Position numbers and translations under genes: made by a program. Shown here piece by piece: positions 1 to 64,000 of a stretch of 64,000 nt of DNA (positions within the stretch are counted from its first letter, which is position 1; every line of letters begins with the position of its first letter). Source of the stretch: Leucosporidium creatinivorum (Eukaryota; Basidiomycota; Microbotryomycetes; Leucosporidiales; Leucosporidiaceae). The stretch spans positions 1,344,808 to 1,408,807 of the forward strand of contig BCKL01000001.1 of NCBI GenBank assembly GCA_001600635.1, in the 5' to 3' direction. A model generated the notes under the pieces. That model searched no databases, was not told where the DNA came from, and was given only the letters and a program-made list of their open reading frames with translations.

Positions 1-1328
1 ATGTATCTCCCCACTCGCTCTTCCTCTTCTTCGCCTTGATGGCGACTTTTGCCATCGCGTCGGAGCTTTGATAGACGGCGGTGCCCTTGCGCTCGGGGGA
101 GAGGAGAGGATGGGAGGGAGCTGGTAGGACGGGCTTGGCGATGCGAGAAAAGTCGGGGAGTGTGCGAGCCGCCGTTAATGGCGGGAGGGGAGGAGGTGCG
201 CCGGGGAAAGCTGGCGTAGACGTCTGGCCGAGGGGTGAGAGAGGTTAGCTGAGGGCTCTGCCATTCAATCGAAGAGCCAGCTCGTACCTCGGGACCGAAC
301 GTATCTTGCGAAAGCTCTGGCATTGACTTGGAGCGCGAATTGGAGTGGTCGGCGCTCTGCTCGGGGCGACTTTCGGGGAGGAGGAAGCTGCCGGTGAAGT
401 CGCCGCTGGAGGCAGGCTCGGTGGTGGCGGAAGGGGTAGGATCCGCGTTGTTGTGCGTCGGGAAGACCCTCTTGCTGGGCGATAAGCGGCCTTGGAGGAG
501 GTTCATGGCGACGGCGGGCGAGGAGGAGGGTCCGCTGGTGCCGCCGTCGACGTTGAGGTGGGAGGTACGAGGGCCCAGGGGAGGTAGGGGTGCAGCGATG
601 ATGGCTGGCGAGACGATTGGTGGTTCTGGCTGCGTCGGTGCAGAAGGCTGAGAGGGCGACATCTCCTTGTGGGAGTACAGGTCGGCGCGGACCTGGTCGA
701 CTCGGCTGTCCTCCTCGACGCGTTCTAACGCGACGCTCGAGTCTCCCCCGCTGACCATCATACTCACATCCTCCTCGCCGTGCTGAATGCCGCCCGCCGC
801 CCTCGTGAGATCCATCGACAGCTCGCCGTCCTCCTCCTGCTCGAAGCGCGACTGCTCTCCGCCAGCCGTCGTATCCCGTTCTCCAGCAGTAGCAGCCTCA
901 TCTTCCTTCTCTACATCCGAGGGGGCTTTGCTGCCGCCCTCCCTGAAGCGATACGGCGCGAAAGAGATGTCGCGACCTAGCGACTGCACCTGCGTCTCGC
1001 CCAAGTTGCCGCTGACCTCGTAGGTAGGCTGCGAGGCGGACCGTCGACGCTCCTGAAATGGGCTGGGAGCTGGTGGCGACTGCTGGGACTCGGGAACGCG
1101 AGAGACGTCGGGATCCTCAATGTCGTCCAGCGCGGCGGATGGCGACGAGACGAGAGGTTGCGTTGGTCGAGCAGGAGCAGGCGAGGATGATTGAGTGCCG
1201 TGAATGGGTCCTTGGAGTACGTCGTGGAGGTACGAATCGCCGTAGGAGCGGTCGGCCGACTCGATGAGGCTGCGCTGAGTGCTCGCCTGGTCCGGCTGCG
1301 AGGGCGTGTTGGGCACTAGCTCCGTCAT
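1..1328 (-). CDS. Spc7/KNL1-like kinetochore scaffold, partial (C-terminus off window)
   Basis: The reading frame runs left from an ATG at 1328 and leaves the window. One intron is visible (about 224-287, donor GTACGAG, CTAAC branch). The protein is disordered and Ser/Pro/Glu-rich. It carries SLGRDISFAPYRF, which resembles the SILK/RVSF-type phosphatase-docking area of Spc105/KNL1 proteins, and further on GELSMDLTRAAGGI, which resembles a MELT/MDLT repeat that Mps1 phosphorylates to recruit Bub3. On that basis I infer an outer-kinetochore scaffold. The diagnostic coiled coil and RWD domains would lie outside the window, so this is tentative. The start is uncertain: an exon with an ATG at 1586 can splice in phase into this frame just upstream of 1328 and would add about 50 residues. 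Confidence 0.45.
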   Translation of the reverse strand, partial: MTELVPNTPSQPDQASTQRSLIESADRSYGDSYLHDVLQGPIHGTQSSSPAPARPTQPLVSSPSAALDDIEDPDVSRVPESQQSPPAPSPFQERRRSASQPTYEVSGNLGETQVQSLGRDISFAPYRFREGGSKAPSDVEKEDEAATAGERDTTAGGEQSRFEQEEDGELSMDLTRAAGGIQHGEEDVSMMVSGGDSSVALERVEEDSRVDQVRADLYSHKEMSPSQPSAPTQPEPPIVSPAIIAAPLPPLGPRTSHLNVDGGTSGPSSSPAVAMNLLQGRLSPSKRVFPTHNNADPTPSATTEPASSGDFTGSFLLPESRPEQSADHSNSRSKSMPELSQDTFGPEVRAGSSIEWQSPQLTSLTPRPDVYASFPRRTSSPPAINGGSHTPRLFSHRQARPTSSLPSSPLPRAQGHRRLSKLRRDGKSRHQGEEEEERVGRY

Positions 1329-1607
1329 GAGAGGACGCCTCAGTAGATTGCTGTCCTGTAGGTGGCTCCTGACGTGGCGAGATTGAGAGCGAAAGATGAG
1401 GCGGGAAGCTGAAAGTGAGCGCCGGCCTTCGCGGCCTCACCAAGTCGCGTTCGCTGCGAAGGGTCGAGCTTGCTTGTAGGTACTCTCTCGGGTTCGGGAG
1501 TGTAAAAAGGACGTCTGATAATATAGCAGACTGATTGCGAGCAATATCTTCAGTGACAAACGCTTGCAGAAGCCGAGGGGAAGCATCTCGGCGATGATGA
1601 GGCCAGC

Positions 1608-2750
1608 TCAAGCCGGGTCCCTGGCGTACACCTCCTCCATGCCTTCTCCATAGTACTCCTCCATCCGCTTGCGCCACTTTCCGAGCTCTCCATGTCCCCA
1701 GACATCGTCGGCGAGAGCTGCGCTCACACTTCGGAGCATGCGATGAGGGCCGAGGGCCAAGAAGTCCTGTTTGAAAGACTCTAGTCAGCTAAAGTTCAGC
1801 GGTGAGATTTGAACGCCTCGCCTTGAATCCTGGAGCGGTAGGAGAGGAGAAGAACAGGTTGGTGTTGCTGAGTAGAGCCTCCAGCGGCTTGAGCTCTTCT
1901 TTGAGCTCTTGCAACGCTTTCTCTGCGCGGGCCCAATGCATGTTAGCTCGCCTACAAGTCTGAAAAGTACTAGACGACGTCTGAGACTCACCAGGATCAT
2001 ACTCGCAGTAGGCCTTGAACACTCCTTCGCCCATACGCGCATCCGACGTCCAATACTCGCGGTCCTGCACGAGAGAAAGGTCAGGCGTGATGCTGAGTAG
2101 GTAGGCCAAGAGCGATTGATCTCACCTCTTCGGTGAACTGGGGTGCGAAACGAGGCATAAAAACTCGCTTCAAGCCCTGATACTTGACCACTGCTTCGCC
2201 GAGTCGCCGAGATCAGCTCTTTTCCAATGTAGTAGAAGAGAAGAGCGTACGTTTCCCAAACTCCTTGGACTCTTGAACAGCCGCCAAGTGCTCTGGCGAG
2301 TTGACGTCGATGGGAAGGGCTGCTTCAGGCCGAAAGATGCTCGGCGCGGAAGGGTAGGCTTCTTCGAGCCATCTGCAGACGGCGAGATGCATCAGTGTTG
2401 GGACAGCGGACCTTAATAGAGCCTCTGTAGGTCGATGAGAGCTGACTTGGCGATCTCGAACGAGTCCATCAGCAGCGAGCCATCATCGCGCTGGATGAAC
2501 GGCGCTGTTGGTCACGCAGAGGTCAGCTTGCATGGAGCCCAAGAGCGTGAACGAGCAGCGATGGCCCACCAGTAGCTTTCTCTACACCCAGCTGCTCCTT
2601 GTAGACGAAGCGCAGGTCGTTATATCGCACATCGCGCGTTTCAAAGGGCACTCGCTTCGTCAGCAGCGCCAGGCGAGCCACAATGGTGGCAGGGGAGAAC
2701 CAAGGCTGTCCACCGGACTGATTAGGGACGAGGTCGTGTAGGATAATCAT
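1608..2750 (-). CDS. Glutathione S-transferase-like protein (fungal GSTFuA/etherase-like)
   Basis: Seven exons (2570-2750, 2447-2504, 2251-2372, 2126-2190, 1992-2064, 1822-1922, 1608-1766) join in phase to give 252 residues. The N-terminus MIILHDLVPNQ followed by SPATIVARLALLTKRVPFET is a thioredoxin-fold GST N-domain of the Ure2p/etherase type. The next part, about residues 61-85, has GSLLMDSFEIAKWLEEAYP, the usual Ser-containing glutathione-binding turn followed by the domain linker. The rest is the helical C-terminal domain. The likely role is cytosolic glutathione-dependent conjugation or reduction; the substrate cannot be told from sequence. The last intron (1767-1821) has a GC rather than GT donor (AAG|GCGAGG), and the frame requires it. 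Moderately sure of family, less of subclass. Confidence 0.75.
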
Positions 2751-4239
2751 GTCGAGGCGAAACAGACGGCGTGGGCAGAGAGCAACAGTCGGAGCTTGGA
2801 GTCGCCGGCCTCTTGTCGCGATGTCGCAGAGCTTGTCGCAGGCTCGCTGTTAGCTTCTCATACGCTCTCGTACAGCTGGGGCAATGACAGATATGTGATG
2901 AAAGGATGGTTGCAAAGCAAATAACGCCCTGCTGCAACTCGTCAACCTCCGCCGAACCATCGCCGACACTCCTTCTTGAAGTGATGTAGGGTCATTTCTG
3001 GCACCAACCCTCCGTAGGTAGTAGAAAGAGCCGGTTCTAATGATGCCCTGTGATTCATATTGCTTGCCTGAATCCCTCGCGCACCTATTGAGCCCACCGA
3101 AGTGGAAGGCGGCGAGGACTGTCAAGTAAAGGCAGCGAGTGGGTGTGGTAGGAGGATAGAGAGGTGAGTACATTCAAGAGCAGCCGTGACAACCTGAAAC
3201 CTGATCTCCCCGTCTGCAGGCTGCAATCTTTGCTACCAGTGGAGGAAAACCTTCTCAAGTCCGAGAGCGCCGAACAAGACGCCAGAGGTGGGCGATGAAG
3301 CAAGGGGTAGTTCATGTAGCGTCTAGGTAGCTAGAGCGTGTTGTGCGGCCTGCAGGGCGGACGTCGACGAGGCTGGGAGAAGAGCGAGGTGAAGCGTCGA
3401 GTGGAGATGGTTGGCTAGGGTACACATGAGTCGATGTAATTGGTGGAGAACAGGAAATTGGCTGCTGTGCTGGTGCAGGTCGAAACGGTTGCGTGAGGAG
3501 GATGAAGTAGGAAGGGAAGAGTTCAGAGGCGAAAGCGAACGCTTTGCTGGTGCGGAATAGGAGTTGGGCCTAGTTGGGCGATTTCCGAGCTTCAGAAGTT
3601 GGCATAATCGGACGAGGGGATGTTGAAAGAGTCTCCAGGGCAGTTAGGGCTCACTGAAAGACGCTATGGACCCCGTTGGCCTCGAATTGCTGTCGGCGCC
3701 GAACGAACGTTAACGCCGAGCGGGCGACTGGGAAGTGTCTACAGCGGTGTGGTGGGTGGTGGAGCTTTCAACACCCTTTCCAACACTCCACCCATTCCCA
3801 GCCTTCTTGGCAGAGGTAGAACATGGCGCGGGAACCTTGCAACTGGCCTCCAGTTGGAAGCCGTACTCTGTGAAATGTCGGTGGAAGGTCAAGAAACACT
3901 TCCAGATGGCACTTCATGACGGGGTATAGAGCAGACGGAAAGCTACAGATCGAGCCTGTGAGTTATGGATGCGGTGGCGTGACGGTCTTTGCTCGGAGAG
4001 CTCAGCATGGCCTCCGGCTGGAGCGCCGAACTCAGCGCCGAGCAGCCGTGGCGGGCAAGAGCACCTCTGGGCAGGAGAACGAGTCCGGGAGACGGCGTCT
4101 AGCGGCTTCTGTGCAGGCCTTTGAGATTGATCGCATCTTCTTCATCGACTGCAGCCCTCTCCCCTCCATCGACTCGCGCCCTGCCCCTTCTCCAGCCGCC
4201 GAGCAAACCCCGCTCGTTTCTAACGCCGTCGACTCGCCC
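2751..4239. other. Intergenic stretch without a confident gene
   Basis: Between the GST start and the small gene at 4240 no reading frame has recognisable domains or a convincing intron pattern. Short open frames of 60-110 codons occur on both strands (for example 3085-3315 on minus), but none shows conserved motifs. The stretch must contain the GST promoter. Confidence 0.4.
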
Positions 4240-4758
4240 ATGACCTTCGCCTCGCTTGCTATCGAGCAGTCTACATCCAGCGATTGCCTTTCGAATATTG
4301 CGACCGCCAGCGAGGAGCAGGAAGTCGCGGAGTCGGTCATTGAGGTGCAGGAGGAGGAAGGGGAGGAGAGGTGGAGTCGACTCGGAGCGCCGACGAGCAG
4401 GAGTCTGAGGCTCTCTTTGGCTCGTCGGACGAGGATAGCTCGGACGCGTGGAGTATCATCACTATCACTCCCACCAGCAATGCCTCCACGCTACCCTCAT
4501 TTCGTCTCAACCCCTCGTTCGAGCGCTCGACCGCCTTCGCCGAGATGAAGTCGCCCGCCCTCAAAACCACATGCAGCATGTTGGCCTCCGTCGACTCGCA
4601 AGACATCTCGACCTGGGCTTCCCTCACAACCAAGTCGCTCCGCTTCAAAAGACCTATGTGAGCGAGAAAAGCGAACACGGGCTGCGCCGAAACCTCGCCA
4701 AGCTTGCCGTCTCGCGTTTACCGCTGCTGACACGATTGAGTACAGCTCCGTCGCCACA
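4240..4758 (+). CDS. Small acidic/Ser-rich protein of unknown function (frame change inside)
   Basis: An ATG at 4240 opens MTFASLAIEQSTSSDCLSN and an acidic stretch. At about 4345-4370 the sequence must shift frame to continue into the segment carrying ALFGSSDEDSSDAWS and RLNPSFERSTAFAEMKSP. A probable intron with donor GTGAGC (4660) and acceptor CAG (4748) leads to a stop a few codons later. I do not recognise the protein. A diverged copy of the GSSDE segment lies inverted at 18330-18586, next to the paralogous F-box gene, so the gene belongs to the duplicated block. It runs tail to tail with the F-box gene at 4815. The frame change means it may be a decaying gene, or an exon boundary may have been missed. 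Confidence 0.3.
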
Positions 4759-4814
4759 TGAAGATTGGTATCGTTTCAAGCAAGTACTCTGCCGACAGGC
4801 ACCTCTGCCCCTCC

Positions 4815-6002
4815 TCAGCTCCTCCACTTGAACTCGCTGTCCAGGTAAGGATCGATGTCCTCGAGCAAAGCCCAGTAGTCCCACTCCACCTCCACCCCTC
4901 TCCTCTGCGCTACTATCCCGATCTCTACCATCTCACTGAGAGGACGAGGTGCTTGGTAGAGGGTGTCGGCGTCCAACCAGACGTGATAATCGAGCCAAAG
5001 CGACTTGAGCGCGGGGAGGCGACGTGTGTCGGCGAGAGAAGCGAGGAGGTAGTCGGTTCTGATGGGGACGAGGCTGAAGCTGAGGTGCTCCAGAGTCGAG
5101 GGGAGCGCGCGGAAGACATCGATGTCTTCGAGGGCCGGGGACGGAGTTGGAGGATTCATCGACGAGCAAAGCTCGAAGTCGCGGAGGTTGGGGAGGGCCT
5201 CGAGGATTGACCTCAGACGTAGCGACGCCGCTTGAGTAGTGTCTTCTAGCTCAAAACGACAGGCAAGAGAGAGGATGCGAAGCGCGGTGCAAGCGGATAA
5301 GTCGAGCGAGGAGGGGAGGCCGACTAAGTTGAGGTGAAGGCAAAGGAGCGAGTCGTTGGAGCTTGCAAGGACGGGTCGAATGACCTCCAAGTCGATTGTC
5401 GCGGAGTGCGACCATCCCTGAAAGAATTTGAGGGCGGATGGAGCGGGATCGGTGCTCGGCGAACAGCACTCAAGGTCAATGTAGAGCTCGGAGAGTTCAA
5501 CGAACGAGCTAAGCCAGTTAGCGTGGGGCTTCCAATTGCCGCTGAGGACAAGGTACTGGAGACGAGGTCCTACGTCCGAGAGCGCGCGCTCGACCGCGCT
5601 CGGCATCGGCTCAGGTGCCCATGTATCCAGGCTCGGGAGGCGGAGACTGAGGTGCGTGAGGTTGGTGCAGAGAGATAGAGCCATAACGACAGCGAGTTCC
5701 GCCAGCACAGGGTCCATCGGCTCGAAGAGGCAGATACGAAGGTTTCTAGCGAGGATGCCGAGGTCGGGATTGCGGGCGAGCGCAGCCAGCAAGCACTGGG
5801 ACTGTTGTGCGCCGTAGTCGGTGCCATCTTGAGACTTTCTGCCCCAGCCTACAGCCAGCGCCTGGTAGAGGAACTCTCGAGCGAGAGGCAAGAACGTCTT
5901 CGAGACGAGGCAACAAGTTGTCAAGGTCTTTCCGTCATGCCATGCGGGTACCCTTTTGAGAATGGCGCTGATGATCTCGGGAGGAAGCGAAGGGACGGGC
6001 AT
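4815..6002 (-). CDS. F-box/leucine-rich protein, left copy
   Basis: A single coding exon of 395 residues. The N-terminus MPVPSLPPEIISAILKRV then CCLVSKTFLPLAREFLYQ matches the F-box consensus (LP.E....I...... L.L.S..F...A...LY), the module that docks on Skp1 in SCF ubiquitin ligases. The remainder has irregular leucine-rich units such as LTHLSLRLPSLD and LQYLVLSGNW, expected to form the substrate-binding surface. The start is set by the conserved MPVPSLPPE shared with the paralogue at 16968. Upstream lies a leader with two introns that is nearly identical to that of the paralogue. Overall protein identity with the right copy is about 40% by eye. The substrate is unknown; F-box families of this style are numerous and fast-evolving in basidiomycetes. 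Confidence 0.75.
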   Translation of the reverse strand: MPVPSLPPEIISAILKRVPAWHDGKTLTTCCLVSKTFLPLAREFLYQALAVGWGRKSQDGTDYGAQQSQCLLAALARNPDLGILARNLRICLFEPMDPVLAELAVVMALSLCTNLTHLSLRLPSLDTWAPEPMPSAVERALSDVGPRLQYLVLSGNWKPHANWLSSFVELSELYIDLECCSPSTDPAPSALKFFQGWSHSATIDLEVIRPVLASSNDSLLCLHLNLVGLPSSLDLSACTALRILSLACRFELEDTTQAASLRLRSILEALPNLRDFELCSSMNPPTPSPALEDIDVFRALPSTLEHLSFSLVPIRTDYLLASLADTRRLPALKSLWLDYHVWLDADTLYQAPRPLSEMVEIGIVAQRRGVEVEWDYWALLEDIDPYLDSEFKWRS

Positions 6003-6576
6003 GTCGGTGGATGGACGGCGCGAAGATGAGCGAGCGAGCGAGGGAAAGGAAGCTCGGCGATCGTCGACTGAGCTTCGAGAGCTGTATGGCGGCGAGAAAG
6101 GGTCAGCTGGACTTCGTTAAGGTATATGTGATTCCTCCGAGCACACACCTGCTGTAGCTGTAGCTGAGCGCACTTGGATGAGCACGAGCCCTGTTGTGAG
6201 CGAGAGGCTCGAGCGTCCGAGTTCTGCTCGAGTCGAGCTGGGAGCTGTAGAGATGGAGATTGGTCAGCGGAGGAGCAGTAGAGCAGTTCAAAGCACTTGG
6301 ACTCACTCCTGAGCAGTCGGACTGGCGCCCTTTGAGCTTTTAATCCAGCTAGGGCGACGAAGGAGATGAGACGAGCTTCCAGACGAGCAGCTTCGAGGAG
6401 AGGTGTAGTCGAGTGGGGAGGGTGTAGAGCTTTGTGTCGAGCTTCTAGCTAGCTTCGTAGTCGTCCGAGTCCCTGCGAAGCGAGTCGAAGCGAGAAAGAC
6501 GAGTGAAGCGTAGGAGAGCAAGCCGAGTCGAGTTGGGCGAGGGAGGTCAAGAGGGGAGAAGAGAGGTTGGAGGAGC
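6003..6576 (-). repeat. Duplicated F-box leader, left copy (inverted relative to 16386-16967)
   Basis: This stretch is the 5' leader of the left F-box gene. It is reverse-complement to the leader of the right F-box gene. The best part, about 6182-6376, differs from 16594-16790 at only about two positions and includes a complete intron (6245-6306, donor GTGAGT). A second leader intron is at 6082-6148 and is more diverged. Both leaders sit directly upstream of MPVPSLPPE and have matching intron positions, so they are probably transcribed and spliced 5' UTR. Confidence 0.8.
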
Positions 6577-6837
6577 GGGTGAGCTGAATCGGTACAGGCT
6601 CTGCTAACTAAGTCATCCTTGCGCCTGTCTATCAGTTGCTGCACTGCAGCATGTCTTCCTCACTCTCCGCAGACCACTGCTCGGCGACCGTTCCCACCCG
6701 CTCGCATGTACTCAAGCTCTGTCTGAGGCACTTCTGCAGGGCTCAAACGCGAAGAGCTCGGGCTGATCTCGTCCCCAGCTCTAGTAAACAGATCAACATT
6801 GGCATGTCGACGACCAAACCCTCCCATCCGCCTCTCC

Positions 6838-9800
6838 TTAGGCAACGCTGGCGACAATAGCCTCGCTCTTCATCAGGGCCTGCACCATCTTGCCGACCTC
6901 CTTGCGGCGCTGCACGACCGAGTCGCTCTCCTTGAGAATCTCGTCTGCGAAAAGGCGCCGAGTTACTGAGGTGCGCCGAGCAGAGCAGTTCAAAGAGCGT
7001 ACCAATAGTATCGGGCTTGTACAGCTCGCCGAGAAGCTCCCGCTGAAGATCGTCCTTGGCGTGGAAGACGAGGTTGAGCATGATGGCTGTGAAGGGAGAA
7101 GCAGGTTAGGCTGCTGGTCTTCGAAGGTAAGCGGCAAATACGAGCAGACTCGCCTTTCGGGACCATGTCGATGAGGGTGCGCTTCGACAGGGAGAAGTAC
7201 GAGCTGATGAGAAGCTTGATGACCTCAGTCTCCATGGTCTCCCGCTCGGAAAGGGTGCCCGAGGCGCGAAGAACCTGAGGAGGCTGGTGAGGGCGAACGA
7301 GCGATAGGTTAGTGAGTGAGCTCCACGACGGTGGTAGAAGGGTAGCAGCTTACTGCTTCCATAGCCGCGGCTCCCTTCTTGTTCGCTGACGCCACCGGCT
7401 TCTTTCCTCCAGGCCAGAACGAGCCAAAGAAGCCCTCGTCCTTCTTGAGGTCAACATCGAGATCCCTGCCGTTGTTGAGGGTGCCAGGAGCGAGCTTGCC
7501 CGTCTTGGGATCGTGTGCTGGGGGAGGAGGCTTGTTGGCGTTCATACGGTCCGAGACGATGGCCATGGCCTTGTGGCCGCTGATGAAGTCCGGGTGGCCG
7601 GTGTTGATGTAGGTCGACTCCATGCTGCGAGCGGAAGGATCAGCAGATGCTTTCGAAGATGGGAGGACGCTGGAACTCACTTGACAAGATCGGTGACGAG
7701 CTTGTTGGTGGGCACCATCGACTTGCGGTAGAAGGTCTGAACGGTCGAGAAGAAGCGGTCGCGGAGAGCAGGGTAGCGCTTGAAGGTGGCCTGTGAGAGA
7801 ATGAAGGTTCAGCGAGAGTACGTCTGTGAGACGAGCGCGAGCGACTCACGTTCTTGCTCAGAAGCTGGTTCAATATCCGCATGAGCTCGTCGTACACGAG
7901 GCCAGCACACTTGAGAGCGGGCTCCTCGATACGCTTGATCTGCTGCTTGATGATCACCTCGAAGGCGGTGGTGCCGACGAAGAGGGCAGGCGAAGATCCC
8001 TGTGGGAGCGAACGGAGGGGTCAGCCTCGGCGCAAAGCAATCTTCAACGGTAGATCACGCACAGAAGAGTTGTACAGGATGGTGCGGATATCGGCGTCCT
8101 TGACCTGGTCGTAAGGGTCGAGCGACTTGACACCATTCGAGAAGAGCTCGTGGAAGACGAAGCTGATACGTGCTCCTCCCGAAAGCTCGTTGAGCGAGAG
8201 GTCGCCCGAGTGGCCATCGATGGCTGAGCGGAACTCGGCGCAAAACTCGGTAATGATCTGCAGAATGACGTTGCTCTGTTGCAGGTGGGAGGGTCAAGGT
8301 CAGCGGTCGGTCAGCGCTGAAGGGGGCCGCTAAGCGTACGTTACTGCCCTCGCCTTGGGGTCCTCCGAGCGAAGCGAGCTCCTGCTCGTACTTGGTCAGG
8401 TTGGAAGAGATCTTCTGCTTGATGTCGGGAAGCGTAGCCTTGATGTGGTGCATGAGGATCTGGAGACAGCGAAGGGGATGTGAGCTCGCCGCTGCTGTCG
8501 TATCCGCTCGCTCTACTCACAGTGTTGAGACGCCTGGTGAGGTAAGGGGTTCCGCAGTACGAGGCCTTGCTCCTGTACGACGAGTGGTTCTCGAAGAACT
8601 GCTTCTCGTGCTCGAGAGCGGCGGCGATGGGGCGCTTCTGGTCGATGTCGCGCTGTCCACGGTTGACGACGGGAACGTAGCCGAGGCGAAGAGGGATGAT
8701 CCTGCCAGCGAGAATATCGACAACGTCGGTTCCCTGGTCCCTACGAGATCGCCGAAGCGGGGTCAGCCTGACATTCGACGGGCTCGCACCGTATCAGCGC
8801 AACAGCTCACATCAGATCAACCTTGGTGAGCACACCGATAGTCCTGGTTCCCTCAGGGTCGCATTCCCTGGCCATCTTGAGACCGTCCGAGTTGGCCAAA
8901 TCGGTGTTGGCAGCAGTGACGGCGAGGATGATCGAGTTGGGCTTCATGATGAACTTGAGGAGCATCTCGCGAATCTGACGCTCAATATCGCGAGGCTGAT
9001 CTCCGACGGGGACCTGCGAAGGAAGCACTGCGTCAATACGAGCTCGGCGAGCAAGGCCGAAGCGAGCGCACCTTGGTGAGTCCGGGAAGATCAATGAGGG
9101 TGAGGGTGAGGACATGGGGGGAGAAGATACGGAGACCGATGGGGAGGGGGGAGATACCTGTGTAGAAGAGTGAGCTTAGCTCGCTGCTCGCAAGCCGATA
9201 CGACCTGCACCAACACGCACCGGCATTCTTGCCCGTCTTCAGCTCAGTGTCGGCGACAATCTCATCACGGATCTTGTTGAAGTCAAAGAACTTCTCTCCA
9301 GGACGGTGAAGCTGTACAGAGAGAGCTCGTCAGCTCGCGTGCACGTCTCGCTGCCGGCCCCTCGCAACTCACGAACTCTCCCCACTCGTCCTGGTTGCTG
9401 GCCTTATCAGAGGTAGGCTCGGATCCAGCCTCTTTTGTGAGGTGACTACGAGTCAGCTTGGCTTGGACGGAGGCCCGGTCAATACAGCAGACGCACCCTC
9501 CTTCTTGGAAGCTGCCGGTCGGTTGATGAGCTGAAGGACGAGAGGACGACGGGTGACGATTCCGGCTGTTCGATAGTAGATATAGTAAGCTCCTGGAGCT
9601 TTGCAAGAATGTAGCTGGACAGTACTCACTTCCTCGGGGCAGGAAGTCGCGCCCGACGATGTTCTGTGACGCGGAAGGGCGAAGGAGGTCAGCCAGGGAC
9701 GTCCCACTGCACCAGACTGGCATCTATAGCTCACCTCTAGTACTGAAGACTTTCCACTGTAGAGCAAACACGCCGAAAGAGGAGCAGTCGGGGTCAGCTT

Positions 9801-9983
9801 TCGGCTCAGCGCTCAGGCGCCACCTCGACGAGTGCCACCAGAGCAGCGTAGGCGAGGGCTCGTCGCTCACCTGGACTGGGATCCAATGACTGCAATCTGG
9901 GGCAAGTCGATAGGGTTGGAAGTGAGGCCGCTAGCTGCGAACGCGTCCTGCAGGCGGTTGACAGTGCTGATGAGGCCCTCCAT
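6838..9983 (-). CDS. VPS1: Vps1 dynamin-like GTPase
   Basis: Seventeen exons join in phase to a 690-residue protein, close to the usual Vps1 length. The start [15 protein letters not shown] is followed by the GTPase domain: the P-loop [12 protein letters not shown] is split by an intron and partly lies on a 22-nt exon (9735-9756). Then come [17 protein letters not shown] (switch I), DLPGLTK (G3) and LTKVDLMDQGTDVV (G4). Middle and GED regions follow, ending [19 protein letters not shown]; there is no PH or proline-rich domain, as expected for fungal Vps1. The protein acts in Golgi/endosome-to-vacuole transport, peroxisome division and endocytosis. The intron at 7087-7153 has a GC donor (AAAG|GCGAGT), forced by frame and by the conserved KAIM junction. 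Introns are about 46-115 nt with CTGAC branch sites. Confidence 0.95.
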
Positions 9984-10375
9984 ATCGCGCTGAAGCTTCG
10001 TTTCGAGCGATGGGTGTCTGTAGGTTGGTGGCCTGTCTAATGTAGGCGTCAACGGGCGGAAGCGTGAAGAGAGACGAGCGAAAGATGAGGGAGAAGGCCA
10101 AGGGGCGGTGCTGGCGAGTCGAGCAGTTTCAACGACACGTCGAGAGTTGGCGAAAGTGCTACAGAGTTGCTCCGAGAGAGCGAGAAGGTTCATTCGCTTT
10201 ATAGGCAGCTGCTTGATCTGATGGAAGGCTCTCATTGACCGCAGAAAGAGCGACAACTCCAATCGCCGAGCTCAAACGACCGCCGAGCATCTTCGTAGGA
10301 GACAAATACACTACAATGGTGGGTCACTGATCTACAGAAACCACAAATGATACTACCTGCACTCCGCTTCATCCC
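9984..10375. other. Promoter interval of VPS1 / 3' region of next gene
   Basis: Both neighbours are on the minus strand, so this holds the VPS1 promoter and the 3' end of the gene above. An open frame continues upstream of the VPS1 ATG for a while, but the conserved Vps1 N-terminus begins at 9983. No specific regulatory motif recognised. Confidence 0.5.
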
Positions 10376-11906
10376 TCATGCATCTCCCCAATCTCCCCAG
10401 TCCCCGCCTCCCTCGCCGGTGAAGTCGAGCGATGCGAGCTCGCGCTTCACTGCTGCTCGAGCGTACAGGTCGATCTCCTTGGTCACGCTGACGATGATTT
10501 TCTGTAGGTGTGCGAGCGTCAGCAAGCTGTCCCATCGACACGAGACGCAGGGAGTCGCCTTCGCACCTTTAGCCTCGCATCAATCTTGACAACCACATCC
10601 GTCAACGCTGGGCTGAGGCCTGCTGCACCTGTCCGTTCGGTCGAGGAGACAATCCGGCTAAAGGCGGATGTCGATGCGGAGGAAGGAGGTTGAGGGAAGG
10701 ATGATGGCGAGGAAACCGAGGAAGGGGATGGACCGAGGTGGGCCAGGATCTTGCGATAGGTCTCTATCAGCATGTCGCAGAGGGTAAGGAAGACTTGGAC
10801 GTAGTCGAGCTCAAAGGGCTGGAAATGGAGATCGTCAGCGAGCGTCGATTGCGATGCATCAGTGGGTAAACGGACGACATTCGGCGTGATGAGATATGAG
10901 GCGTCGCCCGATTCTGGCAGGCCCATGGAGAAGTCGACGCCGCCGGTGTTGCTCTTCCGTGCTCTTGATGCTACTCGGAAGAGTCCACGTTGCTGCTGGC
11001 GGACCCTGGTCAGCTGCAGCTCTTCCAGCGACCGCCGAACGGAGCTCACATTCTTGCGATCAAACTTGTCGTCCGGCACGCTCTCAAACTCCTGCACCAA
11101 AGACAGCAAGCCGCGCAGAAAGTCGTGTGCTGCTGGAATGTCTAGTAGAGCCGAGAGCGACATGCCCAGCACAGCGTAGCGAGTCGTCCTGGTGGGAGAA
11201 GCGAGGTGAGCTAGCTCAAATCGCCTCCGAAGTCGACCAGGACACACCGAGACCTCATCCGAGCGGGTTCAAAGATCTTGTTGATTTCTTCTGGTCCAAT
11301 CATGATGGTCTGAGATGCGGATAGAGGTCAGTTGGTGCAGATAATCGGACAGGAAGGGAGCTGAAGCACGTTGAACCAGAACTGTCCGCTCGAGTGCGGT
11401 CGTTTGAGGTATTCGAGGGCCTGTAGTCGTTTCTCCATTGACTTGCGCAGGTTCTCGAGTGCGATACCCAGCGTGGAGCCTGTGCAGCGAGCAGTGAGAC
11501 GGGTGAGCTCGAGTCGCTGAGCGCGTCCGGAGCGCAAGCTGCTCACCTGCAGAAGGCTGATTCGGTACCGATAGCTGTGAGCCCACTCCTCCTGCTCGGT
11601 TGCTGTAGATGGCCATCTGTATGCCGAACAGCTGTCAGCTCGAACGGAAGGCGCCCTCAGCACACAGAGCACTCACCTGCTCTCCCATTGCAGCGTCAAG
11701 GCTCTCGAGCTCGTCGTCGTACGAATTGAGATTCCGAGATGCTCCACTGGCGCGCGAAAGCGAGACTTTGATGGCCGACGACTGAGCGACCGCAGAGAGG
11801 GAGCGCACGACGCGAGTTCAGCTGGAGGAAAGGGGGACCAGGGCTGGAAAGATGTACTACACACCTTGCGCCGGACTCTTGGAGCATTTGAAGCCGTTCC
11901 CTGCAT
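10376..11906 (-). CDS. Conserved-looking fungal protein, function not recognised
   Basis: About seven exons encode an alpha-helical protein. Readable segments in order are NLNSYDDELESLDAAMGEQ, STLGIALENLRKSMEKRL, then PEEINKIFEPARMRS, ALLDIPAAHDFLRGLLSLVQ, YLITPNVVRLPTDA, FELDYVQVFLTLCDMLIETY and, near the C-terminus, KIIVSVTKEIDLYARAAVK, ending in GDWGDWGDA and a stop at 10376. The even helical character, hydrophobic periodicity and phase-matched introns support a real gene. I do not recognise the family. The 5' end is uncertain: a start at 11906 gives a phase-consistent first splice. Another frame just upstream (LLDQIEDGLERAAACRERL) also looks coding but does not splice in phase by the obvious sites. 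Confidence 0.6.
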
Positions 11907-12135
11907 GCTGCTGCTCTCTCAAGCCCGTCCTCGATCTGGTCGAGAAGCAAGAAGGGGCCCGAGCGTTCGCTCGCAAGCGATCCGAAGCCTTTTGTGGGCA
12001 GACGTTTCGAAGTGCTAATGCGAGCATGTTACATAACAGATTGGAAGGATACGCTGATAGCTAGACACGACTACTTGTAGCTGCACAGGTGGAGGGCGTG
12101 AGCGATGCGCCGAGACTCGGCGCTCGGCGAAGAGC

Positions 12136-13759
12136 TTACTGCTTCCCCTCCTTGTAGAAGCGCTCCAACATAGCTACTTGCCGCTCGATGGCAGTCAGGT
12201 AGGCAGCAAGATCTCTCTCGACCTTCTCCTTCGGACTGCCTAGCTTGTCGTAGAACTGAGCACGAGGTGGGCATGCCTTGACGAGAAGCTGCGCCGAGTT
12301 GCAAGCTAGTCAGTCGAGTTCGGGCTCAGAGTGCGGAAGAGCTCACCTTGAACAGAGGTCGCACTACCCAGCTGAAGTAGGAGCTGTATTCGGCGTCCCA
12401 ACTTCGCGCAAAGCTCTCCGACAGCTCCTCGCTCGGATTGCTGAGGTTGAGGCGGCAGGCGAGCGCCATGAACTTGAGACCGCTGTGGGTGAGGACTCAG
12501 CCTCCGACCGAGCTTGAGGGACGGTATGCTCACCGAAAACACCACATCAAGGACTGGGTAGCGAGCTTGCGGCGTTGAGGTTGCTCGTGCTTGACCAGCA
12601 GCTCCAGAGTTCGGCACTCGAAAGGCGCCGAGAGGTAGTGAGTGCGGATACGCTGTGGAGGAGTAGCGTCAGCGCAACATAGTAAGGCACTATGGACTCG
12701 GACTGACCCTGATATCCTCGATGATGTCGCCTGAAGCGAGCTTAGCAGCCGCCGGCGCGAAGAGCTCTGCAATGCAGAAGGGTCAGCGAAGCTCAGACCG
12801 ACTTGAGCCTCTTGCAGCTCGCCGAAGAACCTCAACAGCGATTCTAGCGCGGCCAAGAAGGGTTCGGTGCTGATTCCTTCCGCCGTGACCGGGACGTCGA
12901 CGAAAGTCTGAGAAGCTCGGTCAGCACCTCTGTCTCCACCTGATGCAGCTCAACCGAGCTCACCATCGCCATGTCCTTGAAGTAAGTCCGTCCCTCCTCC
13001 ACTTGCACAGACTCGTCGATCCCTCTCTCCTCCACAGCTTTTCCAATCGCCGCTTCGACCACCTCGACCTCACTCGCCATCCGCCGCTCCACTTCCCTCA
13101 TCTGCTGTGCGGTCGGCTCCCTCGAATGATCCGTAAAGGCTGAGCTGTCGTCTAGTAGTAGCTCGAGGGAGGAGAGACAGACTGTGGCTCGGTGGGAGAA
13201 GAGGGAGAGAAGGGTAGAGAGTGGTCGGTCGGGCGTGGTGTCGGTCGAGGAGGGCGTGGGAAAGGGCAGAGGAGGTACGGAAATGGACGAAGAAGTGTTT
13301 TTCGTCTCTGAATGGGTGTCAAGGAGGGAGACGGCTCCGTACGATGCGTCTGAGCGTCTCGAATGCTCGAACTCGGTGCTCGGGTATGATGCTGGGGCTG
13401 CAGTGAGCGTATCGTGCTCCTCCTGCACTTCATGCAAAGGCACCACCGGTTCCATCTCCACCATCTCCACCTCCTGCACCACCACAGCATCGTCCTCCTG
13501 CGCCGCCTTAAGGACGTCCGAAGCTCGGCTCTTGCGCTTCGCTGAGGCTGCTCGTCGAGTCGATCCGACGATGCTTTGCTGTCGCTGAACTGTGGTGATG
13601 AGCTGGCGCGAGGAAGGTCCGTATCCCAGAGCAGCTGCGAATAGGTGAGGTCAGCTACAGCACTACGCTCGGGCGCCGTCGAGGTGCGAACGCACTCCAG
13701 AAGAGATCAGAGGCAAAGTAGGCGGGTGAGATTAGGTAGCGAGTAGTACGCTTGAGCAT
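12136..13759 (-). CDS. Glycolipid transfer protein (GLTP) domain protein with N-terminal extension
   Basis: The C-terminal ~200 residues match the GLTP all-helical fold: EPFLAALESLLRFFGEL, then SGDIIEDIRRIRTHY, TLELLVKHE, SLMWCFRGLKFMALAC, SSYFSWVVRPLFKLLVKA and the final amphipathic helix before the stop at 12136. GLTPs move glycosphingolipids or ceramide-phosphates between membranes in the cytosol. By eye against human GLTP, the head-group Asp48 and Trp96 equivalents are kept. The Asn52 equivalent is Asp, and the His140 equivalent (KKYHGW) is Phe (SSYFSW), so lipid specificity may differ. Before the domain are roughly 200 residues of low-complexity, partly acidic sequence starting MLKRTTRYLISPAYFAS; one intron lies between this and the rest. 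Further noncoding or coding 5' exons may exist up to about 14000. Confidence 0.75.
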
Positions 13760-14357
13760 CTGTAGGCATCCAGCTGCTCAGCTGTGCTGTAGAGGCGACA
13801 GGAAGGCAACTCTCTCACCTCCAAAGCCGCCCATCCCTGCCGAGCGCAATTGAGTGAGCCTGTGTCGCGCTACAGCTTGCGCAAGGGAAGTAAACCTACC
13901 GCCATGATACTGCAGCAGTCTGCCTGCTCGCTGGAACGAGCTGGACCAAGAGGGCGAGAGTTGCTCGAGCTCAAGCGCAAGTCGCGTGCGGAAGAGCAAG
14001 AGGCCCCTGCTCTGCTGTAGTCGAAAACCTGCGAGAGTCGGAGTCTAACTTTCGCGCATTCTTAGCGTAGGCCAACACCGTCCGCCGCATTACAGCTCAT
14101 CGGAGGCAGAAGAGAAGCTGCAGCCCATCTCGGCGAGCATGGAAAGGAGACCTGCGCCGAACCCAGGCTTCGGCGTTCTTGCAGAGAGCGGCGCTTCACC
14201 AGGGATAACTCAGTACAGTCAAAACGACTCTCCAGAGTTGTTTGAGCCTCCGCGAGCCGTATGAAGCAGTACAGCGAAAGTCGAAGTCCAAAGCGCCGGC
14301 TTCTCGGCTTCCTTGCCTTCCACCCCTTCTCGGCTCCAACCACTCTTTCCCTTCTTG
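13760..14357. promoter_or_regulatory. Divergent promoter interval, GLTP gene (-) and HIBCH gene (+)
   Basis: The genes on either side are transcribed away from each other. On the minus strand, two GT-AG introns can be read here (about 13862-13900 and 13762-13817), suggesting that the GLTP transcript has 5' leader exons. These contain a short frame starting MLFRTRLALELEQL that runs into the GLTP first coding exon in another frame and stops. No named motif recognised. Confidence 0.4.
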
Positions 14358-16321
14358 ATGCTCTCGCGCGTAGCTCGATCGACTTCACCGTCCCTACTGG
14401 CGCGCATGGCCCCTACTCAACGCCTACAGATGGTCTCCAAGCACTTGTCCACCTCGCCCTCCTCTTCCTCGAGCTCTGCCCCGCCTCCAGCCTCAGGCGC
14501 CGAGGTTCGCTTCTTTCGCCTGCTCCGACTGCCCGCTCTCTGCTCCAGCTGACCCCCTCGCTTGCTATTGCAGTCGCCCGTCAAGTTCGAGGCAACGCAC
14601 TCCCTCAGGAAGATCACTCTCAACCGCCCCAAGGCATTCAATGCTCTCAGCGCGGAGATGGTCGAGCTCATCCAGCCTCAACTCGAGGTGCGTCGTACTG
14701 CAGCGACCTTAACGTAGCCCCGCCGGCAGCTGACGAGGCTGCTCCCTTGCGTCTGCAGAAGTACGAATCGTCTTCGCTCGCCAACGTCGTCCTGTTCAAG
14801 GGTACGGGCAAGCACTTCTGTGCTGGAGGAGATGTCGTCAGTGAGTACCTGCTCTCCCCTCGCTGTACTGCAACAGAGCTCATGCCGCCCTTGTTTTCCA
14901 GCGCTCGTGAAGCAGCTCGGAGATGAAGCCACTTGGGCCCGCTCCTCCGATTTCTTCCAGAAAGAGTACACACTCAACGCCTTCCTCGCCAACATGAAGA
15001 AGCCCGTCGTCTCCCTCATGCACGGATTCACCCGTAAGTCGTCGTCTTGCCCTCATCGCGACGAAAGCCGACGGCTGACCTCCTCCTTCGTAGTCGGCGG
15101 TGGTGTCGGACTTTCGATGCACATCCCCTTCCGTATTGCTACCGAGACTACCTCCCTTGGAATGCCCGAGGTGAGTTCTCGCCCTACGCTCAATCGCCGA
15201 GCTCGGCTGACCCTCCTACTTCGCAGACGAGCATCGGTCTCTTCCCCGACGTCGGCGCCAACTTCTTCCTCTCTCGCCTCGACGGCGCCCTCGGCGTCTA
15301 CCTCGGACTTACCGGCCACACCCTCAAGGGAAAAGCTGCCTTCCTCTCTGGCTTCGCCTCCCACTACGTCCCGTCGGAGCGACTCGAGGCTCTCGAGGCC
15401 CGCCTCGCCGAGCTCGACCAATCCACCACTCCCGCCCAGGTCAACTCGGCTATCGAGGAGTTTGCCGCTGATGCCGAGGAGCTCCAAGCTGGTCCCGAGT
15501 ATGAGCTGGTCGGCGCTCGGCGGAGGGCCATCGACCTCATCTTCGGCAAGAAGTCGGCCGAGGAGATTGTCGAGGGCCTCAAGGCGCTCGAGGAGGGAAA
15601 TATCGACATGAACAAGATTGTGGTGGAGGGCGAGACGACCGATGTGTCTGCGCTGCAGAGGTGGGCGAAGGAGACGAGGGAGACGCTCGAGTTCCGTAGC
15701 CCAACAAGCATCAAGCTCGCGCTGAGGGCGATTCGCGAGGGAGCCAGGCTCGACATTGACGAGGTGTTCCTTATGGATCAGAGGATTGCTACAGCATGCT
15801 GCGTGAGTCTTCATGGCCTTTCGCTTTGAAGGTCGCTCCTCGCTGTCTCGCTGACCTCTTATCTCCTTCTACAGAGCCCCAGCGTTCACGGCGACTTCAA
15901 AAACGGTGTCACCCACACTCTCATCGAGAAGAAGAAGACCGAGCGCGCCCCTTGGAGTCCCTCCACCCTTGCCGAGGTCTCCGATGCTTCCATCACCAAG
16001 ACCTTCTTCGCCAATCCTCCTCCCTTCTCCAACCCTCCCCTCTCCGGCCTCGCATTCCGTCACACCCAAGCCAAGGGCTCCCGGCCATACAAGGAGTACC
16101 CTCATGCCCGCTTCTCGCTGCCATCCGAGGCCAACATTCGCGACGTTGTGACCGGCGAGGCCAAGGGCAGCGGCCAGTACGCCATGAAGGAGGACGAGAT
16201 TGTCAAGAAGATTGTGAAGCAGTGGAACGGCAAGGTGGGAGTGGAGCAGAAGGTGCGCGAGGTGCTGAAGCGGAGGTGTCAGGTCGGGCAGGGCGAGACG
16301 TTGAAGTGGGTAGGCTACTAG
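14358..16321 (+). CDS. HIBCH: 3-hydroxyisobutyryl-CoA hydrolase, mitochondrial (crotonase family)
   Basis: Seven exons (14358-14504, 14574-14687, 14759-14840, 14902-15033, 15094-15170, 15227-15802, 15875-16321) give 524 residues. An Arg/Ser-rich N-terminus MLSRVARSTSPSLLAR looks like a mitochondrial presequence. The crotonase core follows: ITLNRPKAFNALSAEMV, then KHFCAGGDVV (oxyanion hole), and GMPETSIGLFPDVGANFFLS, which holds the Glu and Asp expected for HIBCH catalysis. The long C-terminal part, through FRHTQAKGSRPYKEYP, is the extension typical of HIBCH/Ehd3 rather than of enoyl-CoA hydratases. It hydrolyses 3-hydroxyisobutyryl-CoA in valine degradation; the yeast orthologue has also been found with the mitochondrial ribosome. 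The gene ends only 65 bp before the duplicated F-box leader. Confidence 0.92.
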
Positions 16322-16385
16322 GTGATGACGTGACAATGGAAGCACCTCTTAGATCTGTAGCATCTCTCTCGGGCAGCTGCTGAGT

Positions 16386-16967
16386 CGCTCCTCCGACCCC
16401 TCTTGTCTCCTCTTCATCTCCCTCGCCCAACTCGACTCGGCTTGCTCTCCTGCGCTTCACTCGACTTTCTCGCTTCGACTCGCTTCGCAGGGACTCGGAC
16501 GACTAGGAAGCTAGCTAGAAGCTCGACTGGAAGACTGGAAGCTCCGTACCCTCCCCACTCGACTACACCTCTCTTCGAAGCTGCTCGTCCTCAAGCTCGT
16601 CTCATCTCCTTCGTCGCCCTAGCTGGATTAAAAGCTCAAAGGGCGCCAGTCCGACTGCTCAGGAGCGAGTCCAAGTGCTTTGAACTGCTCTACTGCTCCT
16701 CCGCTGACCAATCTCCATCTCTACAGCTCCCAGCTCGACTCGAGCAGAACTCGGACGCTCGAGCCTCTCGCTCACAACAAGGCTCGTGCACACCCAAGTG
16801 CGGTCAGCTTCTGCAACAGCAGGTGAGTGCTACGTGCAGTAGATGTACGGAGATGGGCTCTAGCTGAGTCTTTCTTGCCACCCCACAGCTCTCGACGCTC
16901 AGTCAACCATCGCCGAAGCTCCTCCCCCTCGCTCGCTCGCTCATCTTCGCGCCCTCCATCCACCGGC
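16386..16967 (+). repeat. Duplicated F-box leader, right copy
   Basis: This is the inverted partner of 6003-6576. The two can be aligned from GCTCCTCC at 16386 (left equivalent 6576) to the F-box ATG. Intron 1 of the leader (16665-16726) is the same length (62 nt) as in the left copy, but its donor is GCGAGT here and GTGAGT there. Intron 2 (16823-16888) keeps position but has diverged. The GACTC/CTCG-rich exon sequence between them is nearly invariant. Confidence 0.8.
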
Positions 16968-18200
16968 ATGCCCGTCCCTTCGCTTCCTCCCGAGGTCATT
17001 GGATCCATCATGGAGGAGCTCATACCGTACGGTGGAGCTTGGGCCTCGAAGACGATGCTGGCGACCTCTTCCCTGGTCTCCAAGACGTTCGCAGCGATGG
17101 CTCGCGCACCCATGTACCGGGAGCTGGACATAGGCTGGACGTCCTCACACTCGGATTACTCCGATGCCAGAAACAGGCGCTCCCAGCACATCCTCAACAG
17201 CATCACCGACAACCCACGTCTCGGAGTGCTCGTCAAAGAGCTCCATCTCGGACCCCCCATGGACCGCGCGCAATCGGAGGAGGTAGTCTACAAGGCGCTT
17301 TCCATCTGTACTACCCTCGTCCACCTGAGTTTGAGGCTGTACCGCTCCTGGGACACCGACACTTCGACATCGCCCATGCCGAGCAGGGTGGAACAGGTCA
17401 TCTTCGAGCGAGGACCTCGACTCCGATACTTCGCGGTCAGCGGTGACCTCTGGCGACCTACACGACCCGACTGGCTCAGTTCGTTTACGAACCTCGCCGA
17501 GCTCCGCATCAACGCTGTGCACTTCCCATCCGGCACCACTGCCCTTCCCCTCACTCTGCAGCGCTTCCACGGCGAGACCAGGTCCCACCTCGACTTCGAT
17601 ACCCTTCGTCCACTCCTCGCCAGCTCCCAGGGCTCTCTTTCCCATCTCGATCTGCACTCAGTCGGCGTTCCAGCCTCGCTCCACCTGTCGAGCTACACGT
17701 CTTTGCGCGACCTCACTCTGGCGTGTTGCCCTATCTCGAACGATGATATTCAGGCCGCACCTCTGATGCTGAGGGAACTTGTCGAAGGCCTACCAAACCT
17801 GAGCCAGTTCTCGCTCTTTGCGGAGACCTTGCCTGGGAGCGTCCTCGAGCGGCTCGACATCCTTCGCATCCTCCCGTCGAGCGTCGAGTCTATCTGGATC
17901 GAGGACATCACCCTGAGCACCGACTACCTTCTCGGCGCGCTCGCCGACTCCAGCTGCCTCCCCTCGCTTGACTCGCTCTACCTAAAGGATCGAATCAAAC
18001 TCGACAACGACTTCGGCTCACGGTACGGGACCCCTCGGGCTCGTCAGGAGTTGAAGAACATTACCAGAGCAGGATGGAAGAGGAGGGTGTACGTGTACTG
18101 GGCCAACCGGAGGCTGGACCAGAAGCTTTGGAGGTCTCGCTATGGCCACGAGTCGGATTCGGAGGAAGGAGGATGGACTGAGGCAGAGGAGCTTGGCTGA
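16968..18200 (+). CDS. F-box/leucine-rich protein, right copy
   Basis: A single coding exon of 410 residues that starts MPVPSLPPEVIGSIMEEL, followed by SSLVSKTFAAMARAPMYREL: the F-box. The rest has leucine-rich units (LVHLSLRLYRSWD, LRDLTLACCPIS, LPNLSQFSLFAE) in the same order as the left copy. By eye about 40% of residues match the protein at 4815-6002, and the C-terminal tail differs (acidic, ESDSEEGGWTEAEELG). The expected role is substrate adaptor of an SCF ubiquitin ligase. It points away from the left copy and forms the other half of the inverted duplication. The substrate is unknown. Confidence 0.75.
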   Translation: MPVPSLPPEVIGSIMEELIPYGGAWASKTMLATSSLVSKTFAAMARAPMYRELDIGWTSSHSDYSDARNRRSQHILNSITDNPRLGVLVKELHLGPPMDRAQSEEVVYKALSICTTLVHLSLRLYRSWDTDTSTSPMPSRVEQVIFERGPRLRYFAVSGDLWRPTRPDWLSSFTNLAELRINAVHFPSGTTALPLTLQRFHGETRSHLDFDTLRPLLASSQGSLSHLDLHSVGVPASLHLSSYTSLRDLTLACCPISNDDIQAAPLMLRELVEGLPNLSQFSLFAETLPGSVLERLDILRILPSSVESIWIEDITLSTDYLLGALADSSCLPSLDSLYLKDRIKLDNDFGSRYGTPRARQELKNITRAGWKRRVYVYWANRRLDQKLWRSRYGHESDSEEGGWTEAEELG

Positions 18201-18329
18201 GATGAACTGCTTTAGAACGAAACCGGCTTGACACCGTGCCAATTGGTTTGTACTGCGAAGGAGAGCCGACGGGCGAAACACAGCGGACCTCGGCGAAGCT
18301 TCGGCGCCGCTCGTGTTCGCTTTTCTCAC

Positions 18330-18586
18330 TCACAAAAGGTGCTCGAGGTCGAAGAAGGGGTTGAAGCGGAGTCCAAGTGGGGAGTTCTTGCGAGGAGGAA
18401 GAGGTAGATATGCTGGACTCGAGGTTTGAGGTGAAGAAGGCCGACGACTCCAGCTCGGCGCAGGCGGTCGAGCGCTCGAACGAGGGGTTGAAGCGAGGGA
18501 TGGTGGTGCGGAGGGAGTGCTGGTGCGGGTAATAGTGAATATACTCGAAGCGGCCGAGCCGTTCTCGTCGGACGAGCCGAATACGG
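18330..18586 (-). pseudogene. Diverged copy of the small GSSDE gene at 4240-4758
   Basis: On the minus strand, AVFGSSDENGSAASS matches ALFGSSDEDSSDAWS of the left gene. A frame change of one base then separates it from the matching RFNPSFERSTACAEL segment. The following donor region GTGAGTGAGAAAAGCGAACACG is also shared with the left copy (4660). No start codon in good context precedes it. It marks the outer end of the right inverted block and is most simply a decayed duplicate. Confidence 0.45.
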
Positions 18587-18776
18587 CTGGTTGGCTCAAT
18601 TGCTCCCTTCGCCTCACGCCCGAGTGAGCCCGAACGAAAAGCGACGAGAACGAGGTTGCAGGCAGGCGATAAATCGAAGGGGAGGACAGAGGAAAAGCGA
18701 CACGAGGGGGTGATACATCAAGCGAGCACAGCGAGAAGCGAAAAAAGCGAAGCGACAACGACCCTCCTCCATCGAC

Positions 18777-21700
18777 TCACTCATCAGAGTCCAAGCCCAT
18801 CTCCTTCCTCCTGAGATGCTTCTTCCACCTATCGTGATCCTCATCGTCCCACTCGTCGGGATGCTTCTTCTCGTACCAGGGCTGTAGCAGGCGAAAGCGA
18901 GGTCAGCTACGAGCAGGAGACGGCGAGACGAGCAACGACGCACCTTCTCCTCATCCGAGTACGACTCGTGGCCCTTCTTCTTCTTCTCCTTCTCCTTGAT
19001 AACAGCCTTGGGCGGCGGAGGAGGTTTGAGGTTCATGTGAAGACGAGGGACCTTGGCGCGTGAGGAAAGGCCAGGAGGACGATAGCCCGAGATACCCTTG
19101 CGCTCGATCACGCCGGCGAGACCTGTACAGAGACGAGGAAGAGGTCAGCGAGAGTCATACTAGAGAAGCGAGGTCGGTGAAGCTCACTCCTCGGGTGCTT
19201 GGGCGTCGATTTGGAGAGACCGGGCGTTCCAGCGCGAGAGGCCGAGCCGAGGCCTCGCTTCGCTGCAGAGGCGACGGGCGTGCCGACCGCAGCGGGAGCT
19301 TTGGCGCGTTGAGGAGCATCGTTCTCCTGAGGAGGATGCGAGCGCGAGTCAGCGCGAGAGCGACGAGCTGGAGCAGCTAAGAGCTCACCTTAACGGCTTC
19401 CTCCTCTTCCTCCTCCTCCTCCGGCACCGCCTTCTCCTTGCCGTGCGAAGGACCGGCCTTGTTGCGAGCGTCTGGAGCGAGAAGCAACGACTCTTCAGGC
19501 TCCTGAGCAGCAGCAGCCATGACCGCGGCCATGCGCTCGGCGTTGCTCGACCTGCGACGGCCGCGAGCAGCGAGAGGGACGGGCTGGGCGATGACGGGCG
19601 AGACGGCCTTCTCCTTGCCCTTGGTCGACGCTTTGCGAGGCTTCCTGACGGGCGAGTGATCCTCCTCCTCCGAGACGAGCTTGAAGGGGGCCGGCTCCTC
19701 CTCATCCTCATCGTCGCCATCCTGATCCGACTCGATCACGCGCTTCTTGCCCCTCTTCTTGGCGCTGGTATCCTTGGACTTCTTGCGAGCGCTCTTGCTG
19801 GTCGAGTCGACGGAAGGGGCAGGGGCAGGGGCAGGGGCAGGGGCAGGGGCAGGGGCAGGGGCAGGGGCAGGGGCAGGGGCAGGAGCAGGCTCCGCTTCGT
19901 CATCCTCCGACTCGACGACGAGGCGAGCGATCTTCTTGGGCGCCTTGGCTTTGGTAGCGGGCACGACGACGGCGTCCTCTTCTCCCATCTGCTCGTCCTC
20001 GCCATTGGCGGCGGGAGCTTCGGGAGCGACGGGAGGAGGCGGCGAAGGCAGAGCAGGGCGAGAGGAAGTGGCGATCGAGTCCTCGGTAGCGGTCGTAGTC
20101 GTAGTCGGCATCGACGCCTCCTGCTGAGCCGCATCAGCGTCCTTCTTCTGGCGCGGCACCCTGCGCTTCCTCTCCTTTTGCCCGCCGACGGGCGCCTTCT
20201 CCTTGCTCGGCTTCCTCGTCTTCTTGCCCTTGTCCTTCTTCTTCTTCCCTCCCTCAAAGTCCGAATCATCGTCCTCGTTCTTCCTCTCCGCCGCCGCAAC
20301 AGCCCTCGCAACCTCTGCAAGACCGTCCTCATCCTCCGAGATGGCGGGAGCGGACTTGGTGCGCCTGGGGGCAGGGGCAGGTCCAGCGCTGGCGACGGAA
20401 GCGACCGAGTTGGAACGAGCACGAGTAAAGGTGGTAGGGATGTCGGCGGGAGTGGAGATGGAGGGGCGCGAGCTGTCGTCCTCATCGTCGACCGAGGGCC
20501 CGCGAACTCGAGCGCGCTTCTGAGGGCGAGGCTTGACGTGAGGAGGCTGCTCGTCGTAGTCGGTGTGGGTGGAGACGGCGTGACTGGCGACCGAGGCGCT
20601 GCGACTACGACCGCGACGAGGGGGGGGCTGCTTCTTGGCCTGGATGCCGAGCTCGTCCTCCGAGCTCTCAATCATCTCGGCCGACTTGTAGAGCTTCTCC
20701 TCGGCCTTCTTGCCCTTGGTCTTCGTCTTGGTGCGCTCCTTGGTCTTGCCAGGACCTTTGGCGGGGATTACGAGGTCGAAGGCGGCGTCCTTCTGCTTGC
20801 CGAGGGAGGTCGGCTTGCGAGCCTTCTCCAAAGCGGCGGCAGGAGTGACAACGGGAGCTACAGCGGGGAAGGGGGCGGGTTCGACGTCCTTGGAGGAAGC
20901 TGTGCTGATATCGTTGTTCGTGTAGGTGCTCTTGGTGGTGGCGGAGAGGGCAGGGGGAGGGAAGATGAGAGCTGGGTCGACGAAGGCGGCGCCCTCCTGG
21001 AAGGCGGACGAGTTGAGGCCTTCGGGACGTGCACTCCCTGTGAAAAGACACGTGCAGCGAGCAGCGCCAGCCCGTCAGCTCTCCCTATCTTGGCTCAGCT
21101 CGACGCGTCGAGACGGGACAAGCTCGACTCACCCTGGCGCTCGTCTTCACTGTCTTCGAGGACGTAGTCGTAGTCCTGCGGTTGCTCTACAGCTCCCTGA
21201 AGTAGATCCATCCTGTTGGCGAGTTGCTGGGGCTGCTGCTGGACAGACGAGCCGAACGAGTCGATCTCTGACCCGGAGGTGGTGTTGTTGTTGGTAGTGG
21301 GAGGGAGGTGAGGAGGGATGCGGCGGGTTGCAGAGAAGGAGCTGATGTCGTCTGTAGTGGAAGAGAAGGTGTTGGGCACGAGAGTGAAGGGTTTGAGCGC
21401 CGAGGAAGACGACGAGGCGACTTGAGGCGGAGGAGGATGCGGGAGGGAGGCAGCTGCTGGTGCTGCAGACGAATAGGCGAGTACAGAAGCTACTTGTTCA
21501 TCGCTTGAAGTCCTGTTGACCGAGTTGGAGCTAGTCGTCGGCAGAGTACCGTGCAGGGAAGGGTAGACGGTCGCGACGGGAGGAGGGAGCTGCTGCTGAG
21601 GCTGATGCTGAGTGGCAGAGTAAGCGAGGACTCTTTCGAGTTCTGCTAGCTCGCTACGGGTCCCTGTACTTTGATCCAGCTTGGAGCTTGAAGACGACGC

Positions 21701-21871
21701 CGCTGACGAGGAGGAGACGAGGAGGGGAGAGAAGCGAAAGAGGCGAGCGACGCGCCGCTTCGATTGAGGCGCATGGCCGAGCTGAGAGGCAGTGAAGAGG
21801 TGCACTTGGCGGGATAACAGGGAAGAGGTACGATCTAGAAAGCTATATAGTCCTTCCACAGTGGCACCCAT
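18777..21871 (-). CDS. Large disordered protein, basic/acidic low complexity, unknown function
   Basis: Four to six exons encode roughly 900 residues, starting MGATVEGLYSFLDRTSSL (21871) and ending LRRKEMGLDSDE. The N-terminal third is Ser/Gln/Pro-rich. The middle alternates Lys-rich clusters (KKKKDKGKKTRKPSKEK) with acidic blocks, which suggests a nuclear, chromatin- or RNA-associated protein, and contains an (Ala-Pro)n tract encoded by a hexanucleotide repeat. The C-terminal ~110 residues look most conserved: GLAGVIERKGISGYRPPGL then SSRAKVPRLHMNLKPPPPP, followed by PWYEKKHPDEWDDEDHDRW. The segment GLSSRAKVPRLH loosely resembles the GLS..ARVKPLH element at the C-terminus of vertebrate RAD51AP1, but this is only a short-motif likeness. 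I do not assign a function. Confidence 0.6.
19816..19881 (+). repeat. (GGGGCA)11 perfect hexanucleotide repeat
   Basis: Eleven uninterrupted copies of GGGGCA on the plus strand, with degenerate copies at the right-hand edge. It lies in the coding exon of the minus-strand gene and is read there as an Ala-Pro repeat. Runs of four G every six bases could form G-quadruplex on the non-coding strand. Copy number is likely to vary between strains. Confidence 0.95.
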
Positions 21872-22131
21872 GCTCTACAGCGACGCAGAAAGCAGCTTCG
21901 GCGAGGACCGCTCGGCGCATCTCTCTGCTTTCCTCCCATAGCCCAAGAAGACTCAAACCTGGTAACTGAGAATCTTTACAACTGCACTCAAGACTAGAGC
22001 AACCGAGAACTGGGGGTGTAGGGGAACGAACGAAGGGTGAGGTATACTGAGAAAGGGGGAAACTGGGCTCGCTTTGACGAGCCGCTGCAGCCCGATAAGT
22101 GGGGGATAGATAGGTATCTGGTGCTCTTGCT

Positions 22132-25100
22132 CTAGAAGCATGCGACTGTAGGCAGAACGGAGGAGTGAGTCAGCATGCAGCTGCAACGGGGAAGGAGGAC
22201 GAGACGCTCACATTTGCTCTTCCTCTTCTGAACCTCGTCAAGACGGCGCTCGAGCTCCTGCTTGGCTCGCTCCTTGCCGTAACGCTCCTCCTGTAGACGA
22301 CTCTCCACCTCGATACTGCGAGGCGAGCGAGAAAGAGTCAGCAACGACGTCCAACGAGCTCGGCGATCGAGAAAAGGAAGCTTACACTGAATGGCGAACA
22401 GTCTCGACCTCGGAATGGGCATCCTGGATCTGCTGTCGCAGAGCGTCGTTCTGTCCAAGGAAGGCGTCCCGCTCCTTGGCGAGGTCGTTCATCTGAGTAC
22501 GAGCCTTGCGGAGGTTGCGCTCCGAGTCGTTGAGAGCCGACTCGAGCGTATTGACGAGGTCGATGTTGGCTTGCAGGTCGGACTCGCAGTGCGTGAGCTG
22601 CTTGGTGAGACGAGCGATCTGCGAGAGGGAATGAAGAGGTGAGCTCAGGATCCGACAGAGACCGCTCGGCGCTCGACTCACCTGCGTCTCTTGCTCGTCG
22701 AACCGCTTCGAGATCCTCGGGTCGATAGTCGTCGAGTCCGAGCGGATGCTGGTACCAGGGGTAGTATCGCCGCCTGCGACCGAGTTGCGACCTCCTGTGC
22801 TGGACGAGCTGGAGGATCTCGCGACGCCGCGAACGCCGTTGGCGAGGGCAGGGAGATTGGTAGGTGTCGGTGGAGGGGGCATCGAAGGAGGAGGAGTAGG
22901 TGGAGGAGGCTTGCCGCTAGTGAGTCCACTGTTGCTGAGCATGCGCGAGTCGTGGCGACTTCCAGGCGAGCTGCGTCCGACGTCGGAGGAAGGAGACATG
23001 GCGCGCTCGGGGGTCATGGCCTCGAGGATGGGCGAGGCGACTCCGTTGGGGTCGGGCGAGCCTGGTCCTGTACCGTTCGACATGGCGAGGGACTGCTGAC
23101 CCGTCGAGAGATGGCGAAGCTGAGTCGAAAAGGCGTCGCGCTCCTGCCGAGCTTGTGCGAGCTCCGCCTCCAGCTTGGCCACCGCAGCGCGCGAGACGTC
23201 GAAGTCCTTGGCGAGAGTCTCGTGCTTGGTGGTCGACTCGCCCTCCGCCGCCTTGAGCTGTTGGACCTCCTGCATGAGCCGCTCGCGCTCGCCTTGGGAT
23301 TCGAGGAGGGTCTTCTCGACGGTGCTGAGGGCGTTGAGGGTGTCTTGAAGCTCCGTGGTGGACTCCTTGGCCTGGACGAGCTCGGAGCCGAGAGCCTCAT
23401 GCGCGACAAGGAGCTCGGAGTGCGCCTGCTTCGCCTCGTCTCCCTCGATCTCCAACTTGCGAAGGTCATCTTGATGAGAAGAGGTGACGTCGTTGAGGAG
23501 GCTGGCGTGACTTGTCTGCTGCTCCGAGAAAGCTTGATCATGTTCTGACTTGAGAGCGTCGAAGGCGGAGGCGTGTTGGTCGGAGACGGAGCGCTGAGTG
23601 GCGACGTGTTGTTCGGCGAGGAGGCCGGTGGCGGTCGAGTGCTTCTCGGCGAGGGTCTGGCGAAGGGTGTCGAGCTCGGCAGCGTGCTTCTGCAAACAGG
23701 GAGGCAGGGTCAGCACAAAGCACGGACGAAAAGAAAGAGACGCGCCCACCTCTTCGAGACCCTTGAGAGCCGAAGCATGGCCTTCCCGCTCACTCGCCAA
23801 CGCCGCCTCGTGCGCCTCCTTCAATCCCTTGACCGCCTCCTCGTGCTCAGCGATGAGCGAAGTTGACTTGGTCGAGTGCTCATCCTGGATGCCCTTGGTT
23901 GTTGACTCGTGAGCGGAAGCGAGATCCTCGAGCGCCTTGGAGTGCTCGGCCGAAAGAGCGGCGATCTTCTCCTCGAGTTGGGCGGCGTGGCGCTGAGCGG
24001 CTCCATCGAGCTCAGTAGCGTGCTCGACCGAGCGGGACGTGAGGGCGGAGGCGTGCTCCTGGCGAAGGGAGTCGAGACCAAGTTCGTGCGAATCTTGAGC
24101 CTCCTTGATGCGCAAGTCGAAGTCGGTGCCAGCGGAGGAGAGGGCGGAAGAGTGGGTAGAGACGAGGGCAGCGAGTGCTGTCGAATGCTCCTCGCGAAGC
24201 CGATCGAGGATCGAGGTGTGGTTGGTGGCGGTCTCGGCGAGGGCGGCATCGTGGCCCTCGCGAACCTGCGCGAGAGCGGCGCCATGGGTCGAGTCGCGGG
24301 TGGCGAGCTGCTCCGTATGGTCGGCCTTGAGCTTCTCGATGGCTGCTGAGTAGTCGGCCTCTCGAGCTTGAAGCGCAGCTGTATGCTCGGCGTTGAGCTT
24401 CTCGAGCGATTGAGCGACGTCGTCCTGTCCAGTCGAGATGAGAGCAGCCCGCTCAAGCTCGTAACGCTTGGAGAATTCTTGATGCTCATCGTCCTTGCGC
24501 TTGAGGGCTCCCTCCATCTCGTCCGCCTTGGCCTTGAGAGCGGCATCGTGGTCGGCAGATCGAAGTTGGAGAGCCTCGCCGTGCTCGGTCGCCTGTGCGC
24601 GAAGCAAGTCGGCGTGCTCGATTTCCTTTTGCTTGAGAGTGGCGTCGCGCTCTTCGATGGTGCGCTTGAGAGCCTCAGCGTGCTCTTCCTGCAGGCGAAC
24701 GAGGTTGGCCGAGTGCTCGGTGGTGGCAGAGTCGAGCGCGCGTTGATGTTCTGTGAAAGAGAAATAGTCAGCGCCCGCTGGCCTCCTTGAAGCAAGGAAG
24801 TGATCCGCTCACCCTCTGCGAGCTTGGAGGTGGCAGCAGAGAGGTCCGTCTCGGCGAGCTTGCGCGACGCCTCGACTTCTCCACCCTTGGTCTCGAGGTC
24901 GTCCTGCATCGACTTGAGCTTCTCCTCATAGTGCGAAGCTTCGGGTCGCCCCTCGAGCGCCGACCTGAGCTGACTGATCTCCGACGACATGTTGACGACC
25001 TGATCCCTCGAAAGGACGGTAAGCTCGTCGTGCTGGCGCCGAAGCGCCCCGAGTTGCTCTTGCAGCTCGTCGACCGCCTCGCGATGAGCCGACTCCTTCT

Positions 25101-28100
25101 TGGCCATGGCGCGCATGAGGTCGTCGAGGCGTGCGGCGTTGTCCTCCTGCGTTGCGTCGCCGCTGCCCGGGAATCTAGAGGACGAGAGATCGGCCTTGAA
25201 GGCGTCGAAGGCGGCGCGAGTTTTGGGCGAGAGGGCGAGGTCGACATCGGGAGGAAGAGGGGAGAGCATGGGAGGGGTGACGTTGCCGTTGCGAGTGATG
25301 CGGGAAGAGGTGGGCGAGAGTCCAGGAGAGGTGGAAGCTAACCCTCGGACCTCGAGGAGGGTCGACTCCAAAGCGGTGATCTCGGCCTCGCGCTCGTGGA
25401 GGACCGACTGGAGCTTCATGACTTCCGTCTTCATCTGCTCATAGCTCCGTTCGCCGGTAGAGGCCGTCAAGGTGGAGTAGATACTCTCGCGATTGAGCGA
25501 GCCAGGCGACGGCGACGAGGCGCGAGGATTCGGTGGTGAGGAGGCTTGTTGCGAGACCGCCAAGGACAGCTCCTGCGAGAGCGATGCAGAACGTGCGTGC
25601 GTGTGTGCTGGTGCTCCCTGTCCTCGGGAAAGAAAACTTAAGCGATGCTGAGGGGCGAGCGGCATGCTTCGGCGCGATCGGGGGGTGCGCATAGTAGGAG
25701 GAGGGGTGGAGAGAGAGGTAGGAGAGGTGGGACTGGCGAGCTCTTCGACTTCCTCGTCCTCGCCGAGACCGAGTCCACGCTCACGCTCGTAACGAGGGGA
25801 TGAGGGAACGGGCGAAGGAGCGGCCGAGGAGAAGCTGTCGCCGTCCTCCGAATTGAGGATCTTGGCGTCGGAGACCTGGGAGTTGAGGTCCTCGATTTCC
25901 TTGAGCGAGTTGCGGTACTTGACGTTGGCGGCCTCGAGCTCTGCGAGGGTCGCATCGTGGCTCTGTTGGAGCTTGGCGAGTTGGTGCTCGAGAGCGGCGA
26001 CGACGACAGCGTCGGAGGAGGAAGAGGTGTGGGTGGAGGGAGTGGGGAGTCCGGCCGATCCGTCGATGGAACTGCTGTCGGGACCATCGGCGGAGGCTTG
26101 TGAGAGGGCGACGCTGTCTGGGCGAGCGCGAGATGACACCGAGATGATCGAGGCGCGCTCGAGCGTCCGGACTCGGCTCTGCAGTTCCTCCTTGGCCTCC
26201 TTCTCGACGGCTGCGAGCTTCTCCAACCGCTCCTGCTCCTGCTCGGCGACGACTGTCTTGCTCTTGAGCTCGTCGAGAGTACGCTCGAGGTCGAGAACGC
26301 GCTTGTCCTTCTCGTCGATCTCGGCGAGGAGCTGCTTGTGGTCGCCGCTGGTGTCGAGGAGGGAAAGGCGTCCCTCGAGCTCCTGGTAGGCTTCCTCCCT
26401 GCGCTGGACATCGCGTTCGAGCAGGTCGATCTGGCGCCGCAAAGTCGAGTTGAGGTCGTCCGACTTGGCGAGGCGAGCCTCCAGGTCAATGATGTACTGC
26501 TCAGTTTTCTCGCCCTGCTCCCGGTTCTTGGTGATCTCCTTGCGTAGGTCCGAGACGGCCGTTCCATGCGATTCGTCCTGCTCGCCGTAATCCTTGAGCT
26601 TGGCCTCGAGGTCGCGAACGTACGCCTCGACGGTAGCCTCCCTCTCGCCGAGCTTGGAGACGCGCGCCTTGAGCTCGTCGATGAGGGAGCCGCTGGCCTC
26701 GTTGGTGCGAACCTCCTCCTCGACGCGAGCTTCCAGCTCCCTGATCTCCTCCTCCGAGTGTCCGAGGGCAGCCCGAGTAAGGGAGAGTTGGCTCTCGAGG
26801 GCGGAGAGCGACTTCTCGTACTCTTCGACGACGGGTTCGATGGCGTTGGCGAACTCCTCCCGCGAGAGCGAAGTCGAAGCGGCTGCCGAGGCGTTGGCCT
26901 TCATAGTGACGAGCTCAGTCGTGAGCTCGGCGTACTTGCGCTGCAGATCGGGGTCGTTGCCCTCGGCGCCGACGATGCTCCTGCGGTTCGACTCCTCGGA
27001 AATAGCGCCGAGCGAAACGTCGCCGCCCTTGAGACTAGCCATCTCGGCGCGAAGCTTGGTGATGGTGCGCTGCAGGTAGTCGACATCGTCCCATCCCACC
27101 TCGACCTCGTTGATCTCGGCGCGGTTCTTGATGTTGCGAGCGCGGTTGGCGTACTTGACGGTCGAGAGGGTTTCGTTGAGGTTGAGTTCGGTGGCCGAGA
27201 TACACGCGACCATCATCGTGCGGGCGTTACCGCCGAGCGAGTCTTGGAGTAGGCGAGTGAGCTTCGAGTCGCGGTAGGGGATGTGGGTCGTCTTCTTGGT
27301 GGGGTCGCCGAGCGCCGAGATGACGTTGCCGAGAGCGTGGAGTCCAGAGTTCTGCAGAGGAGAGAGTGAGCTGCGCAGAACAGAGCGCAGAGAGAAACGC
27401 CAGGAAGGATACTCACGATGGAGATGCCCTCCTTGACACGCTCACCCGCCGCAGCGGTTCGCTTGAGCTAGAAGATGGACGCGTGTGATCAGCAATTGAC
27501 CCTTTTTCTTGCTCGTCCATCGTCGAGAGCTCGAGAGACTCAACTCACCCGCTCGCTACCAGCAAGGTCGACGAAGTGGAACTTGGAAGTGAGGGTCGAC
27601 CACGAGTCGGTTCCCGAAGCAACCCCGTCGTCGCTGGTCGGGCTCGAGGCGCGGCCGCTGATGGAGCTCGGAGGCCTCAGTCCTCCTATCCGACTTGCTG
27701 GTCGGTCGCTGGTGGGAGTGGAGGAGCGAGGGGTCGAGCCCGGCGTGGGGCTGGTAACGCGAGGGAGCATCGAGGCGCGAGACTGAAGGCGAGAGTTGCC
27801 GGGGGAGGGAGGGGCGACGGGGGTTCCAGTGCCGGTGTAGCGCTTTTGCTCGAGGGTGAGAGAGAAGATGGCGTGGGAGCGAGAGGATTGGGCGTTCATA
27901 TCGGTAGCGTTGGTCTGGCGAAGCGAAGATCCGGCGGTGAGAAGGCTGCGAGGTGAGGGATCGTCAGCTCGGATACCGGTTCTAGCACTGTACAGCAGCA
28001 ACTCACTTCATGACCTCTGCCGCATTCGACACCGCAACCTCCTTCAACCCACTCCAGATAATCGTTCCCTTGTCCTCGCGAATCTGCACCGTCGGCCTGG

Positions 28101-28827
28101 TATCGTGCTCGCCCGCGAGCAGGTCGATGAGGTCCTCGTTGTAGATCTCGATGTAGGAGAGCTTGGCCTTGAACGTCGTTCCTCCCTTGGTCTCCTTAGT
28201 GACCTCGCGCATGCGCTCAAAGATCTCGGCGACGGCCCTCGGCGTGATGCCCAGCCTATCCTCTCCAAGCTCGTCGTCGGCGTCCGAAGTCCTATCCGTC
28301 CCCATCGTATAACTCTTTCCCGACGACGTCTGACCGTAGGCGAGGATCGTCACGTTCATGCCCTCGAGAAACGAGTCGACGAGCGATCCCGCTTCCTCGT
28401 AGACGGCAGATTGGCCCTCATCCGGCCCAACGACCCTATCGAAGGTGAAGTTGGTCTTGCCTCCGGTTTTGGCGAGTGCGCTGACTGCTGAAGCCGAGGT
28501 AGAGCCGCCTGCTGGAGTGCTTTCGATCTGAAGGGTGGTGAGGTTGACGGGCTGGACGACGACCCGCTGGAAGCGAGCACCAGCTCGAGCAGTACCGGTA
28601 TCTGGTCGAATGCGCACGACTGGTGCAGCGAGCGAGCGGTCACGAGTAGACAGCGGAGCAAAGGGAAAGGCGGGAGCGGTCAGTGCTGGGAGCTTGAGAG
28701 CGCACTTGTTGAGGACGAGGTGCTCACCGACTTTGACAGAGGTCGTGTTGGCGGGAGCAGGTAATGCTACAGAATCCCTTCGGTGACCGTTGCCGAGAGG
28801 CGTCGAGCGGCCGGAGGGAGCGACCAT
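22132..28827 (-). CDS. Kinesin-4-like (KIF4/chromokinesin type) motor, 2,019 residues
   Basis: Ten exons (28728-28827, 28007-28619, 27549-27945, 27417-27467, 24813-27351, 23750-24750, 22682-23689, 22386-22618, 22212-22315, 22132-22145) join in phase. The N-terminal motor (about residues 30-470) has VKVVVRIRP, the P-loop [14 protein letters not shown], switch [12 protein letters not shown], switch [10 protein letters not shown] and the neck start [14 protein letters not shown], best fitting kinesin-4. About 80 Ser/Pro/Thr-rich residues are inserted between switch I and switch II. The tail is coiled coil almost throughout; residues about 1234-1645 form an 11-residue repeat. Expected role: plus-end microtubule motor controlling spindle midzone or cortical microtubule length. 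The last exon is 14 nt. The preceding 66-nt intron has no in-frame stop, so its retention would add 22 residues. Confidence 0.9.
23455..24750 (-). repeat. Hendecad (11-residue) coding repeat in kinesin tail
   Basis: About 35 consecutive 11-residue units of the form H-x-x-A-L-x-x-x-x-x-E/D, e.g. [33 protein letters not shown]. His (occasionally Tyr, Met, Arg or Phe) recurs every 11 residues with at least two 15-residue steps (11+4). The repeat crosses the intron at 23690-23749 in register. It is seen directly in the translation. Confidence 0.85.
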
Positions 28828-29446
28828 GGTCGAGCGACTCGGCGTGGACCAGGAGGGAGAGCGTTGGTTGAACTAGCTCGAGTTGTAGGGGTAGAGGGCC
28901 CTAGAGAAGGTGTACTGTAGGGAAAGGGTGTGGGCCAGGTGCTGTAGGTCGGTACGTCGTCCACTCGAGTCGGAGCGGAACAGACGATGAGGGCGTGGCG
29001 AGAAGGAGGAGGGAAGGCGTGGGATCACTGTGGGATCCGCGAGTTTGAACTCCGAGCGGAATTGGTCAAGTCTGGCCGCAAGCACAACAATTCATTGACC
29101 TTCATCAGAATCCCTCTGTAGCCTAGCCTTCCCGTATATCAGGAGCAGCATCCGAAGCTGATGTCTTACAAGCCCCTCCCGCGAGTCGCTCAGCTCGGCT
29201 CAGCTCAGCCTCCTCCACTGAAGTCGCTCCTTGCGCGTCGAATCCGCCGCAATCGCTGTTCCGCAGAGCATCAAACACTAGACCGATCCAGAGTAGGACA
29301 GCAGATCGGCCTTGTCCAGCTCAAATTGCTCTCCTTGCCCATCGCCGAAGCAGGCTCGCGCTTTCGCTCACTCTGTCTCTACAGCCTCTCTACAGCCAGC
29401 GAAGCGGGCTCATTCCACACATCCCTAGACATATCAACTCTCCACC
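28828..29446. other. Intergenic: kinesin promoter and VPS23 3' region
   Basis: Both neighbours are on minus. No conserved frame is seen. Short plus-strand frames (29161-29532) overlap the VPS23 terminal exon in antisense and lack features. Confidence 0.5.
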
Positions 29447-32281
29447 TCAGACCGTCGCCGTCGTCGCTCCGACCGAAGGGGTTCCGCTCCTCGACTGCCC
29501 CCTTGCTGCAAGAGCTAGTAGGATCTTGTTGATAGTGGCGCGCTTCTGGAACTGTTCTCGAGCGAGACCTCGGACGCGCTGTTGTTATATCGGGGAGGGA
29601 GTCAGTGAGATGCGCTGGGCGAGAAGGCAGCGGGTGCCGAGCTCACCTTGAGGAATCGGTCGAGGTCGATGTTGGCTGTATCAGAGTTGAGACCGCGGCC
29701 GAGATGGTAGATGGTATCCTCTAGCGCCGCATCCTCAGCAACGAGGTCGAGCAGCCTGCGCGGAAAGCGGCAAGTCAGCTCCTCACCCCGCCTCAACACC
29801 GACGGGCTCGAAACTCACTGATTGTAGACGACCGTCGAAGAGCACACAATCTCGTCCACCTCGGGCCCATCACCTCTCGCCTCATAGTCCCTCAACCTCT
29901 TCTCCCCTTCCTCAACCACGACCCTATACCTGTCCCTCACATTCTCGCACACGCCTCTCACCACCTCCAACCTCTGCATCTCGTCCAGAATCGCCGGCTC
30001 GCCCTTGAGCAGATCAACCTCGTACATGTCCATCTTCTGCAAATCTTGTTGCGTTTGCGAGTTGAGGGCTGAAAGGGAGAGGGAGAGCTTCGAATGGAGG
30101 CGGGTGCGGAGGGCGAGGAGAGCGGGATTGGGAGGCAGTGGAGGAGGAGCGGTGGAGTGGTGTGAGGATGAGGCGATGGAGCCGTCGGGGTGATGGAGGG
30201 ATTGAGGAGAGGGTTCGGTCGAGGAGATGTCCTCGGGCTCAGAGTCGAGGATGTTGAGGTTCGGCTTGCGAGGGTGGGAGGCGCGAGGAGGTCGAGAAGG
30301 ACCAGCGGGCATCGTCGAAGCTCGAGCTAGCTGATGTTGCTGCTGTTGCTGCTGTTGATGGTAGTAGTACTCCTCCGAGAGCGTCGAAGCGATTGACGAA
30401 GGCGGAGGCGGCACTGCCGGCCGCGGTCGACCGCCCTGCAGAGCCGGTTGGAAGCCGTGGCCCATCTCATGCGGCTGATACGCATGTTGAGGTTGACGAG
30501 GCTGGTACGAGCCCGAGGAATGGCGATGACCTGGTGGAGGCGAAGCGCGAGCTGGCGGGGTGACGGAGCGGTCGGTGGGAGCGTAGGAGCGGCCGTCAAA
30601 CGTAGGAGCATACGATCGCCCATCAATGCTGGTAGGTGCGTACGATCTCCCATCTGTGCTCGGAGCGTACGAGCGTCCATCCGCGCTGGGAGCGTACGAG
30701 CGAGCATCTACTGTCGGCGCATAAGTCGAACGATCGTCGTAGCTCGAGTTGCGCGAGTCGGGTCGGATCGTTGGCTCGTAATGCGACGAGTAGTGAGACG
30801 AAGGTGGCGGAGGAGGAGGTTGCTGACGCTGCTGCTGCTGGGAAGGCGGCATAGCTTGATGAAGGGGTGATTGAGCCTGGAAGGCCGGCTGCCGAGGAGG
30901 CTGAGGTCCACCGTTGGGCAGTTGCTGAGGGGGCTGAGGTTGCGGCGGGGAGTAGTGCTGGGTCTGAGCGGTGGTAGAGAAGCTCTGGCTGGGCGGCCGA
31001 GGTTGCATCGGCGGCGCAGGCGGAGGTGGTGCTCGAAGCTCTTGCGAGCCCGAGTAGGCATGACCGTTGGGCTGCCGTAGCTCTTGCGGTGGTGGTGGAG
31101 CCTGGGAGTGAGCCGATGTTGGTGGCGGTTGAGGCTGAGCTGCGGTGAAAGTAGGCGGAGGAGGACCTTGAGGGGGAGGGGGAGGCCGAAGGGGCACTTG
31201 CGAAGCCAAGCCGATGGAGGAGGGGCGACGAGGCGGGCTCGGCTGCCGAGGAGGAGGGTGAGGTCGATCTGGTGGGCCTCCTTGCGCGGAGAGAGGGCTG
31301 AAGGTGGTCTGCTGGCGTTGAGGGGGAGGCAAAGGCGGGGGGGAGGGGTAACCAGGCGGTGGAGGTTGCTGCTTCGAGCGCAGAGGTCAGCTTCGGGCAC
31401 GCTGCGAAGCTTCACAGAGAAACTCACATATCCATTCACTGGTCTCGAGGGTCCCTGTACTCCTCCAGCGGCTCCTGGAGGCGGTGGTGGTCTCGGCGGC
31501 ACGTCACTCGACGAGCCGACCGAGTCCCTCTGCACTCCTGATCCAGACCGAGCAAGTTGATCTGCTCCAGAAAGTGGCCTTGCTCCTCCTGGAGGCGGTG
31601 GTGGACGAGGGGGAGCCTGTGCTGCTGCAGGAGCCGGCGAAGCGGGGGGAGGAGGGGGACGGGCGGGGATGGGCTGCTGCCGAGTCACGACAGGGTAGCG
31701 CGCGGAGAAGAGAGGAATGAGCTCGTTGAGAAGGGAAAGTAGTGAACAGCCCTGTACAGCAATAGGATCAGCTAGGCTCCCTTACAGTCGACCGACCAGC
31801 GCGCACCTCTCCCTTGCGTGCCCAGTTCTCGAGGTAGGGGACCGACACTTTGCCGCTGGGGTCGACGTTGGGGCCCGATTTGACGGCCAATGTAGCTGAA
31901 GGGATTACGAAGACCATGGGCGGTTTGGTGGGAAAGTCGAGCGGGAGCCAGAGGGTGACGGGGCAGTGATACGTCGCCGCGCCAATCGTCACGGGTAGTA
32001 CTCCCGTCAGCTGTAGGAGAAGCTCCACCCGGCCATCATCGTGTGCTGTGAGTGTACTGTAATCAGCTGCTGCTCCGTCGAGAGCACGCGAAGGCGGATC
32101 GCTCACTGAAGTCGGTCGACTCGTGATAGAGCTGTCCCTTGTATTGCTCTAGCAACGGGACGATTTGATTGACTGCATCGTCTCGGCGAGCGTACTGCCG
32201 TTGCTGAAGCATCAGCGCTCGCTCAGGCGGCGTAAGACCCAAACTTACGTGACGACAGGCGGCGCGGATGCTCGACTGCAT
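29447..32281 (-). CDS. VPS23: ESCRT-I subunit Vps23/TSG101
   Basis: The first exons (MQSSIRAACRH, then YARRDDAVNQIVPLLEQYKG, THDDGRVELLLQLTGVLPV, TYHCPVTLWLPLDFPTKPP and VSVPYLENWARKGE) are a UEV domain, the ubiquitin- and PTAP-binding module of TSG101. A very long Pro/Gln-rich linker follows, which includes an RSYAP-type tandem repeat, then a coiled coil (RTRLHSKLSLSLSALNSQT) and the C-terminal steadiness box: LLDLVAEDAALEDTIYHLG and RVRGLAREQFQKRATINKIL. Total length is roughly 800 residues, longer than yeast Vps23 (385) or human TSG101 (390) because of the linker. As part of ESCRT-I it sorts ubiquitinated cargo into multivesicular bodies. About seven exons; the first coding exon is 33 nt. 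Confidence 0.93.
30564..30737 (-). repeat. Tandem RSYAP-x-x-DG coding repeat in VPS23 linker
   Basis: Six units of 9-10 residues: STYAPTVDAR, SYAPSADGR, SYAPSTDGR, SYAPTSIDGR, SYAPTFDGR, SYAPTD. The nucleotide copies are close to one another (GAGCGTACGAGCG-type cores), so this looks like a relatively recent coding minisatellite in a disordered region. Confidence 0.85.
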
Positions 32282-32554
32282 CCTCTCACGCCAGGCCGGA
32301 TCTGTAGGTTGTTACCGGCGAGCTGCTAAGGTGTCCGAATTGTACGGAAGTTCTACGAGGCGGAGGCGAAGTGACGAGGTGAAGTCGAGGGAGGCGGAGG
32401 AGCAAGAAAGGGCGCTGGGCTCGCCGGCGCTCGATGTGGAGCTCGAGTTGAGTGGACCAGCTTTCGCTTCTCGTCCAAACACAGCAAGTGTAGAGCATAT
32501 CGAAGGTATTCAGTAGCAAAGCGAGTACGTTTTTGCACCTTCTGCCCCTCCTAC

Positions 32555-33883
32555 TCAGCTTCCGACCTTCCACAGGTTCGGCATCCTCGCCTTCTGCAGC
32601 AACGTCAAGGGCGACTTGCCCTTCCCCGCTCCACTGAAAGCAAGCACCACCGTCTCCTCAAACTCGGCGGATCCAGCGCGACGCTTCCTCTCAGCGATGA
32701 CGGCTTTGGCGAGCTTGACTGTGGAAGGGGCCGCTCGGCGATAAGTAGCTGAGCGGACTGAGAGGTGGAAGCAGAACGTACAGCGACCTACGTCGTCTCC
32801 AGGGATCTTGAGTTTGACACTCTCGAGGGTGTCCTGTTTGCAGTGTGGGTCAAGCGTAGGGAACGAGTCGAGCCCTCAGCTCGGCGAAGGCTCACCTTGA
32901 GAACGGGGAACGGCAAGACACTCAGCAGCTGCACCATCCTTTCGTATCCTCTCGTCAAATCATCTCCTCCATCCACCAGTCCATACTCGCTCGGAAGCAC
33001 GAGAATCCTCTCCAACAAACACCTCCAGAGCCGACTTCCTTGCGCGCCGTAGCTTCGAGAACGACCACCAGCGCCGAAATGAGGGAAGTGGCCCGAGGAG
33101 GAGCCTCCCGACGAGTTGGAGTTGCTCTTCTGGTGGTGTTGCTCTCCGCCACCATCTCCAGCTTGCTCCTCGTCAAAGATGCGACCCCTCAGCTCCGCGC
33201 CGAACTCCTCGCCCGCTCCCTTAAGGAAGCTGAACCACTTCTCGACCTCCTGCGGGTGCCTCGTACGGTTGATCTCTCTATCGCAGATGTCTGCGGCGAG
33301 ACTAGCGAGGTCGTTCAAGCCCAGGAAGCTGGCGCTCGCGAGGATGGCTTTGGCGTTCTCGGCGCCGAGATGCGCGACGACGGCGGGCGAGTAGAGGGAG
33401 GCGATGGCGAGGGTGACGGCGGCGTGGTTGATGGTAGGGTCGGGAAGAGGGAGAGCGATCTCGTGGAGCCCAGGTGTAGTCGATTCGAGCCTGGCGGTTG
33501 GGAGTGGGGGTCAGCGAGCGAGGCGGAGTAGCTGGACAGTAAGCTCACATGAGGCGCAGGACGGGCGAGCGAGAGACGATGACTTGATGCAAGGACAAAG
33601 TCTGCCTGTCTCCAGACGAGTAGCTGCAGTGTAGCACAAGATCGCTGAAGCGCGCCGTCCTGAAGCTCGTCTGAAGCAGCAGAGGAGGTCGGCGTACAGC
33701 AGAGCAGCAGCAGTGGGTCCTACTTACAGAAAGATGGTCGGTCAAGCTGCTAGTGCTGAGCAGATTAGACGAAGGCGGCGAGGGCGTCGAAAACGAGTTG
33801 GCTGCCGAGCTCGAAGGGAAGGGAGAAGGGTGGCCTGTAGGCGAGTAGCCATTGGGCATCCCTCCGACCGGGAAGGGGAGCAT
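32555..33883 (-). CDS. BTB/POZ-domain protein
   Basis: The start MLPFPVGGMPNGYSP is followed by a short disordered lead and, after an intron, RTARFSDLVLHC, then QTLSLHQVIVSRSPVLRLM: the A-B hairpin and first helices of a BTB/POZ fold. ALPLPDPTINHAAVTLAIAS and LGLNDLASLAADICDREI complete it. The C-terminal half (LWRCLLERILVLPSEYGLV, DTLESVKLKIPGDDVGRC) is not recognised but is phase-consistent over several introns to the stop at 32555. BTB domains mediate dimerisation or binding to Cul3. The gene starts 138 bp from the stop of the next minus-strand gene. The exact cellular role is not known to me. Confidence 0.7.
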
Positions 33884-34020
33884 CCTGCGATGAGAAGAGG
33901 CGAAGCGAGAAGAAACGAGTGAGAGGTAGGAGCAAAAGCTCGTTTCAGCTCTCGCCGAGTCGTCTAAGTGTCGCTGGGGGTTCTCTTGCGATTCCAGCTT
34001 CCCTTCTATAATCTGGACAG

Positions 34021-34812
34021 CTAAGCAGAAATCCTCTCTTGGAGCACAGGAGGGTCGACCCAGACAGCCTGAAGGTGAAATGGTCAGCTCCACCCCCTCG
34101 CAGAGGCTGCGCCGAGGTCGCTCACCAGCTGAGTCTCGCCATCGTCGTCTTCTACCGACTTTGCTGGCAGAGGAATCTTGCTGACGGAGGGTGCGTTGAC
34201 GTGCTTGCTGAGCTGATTGAGCGCCTGTAGTCGGTCAGAAGAGGTCAGGGCCAGCTCTTCGCCGTGACTGAGGCCGCGCTCTCCCGGCAAACTCACCTCT
34301 ACACTAACGCCATACATCGCACACAGCTCCTCGACCTCCTGTACCGTCTTGGCTGACTTGCGCTCGTCTAGCAGGTTGGAGAGAGTACGCGCTCCCACTC
34401 GATCCACCGTCACCGTCTCGGCGGCCTCCTCTGTAGCCTTTCTCCGCTTCAAAATCTCGAGCATGGGGTTGTCCTGCAAGCGAGGTGAATGTGAGCTTGG
34501 CGAGCAGCTCAGTAGGCTACAGCGGAAACTCACGGTGCGCATCGCGAAGCCAGTGCGCGGAACATGCACCTGGCCCAGCTGGGAGAGGTTCTGAAGGAAG
34601 GTAGGATCCTGGCCGTCCTTGATGATACCTGTACAACATCCCTGTCAGCTCGGCTCGGCCTCAACCGCCTCACGAAACTCACCTTCGCTCTTTCCCTCGC
34701 TGACCTCTGGGATCGGCTCGGGTTTCGGCGCTCTTGCTGTGGGCATGGTGGGTGTTGTAGGGACCTTTGGTGTAGGCTTGGCCTTGGAAATCTTGGATGC
34801 GGCGGATCCCAT
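34021..34812 (-). CDS. Small protein with putative N-myristoylation signal, unknown function
   Basis: About five exons; the protein starts MGSAASKISKAKPTPK, a good fit to the N-myristoylation consensus (MG..xS.K), then a Pro/Thr/Ala-rich stretch. Next come IIKDGQDPTFLQNLSQLG, NPMLEILKRRKATEEAA, LSNLLDERKSAKTVQEVEEL and IPLPAKSVEDDDGE, with end DPPVLQERISA. Length is about 185 residues. I recall similar small myristoylated proteins in other fungi but cannot name the family. The C-terminal helices are amphipathic. If acylated it would sit on a membrane. Confidence 0.6.
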
Positions 34813-34942
34813 TGTTGTAACGGAGCAAATTGGCAGGTGCTTAAGAACTGAAGTGGAGCGCGAGCTTCGCTGCCTCTTCGACTCCTCGTTCCTCGTCTCT
34901 CGATTCTGGTACAGCCTCAACAGCCACAGACAAAGGCTAAAG

Positions 34943-37900
34943 ATGGCCTCCAACACCCCCTTCAACGAGCCTGTAGCTTCTACCAGTCGAGTTCGTCCTT
35001 TCCTCACTTCTTGACGCGCTTCACGCTAAATGAATCGCTGCTGTCGTTCTGCAGGCCGTCTTTCACCTCCCTTACAAGCCTCCAGCAGCACCAGTAGAGG
35101 ATGATCCTTTCGGCCCTGGTGCGCTCAGCTCGGTGTATTACTGCAGCAAGGCGCGAGAGCTCACCTTCACTTCTCCGTCACGCGCAGACGAGCTGTGGTT
35201 CCGGCTGTACGAGCACGCATGGGCTGCGACCAGCTCAAGGATACACGTGAGATTATACTTTCTGTGCTGCGCGAGCTGAGCTGACGTGCAATTCGCTACA
35301 GGCCACTCTCTCCTCGCTTCACGATGCTTCGCTCGACGAGATCGTCTCGTTCGTCGACCAGTCGCGTGATGCTGGCACGACTCTTCTATCAGCACTCGCA
35401 GGCAGGGCGTCACTGAGGACTGGGCTCATCGTCGGTGCGTGCAAGACAGCAGAAAGCCAGAGAACCAAGCTCACACTCTCCCTCCCTTCGCAGGTGCCAA
35501 CCCTACCTCCTCCCCTCTCCTCTTCTCCGCCCTCTGCCGTCAACTGACAGTACCACCACCTCCGACGGCAGCCTCTCCCTCGCCCGAGGAGCCTATGGAC
35601 CTCGAGGAGCGCACCCCGCCGCCCGAGATGCCTGCGCCGAAGCCTCCTTCCCAATCCTCCTCGGCTCGTCACCCATGCATCGTCTCGCGGCTAACTTCGC
35701 GCGAGTGCGGCAATATCAAGAACGCTATGCGCTCACTGATCGCTGGATTCATTGGGAATGCGCCGGAGATGCTGGACGACGACGACGATGAAGATGGACC
35801 GGCGGTGAGTGCTGTCTCAAGACCGGGCGAGGTAGCTCATCGCTGATAGCTCTCTACTCGATAGATCGTCACCTCCAAGCTCAAGTCGGCGACCCTAGTG
35901 CCCGAGGACATGCAGAACCTTACAGCGTGGTTCGCTCATCGCTATCGTCAGGAGGGTAGGATGCCGTTGCCTCGAGAATTCAGTGACCAAACGCTAACGT
36001 TGACTCGCTCAGGTGCCGAGAAGGAGGAGCCTACGCTTGTCGTACTGCTGGAAGATCTCGAAGGAATGGACGGCAAAGTGCTCGGTCTGATGCTCGAGAC
36101 GCTCTCGTGAGTCTTTGCTTTCTCGATCAATGCCTTCGAGTGTCTAATTGAGTCGGAGCTGATGCTCTGCACCTCTCCATAGCCGCTACATCAGCCGACT
36201 TCCTCTCGTCTTCCTGCTCGGTGTGGCTACCTCGGCCGATGCGCTCAACCAGGTGCTTTGGCGGGGCGTCACCAATCTACTGGACACAGCCACCTTCTTT
36301 GTCGAGCCAGGAATTGGCACCTTCAACGCTCTGATGCGAGGGGTTCGTCGACGGTCGCTCAGGACGAGCGGCGGCAGCTGACCTGCTTCCTCGCGCCGAA
36401 CAGCTCTTCATCGACTGGGAGGCTCCGCTGGCTCTAGGTCCTAAAGCCTTCGCCTACCTACTCAACACCTTCGAGGACACTCACCACTCCATCGACGCCA
36501 CCGTCTCCGCATTGCAGGTGAGCTCGCCCCCGCTCCATCTCTCATCGCCAGCAGCTCACCGTCCATGTCCACAGTCCCTCTACATGACCCACATCCGCTC
36601 CCGCAACCAAGGTCTCGTCCTCTACCCCGTCAGCATGGATGTCCTCGAGCAATTGCCCGACAAGATCTTCTCCACCCTCCTCAAACTTCCCTCCCTCCAA
36701 GCCGCTGATCCCGAGGGCGAGAACGCGGAGGTCGTCGCCATGCTCAAGGCCAACGATGGAGAGGACGAGGGAGAAAACTTCATGCGCGGGATTGAAGAGT
36801 GCAGGAGATTGAGAAGCGCCTGGCAGAACGATAGGAGGGTGGGAGTTGAGGTTTTTGAGGCGATGGAGGAGTATTGGGAGAAGAGGTGGAGCACGGAGAA
36901 GATTTTGCTGGCGTTGGAGGAGGGGAGATTGTCGAGCTGGAGTGATGAGCTGTGTGGGATGGTATTGCGAGTCGTCCTGTCACTCCCTTCTCGACGCCCG
37001 AACTGACCTCGCTCCTTTACATGCTCGCAGACAATCCACGTCCGCCAAGCTCCCTCACTTCCTCGATCTACTCATCACCCGCCTCACCGCCCTCCTCGAC
37101 CTGGACCCTACCCTCTGCCTCGAGCCCATCCTCGCGCCCCAATCGACCTCCTCCGAAGCTCTCTCCGAAGCCGGCACTCCCTTCCCCGAACACGCCTCAC
37201 CCGCCTCCACTTTGCACGACTTCCTAACCAAATTACACGAGGACCTCGTTGCCCTCCTTGCCAAGCCCAAACCCACCGGGCGCAACAATCTCATCAACGA
37301 GAACATGCCTGGATCGAGTTTGATGTATGCGCAGAGCCAGATCACGGAGGAGGATAAGGAGTTCACGAGGCTCGCGAAAGAGGTGTCCGAGACGCTCAAG
37401 TCGCATCTGAGGTGAGTTTTCGGTCGAAGTGGGAAGCCCTTATCGGCGCTGACCTTCATCGCTCGCCCATCCCACAGCCGCGCCTTCCGTCCTTCCTCCT
37501 CCCTCCTCCTTCACGAAGTCTGGTTCTCCGACGATCTCCACCCTTTCAAGCGCTTCCACCCAGCCTTCCTTCCGTCCTTCCAACGTACCTTCCGCTCCGC
37601 CGACGCTTCGTACGGCGCCGAACCGGAGCCCAGCGCCGGCGATGCTCCTCCCGCCCCAGCTGCCGAGAGCGACAACGCCGAAGTCGCTCCTCCACCATCA
37701 TCGTCTCCCGAGAAGGGCAAGAGCAAGAAGGGCAAGGGCAAGGAGTTGGCCGAGGGAGGGATTCTCGGCGGGGGACCTTCGCTCGATGTGGCTGTGGCGT
37801 ATAGGCTGTACAAGGAGACGGGCAAGACGATCAACCTCGGCGATTGGTGGACAGCCTTCGATACGGCGGCGTGGGACGAGGAGCAGGCTGGAGAGGAGGG

Positions 37901-38111
37901 AGCGCCGAACGGGAACGGGAACGGGCAGAGCAAGAAGAGGAGACGAGGAGGGAGCGAGGAGGGTACCGATAGCGAGGAAGGCGACGAGGAGGAGGAAGCT
38001 CAAGTGCGCAAGCAGGCGAGGTTCCTTCGCGCTATCGGCGACTTAGGCTACGTCGGGTTCGTCCAGCCGACGTCGCGCAAGCTGGAGCACGTCCTCAAGA
38101 GCGTCTTTTAG
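34943..38111 (+). CDS. ORC3: Origin recognition complex subunit 3
   Basis: Around ten exons encode about 830 residues. The AAA+-like N-terminal half shows TGLIVGANPTSSPLLFSALC in the position of the degenerate nucleotide-binding loop, LVVLLEDLEGMDGKVLGLML (Walker B-like, no ATP hydrolysis expected in Orc3) and ISRLPLVFLLGVATSADAL. This is followed by LFIDWEAPLALGPKAFAYLL and HHSIDATVSALQSLYMTH, characteristic Orc3 segments. The C-terminal part carries an extended acidic/Lys insertion and ends ARFLRAIGDLGYVGF then TSRKLEHVLKSVF, the winged-helix. ORC3 binds Orc2 in the hexameric complex that loads MCM at replication origins. One splice uses a weak donor (CT|GTGTGG near 36952), needed to keep frame into LQSTSAKLPHFLDLLITRL. 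Confidence 0.88.
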
Positions 38112-38192
38112 CTTGCCTTGCAACTTTGCTCAGATTGATAGGTTTTCACGACTCGCTGGGAGAGACGAGAGACAGCGAGCGAGGTCGAAAGA

Positions 38193-39842
38193 TTATGCAT
38201 TGCCAGCGGCCGGCTGCTGCTGCTGCTGACCTCCCCCTCCTCCACCTCTGCCGCCCCTACCTCCCCGTCCCCTCCCGCCTCCTCCTCCCCCACGCCCTCG
38301 CCCTCCCCTGCCGCCCTCTCCGGGCGTCCCGCTCCTTGACCCGCCCGCACTCGGCGCTTTCGGCTCTCCAGCTCCCTCGCCTGGCGGACCACCTCCTTCT
38401 GCTGCACTGCCTCTCTGTCCTCCACGCCGACTCCTCCTCGCCGTACCTTCACTCAATGCCGCTCCCAACGCCGCTCCTAGCTGCCTGCGCTGTCCAGCGG
38501 CTTCTTGGCCGAGCGCTGGTGGAGGACCCTGAGCTGGTTGGCGCTGTTGCTGGGGTTTGGGCTGAGTAGGTGGGGCGGGGGTAGAAGCGAGCGATGGAGT
38601 ATTCTGAGAAGGAGGCGGAAGTGGTCGGGCTGGGTTGCGGAGGAGCTGTTTCGGAGCCGAAGCTGGAGGTGGTTGGGCGGCTTGCTGCTGAGCAGCTTGG
38701 GCTTGAGCCTGACGAGCTTGGTGTTGCTGTTGGAGCCTTTGGCGGACCAGGTCGGCTTGCGCGACGCTCTGCTGAGGTGTTGGTGCGGTAGCCGAAGAGC
38801 CAGGGAAGCCTGGTGGAGCGAACGGGAGGTGAGGGGGAGGCGCTCGTTTGCCCCCGGGGCCTGCTGGGCCACCCGTGGCAGCCGCACCGTTTTGCTTCCC
38901 CTTTCCTTTCCCTTTGCCTTTGCCGTTCGACGGCCCAGCCCCGGTTGGCGTGCTGGCCCCGCTCCCTCCCTCCGATGCGTTGGCGCTCTTCGAACCCTTC
39001 TTCCCTCGTCCACCTGCTCCACTCGCCAGCTGTCCCTTCGCTCCTTTCTCTACCTTCTTGCCCTTGGCCTTGGATCCCGATGCGAGAGGCTGACGGGGTG
39101 GTCGAGCAGCGATCTCGGCGGCCTTTTGAGCGCGGAGGTGGTCAAGGAGGGGAGTCGACTTCTGTGCAGCTTTGTCGACGGCCTCGGCTGGGATCTCAGG
39201 GACAGCAGGGGCGGTGAGCGCTTCTTGGAAGGCGAGGAAGTCGGCGTCTGTTGAACAGCGAGTCAGCTGAGAGGGGTGAAGGTGGGGAGGGGAGAGCTCA
39301 CCCTGGTCGATGGTGCCCTGCCGAGGATCTTGCTTCGGCGGTGGGGCTGGCATGCGTTGATAAGGTGCGAACTCGACCACAGCTTGGCTCACGTTGCCTG
39401 TAGGGACGATGATCAGCTTCAGCTCGGCGAGGGGGTGCTGGCAGCTCGCTCGCTCACCAGCTCTGTCGCGAAAGTTCCAGCCGTCGTAGCCTCGGTGGAA
39501 AGCAACGAGAGCATCGGGAGTCTTGAACGAAATGTAGGCCCTCGAGTGTAGGTCGTCCTTGTCCTTGTTGCTGCAGAACGGCCCCTCACAACAGGTCAGC
39601 TCTCGCCAGGCAGCTCAATAAAGAGCTGTAGCTCACCTCTTGCGAATCTTGCCCGGTCTGTAGTGAGTCCAAAGAGCTACCTCTGCCGTCTCCTGCCCTT
39701 CGCCCTCTGCTGCCGTTTCGCGAGTGACCCAAGGCGCTACCGACTTCCAGAAGATCGCTTCAGGCAAGTCGGGCGGGAGGCGACGGACGACAATCTTGAG
39801 TCGTTGGCTAGTTTGAGGCTTGTTGGCCTGCTTGGGCGCCAT
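38193..39842 (-). CDS. UPF3: Upf3, nonsense-mediated decay factor
   Basis: About four exons, roughly 450 residues. The start MAPKQANKPQTSQRLKIVVR leads into RLPPDLPEAIFWKSVAPWV, then HSRAYISFKTPDALVAFH, YDGWNFRDRAGN and AVVEFAPYQRMPAPP: the Smg4/UPF3 RNP-type domain that binds Upf2. The remainder is a disordered tail with a Lys/Gly stretch, a Gln-rich part (QQQHQARQAQAQAAQQQ) and a C-terminal RGG/GRG box. Upf3 links the exon-junction complex or terminating ribosomes to Upf2/Upf1. An RGG tail is unusual for UPF3 and could add RNA binding. An upstream in-frame ATG at 39881 exists, but the conserved part begins at 39842. Confidence 0.88.
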
Positions 39843-40215
39843 GTTAGAGTCGAGGGGGAGAAGCGAGCCGGATGAGGGCAACCCTCGAGTTCGAGCTCCG
39901 CCCGCGCTCTTGGCTTCCTATTTCTCGCTGCTCGTTGTCACTTCTCGTAGCTCAGACTTATCCTTCAAGGTGCGTCCCGCACTGCTCTGTACCTCTACCT
40001 TGCCTCACTCGCATTCCCTTCCCAGAGCTTGCCATCGCCGTTTGCTCCTCTTCTCTCGCTGTTTCCTCATTCAGCAGCCCCACGCCGACAGCTACAGGAG
40101 CTCGAGTCTGTACATCAGTACTCAGGTAGTACGCCGCTGCTCTCTGGGCCCTCCAAACCGACTCACTGATCACGTCGGCTTCTTTTCGCTTCGCAGCCCC
40201 ACCTTTATCACCTGA
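39843..40215. promoter_or_regulatory. Divergent promoter interval, UPF3 (-) and SET gene (+)
   Basis: A stretch of 373 bp between two divergent genes. Pyrimidine-rich tracts are present on the plus strand. No specific element recognised. Confidence 0.4.
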
Positions 40216-41965
40216 ATGGCGCCAGAGCAGACGACGAAAGAGCTGTGGGAGAGCTTACTCGCATGGCTAGACTCACAAGGATGCCCCGACCCGTCCAAGT
40301 ACGTGCAGCTGGTGGAAACTACGGGTGAGCTGCCGCTCGACTTCTCCTCGCCGAACCTCGCTGAGCCATTTCCTCTCGACAGCTGGAGGAGGACGTGGTC
40401 TTGTCGCCAAGGGTGATATCTCCGTATGTATCTGCGACCCTCGCACATCCTCAAGACGCTCACCGACTCGTTCTTGCAGCCTAATACGACCCTGATCAAG
40501 ATCCCGAATCCAGCGCTCCTCAACACCAAGACTCTGCGCGAGTTCTACCCTTCCCACTTTACCACCACCTTCTCCGCCACTCAATGGGTCTCGCTTCACC
40601 TCGCTCTGCAATACGCCCGCCACGAGCGTGCCCCCTCGCCAGTCGACTCGGCCCCTCGCGATAAATGGTGGCCGTTCCTCCTCACGCTCCCTCGGACATT
40701 CCCTACTGTACCTCTCACTTGGTCAATCGGTCGACGGACAACCGAGGAGCTAGCAAGCGCATTCGGTCTGGACGAGGACGATGTCTCGCTGCGGGAAAGG
40801 AAGCTCGACCCGAAGCTGAGGAGATGGCAGGAAGAGCTGCTCGAGACGATGCCGCCGTCGGTGCGAGTGAGGGCCGAAGAAGTCGAGTCGAGGTTCCAAA
40901 AAGATTGGGACAAGGTGCAGAGCGAGTGGAAGAAGCATTGCGAGGCGACGCCGGAGGAGAAGGACAAGCTCTGCTTCGATGACTTTGCGCTGGGATGGCT
41001 CAACACCAACACACGTTGCGTGTACTTCAACGTCGGGGGGCCGAAAGCCAACAACTTGACTCTGGCGCCCGTCATCGATATGGTGAGTCCTTTCGAGCCG
41101 CACCTTCACCGACCGAGCGCTGACCTGGTCCTCTCGCCTTCCTCACCCTCTCCCTCCTTACCTCCCCTTCCGCCTCACCACAGATCAATCACGCTGACGG
41201 ACGAGCCACCAAGCCCATCCAAGGACCGACCCACGGCCTCACCTTCGCCAGCCCAGAAGCTCGGTCCTCAGATCCCCAACTAAACGACGGCGACGAGCTG
41301 GCCTTCTCATACGGAGCGCACGAGAACCCCATGCTTCTCACCGAGTACGGCTTCTCGCTGCCGGCCAACCCTTACTCGCATGTCGATGTCACGAGGGTGC
41401 TCGAGCAGCTGTTTGAGGATGCGGGCGAGGAGGGGAGGCTGAAGAAGGGCGTGTTGCAGGATTCGGAGTACTGGGGGTGAGTCGTACTCTTTGTTTCTTA
41501 CTACGAGTACCGCGCTGACCTCTCACTTTCCCCCCCTCACTCAGCAAAATGACCCTCCAACCCGCCTCGGACGACTCACCTGCCTGCGCCGACTGGATCC
41601 TCCTCCTCGCCCTTCGTCTCCTCCATCTCAAGCTCCCCATCGGCCGTAATCCCTTCGACACCAACGATGTCCCGTCCGGCTCTCTCGCCCAAGCACTAGC
41701 ACCCTGGTACGCCGTGGTAGCCGGCGACGAGGAGATCATCTCCCCGTTGAACGAGGCGCAAGTGAAGTTGAGTATTGGGACGATCTGTGATGTCCTAGTG
41801 TTGGAGGCGAGGGAAGGAGTACCGAGGTGTGAGGAGTTGGAGAAGAAGTGGAGGAAGGAGGAGGTGAATGAGGACTTGAGGGCGAGCTTGGCGATGTTGA
41901 AGGGGGTCTGGGAGGAGGAGAGGGTGATTGCGGAAGCTGTGGCCAAGAGCTGCCGTGCAAAGTGA
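40216..41965 (+). CDS. SET-domain protein lysine methyltransferase (RLSMT/SETD-like)
   Basis: Five exons (40216-40324, 40383-40423, 40480-41082, 41184-41476, 41545-41965) give 488 residues. AGGGRGLVAKGDIS with TTLIKIPNPALLN is the SET-N motif; the long insert (iSET) follows. LAPVIDMINHADGRA carries the NH of the SET-C cofactor site, and DELAFSYGAHENPMLLTEYG the catalytic SYG and the GF-containing post-SET turn. The C-terminal helical region corresponds to the Rubisco-LSMT substrate-binding domain. Members in fungi methylate ribosomal proteins or elongation factors (Rkm, Efm families); which substrate applies here cannot be decided. Cytosolic or nuclear. Confidence 0.85.
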
Positions 41966-42187
41966 ACCTATCAGCTGGTGTGTTGATGCTTAGAGCTTCC
42001 AGCGAAGGCCTCAGTCCGACTCGCCTATCTCTCGGCGGCTCGCTTCTCGGCCGGCTCTGGCGATGCTGCTCGAGGTCTAGCAAGATCAACTGGCTGTATA
42101 TCATGCGCTGCTCCTCGTCTCGTCCCTAATACTACAGACAGTCTATGTACATCTTTCTCTCTCTGCCGCCTCACTCCTCACTCAAGC

Positions 42188-43362
42188 TCAGCCGAGAACG
42201 ACCATTCCCGCGGCGACTCCGAGCAGAACAGTTCCGACAGCACTCCATCCCTTAGGCAACAGCATCTCCGCCGCTCCAACCCTCTTAGCCGCTCCCGACG
42301 TAGCTCCACTGGCGCTCTGAGCAGCTCCGACCGAACCGCTCGCCGAGCTCGATGAGGGAGCAGCTCCCATGGCGGTCGAGAGGATTGTGACGACATTGTT
42401 GTCGGAAGAGGAGGTCGAAGTGAGTGTTACGAGCGAGGCGGTGGAGACGATGGTTGCTGTTGAGGGCTCTTCGGTGGTGGTTGAAGATGAGGATTCGGAG
42501 CTGGAGGAAGGGGAAGGGGATGAGCTTGTTGAGCTGGAGGAGGAGGAGGGGATAGTCGTAGTGCTGCGAGTCGTTGTCGTCGTCACAGGAGAGACTGTCG
42601 TCGTCGTCGTCGAAGTGGTGGAAGGGGAGGGAGCGACAGAGGAGGAAGACGAAGATGACCTTGTTCGGGGTGTTGTGAGCGGCGTAGTCGAGCTCGAAGA
42701 AGCTTCAGTGGTCGAAGTAGCGCGAGTGGTGGTGCTGTACTAAAAGTGTTAGCCATGCTACTTCGTCCTGCGAGCTCTGTTCGACTCACGTCGCAGCCGA
42801 TGAGGAAGGGGATCCCGAGAGCGATTCGATGGTGAAGGGGCCGACGGTGGTGTAGACCGTCTCATTGTCGTCCGTGTTGACAATCAGAAGGCGCTGTTGT
42901 TTTGTAGGAGGGTCAGCAAAGCCCGCACACGCTGTCAGAAGCCACCAAACTCACGAAGGAGGTCGTTGAGACGGAGGGGAGCGAAAGGCCGACGGGCCAG
43001 GCGAGCTCTTCCACAGTGAGATCAATCGAGTCGGCGAGGACGGTCTGCGTCTTGGCTCTGCAATAGAAAGCGTTGGTCAGTATTTAATGAAGGACAGAAA
43101 TGGCTGAAAGGGGCGCTTACTTGGGATTGCTCGCCTCGGTCTCGAGAACGATGGTCCCTACAGCGGCTCCTCCGGCTTGGAACTTCCAGGCTGTGGGAGA
43201 CGAGGTCAGCGATGCTCAAAGGAAGTGTAAGAGAGAATACTCACTGATGGTCTCGCCTTCAGGAGAAGCCCAGACGGTCGAGGCGGTCGGGTTGGTGAAA
43301 TAGGTCGCCGAGGCGAGGGCAGGGAGCACTGCCAGCAGTGCGGAAGCGAGAGCGAACTTCAT
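42188..43362 (-). CDS. GPI-anchored Ser/Thr-rich cell-wall protein with Kre9/Knh1-like domain
   Basis: The start [19 protein letters not shown] is a signal peptide. TYFTNPTASTVWASPEGETI, WKFQAGGAAVGTIVLETE and NTDDNETVYTTVGPFTIE form the N-terminal immunoglobulin-like domain seen in fungal Kre9/Knh1-type GPI proteins. A Ser/Thr tract of about 150 residues (STTTRSTTTIPSSSSSS and similar) follows, expected to be O-mannosylated. The C-terminus VGTVLLGVAAGMVVLG is the hydrophobic GPI-signal, preceded by small residues suitable as the omega site. About five exons. It is likely in the cell wall or plasma membrane. The Ser/Thr tract is of simple sequence and may vary in length. Confidence 0.85.
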
Positions 43363-43820
43363 CTTGAAGGAGTAGAAGGTGAAGGAGTAAGAGCGAGAAG
43401 CAGAGCAGACGAGGAGAGACGAAGAAGAAGGCAGGAGAGAGAGAGGCGCTCGCCTTTCCTCATCACGGTGACCCCCGCCTTGCTGCGCGTTGAGCTGCAA
43501 ATATAAGTCTTACTCGTGGAGTAACTGCCCCAGTGAAGCTAGCGCCGACGTGCCATCTAGCGCGAGCGAGGAGGGGAGGCTGGCAGAGACCCGCCCCCTC
43601 GGGGTAGGATGATCAGAAGCGCGTAGAAGGCGGGTTGGGGCTCGTTCAGAGGTCATGTGATCTCCTGCGATAATTATTGGAGCCTGTAGGCGAAGCCGAA
43701 GTGTTGCCGAGCGATATGTCCAAGTCCAATTGCAAGCCGGGGGAGGGGATCGCGCTCGGACAAGTCGCGTCGGCTTGAGCTCCGCCACATCCTCGTCGCA
43801 GAGCACCTCGACGGGCTACA
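43363..43820. promoter_or_regulatory. Divergent promoter interval, GPI protein (-) and DSC3 (+)
   Basis: A 458-bp stretch between divergent genes. Purine-rich sequence adjoins the GPI-protein start (GAAGAAG, GAGAGAG on plus). No frame with features. Confidence 0.4.
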
Positions 43821-45319
43821 ATGCCCAGCAATTATACGGCGATACCGCTAGACGAGCCAACATCATTACCATCCCGCTCCCCTCGCCTCTCGTCAGCAGG
43901 CGGCCTCCCTCTCCCAGTCACCGCCGGCGCTCCCTCCTTCTCCTCCTTCAGCTCAACAGCAGCACCACCATCCTATCCGCCACCACCATCACGACGTACG
44001 CTCAAAGGCAAGGGCAAAGCTGTCGACCAGAGCAGCCCAAATGACGAGGAGAGCCAGCTCGAGGGCGCGGAGGAAGGGCCAGCAGGCATGAGCTTCGCGA
44101 TCCGCTTCACTGATGGGTCGGAGGATCTGCTGGATTTCTGGTGCGGATCGCAGGAGAGCGTAGGGGAGGTGAAACGACGGGTGAGCCTACACGGGCGGGC
44201 TGTCGTGTTGATGCTTGGCGGCCCCCGGGCTGACCGACTCCCCTTGCTGTGCTGCACTACAACAGCTCCGCTTCCTCCGACCATCACTTAACGTCGACGA
44301 CCGACCGCGCCGGCTACGGCTGATCCAACTTGGCCGCCTCCTCACCGACGGGACCTACCTCGTTCCGTACACCGTCCAGCTCCTCTCGCGGCGGGCTAAA
44401 GTCTTGCGGGAGGAGACTCAACCGAATCGAGAAGCTTTCTTGGAAGGGTTGGAAGCGGTGGGGAGGGAGATTGGCGTCAATGTGAGGGATGAGAAGGGGA
44501 AAGCCGAGGAGAGCAAGGGGAAGGGCAAGGGGAAGGAGAAGGTCGGTGGGGCGTTGGAGGCGGAGGAGGACAACACGGTGTGGTTGCATTGCTCGGTTGG
44601 AGAGCCGATGGACGATGAGGAGATTGAGGGGGAGAAGGAGAAGATCCAGGTGAATCGGGATTTCGATCGCCGAGCTGAGAACGAGTGCACCGACCTGACC
44701 AACTGTACCACCTACAGACGACACAAATCACTCCGCTACAAGGACTGGACCGACTGAGGGACGCTGGCTTCTCGGAAGAAGACATTGCGAGCATGCGAGC
44801 CGAGTTTCGGCGGAACGCTGGCGCGACGATTGACGGAGGTGAGTCTTGCACTGCTTCAAGCTGTCTTCTCGAATTGACGCTCCTCCAATGCAGACGACGA
44901 CGAACATGCTCGCGCACTCGAGGATCAGTGGATGGAAGGGCTTACCGGACAGAACGAGGCGGCTGTCGATACTTGTGAGTTCGGCGCACATCCGCCCGGC
45001 GAGCCTTGGCTGACCGTCTCTTACAACAGCCGCCAGCGACCGCTATTGGACGACTATGCTCTCAGGAGTATGTATAGGCTTCTTCGTCCCCTTCCTACCC
45101 TTCTTCTTCTTCCGCTCGCAGATCTTCAGCCGAACGTGAGTCGACTCGCTCTCTCGAGAATTGCGAGCTTCGACTGACTCCTCTTTGCCCACAGAATGAG
45201 CATGGCGATAGTTCTCGGCGCATTTATCAACGTCGTGCGTTACTCCTCCTTTCTCTCGCAGCGTCGCGCTGACCTCTCCGATCTCGCAGGGGTTCGGTCT
45301 CTTACGAATCTTTAGCTGA
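43821..45319 (+). CDS. DSC3: Dsc E3 ubiquitin ligase complex subunit 3 (DUF2407)
   Basis: Seven exons (43821-44180, 44266-44649, 44718-44838, 44894-44974, 45030-45135, 45195-45231, 45290-45319) give 372 residues. After a Ser/Pro-rich N-terminus, MSFAIRFTDGSEDLLDFWCG and LRFLRPSLNVDDRPRRLRLI form the ubiquitin-like N-terminal domain. TPLQGLDRLRDAGFSEEDIA, SMRAEFRRNAGATI and HARALEDQWMEGLTG form the DUF2407 C-terminal domain. Two membrane segments (MLSGVCIGFFVPFLPFFFF and MSMAIVLGAFINVGFGLL) close the protein. Dsc3 belongs to the Golgi/endosome Dsc ligase needed for SREBP cleavage and membrane-protein quality control in fungi. Intron 6 has a weak donor (GTCGTG). Confidence 0.88.
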
Positions 45320-45371
45320 GGAAGGAGGGTAGGGATGTTGACTGTTGCAAGATTATACGCATAACATCATT

Positions 45372-46940
45372 CTATTCTTCCTCCTCTTGTCCGGGGTTGA
45401 CCTCGTACCTCTTGCCACTGCGAGTCGAGAGAAAGAGAGTCAGCTTCCTTTCCCACTTCGGCGCACGCTCGAAGCAACTTACCGGATGCCCCAGATGCCC
45501 CAGTTAGTCTTAACCGCCACCCTCGGGTCAAACTCAGCGACCTCCCACTTCTCACTCCCAAAGACATTCTCTCCCGGCGTCAACAGCCAATCAAACTCCC
45601 CTTTGATGCCTTCGGCCTTGTCCAACGCGACGACATCCCTCTCGACATCAGCCGGCGAGAACCCCGTGCAAAAGAGGGCGCACTTGGTCTCGAGGATGTT
45701 TTGGATGGCGCCGGACCAGTTGGTCTCGAGTTGGGTTTTCGAGTGGTCGTTCTCGGCGGGGAAGCCGAAGCCGGGGGAGAAGGAGAAGAAGACGTCGTAG
45801 TAGGGGTCGAAGGGGCCGAGGGAATCATGCACCTCTGCATAGTTGGCTCGGAGGTTGGTGATGGTGAGTTGTTCCGAGTCGATACGAGTGTAGGAAGGGA
45901 CGCCATAGACGCGGGTGTTCTCCTCTGCTGCTTCGGCTGCGGTGCCGAACGCGGGTTTGGGAGGAGGGGGGATGTGCGCCTCGGGGCCGACGAAGAAGAG
46001 GTGGATGGGAACGAGAGGGAAGAGATGCGAGAGTTGGGCGATGACGTGAGGAGGGAGGGAGGATTCGGCGCGGGCGCCGAGGATGAAGATCCGGACGGGG
46101 GTTGGAGGGCGAGAGTTGCGCGCGTCGCTGGTGGCGGGGCCGGGGTGCAGGGCTTGGCGGAGGGCTGTTGGTGTAGATGATTAGTAGGAGAAGGCACAGC
46201 AGGAGCTCTGAGCGCACCGAAGAGGGAACGAAGACCCTCGGGGAGGAGGCGCTGGTTGCGGAGGGTGTAGGGGCTGTTCTCGTGCAGGACCGAGCCGATC
46301 GAGAGCGGGTAGGTGAGGAGCTTGGAAACGTGTCGTCTTGCGCGCTCCGTGTTGACCGAAGGGAAGCCACGAGTGTAAAGGAAGACGTCCCAATTGCCCA
46401 TCGAGACGGCTTCCTCGTACGGCTGCGAGCCTTTGGGAGGGATGAGAAGGATCAGCGGGGGCTCGGCCGAGCACAGGGAGATAGCTACGCACCAGGCAAG
46501 TTGAACTCGGTCATCTCCCTGCCGCTCCTGAGGTCGTGCTCGTCCTCGTTGGCTTCCCTGAGCCGAGGCCAGTACCTCCCCTTGTCGCTATCCTCTGCCC
46601 AGCGCTCCTCGGTCGCATGCGTCGGGTAGCCGCAGTCGGGGCACTCGAAAGCTACATGAACCTTTTCGTTGTACTTGTCCATCGAGACGGGGCAGTAGGC
46701 GAGGTCCTTGATGCGTTGCGACTTTGCGCGCATCTCTGGGAAGGGCGAGGCGGAGAGCGGATGGAAGAGATCATCTTGGCTGAGGAGAGGGGTAGGAGGA
46801 GCGTCTACTGCTGTAGCCTTCTTCTTCCCAAAGCCGAACAGAGTGCGCCGAGATGAGGGGAGGGCGGAGACTGCTAAGGCCGAAGGGGAAGAGAGGCGAG
46901 CTGCGAATCGTGTTGACGAGTGGGCGATACGAGTGGCCAT
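45372..46940 (-). CDS. MSS51: Mss51, mitochondrial COX1 translational activator
   Basis: Four exons, about 450 residues. The N-terminus MATRIAHSSTRFAARLSS is a mitochondrial presequence. LAYCPVSMDKYNEKVHVAFE then CPDCGYPTHATEERWAED is the Mss51-type zinc-binding region; two Cys-Pro pairs (YCPV, ECPD) match the haem-regulatory CP motifs known in yeast Mss51. The core continues with MGNWDVFLYTRGFPSVNTER, LTYPLSIGSVLHENSPYTL and VRIFILGARAESSLPPHVI, which is the C-terminal Mss51 domain, and ends GKRYEVNPGQEEEE. It activates translation of COX1 mRNA and holds new Cox1 during assembly in the mitochondrial matrix/inner membrane. The last exon is short and joins in phase to a stop at 45372. Confidence 0.9.
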
Positions 46941-47143
46941 GGCGTACTACAGAAGGCTGTATTCAGCCTTAGTAACGAGTTGTAATAGAAACGAGGAGAG
47001 AGCGGGAGGCGCAAAGGGCGAAAGCGACGCGCTCACCCTCTCTTGACTTCGAACCATTACCTCGCTCGCTGATCTCGTCTACAACCACGCCGAGCAAGAG
47101 CTCTCGTACAGAATCAAGGCGCTGTAGCTGCCGCTTGTCGAGG

Positions 47144-49708
47144 ATGGTCAAGTACACCTCCCTCCTCGCCTCTCTCGCAGCCCTCGTCGCCTTCGCCCCT
47201 CGTCCAGCAACCGCTTGGTTCCCAGGCGTCGAGCAACGATTCGTCGAGGAGAAGCTCATCGACACTGGGACATTGGGTCTACCCAACGATGGATTGGTAG
47301 CAGCCTTTGGCGACTTCAATGCAGACCAGCTGCTCGACCTGTTCTACCTCTCCGCCGACCAGCGCTCCCTCTCCCTCTACACTTGGGATCGCTCCGCCTA
47401 CCGCTGGATCGAGCAGCAGAAGGCCCGGATACGTACGAAGAGCGACTTCATCATCACCAACGTCGTCCCAGGCGACTACAACTATGACGGACGACTCGAC
47501 GTCCTGCTCATGGGCGGCAAGAACCCCGGAGGATGGTGGGGGGAGGATGAGACGGTCGAGATGCAGGTCTACTTGCAGCAGAGTGATGGTGGCTTTTGTG
47601 AGTTGCTCCTGCTTTGCACGTCTACCGAGCTACGAGCTGACCTCAGCTCGGTTTGTGCGTTCTCTCAGCGGCCTCGCATGATGTCGAATCGTCGGGCTTG
47701 GCTCAGCCAATGATTCTTGACGCTACAGGCGACATGCGGACAGATCTACTCGGTATTGCAGCCAACTCCAAGTCCAAGCCACAGCTCTGGAGGAACACCT
47801 GGGACGAGTCCAACTCGACTTCGGTCTTCAACGTGTGCGCTCAGCTCCCCTTCTTCGTCTTCTCGGCTTCTCGGCTGACCTCCGTTGCTCTCTCCCAGCA
47901 CCTCCCCTCCACTGGACCTCAAGAACTTTGACTGCAAGTTCCCCTCGCCCCACTTCAACGCCTTCATCGACCTCGACGGAGACTGCCTCGCCGACCTCTT
48001 CCTCACCTGCGAGGGCAAATCGGCCGACCACCTCTCGTACCAAATCTGGCTCAATAACAAAGATGGCAACTATACCCTCTCTCGCAAGGGCGACCTACCG
48101 CGGGGTACCAAGAGCGTCAGCTTTGCCGATATGGGTGAGTTCTGGCCGCTGGGCTCGGCGTTCGCTTCGCTGACCCTCCTTGCCTGCCACAGACCGAGAT
48201 GGAACGATTGACATGGTCATTACCTCATGCTCCTCCGTCGGCGCTTGCGACCTCTCCATCGCCTACAACCAGCAGATCCCCCTCTGCACCAGCGCACAGT
48301 CCCAGACTGAGCCTTGCCGCGACCCCGAAGCGCTCTGCGTCGCCGACAAGGACTTTAGCTTTGACTTGACGATCAAGGAGGATAACTCTGTGGGCCCCTC
48401 ATTGCTTCTCTTCAGATCGCAACTGACCCCGAGCTCTCTACAGGCCTACACCACCATACCCATCTCGACGCTCCTCCCCCATTCCTCCCTCATCACCGAA
48501 TCCACCTCCTTCCGCGGTTCCTTCCCCACCCCTCCCTCAATAGGCGACTATAACATCGACGGCTACCCTGACCTCCTACTCCTCACTTCTACCTCGGGGC
48601 AGAAGAGGGTCAACATCCTGCAGAGTCGGCCTTGCGATGTGAGCAGCTGTACGAAGGCTGAGATTGGGAAGGCGAGGAGGGCGTTTAGGGTCGTGGAGGA
48701 AGGGGCGGAGGTGTTGAGTAAGATTCATGATGCCGAAAGTGCGCATTGGTTGGATGTGGATGATGATGTGAGTCGGTTTCTGATCGCGCCAGGGGACAAG
48801 CGCTGACGGACCACGACTGTGCAGGGCTCGCTCGATATCTTGGTGCAGAGGAGTGGGAACTCGGGAGCGTCAAGGAGGGCGGTGTTTATTAAGAACAACT
48901 ACTTCCACGATGCCTTCTTCCTCAAGGCTCTGGGTGCGCCGAGCTCCTTCCCCTTCGCAGACGACGAACTGACTTGCCTCTCGACAGTCCTCAATGGCGC
49001 TTGTCAAGGATGGTGCGAGCCTACACGGGAGGGTGAGAAGCGGTATAGGGTGAGTTGGTCGAGGAGAAGAGGCTCGGTGTCGAAGCTCGGCTGACACTTC
49101 CCTCGCTCGTGGCAGCCATACGGCGTTAGCTACTCGGGCGCGTCGTTCAAGTTCACCGTCCTCGATCCCACTGGAGCACGACGATCAACTCAGTGTACGT
49201 CTCCCTGCGCCTCGTCCACCCAAGCTCGCTCCCAGCTAACCTCGGCGCTCCCCCCCTCCTCGCAGACGGACAACTTCCCCAATCCACCTACCTCTCCCTT
49301 AGCACCCCCTACTCCTACTTCGGCCTCGGCCGCACCAACAACTACGTCGAGAACCTCTTCATCGGCTCCACTCGCCATCAGCCAGAGCACTACATCAACA
49401 TCGAGGGCGTGATTCCCAACTCGCAGGTTCTCATCATTCCCTACCAGCCCGAGGGAGCGAAGGACCCGAGCACGTGGAGGAAAGAGCTGTACCTTCATCC
49501 CGGGGATTGGATCCCTTGGGTAACGATTGTGCTGGGCGCGGCCATCTTGTTGCTCGGCGCTGTCGTCCTCGTACTGCATATCAACGAGAAGGTGAGTCTC
49601 TCGCTCGGTCGAGCTACAGGGTGCTGATCGCTGACCGATACTCAACAGCGTGAGGATGACATCGAGCGGAGAGCGAGGTTACTGTCGTTAAACGTGCGTG
49701 CCCTGTAG
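47144..49708 (+). CDS. Linkin/ITFG1-like (T-cell immunomodulatory protein) FG-GAP membrane protein
   Basis: About eleven exons. A signal peptide (MVKYTSLLASLAALVAFAP) is followed by FG-GAP beta-propeller blades with calcium-binding loops: AAFGDFNADQLLDLFYLS, VPGDYNYDGRLDVLLMGG, ILDATGDMRTDLLGI, FIDLDGDCLADLFLTCEG, DRDGTIDMVITSC, IGDYNIDGYPDLLLL and VDDDGSLDILVQRS. Then ENLFIGSTRHQPEHYINIEG and a single C-terminal transmembrane helix (WVTIVLGAAILLLGAVVLVL) with a short basic tail (EKREDDIERRARLL). This is the layout of the ITFG1/TIP/Linkin family, type I membrane proteins with a lumenal or extracellular propeller. Function in fungi is not known to me. Confidence 0.88.
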
Positions 49709-50103
49709 TCTCGCGTGTCGGCGCCATCTTCCAACGCCGTTGGTGAGCTTTGCGAGATCGTTCTGTATGATAGTGGTAGACCTTCTATACCCCCGTTTTC
49801 CGTGATTGTCAAGTACCTCTCATTCGTCCGAGTTTTTTCTGAGAGACCGAGGAGAACGATCCCCTTTCTTTGCTCAAACGCTCGGCTGCGAAGCGGGCGC
49901 GAGACTTTGGAGCTTCCACGGCTTGAACTTCTGCCTCATCTCACTCGTCTGCTAGCACACATCACCACCGACATTCGCATCGCACTACAGCACATCACAC
50001 TACAGCGCCACCATCTTCCACAAAGCACAGATCCTCTCCGCACCGCCCGCTCTCACAACATCTCGCCAGCTCCGGGCTCTAGAAGAGCGGGACTCGAGCG
50101 GCC
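49709..50103. other. Intergenic, 395 bp
   Basis: It holds the 3' region of the Linkin-like gene and the promoter of the Ser-rich gene. A run rich in CACA/CATCAC (about 49954-50000) precedes the start. No gene seen. Confidence 0.45.
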
Positions 50104-53100
50104 ATGAATCGCTTCAGGCGGAAGTCCGAGTCTCGTACTCGGCGCAAGGAGGCCAGTAGCAGTCAGCCAGAGTCGGAAGGGGAGGTTGCTCCACCAAGAG
50201 CTCCGCCTACGCTCCTCCTGCCCGAGCCTTCCAATTTCAGGACGAGCTTGATTCTGGTGAGTTGCAGGGAGGAAGCACGAGTAGGGGATGTAGCTGATTC
50301 TGACTTTACAGCCACATCTTACGAAACGCTTCTCGCTCTTGCGGGACAGCGAGGGAAGGTTGGTGGATCTCTCGACGCTGCAAGGCCATCTAGCGTAAGT
50401 TCTCGAGCCGCGGAAAGCCAGAGCATCAGCTGATATTGACCACACTACAGAGCACAACGCAAGACGGGCATGCTGAGCGACGAGGAAGCCAACGCCGTGT
50501 TGGCTCAGTTCGCACTCGAGCGCTCTCAACAGCCCTCCGCCCCGCCCGTCCCTCGCATCAACCGCCCGCCTCGGCGCGACTGGAGTCAGCAACCACCTAC
50601 AGATGGCGACGAAGCCGACGAGTCGAGTCGCGAGTCGTACCTCTCCAACAACTCGACCAACGACCATACCTTGCTCAACTTCCATGACCTCACCCCTTCG
50701 CCTGGCAGCGGCGGCGCGACTTTCCACGCGTCGACTTTCGGTCGGGCATCCAACCTCTCCTCCTCTTCGACTACCGCTGCCGGAGGAGTACCCTTCCCTC
50801 ATTCCCCCGACTCGACGACCTCGACAACTGGCTCGTTCTCGCCGCCGCTCGGCTCGGCTGGATCCAGCTCGGGCGGTTCCCATCCCTACCGCCGAGGAGG
50901 CAACTCGCTGTTTGGCGGGCGGGTGCAGACGATGGCGCAGATGAAGATGAAGAACAAATCGTCTTCGAGCGTCAACTCGGCGCCAGGAAGTCTCAAGAGG
51001 AGCGGCTCGGACCACACCATCGCGGGCGAGGAGGAGAGTGTCGAGGGTTCATCGCCGGCGATGAGCCTGAAGGGGAAGGGGAAGGAGCGGGTCGACGCGG
51101 CAGAAGAGCATGAATCTGCAGAGACTACCGAAGAGGACACCACCGACTCGCTGGGCAGCATCAAGGAGGCGCATCTCTCGGTCGTCCCTTCCCTCTCGGA
51201 GCACCAGCTCAAGCGCATCTCGTACGCTCTCGACGGGATCGAAATGGATCTCTCCAAGACCTTTGCTCGCATCGGGCTCGACGAAACGCCCGAAACCACC
51301 ACCTCGATCGATCCTCCCTCCCCTTCCTCGCCGACGAGCGACACCGAAGCCATGGACCCCCAGTACCATCGCCTTGCACCCTCGCCAGGCGTGTCGTCCA
51401 GCTTCAACTCGAGGAGACCATCCGATTCTTCCTCCCTCGCCAGCGCACGAGCATCCTCTGCAACCAACTCGCCCGCCCCCCCCTCGTCGCCGTCGAAGCC
51501 GAATCATCTTTCGCCTTCGCTCCCACCGAATATCCCATTGCCGGCTACTCCTTCACCTGGCCTTTCGGATGTGGGCTTCGAATCGCCGGTCGAGGAGGAG
51601 GATAGTGGTAACGGAGGAAGGGAGCCGGAGATGGACGGCGCCGAAGATGAGCACGAGGAGACGAATCCCGGCGAGCAGGAAGCGCTCGAGGAGGATCATA
51701 TCCCAGTCCCGTCGCTCGACATCCCCACCAACACCGACGACGAGGAATCAATCGACACCGCCGCTCCTCCTACGCCCATTCCTCCTCTCACCTCGCCCCC
51801 TCTCACCCTGCCCTACCTCGATCCTATCCCATCAACTCCTCGAGATACCCGCTCTCGCGAGTTGAGTACCTCTTCGACAGAGTACACCATATCCCCTCTC
51901 TCGCCCGTCTCGCACGCCTCGCTCAAGACGCCCTCGAGGAGCGACCTCGAGCAGTCCTTCTCGGACCACGATGGGCCGTTCGACCTCAGCTTCGGGTCGA
52001 CCGAGGATCATGGGCAGACAGAGGATGAGGACGACGATGAGCAGCTCGAGGTCATCGAGGGCAGGTCCATCTCGTCGACCACCGGTTCGTCTAAGCACAA
52101 GCGCTCGACATCCTCCATCGACTCGACTGGCTCGAGCTACCACGCTGCACCGGAAGAGCCTTCGACCGATGGCGAGGACCTTCTCGACACCCTACCTCAT
52201 GTCGCCTCGAACGACATCGCCTCCCCTACCTCCTCGCCTAGCCTCTCCTCCCTCAAAGTCGTCTCCTCCGCGCCGACGACCATCGATGCTCCCCCAACGA
52301 CCGACAAGATCAGCACTCAAGACGACGAGCACCTCCGCGTCGCCGCCGAATCGATGAGCCGACGACCCTCCAACGAGCTTCTCGAGACCATCAACAGCTC
52401 GAGCCCTGCGCTCGGGGAGGCCGACCTCGCGCTGGAAGACTTGCTTGTGATCCAGGAGACGCTCGTTCGTTCTGCTAGTCGTCGAGCTGCGGAGAGGAAG
52501 AAGGGGCTCGCTGCGCCTAGCTCGCCTTTCGATGAGGGCGAGGCTGGACTGGGCGTGAGGAGAGGGAGTGGAGGGTATGATTGGTCGAGAAAGGGCTCGT
52601 TGGAGGGGAGTGGGAGCGATGGGAGGAGGGGCAGTGAGAGTGATGGGAGGAGGGGGAGCGAGAGTGATGGCCCTGGAGCGGGGAAGAGGGGCAGCGGCTC
52701 GGACGGGAGGCGAGCGAGTGGCTCGGATGGCAGGAGGGGTAGCGGACCGGAGGGAAGGAGGGCGTCGAATGGCGAGGGGAGGAGAGCGAGCGATGGAGAC
52801 CGTTTGGCTGGGCTTGGGAGGAGGAGGAGCTCGGGGCTGGACAGCGGGTTGTCGCCATATCGCTCGAGTAGGGCAACCGGCACCTCGACCTCCGCTGCCG
52901 GCTCGTCGCCTCGGACGAATGGCGCACCTACGCCGTCAACGACCCAGTCGGACGCCTTCGAATTCAGCAGCATGGTCGGATCTCGTGAGTTTCGCCTTCA
53001 TCTCGCGAGTCGCTCGTCACTGACCTGTTCGCCTTTCTGCAGCCGACTCGGGATCATGGCAAGAGCACAAGGAGCGCCTCGCCAGTCCTCGGGAACTCGA

Positions 53101-55537
53101 GGAGACCTCGCCTCTAGTCAACGACGAGGACTCGCCCTCCCAGTTCGACTCGCGCGCCCAATTCGACTCGCCTCATTTCGAGTCGCCCGTCCCCGACACC
53201 TTCCACTCGCCGAACTCTCAGCTCTCTGCCTCAGACGAGGCGGAGCAGACCGACGGAGTCAAGCGCATGACCGAAGCCACCGACGTTCAGCCTCTCGGCG
53301 AGCCCACCAAGCTCGACGCCGACTCCTTCCTCCGCGTTCCTCGCAAGCCGATGGCACCTCGCGACCCCTCCAATACCCAGTCGATGCTCATCCGCGACGT
53401 TCGCAACCAAGCGACGCTCGCCACCATCGCGCTGAAGAAGGCAGGACCGTCCAAGACCCCCACTTCGCCCGTCATTCGGTCGAAGAGCCTCTCCAAGTCG
53501 AAGTCGATTCGCAAGGGTTCCATCTCATCGCCGCAACTCGTGTCGGGCACCAGCGACATCCCCGCCGTCCCCATCCTCAACCCGGACATCCCTCCTTCGC
53601 CGCTCATGTCGCCCAAGTCACCTGGGAGGGCCGGCTCGAAGAAGCAGAAAGACGGCAAGGACGTCGATGGCAAGTCGTCGCGAGGTATCGGCATGCGCTT
53701 CAAGAGCCTCCTGAACAAGAAGAGCCGCGATCAGCTACCTCATCTCAACGGCGACGAGATCACCCCCTTCGTCGACGATCCCGAGTTCGCCCTCTCGCCA
53801 CCCTTCAACTCGAGCCAGTTCAGCACTCCCAATCCCTCCAGCACTCCCGAGCCCATCGAATCGGTCCCCGAAGGTCGTCGCTCGATTGACCAGCTACGCA
53901 CTCGCTCGCCAGGCGGCCTGCCCATCGTCGCCGAGAGCCCCGAGGCGGAGCAAGGATCGCCCTCGGCCAACTCAAACTCGTCAGGTAGCAGCAACAAGCG
54001 TTCCCTCACTCGTCTACTCTCTCGTGCGCGCGGCAGCTCCCATCGCCCTCACCGGGAGTCGGAGTCCACACTCGTAGTCGGAGGCGATGGTCCGCGCAGC
54101 CTTGCTTCGACACCCGAACCTGCTTCCATCGGCGGGAGTCCCCTCGCTCGCAGCTACTCGCCAGCAGACAGCGTCGGTCGTCGCCCCTCGATCGAGCAAG
54201 AGGCATTCGGACTCGGAATCGGTCCTGTTCACACCGACACGAGCAGTCGCGCTCCCATCTCCTACGACATTGGCGCCAGGCGTCATCGCATGGGATCCGA
54301 CACCTCCTCAGGAGCCAGCCACGAGTACTCCAACATGCCCCAGACCGCCCCTCTCGCCGTTCAATCTCATCGAGCTGGCGCTCCCGAGCCTCTCAACCTC
54401 CAACACTTCTCCTTCCCCGCCGCCACCCAATCCGCTCCTCTCCCCGGTCCACGACCTTCCTCCAGCGCTACAGGACTACAGCACAGCGGCTCGCGGACGT
54501 CCGTCGCTTCGGTCGACTCGATGCGCAGGCTGCGAGAGGTCGCCGAAGACCTTGGTCTGCCTCGCGACAAGGTCGAGGAGCTCGTCAACCTCTCCTACGC
54601 TCAGTCTCCGACTACCAGCAGCCACGCCCACTCCGGTTCGACGAGCTCGACTCTCGGTCGTCGTTCGCAGGATGGTCACGATGCCACGACGCAGCCACGC
54701 AAGACTTCAGTCTCTTCCCTTTCCAACTCAACTCGCGGCGCCCATCGTCGTGGTTTCAGCAACGCCTCGGCCAGCGGCTCGGGAGTCAAGCGCGCCAACT
54801 CGTCCAGCTCTCGCTCCATCGCCGACCGCGTTCCAACTCCCCCTCCTACCGCTCGCGACCACCGCCGACAAGCCTCGCAGGACCTCCACAGCGCCGAGAC
54901 GGATCCGGTTCCCCAGCTCCCCACTGGTCTCCGAGTCGACCCCACCGCTGCTGCGTTCGGCGGCCTTCGCCCTCCCCTCTCGCCGAGCGTCGATTCGTAC
55001 AGGAGCAGTGGATACGCCGGCTCGGTCTTTGATCTGTATGGATCAGAGGACTCGGAGGGAGAGCGTCGACCGAGTCAGGATGGAGAGGAAGACGAGGATG
55101 GAGAGGTCGTGCTCGCTGCCGGCGCCCTCTCGCCGGACTCGCCAGGCCAGGAGCGCGAGAACCCTCGCTTGGACGTCGAGGAGCAGGCGGACGGATCCCT
55201 TGATTGGCGCGTAGTGGACGACCTTCGCCGGACCTCCACCGTCTCCTCCCGCTCGGACAGCTTCGGCTTCGATTCCCGCCCTTCCTCCCTCGACGCCTCC
55301 AGCGACGGTCCCGACCCCCTCGCCGCTCTCCTGCGCCACCATCGACGCAATCGCTCGTCGGCATCCATACCGGCGCCCAACCCGAGGTATCCGAGCGTCT
55401 ACATTCGGGATGAGAAGCGGTTGGTCGAGTTGGGGAGGGAGGGAGGAGTAGCGGCGGGTGAAGAGGAGGAAGGTCATTTTTGGGTGAGGCCGAGGGAGGA
55501 AGTGACGCCGACTGAGGCTGGGCAGGAGGGCGTTTGA
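50104..55537 (+). CDS. Very large Ser/Pro-rich disordered protein, unknown function
   Basis: Four exons, about 1,750 residues: MNRFRRKSESRTRRKEA; a short exon PHLTKRFSLLRDSEGRLVDL plus AQRKTGMLSDEEANAVLAQF; one long exon to about 52984; and another from 53043 to the stop. The short N-terminal segment PHLTKRFSLLRDSEGRLVDL followed by MLSDEEANAVLAQFALE looks like a conserved element of fungal signalling-type proteins. RRLREVAEDLGLPRDKVEEL (near residue 1400) is the only other ordered-looking helix. The rest is Ser, Pro, Asp, Glu and Arg-rich with many S/T-P and RxxS sites, as expected of a heavily phosphorylated scaffold. There is a degenerate SDGRRGS repeat at about 52605-52800. No enzyme domain recognised. 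Confidence 0.7.
52605..52800 (+). repeat. Degenerate S-D-G-R-R-G/A-S coding repeat
   Basis: About eight units such as SDGRRGSE, SDGRRASG, PEGRRASN and GEGRRASD, encoded by GGGAGGAGGGGCAGTGAGAGTGAT-like repeats. Each unit places Ser after Arg-Arg, forming repeated basophilic kinase sites (RRxS). Confidence 0.75.
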
Positions 55538-55785
55538 GAGGGAGAGCTTTAGTGGTAGGAGAGCGGTTCGGTCGAGGAGTGAAGGAGTCGGAGTCGTTTT
55601 GTCCTCGTTAGTCGTTTGTGCATTCTTCGCAACATCGCATTCGTTCGTCTGGTATCCTTGCGCGACTAGCGAGAGTGGTGTCCCGAACCCTATTACATGA
55701 CTGCAGTACTGCTATCTGCCAAAGTCGAGGTCAGCGAGATCTCGGCGTTCACCCTTGAGCTCGGCTCCGAGAGCGGCTCACCTAT

Positions 55786-56274
55786 TCAAACTTGGCGACC
55801 CTGCACAACAGTCTCGACTGGTGCTGGTGCGGGAGTGAGCTTGGCCTGCACCGCCCTGAAGGTCGAAGCAGCGACCTCGCTCCACTCGGTGTCGCTGAGG
55901 ACCCTCAATCCTCCGGCAACGGTCTCGTTCCACTGTGAGAGCAGGTGTGTTAGCGTACAGATAGCTCCTTCTATTCTGCGAGCGCTCACCCTCGACTTGA
56001 CACCCTCAGCGACGCCCGTTCGTGTGGGAACGGGAGCAGGGAAGGCGGTCGGTGTGGGTTGACGGGGAGCAGAGGCGACGAGCTGCTGAGAGAGGGCGTG
56101 CAGGTCGTTGGAGAGCCTCTCTGCTTGTGTGGTGATGTCTATGTGGTAGTAGTATGTCTGCAGCAGCGAGAGAGGATCAGCGCGCCGCGAGAAGGAGGAA
56201 GCGGGAGAGGGAGAGCTTACTACGCCAGCTGCCAGGGCTCCGCCAGCGAAGAACTTGGTGAAGAAGGAAGACAT
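55786..56274 (-). CDS. MICOS subunit Mic12-like (Aim5)
   Basis: Three exons (56221-56274, 55990-56157, 55786-55932) give 122 residues. The N-terminus MSSFFTKFFAGGALAAGV is a glycine-zipper-like membrane anchor, followed by YYYHIDITTQAERLSNDLHA. The C-terminal VKSRWNETVAGGLRVL then DTEWSEVAASTFRAVQAKL resembles the KxxWN...V..L..TDW..V element of fungal Mic12/Aim5. In that family the protein bridges Mic60 and Mic10 subcomplexes at crista junctions. Size and topology fit. The similarity is short, so identification is moderate. Confidence 0.6.
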   Translation of the reverse strand: MSSFFTKFFAGGALAAGVVSSPSPASSFSRRADPLSLLQTYYYHIDITTQAERLSNDLHALSQQLVASAPRQPTPTAFPAPVPTRTGVAEGVKSRVSARRIEGAICTLTHLLSQWNETVAGGLRVLSDTEWSEVAASTFRAVQAKLTPAPAPVETVVQGRQV

Positions 56275-56393
56275 TCTCCAGTCGAGTACAGAACGAAGCG
56301 AAAGCAAGCAGTGAACGGCGGGAGCAGAAGAGCGACAGACGCGCCGGTCCTTCTCTTCCTCCGACCGATATATCGTCTCCAATCGCTACTTCG

Positions 56394-57490
56394 ATGGCAA
56401 CTCAGCAGACTCCGGATTTCCAAGCAGGAGTGTCTTACTGGGCCAACACGGATGCCAGCGTTAACGGTGTGCTCGGAGGCTTTGGACAGTGAGTCCAGTC
56501 GCTTCTTGCTCGCCGTCTCGCGCTTGCTCATCATTCCTGCTTCCCTTGACACCCATTTACCAACTCCGACTGCTGCTCGTGCTCCCCCAACACTCGGCTA
56601 CAGCTCGACACCAGTACCTAGGCTAGACGCTACCAGCTCTCGTCTCCTCATCCTCTCGTTGCTCCCCGCCCTTTCCACCATCACCCCTCCTCACCACACC
56701 AAATCGCCTACACCACCACCAAGGCGCTCCTACCGCGCTCTCGACTGCGGCGCCGGAATCGGCCGAGTCACCTCCACCGTCCTCCTCCCGCTATTCGACC
56801 GAGTCGACCTCGTTGAGCCGGTCAAGAAGTTTGTGGATCAGGCCAAGCGCAACTCGGACAAGGGGAAAGAAGGATGGAAGAGCCTCAAGACGGGCAAGGG
56901 CGTGAGGATGTGGCTCGCGGGGCTACAGTTCTTTGACCCTCGGGCGCCGGCAATCCCTCTCGACGGCGGACAGTCGGAGCTCGTCGCCACGGTCGGTAGC
57001 AAGGAGCTCAGCTGGCCAAACCCGGAGGAGCAGTTCTACTTGGAGGACGGCTACGACCTTGTCATGATCCAGTGGTGCATCGGTCATCTCTCGGACAAGC
57101 AGCTCGTCGACTTCCTCAAGCGGAGTAGGAAGGCGCTGAGGGAAGGGGAGAACGGTACGGAGGGTTACATTATGCTCAAGGAGAACATTTGCAAGGATAC
57201 GGATGGCGATGGCGCAGGGCAGCTGTTCGATGACGACGATAGCTCCATCACGAGGTGAGCTCCCTTTCGCCGAGGTTCGGTTCTTGACTCGCTGACCTGG
57301 CTCTTCGCACAGGTCCGACAAGGTCTTCCGTCAAGTCTTTGCCGACGCTGGACTCGAGATTATCAAGCGTGAGATCCAGCAAGGATTCCCAGCAGGTCCG
57401 TTTCGCTTGCCTCTCGCCCTCGCTCTCCCCGAAGCTGACCATTTTTCGCTCGCAGAACTCTTCCCCGTCGTTTCGTACGCGCTGCGGTAG
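56394..57490 (+). CDS. NTM1: Alpha-N-methyltransferase NTM1 (METTL11A/Tae1)
   Basis: Four exons (56394-56488, 56604-57254, 57313-57395, 57456-57490) give 287 residues. The start MATQQTPDFQAGVSYWANT then DASVNGVLGGFGH and RLDATSSRLLILSLLPAL is the family-specific N-terminus. RALDCGAGIGRVTSTVLLP is SAM motif I, VDLVEPVKKFVDQAK motif II, DLVMIQWCIGHLSDKQLVDF motif IV and GYIMLKENIC motif V. It methylates the alpha-amino group of proteins beginning X-Pro-Lys/Arg after Met removal, including ribosomal proteins. Human NTMT1 is 223 residues; the extra length comes from a Pro/Thr-rich insert before motif I. It starts 119 bp from the divergent Mic12-like gene. Confidence 0.92.
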
Positions 57491-57982
57491 CATCACATTT
57501 GGATGGAATATGCTGGAAGATCTAAGGAAGGATCGTAGCGTGCTTGCTTGAGGGCGAGCTACTCGGCGCTCGTTTGTCCGCTCGCTTCACTTCGGGCGCC
57601 CGCAGGGCAGGGCTGGCGAGAGGTACGAAGTGGGATCCGGCGAGACGTTACTGCTTGTACCCCGAGAAGAGGCTGGTGAGGAGGCCACGTCGTAGCTGCG
57701 GAGACGCCAGCGTGAGTTCGGCGAAGGGCCAACTTACTCTTTCAGGCGCTCGCTTCTCTGCCTACTCAGCACCTTAAACGCCTCAGCTGGCCTCGCAGCA
57801 TGTATCTAGTAAATCCCGATAGTTTACAACACCCTTAAAACTGTCCTTGCCGGTGGCCCGTGCCGCTCCCTCAAATTACGCACATCGCCGAACCCAGCTC
57901 CCTCTCAAGCGTCTGTAGAATAAAGCAAACCGCCTTCCTCTAGCTCACCACGCCCTTCCATGACCACCGACACCCTTCTTGA
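57491..57982. other. Intergenic between convergent genes, 492 bp
   Basis: NTM1 (+) and the Golgi protein (-) converge here. The stretch holds the two 3' regions, including an A/T-richer section around 57800-57840. No gene seen; short frames lack features. Confidence 0.45.
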
Positions 57983-59758
57983 CTAGTCGAGGGACATGCG
58001 AGTGTCCTGGTGCGCGAGCGGCTCGCCCGTCTTGCCGTCGACCTTCTCGCCGGTCGTGTCCTTGCGCGGGGTCGAGTTGAAGCGGTAGCCAGGGACTGAT
58101 GTGGTGGAGGGGAGAAAGTGGAGGAGAGGAAGCAGGGGAGGGAGGGCCGGGGAGGGAGGGAGAAGGTCAGCCATTCGTTCGGCTCGGTTGCTAAACCCTC
58201 GGCGCGCAAGCGGGATGTAAAGAGGCAACTCACTCCTCTCCCTCAAACCCTGATCAAAGTTCATCATGCAAATTCCCGTCGCCACGATCGTCAACAGGAG
58301 GAAGATGAGGCTGATGACGCCAAAGAGCGTGAGGGTCTTCCTCGCCGAAGCATAACGAGCGGCCGAGCTGTCGTCGTAGATCCGGACGAGCTTGTACAGG
58401 AAGTAGGCGATTTCCACGCATTGGATGAAGAGGAAGATCCAGGTCCCGGCGCGGGACTCGCGGCGGACGAAGATCTGGAGTCGGAGGAGAGTCAGTGTGG
58501 AAGACGAGGAAGGGGAAACGAGGAGAGAGACGGCTTACGGCTCCGATGATGAGGCAGACCATGATGATGGGGAGAGCGGCGATGGTGATGGCAAGCTCGA
58601 CTGTTGGGATGCCGCTGACGAGGACGAGCATTTGGATGCTGGTGGTGGGAGCAGGAGAGAGAGGGTCAGCGCCGAGCGACCGATGAGACACAGGCTTGTA
58701 ACTCACGTGAAGCCGAGGAATAGGAACGAGTCGAACTTGAGGATGGAGAGGAAGATTTGGAACTGAGGAGGCAGTGGTCAGCGCCCGGCACGAGATGTGT
58801 CGCCGAGGGAGACGTTACGCCGAGGGCGATACGATGAGACAACCAGGGCGAAGGCCAGGACAAGACGAAGCCAGACGCCGAGGTTTGAAAACTCACCTTG
58901 AGGTACATCCTCTTGATCTTGAGATCGGCGCCGAGGACCTTGTAGAGATTCCAGCCGAACTCCTCGTACAGCCTCCAGATCAACCACGCCATAGCGATGG
59001 TGAAACCACCAATGACCGCAGGGATGACAATCGCATAGTTGCGGACGTGCTCGTCCACAATGTCGGTGTCGGCGTTGGTTCCTCGGATAGCGGTTGCGAG
59101 TTGTGAGGGAAGGAGGGACGAGTAGATGACCATGGCGCACTGGAAGACCAGTAAGAGGAGGAGGGAGAGGATGTTCTTCTCCTGTAGGGCGTCCATGGAG
59201 ACGAGGAATTCGAAGAGGACGGCGAGGATGAAGAGGGACATGTAGGTGGCGATGGGCTCGAGCTTCGGCGCTTGAGCAAACGACTCGGAGAAGCTGAGAT
59301 CGCCAATGGCCTGCGAGGGGAAAGATGTCAGCTTCTATGTAGCTAATGCAGCCGCTCTTTCGAGATGCCCAACTCACATCATTGATCGTGCCGTAGATCA
59401 ATCCAATCATGCTGAGGACAACGGCACTCTGTAGGATGATGAGCCCTAGGAAAGCGAGCTGCTTCCGAGTGTTGTAGGCCAGGAAGAAGCGGGCGACCCT
59501 CCCTCGTTCGTTGTAGCCCTTCGTTCTCCGCGCGTCGACGCCTGGCGCGCTCGGGGTACCGGGAACCTCTATGACGCCGTAATTTGATGCACGGGACTGG
59601 TAGGCGTCTACACCATTGCTGCTGGGCTGTCCGTAGCCATAGGGCTGATCCCCAGCGTGATGGCTCGGGTTGGGAGAGCGGTCGAGAGGGATCGGATTGA
59701 ACTGGTCGGTGGGAGGATTCGCGTAAGAAGGGTAGGCGGGCTGCTCTTGGTAGGCCAT
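57983..59758 (-). CDS. UPF0658-type Golgi membrane protein
   Basis: About seven exons, roughly 430 residues. The N-terminal ~90 residues are Pro/Tyr/Gln-rich (MAYQEQPAYPSYANPPTDQF). Then come seven or so hydrophobic segments: LAFLGLIILQSAVVLSMIGL, TYMSLFILAVLFEFLV, ILSLLLLLVFQCAMVIYSSL, YAIVIPAVIGGFTIAMAWLI, FQIFLSILKFDSFLFLGF, LVLVSGIPTVELAITIAAL and LTLFGVISLIFLLLTIVATG. The soluble loop RLYEEFGWNLYKVLGADLKI and the segment RAGTWIFLFIQCVEIAYFLY are typical of the fungal UPF0658 family, localised to Golgi in S. pombe surveys. Molecular function unknown. C-terminus RMSLD. Confidence 0.8.
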
Positions 59759-60224
59759 GATGAGCTACAGAGTGGGCTGTATCCTCCTCCTGAGTCGCGA
59801 GAGTCGGGTTCTTGTAGGCGAGTAAACGGCAGGAGCAAGAGAAAGGCAGACGGGCGGTGCTCGAACGTCCTTCGCGCTGAAGACGGTTGAACTCCTGCTT
59901 TCACTTGCTACATTTTCGACTTGCCTACAGCAGACAAGATCAACAGCAGAGTAGCCGCTCTACCAGCCTATAGAAGTACGCCGCTGCTTCGACACCCCTC
60001 TCATCCGCCCCTCGTCGTCTCATCTCTCCCTCGACTCGGCCTCGCTGCTCAGCTTCCTCCGCCTGTACTTCATCGAATCGCTTCAACCAACACTCGTTTA
60101 GCCTCTCGACTGGTGCTCGCCTGTTTCAAGGCATCCTATAAGCAGTGAGTTCGAGCCAAGCTCTCAAGCGAGCACACCACGCATCCGAAGAGCACACCGG
60201 CTCATCTCCTGCACCTCAACAGCC
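59759..60224. promoter_or_regulatory. Divergent promoter interval, UPF0658 (-) and PMP3-like (+)
   Basis: A 466-bp stretch with pyrimidine-rich tracts on plus before the PMP3-like start. A possible leader intron lies near 60146-60222 (GTGAGTT...CAG). No other gene seen. Confidence 0.4.
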
Positions 60225-61655
60225 ATGGACGGCATCGCTGCCAAGATCAACGCTCGCGCACCAAAGTCGCGCAAGGAGCTCAAGGTGTGTAGCTGTACAG
60301 AGGGCGCTCAGCCGCTCGCCCCCACCGTTCGCTCGCTCACTCTCTCGGCCTTCGCCTACTCCTCTTCGGCGTTTGTTCGGTTTGCCTCTTCTGCAGCCCA
60401 AGACCCACCACTTCTTCTACGTACTCGTCTGGCTGGCTGGATGGATCGCACCTCCCGTCGCCGTCTTGATTCGCTTCGGTATCGGGAGGGACTTCTTCAT
60501 CAACATCCTCTGCACCATCTGCGGTTACTTCCCCGGTCACTTCCATAAGTGAGTTGTCGCTACTTGCTCATGCTGTTCGGACACCTCGCTGACCCTCTGC
60601 TGCTCCCTCGCCCAGCTTCGTAAGTCAACATCTCGCCCGGCCCGCGCGGTGCTCCAGCCGACATGAATAAGGACTAAGCTAAACCCGTAATACTACAACA
60701 GTACTGCCAAACCATCAGGAACAACAAGACCAAGGCCAGGACGCCCAAGTGGGCCGTCAAGTACGGCCTCGTCGAGGTTGAGGACAAGCGAGGCGGCAAG
60801 CATCAATGGGCGGGACGCTACGATGGTGAGTGTTCGGCTGAGCTGTCCTTTCCGGTGCAAGGAGACAGCTAACCTCATTGAGACCGCAGAGCGCCTCCCC
60901 GACTCGTCTCGCCACGGCTACGCCGACGCCGACTCGGTCTCCTCGTCTCAGCAGAACGACGGAGCCTGGGATGGACGCGGACCCGAGCCTTCTCGCGGAA
61001 GCGGACGTCAAGGCAAGAACGGTCGCAGCGGAGGAGGAGGACTGCACCTCATGTCCCCCTGGGATCGCACCGTCGATTCGGACGAGGTCGAGGGCGCCTC
61101 GCGCGCGGGCAGCATTCGCTCGGGCGTCAACGGCAACGGCGGAGGACGCTTCGACCCCATCGACAACGAGCAATTCTTCCCCTCCACTGCCGCTACCGAC
61201 GACAGGCCCAGGAGCGTTCGGTCCAAGAAGAGCAAGAAGGGGCTCAAGGGCCTGCTCAGTCATCGCGATCGCTACGAGAACCAGGAGCCGGCGTCCAGTG
61301 GAGATAGGTTCGACAAGATGAATGCTGCAAGGGGAGGAGGACAGTCGTCGTCGTCGAGGAGGCAGGACGAGTACCAGGACGACTTTGAGCGAGAGCTCAA
61401 CGAGGGAGGCAGGAGCTCGGCGCCCGCGCCCGCGGCCAGCCGTTACGATGCGTTCGAGTCCGAGGGACCGGAAGATGCGTGGGCTTCCTCGAGGCCTGCT
61501 GAATCTGGAGCGAGGAATGGAGGAGCGCAAACTTCGTCGAAGCCGGCAGCGACGACCACCAGCGGTGGAGACGGAGATCGTGAGCTGTTCTGCTCCCCTC
61601 GAGGACGCCTTTGCTGACCTCTTTGCTCTTCGCAGTCTTCAACCACACCTTCTAA
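60225..61655 (+). CDS. PMP3/Sna-family membrane protein with long C-terminal tail; needs a 4-nt microexon
   Basis: Six exons (60225-60284, 60397-60548, 60616-60619, 60702-60825, 60890-61579, 61636-61655) give 349 residues. HHFFYVLVWLAGWIAPPVAV and GRDFFINILCTICGYFPGHF form the two membrane helices of the UPF0057/PMP3 family. HNFYCQTIRNNKTKARTPKW follows, as in larger Sna3/Sna4-type members. About 260 residues of hydrophilic, Ser/Gly-rich cytosolic tail end in FNHTF. Small PMP3 proteins affect plasma-membrane potential and ion tolerance; Sna3-like ones are multivesicular-body cargo and adaptors. The third exon is only CTTC, flanked by GCCCAG and GTAAGT. Without it the conserved HNFY junction and the downstream frame are lost. 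Confidence 0.85.
60616..60619 (+). other. 4-nucleotide microexon (CTTC)
   Basis: The preceding exon ends CATAA|GTGAGT (60548) and the following exon begins after CAG at 60701 with TACTGC. Inserting CTTC gives CAT-AAC-TTC-TAC (H-N-F-Y), the family's conserved sequence. Flanking introns are 67 nt (branch GCTGACC) and 82 nt (branch GGACTAAG). Confidence 0.85.
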
Positions 61656-62407
61656 GGCGCACAAGCCCTTCGCTCTAGAGCTGGGCAGCCTCCCCTACCC
61701 CGAAACCCCTCCACCGAGAATTCCCCTTGTATCACTAGTAGTCTCGGGTACTCGCTCGCTTGCTATCTAATACAGATGTCGACAAAACGCCCCCGTGCGC
61801 TTCTGCCAGAAAGGTCGACGAGCACGTTGAGGCGCTAACGAGCTTGGCGGCTCGGTGAGGCTGACGGTCGGCTCGACAAGCCAGAGCTTCGTTGGCTCGC
61901 ATTCCAAGTGCAGAGGCAAGAGCTAATGCTAGTGATGATGAGCAGAGATCGCCCCCTTGCTCTTGTGCTCCCTTCTGTAGCTTTCTCGACGCCTGGCGAG
62001 AGGTGACCTCGGCGATTCAAAGCCGACTTGCGAAGGCGGAACGTGCCCCTTGCCCCTTGCCCGACGACATGTCCCGCCCTCGCGCGCTCTCCAGCTGAGG
62101 GCTGAGGGTTCAAAATCCCATCTTCTGCTTTCTATGCACCTCAAGAGCGCCTCAGCCAGCTCATCACCCGGCTCACAAGCTTCCAAGCGCCTTCGAACGA
62201 GCTGCTCGGCGCCGAACGTTCGTAGAGCTTTCCGCACGTTCTGGAAGTCGGCGCCGGAGGGAGGTCTTGGCGTCCATGCAGCGATTGCCTGAAAGGGCCA
62301 ATTTGACAGCCGGCCGTGGCTGAGCTGCATCTTGCGTCGGGCTTGCTCGCTCAGCGCTCTTCTCTCTCTCTCCTTCGTTCTTCTCCTCGTCCAACCCCCT
62401 CGTCAAG
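61656..62407. other. Intergenic, 752 bp, with one uncertain open frame
   Basis: It holds the 3' end of the PMP3-like gene and the promoter of the phosphatase gene. A minus-strand frame of 133 codons (61929-62330) includes VRKALRTFGAEQLVRRRLEA and ELAEALLRCIESRRWDF, which look helical, but no family is recognised. A tRNA T-loop-like GGTTCAAAATCCC at about 62106 is not part of a tRNA. Confidence 0.35.
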
Positions 62408-64000
62408 ATGGTCGTTCAGACCGTTCTCTTTACGCTTGTAGCCCTTGCTGCCTCTGCTTCGGCTCAGACCTTCCGCCGCACTGGAGCTTGGTGAGTTCGC
62501 GAGATCGGCGGGCCCCACTTGTCTTGCGCATTTCGCTGACTCTCCTCATCTTGACGCCATCGTACAGCCCTCAGCTCGGATGCATCTGGCCTCCTGATCA
62601 GACCGAGTTCATCGCTGGCCAAGTCTTCGACATCAGGCTCGAGGTGAGTTCGCCGAGGCTCTTCCACTTCGTCTACTGAGCCCCTGCCTTCGTACAGGTG
62701 CAAGCCCCCGCCAACGGCTCCGCCCCCTTCAACAACGGAGTGCCCCACCCCGACTTTGTGCTCGAGATTGGAGGCCACGGGACTGAACTCACGCCGATTT
62801 CCAACTTCTACGACATCGCCGAGCCCCCCGTCGAGAAGCACTCATTCGGCTACTATGAAGATCTGTACGCCGAGGGCAACGACACCAAGACCGCCGTCAA
62901 CGTTCTGTCGAAGAGCTACCGTCACGTGACTTTGTACAACCCAGGCGAATACGTCTTGAAGTGAGCACATCGCCGAGCAGACTTCGAGAGGCATACAGTC
63001 TCGTTTGTGACACCGTCGTGCACACAAAACACTGCTGACTATTTGATCACCCTCTGCAGGCTCTCCTACAACGGAGGAATGACCACCATCGCCCACTGGA
63101 CCGTCCTGCCCCTCGCCGAGAAGGCCTGCGCCAAGAATGTCATTTTGTTCATTGGCGACGGAATGACCACCTCGATGATCACTGCTGCACGCATGCTTGG
63201 CCACAAGTCTATCAACGTACGTATAGCGTCTTCTCTTCGACCCCCAAGGCCGAAACTGACACTCGGCTCTCGGCGACGCTCGCAGGGAAAGTACCAAAGC
63301 CGCCTCGCCCTCGACGACGCACCAGGATTCGGTTTACAGATGACTCACTCGATTGATAGCTTCATCACCGACTCTGCCAACTCGGCCACGGCGCTTTATT
63401 CGGGCAAGAAGGCCACCGTGAACGGTCTCAACGCCTACACCACTTCGGAGGACACGGATGCTTTCGCCCACCCCAAGTTCGAAACGATCTTCGAAATGGG
63501 CCGTCGTGTACACAACGCTCAGGTGAGTCTGTAGTGATGAGACGTGTCGGGGTACAGAAGGTTGGGAGCTCGGGAGGAGGCCGAGCCCGTGCTCGGCGTT
63601 GACTTCTTCGACTCGGCGCTGAGTCCTTCGACGCTGAGTTCCTCGACTGGGTGCTGACCTCTTCGATCTACATGTTTTTCTAGATCGGCATCGTTTCGCT
63701 CGCAGCCGTCTCTGACGCCACGCCTGCCGCTACTGTTGCGCACACCTCGCAACGTAGCCAGTCGGATGCCATCGTCAAGCAGTTCCTCGAGGGAGTGACT
63801 TCTAACTATTCTTGGAGTGCTTGGTCCGGACCTGATGTTCGTAAGTACCCTGCCTCTCTGTATAGTCTCACAAAGCTGCTGCTGACGACGCTGCACCCCT
63901 CCCCAGTCTTCGGAGGAGGCGCCGCCGACTTCCTTCCCCGCCCCTCCAACAATAACGAGTCCCAGATCGACCGTTTCGCCGCCAAGGGCTACGGAGTCGT
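62408..64000 (+). CDS. Secreted alkaline phosphatase, partial (C-terminus off window)
   Basis: The signal peptide MVVQTVLFTLVALAASASAQ is followed by an N-terminal region (FIAGQVFDIRLEVQAP, NFYDIAEPPVEKHSFGYYED) and the catalytic domain. NVILFIGDGMTTSMITAARM carries the first metal ligand Asp, and SFITDSANSATALYSGKKAT the nucleophilic Ser in DSA. QIGIVSLAAVSDATPAATVA with HTSQRSQSDAIV follows. At least seven exons are visible, with introns near 62494, 62644, 62963, 63219, 63523 and 63841. It hydrolyses phosphate monoesters outside the cell or in the secretory/vacuolar lumen, and is often induced by phosphate starvation. The intron at 63523-63683 is long (161 nt) and holds tandem copies of a branch-site-containing motif. 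The sequence continues beyond 64000. Confidence 0.88.

Follow-up and report, generated by a model that had tools for sequence, protein, structure and literature searches.

Gene Structure at the Locus

The window, i.e., the whole 64-kb stretch of DNA that was analysed, contains on its forward strand a gene with six predicted exons, the full product of which matches the Pfam profile PF01679 (Pmp3) with 49.8 bits, the cut-off being 22.9. Its features are collected in Table 1, together with the fourth exon that would be used by a competing structure.

Table 1. Features of the Pmp3-like gene around the four-nucleotide exon, in positions of the window.
Feature	Position	Strand	Basis
Exon 1, start codon (MDGIAAK...)	60225..60284	+	ab initio gene finder and open frame
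Exon 2, bulk of the Pmp3 domain, 3′ end CAT AA before GTGAGT	60397..60548	+	PF01679 match, gene finder
Intron of 67 nt, GTGAGT...CAG, branch-point motif GCTGAC (CTGAC from 60589)	60549..60615	+	
Predicted microexon CTTC, completes N and encodes F	60616..60619	+	gene finder, frame, splice-site and family scores
Intron of 82 nt, GTAAGT...CAG, without CTNAY motif	60620..60701	+	
Exon 4, opening with TAC (YCQTIRNNKTKARTPKWAVKYGLVEVEDKRGG...)	60702..60825	+	coding frame, gene finder
Alternative exon 4 of the single-intron structure (HKNNKTK...)	60719..60825	+	frame kept without CTTC
Exon 5, G/S/R/A/D-rich tail	60890..61579	+	gene finder, coding scores
Exon 6, including the stop codon	61636..61655	+	gene finder, open frame

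When the exons 60397–60548 and 60702–60825 are joined directly (60548 to 60702), the frame shifts, because the coding frames of the two exons clash, just as the sequence-only reading of this DNA had stated. Exon 4 has a coding score of +16.9 in the HNFY frame vs. −6.2 and −5.5 in the other frames, and exon 5 reaches +60.1 in its frame vs. about −25 in the others; the coding scores of exons 2, 4 and 5 by frame therefore indicate that the assembly does contain a true phase clash. Between the two clashing exons stands CTTC (60616–60619), with ...CTCGCCCAG immediately on its 5′ side and GTAAGT immediately on its 3′ side. If these four nucleotides are included, the junction becomes CAT AAC TTC TAC, and translation returns H-N-F-Y, in agreement with what had been read from the sequence before. 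The six-exon model with CTTC is a single open frame of 349 aa. The tail had been put at 265 residues, whereas 276 aa remain after HNFY in the six-exon product.

Splice Signals and Gene Finder Results

The splice sites of CTTC are ordinary for this genome, middling or weak. It had been claimed that CTTC lies between perfect sites; the CAG acceptor and the GTAAGT donor do adjoin it, but among 376 introns the acceptor is only at the 21st percentile and the donor at the 43rd, and they cannot be called perfect. GCTGAC is the common branch-point motif here, and 212 of the 376 introns have CTGAC within roughly their final 60 nt; in the intron 60549–60615 GCTGAC lies 23 nt 5′ of the acceptor CAG at 60615, with no intervening AG. 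The more general CTNAY motif occurs in 331 of the 376 introns, at a median distance of 19 nt to the AG, and the intron 60620–60701 is without it, as are 45/376 control introns; inspection by eye points to GCTAAAC at 60678–60684, about 19 nt from the AG, as a non-consensus candidate branch point. A stricter branch-point test, where the motif has to be 12–38 nt from the acceptor with no AG between, is passed by 279 of 378 introns; the acceptor at 60615 passes it, and the acceptors at 60701 and 60718 fail. Regarding length, the flanking introns of 67 and 82 nt correspond to the 60th and 79th percentile, while 153 nt corresponds to the 98th. CTTC has a canonical AG before it and a GT after it, and introns of viable length on both sides, which is the pattern that characterises an ultra-short exon.

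The gene finder was self-trained without homology on 264 kb (200 kb of the same genome and the 64-kb window), which yielded 92 genes and 378 training introns with a median length of 64 nt. Its penalties, gene filter and training rule had been set by hand, and this gene was not used for tuning. The output contained the exact six exons of this gene, CTTC included. After training on the other 91 genes and 376 introns alone, forbidding the microexon resulted in a score loss of 5.7 nats. As a control, introns were shuffled five times over in 73 genes; among the resulting 1,565 introns, a false exon of ≤16 nt was called once.

Fit to the Pmp3 Family

The Pmp3 profile has 49 positions, of which the form with CTTC covers positions 5–47 and reaches the end of the second helix, while positions 5–43 are covered by the structure with a single 170-nt intron (discussed below) and positions 5–44 when CTTC is skipped. 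With CTTC the Pfam Pmp3 score is 52.3 bits; a hypothetical HNY form in which F is absent (112 aa) obtained 48.3 bits, a value that is not comparable, since the length is different.

Bacterial relatives were gathered by a pattern scan of genome contigs, and the best 80 of at least 578 confirmed relatives were used. As the search pattern demands [HY]A, the H present in 80/80 of these best relatives (of at least 578) is partly forced by the pattern. The W/Y position is outside the pattern, and there W or Y stands at the Y of HNFY in 79 of the best 80 (again of at least 578), in keeping with the earlier placing of HNFY after the second helix. By eye, W or Y is also found at this position in six of the seven Pmp3-like paralogs in the own genome; five of the seven were taken into the paralog alignment, and L007 (W at the Y position) and L032 (I) were left out. 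Eight Pmp3-family genes were recognised in this genome (G000 C1, C10, C13, C21), with intron positions near the PG motif that, judged by eye, vary between genes.

When 183 in-frame structures were compared, the one with the microexon was at the top by summed splice score, and also by splice plus family score, whether each intron was charged 0, 8.2 or 13 bits. By the family HMM alone it was second, and the structure placed first also uses CTTC, with a poor AAG acceptor at 60749. From the open 4-mers that could stand in place of CTTC, 48/244 scored above it with the mixed, mostly bacterial HMM, and 4/244 with the HMM of five paralogs. The 55-aa segment across the junction had no relative in the prokaryotic and viral contig collections, where fungal relatives are not expected. 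HNFYIQ is a fungal motif; a text search of the literature for it found no paper, and our literature searches brought up no Pmp3 gene with a 4-nt exon.

Weighing of Alternative Structures

On the evidence of the sequence, the gene very probably encodes a tailed Pmp3-family membrane protein, with CTTC as a constitutive 4-nt exon, and constitutive inclusion is what we infer to be most likely. The microexon had been considered the sole route that keeps the frame, which turned out to be incorrect, as the pair 60548 to 60719 is also in frame. In the corresponding alternative, which we regard as improbable, a single 170-nt intron (60549–60718) replaces both introns and CTTC is a chance site pair; the transcript junction would be CCATAA-GAACAACAAG, and the join reads HKNNKTKARTPKW / GHFHKNNKTKARTPKW, with the loss of NFYCQTIR. 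Such a structure keeps the frame with one intron fewer, and it is the finder's pick once the microexon is banned, but introns of ≥170 nt account for only 4/376 in the training set, and this one has to skip past the CAG at 60701 to an acceptor, 60718, that does not pass the stricter branch-point test. Among the single-intron structures it ranks first with 15.5 bits over two sites, which per site is about equal to the 31.5 bits over four sites of the microexon model. The Pfam Pmp3 score falls to 46.3 bits, below the 52.3 of the microexon form, the HMM built from the 80 bacterial relatives and five paralogs gives 37.3 vs. 40.7 for the microexon form, and N takes the place where W/Y stands in the best bacterial relatives and the paralogs counted above. 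When splice and family scores are summed, the single-intron structure obtains 44.6 vs. 55.8 for the microexon at 8.2 bits per intron, and 39.8 vs. 46.2 at 13 bits per intron.

That CTTC is real but regulated, with skipping or retention deciding whether the tailed protein of 349 aa or another form is made, we hold to be quite improbable. The exon is 4 nt long, hence skipping alters the frame; retention of intron 60549–60615 gives 71 aa with Pmp3 profile positions 5–43 kept; and a precedent is offered by the condition-dependent microexon of Trichoderma Xlr2, as described in passages of PMC11121469. The sequence-only reading expected skipping to result in a truncated protein; instead, the product of skipping is a frameshifted protein of 255 aa, with a stop at 61319, and retention of the second intron (60620–60701) gives 88 aa. 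What speaks against a switch is that the stops after skipping (255 aa) and after retention of the first or second intron (71 and 88 aa) all precede the final exon junction by 258 nt or more, and decay of these mRNAs is likely if junction-dependent NMD operates in this fungus. The explanation to which we give hardly any credence is one 153-nt intron, with the phase clash due to an assembly indel near the junction and CTTC coincidental. In 382 decoys, made by removing 1 or 2 bases from other genes, the finder produced a spurious exon of ≤11 nt in 36, so an assembly indel is a small remaining risk, but only five of the exons in the 382 decoys were as well supported as CTTC. Additionally, it would require not only the indel but also a chance acceptor with a branch point and a chance donor, and when the 153-nt interval was dinucleotide-shuffled 20,000 times, a site pair equally strong around 1–12 nt arose in 75 of the shuffles; in 23 of the 20,000 there was the same strength plus a frame-restoring length. 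Among 47 control introns of ≥100 nt, there was no equally strong site pair around 1–12 nt.

Other Very Short Exons in This Genome

The predictions suggest that this genome probably contains further tiny exons. Internal exons of ≤11 nt make up 11 of the 393 called by the finder, one of which (49649) was judged wrong; at ≤16 nt there were fourteen calls including CTTC, and five of the other thirteen were scored with Pfam. The true Pmp3 gene (L003:1645-1655, G000:C13) has a predicted 11-nt exon, GATCAACGTCC, with which it scores 93.6 bits vs. 42.0 when the exon is skipped, and it serves as a positive control from the same family and genome. For the Skn1/Kre6 gene (L022), PF03935 gave 288.5 bits with an 11-nt exon vs. 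258.8 for the finder's best alternative, and for N-myristoyltransferase (NMT, L012) the form with a 14-nt exon obtained 182.8 bits vs. 162.8 for the best alternative of the finder. Ketopantoate reductase (L029) scored 95.1 bits with an 11-nt exon vs. 78.2 for the finder's best alternative, and the ab initio gain was just 0.9 nats. Runs of short exons were also noticed: the Skn1/Kre6-like gene at L022:949-1124 (minus strand) shows tiny exons of 20, 11 and 22 nt in succession, and at L029:2581-2684 (minus strand) exons of 15 and 11 nt follow each other in a predicted transporter gene, the family being assigned by eye.

Shorter candidates are a 2-nt exon CA at L014:8926-8927 in a nucleotide-sugar-transporter-like gene (PF04142, 38.6 bits with it vs. 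35.4 for the finder's alternative) and a 1-nt exon T at L015:3403 (G000:C1:1103403), flanked by introns of 63 and 79 nt, both with GTGAGT donors and with CTNAY motifs, among others, whose distances to the acceptors are 21 and 19 nt. The splice score of the latter is 40.2 bits over four sites, the best single intron reaching 14.0 over two, and the GDSL-like protein obtains 21.9 bits with the 1-nt exon, which is below the cut-off of 32.9, vs. no match without it. Exons of 5 and 8 nt were also called on L020, with weak support (1.8 and 0.8 nats). The call at 49649, a 1-nt exon C in the gene 47144–49746, was rejected: a plain exon from 49649 stays in frame by eye (REDDIERRARLLSLNVRAL, stop) and is preferred at this 3′ end of the gene (49592–49720 of the window).

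A genome-wide scan with the pattern CTGAC-N(12-24)-YAG-N(1-12)-GTGAGT found 111 matches (57 + 54), and the pattern read backwards found 54. There was no excess over two scrambled donor hexamers (111 vs. 111 and 71), so hundreds of microexons with strong signals are not supported.

Possible Mechanism and Significance

In the mechanism that we propose, the introns of 67 and 82 nt would each be recognised separately by intron definition; as each flanking intron would be recognised alone, exon bridging would be unnecessary for CTTC. The acceptor and the donor of CTTC are 4 nt apart and probably not occupied simultaneously, and since simultaneous occupancy is improbable, the two introns would be spliced out sequentially. 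The upstream intron 60549–60615, whose donor is the stronger of the two and whose branch point is canonical, would probably be the first out. To extend this tentatively, the fungus may tolerate exons down to 1–2 nt in unrelated genes (1 nt on L015, 2 nt on L014, 4 nt here and 11 nt in Pmp3), with short introns recognised singly and removed sequentially, and with no lower limit of exon length; we consider this a possibility that is rather less probable than its contrary. If it is true, exon-independent, ordered splicing in a fungus would have several natural test substrates, the tailed Pmp3 gene among them.

For annotation, pipelines that accept no exon below a set length would join this gene wrongly or cut off its tail of 276 aa, and the presence of several tiny exons within about 1% of a single genome suggests that real coding exons escape annotation in intron-rich fungi. 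In addition, such exons would be simple in vivo substrates for studying how introns 1–4 nt apart are removed.

Comparison with Known Ultra-Short Exons

CTTC would add to the ultra-short exons that are already known, and a one-nucleotide exon of a fungus is already published, in Fusarium CYP621A, where it is backed by SRA reads and 20 orthologues according to the available text of PMC12940212; there it is described as the first one-nucleotide exon from a fungus and, Arabidopsis APC11 being the earlier case, as the second in general, and exons of 2–5 bp in Arabidopsis, Drosophila and humans are cited as well. It resembles our case in that in both a fungal gene has out-of-phase exons at a conserved motif, canonical AG/GT, a tiny exon that restores the frame, and an apparent intron of more than twice the median length (PMC12940212, same text). 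Unlike the Fusarium exon, which belongs to a P450, is 1 nt long and has reads and orthologues behind it, ours belongs to a Pmp3-like gene, is 4 nt long and is predicted from sequence (PMC12940212, same text). Arabidopsis APC11 shares with CTTC a constitutive ultra-short exon in the coding frame, while it is a plant gene with a 1-nt exon, for which GFP fusion constructs were the test, as given in excerpts of PMC4674806.

Small microexons of plants (1–15 nt) are, similarly, often missed by annotation, and excerpts of PMC8831610 state that their flanking introns compete and are often spliced later; they differ in being from plants and derived from 990 RNA-seq datasets. The microexon of Trichoderma Xlr2 is also fungal, and the long form of the protein depends on it; in the passages of PMC11121469 it is glucose-responsive and switch-like and encodes PCRRCE, whereas CTTC carries no sign of regulation. 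The same passages cite Romfo et al. (2000) for intron definition in S. pombe. Finally, the P450 genes of Phanerochaete chrysosporium resemble our gene in being from a basidiomycete with short introns and very short exons, the shortest exon given in the accessible part of PMC1184071 being 6 bp, compared with 4 nt here.
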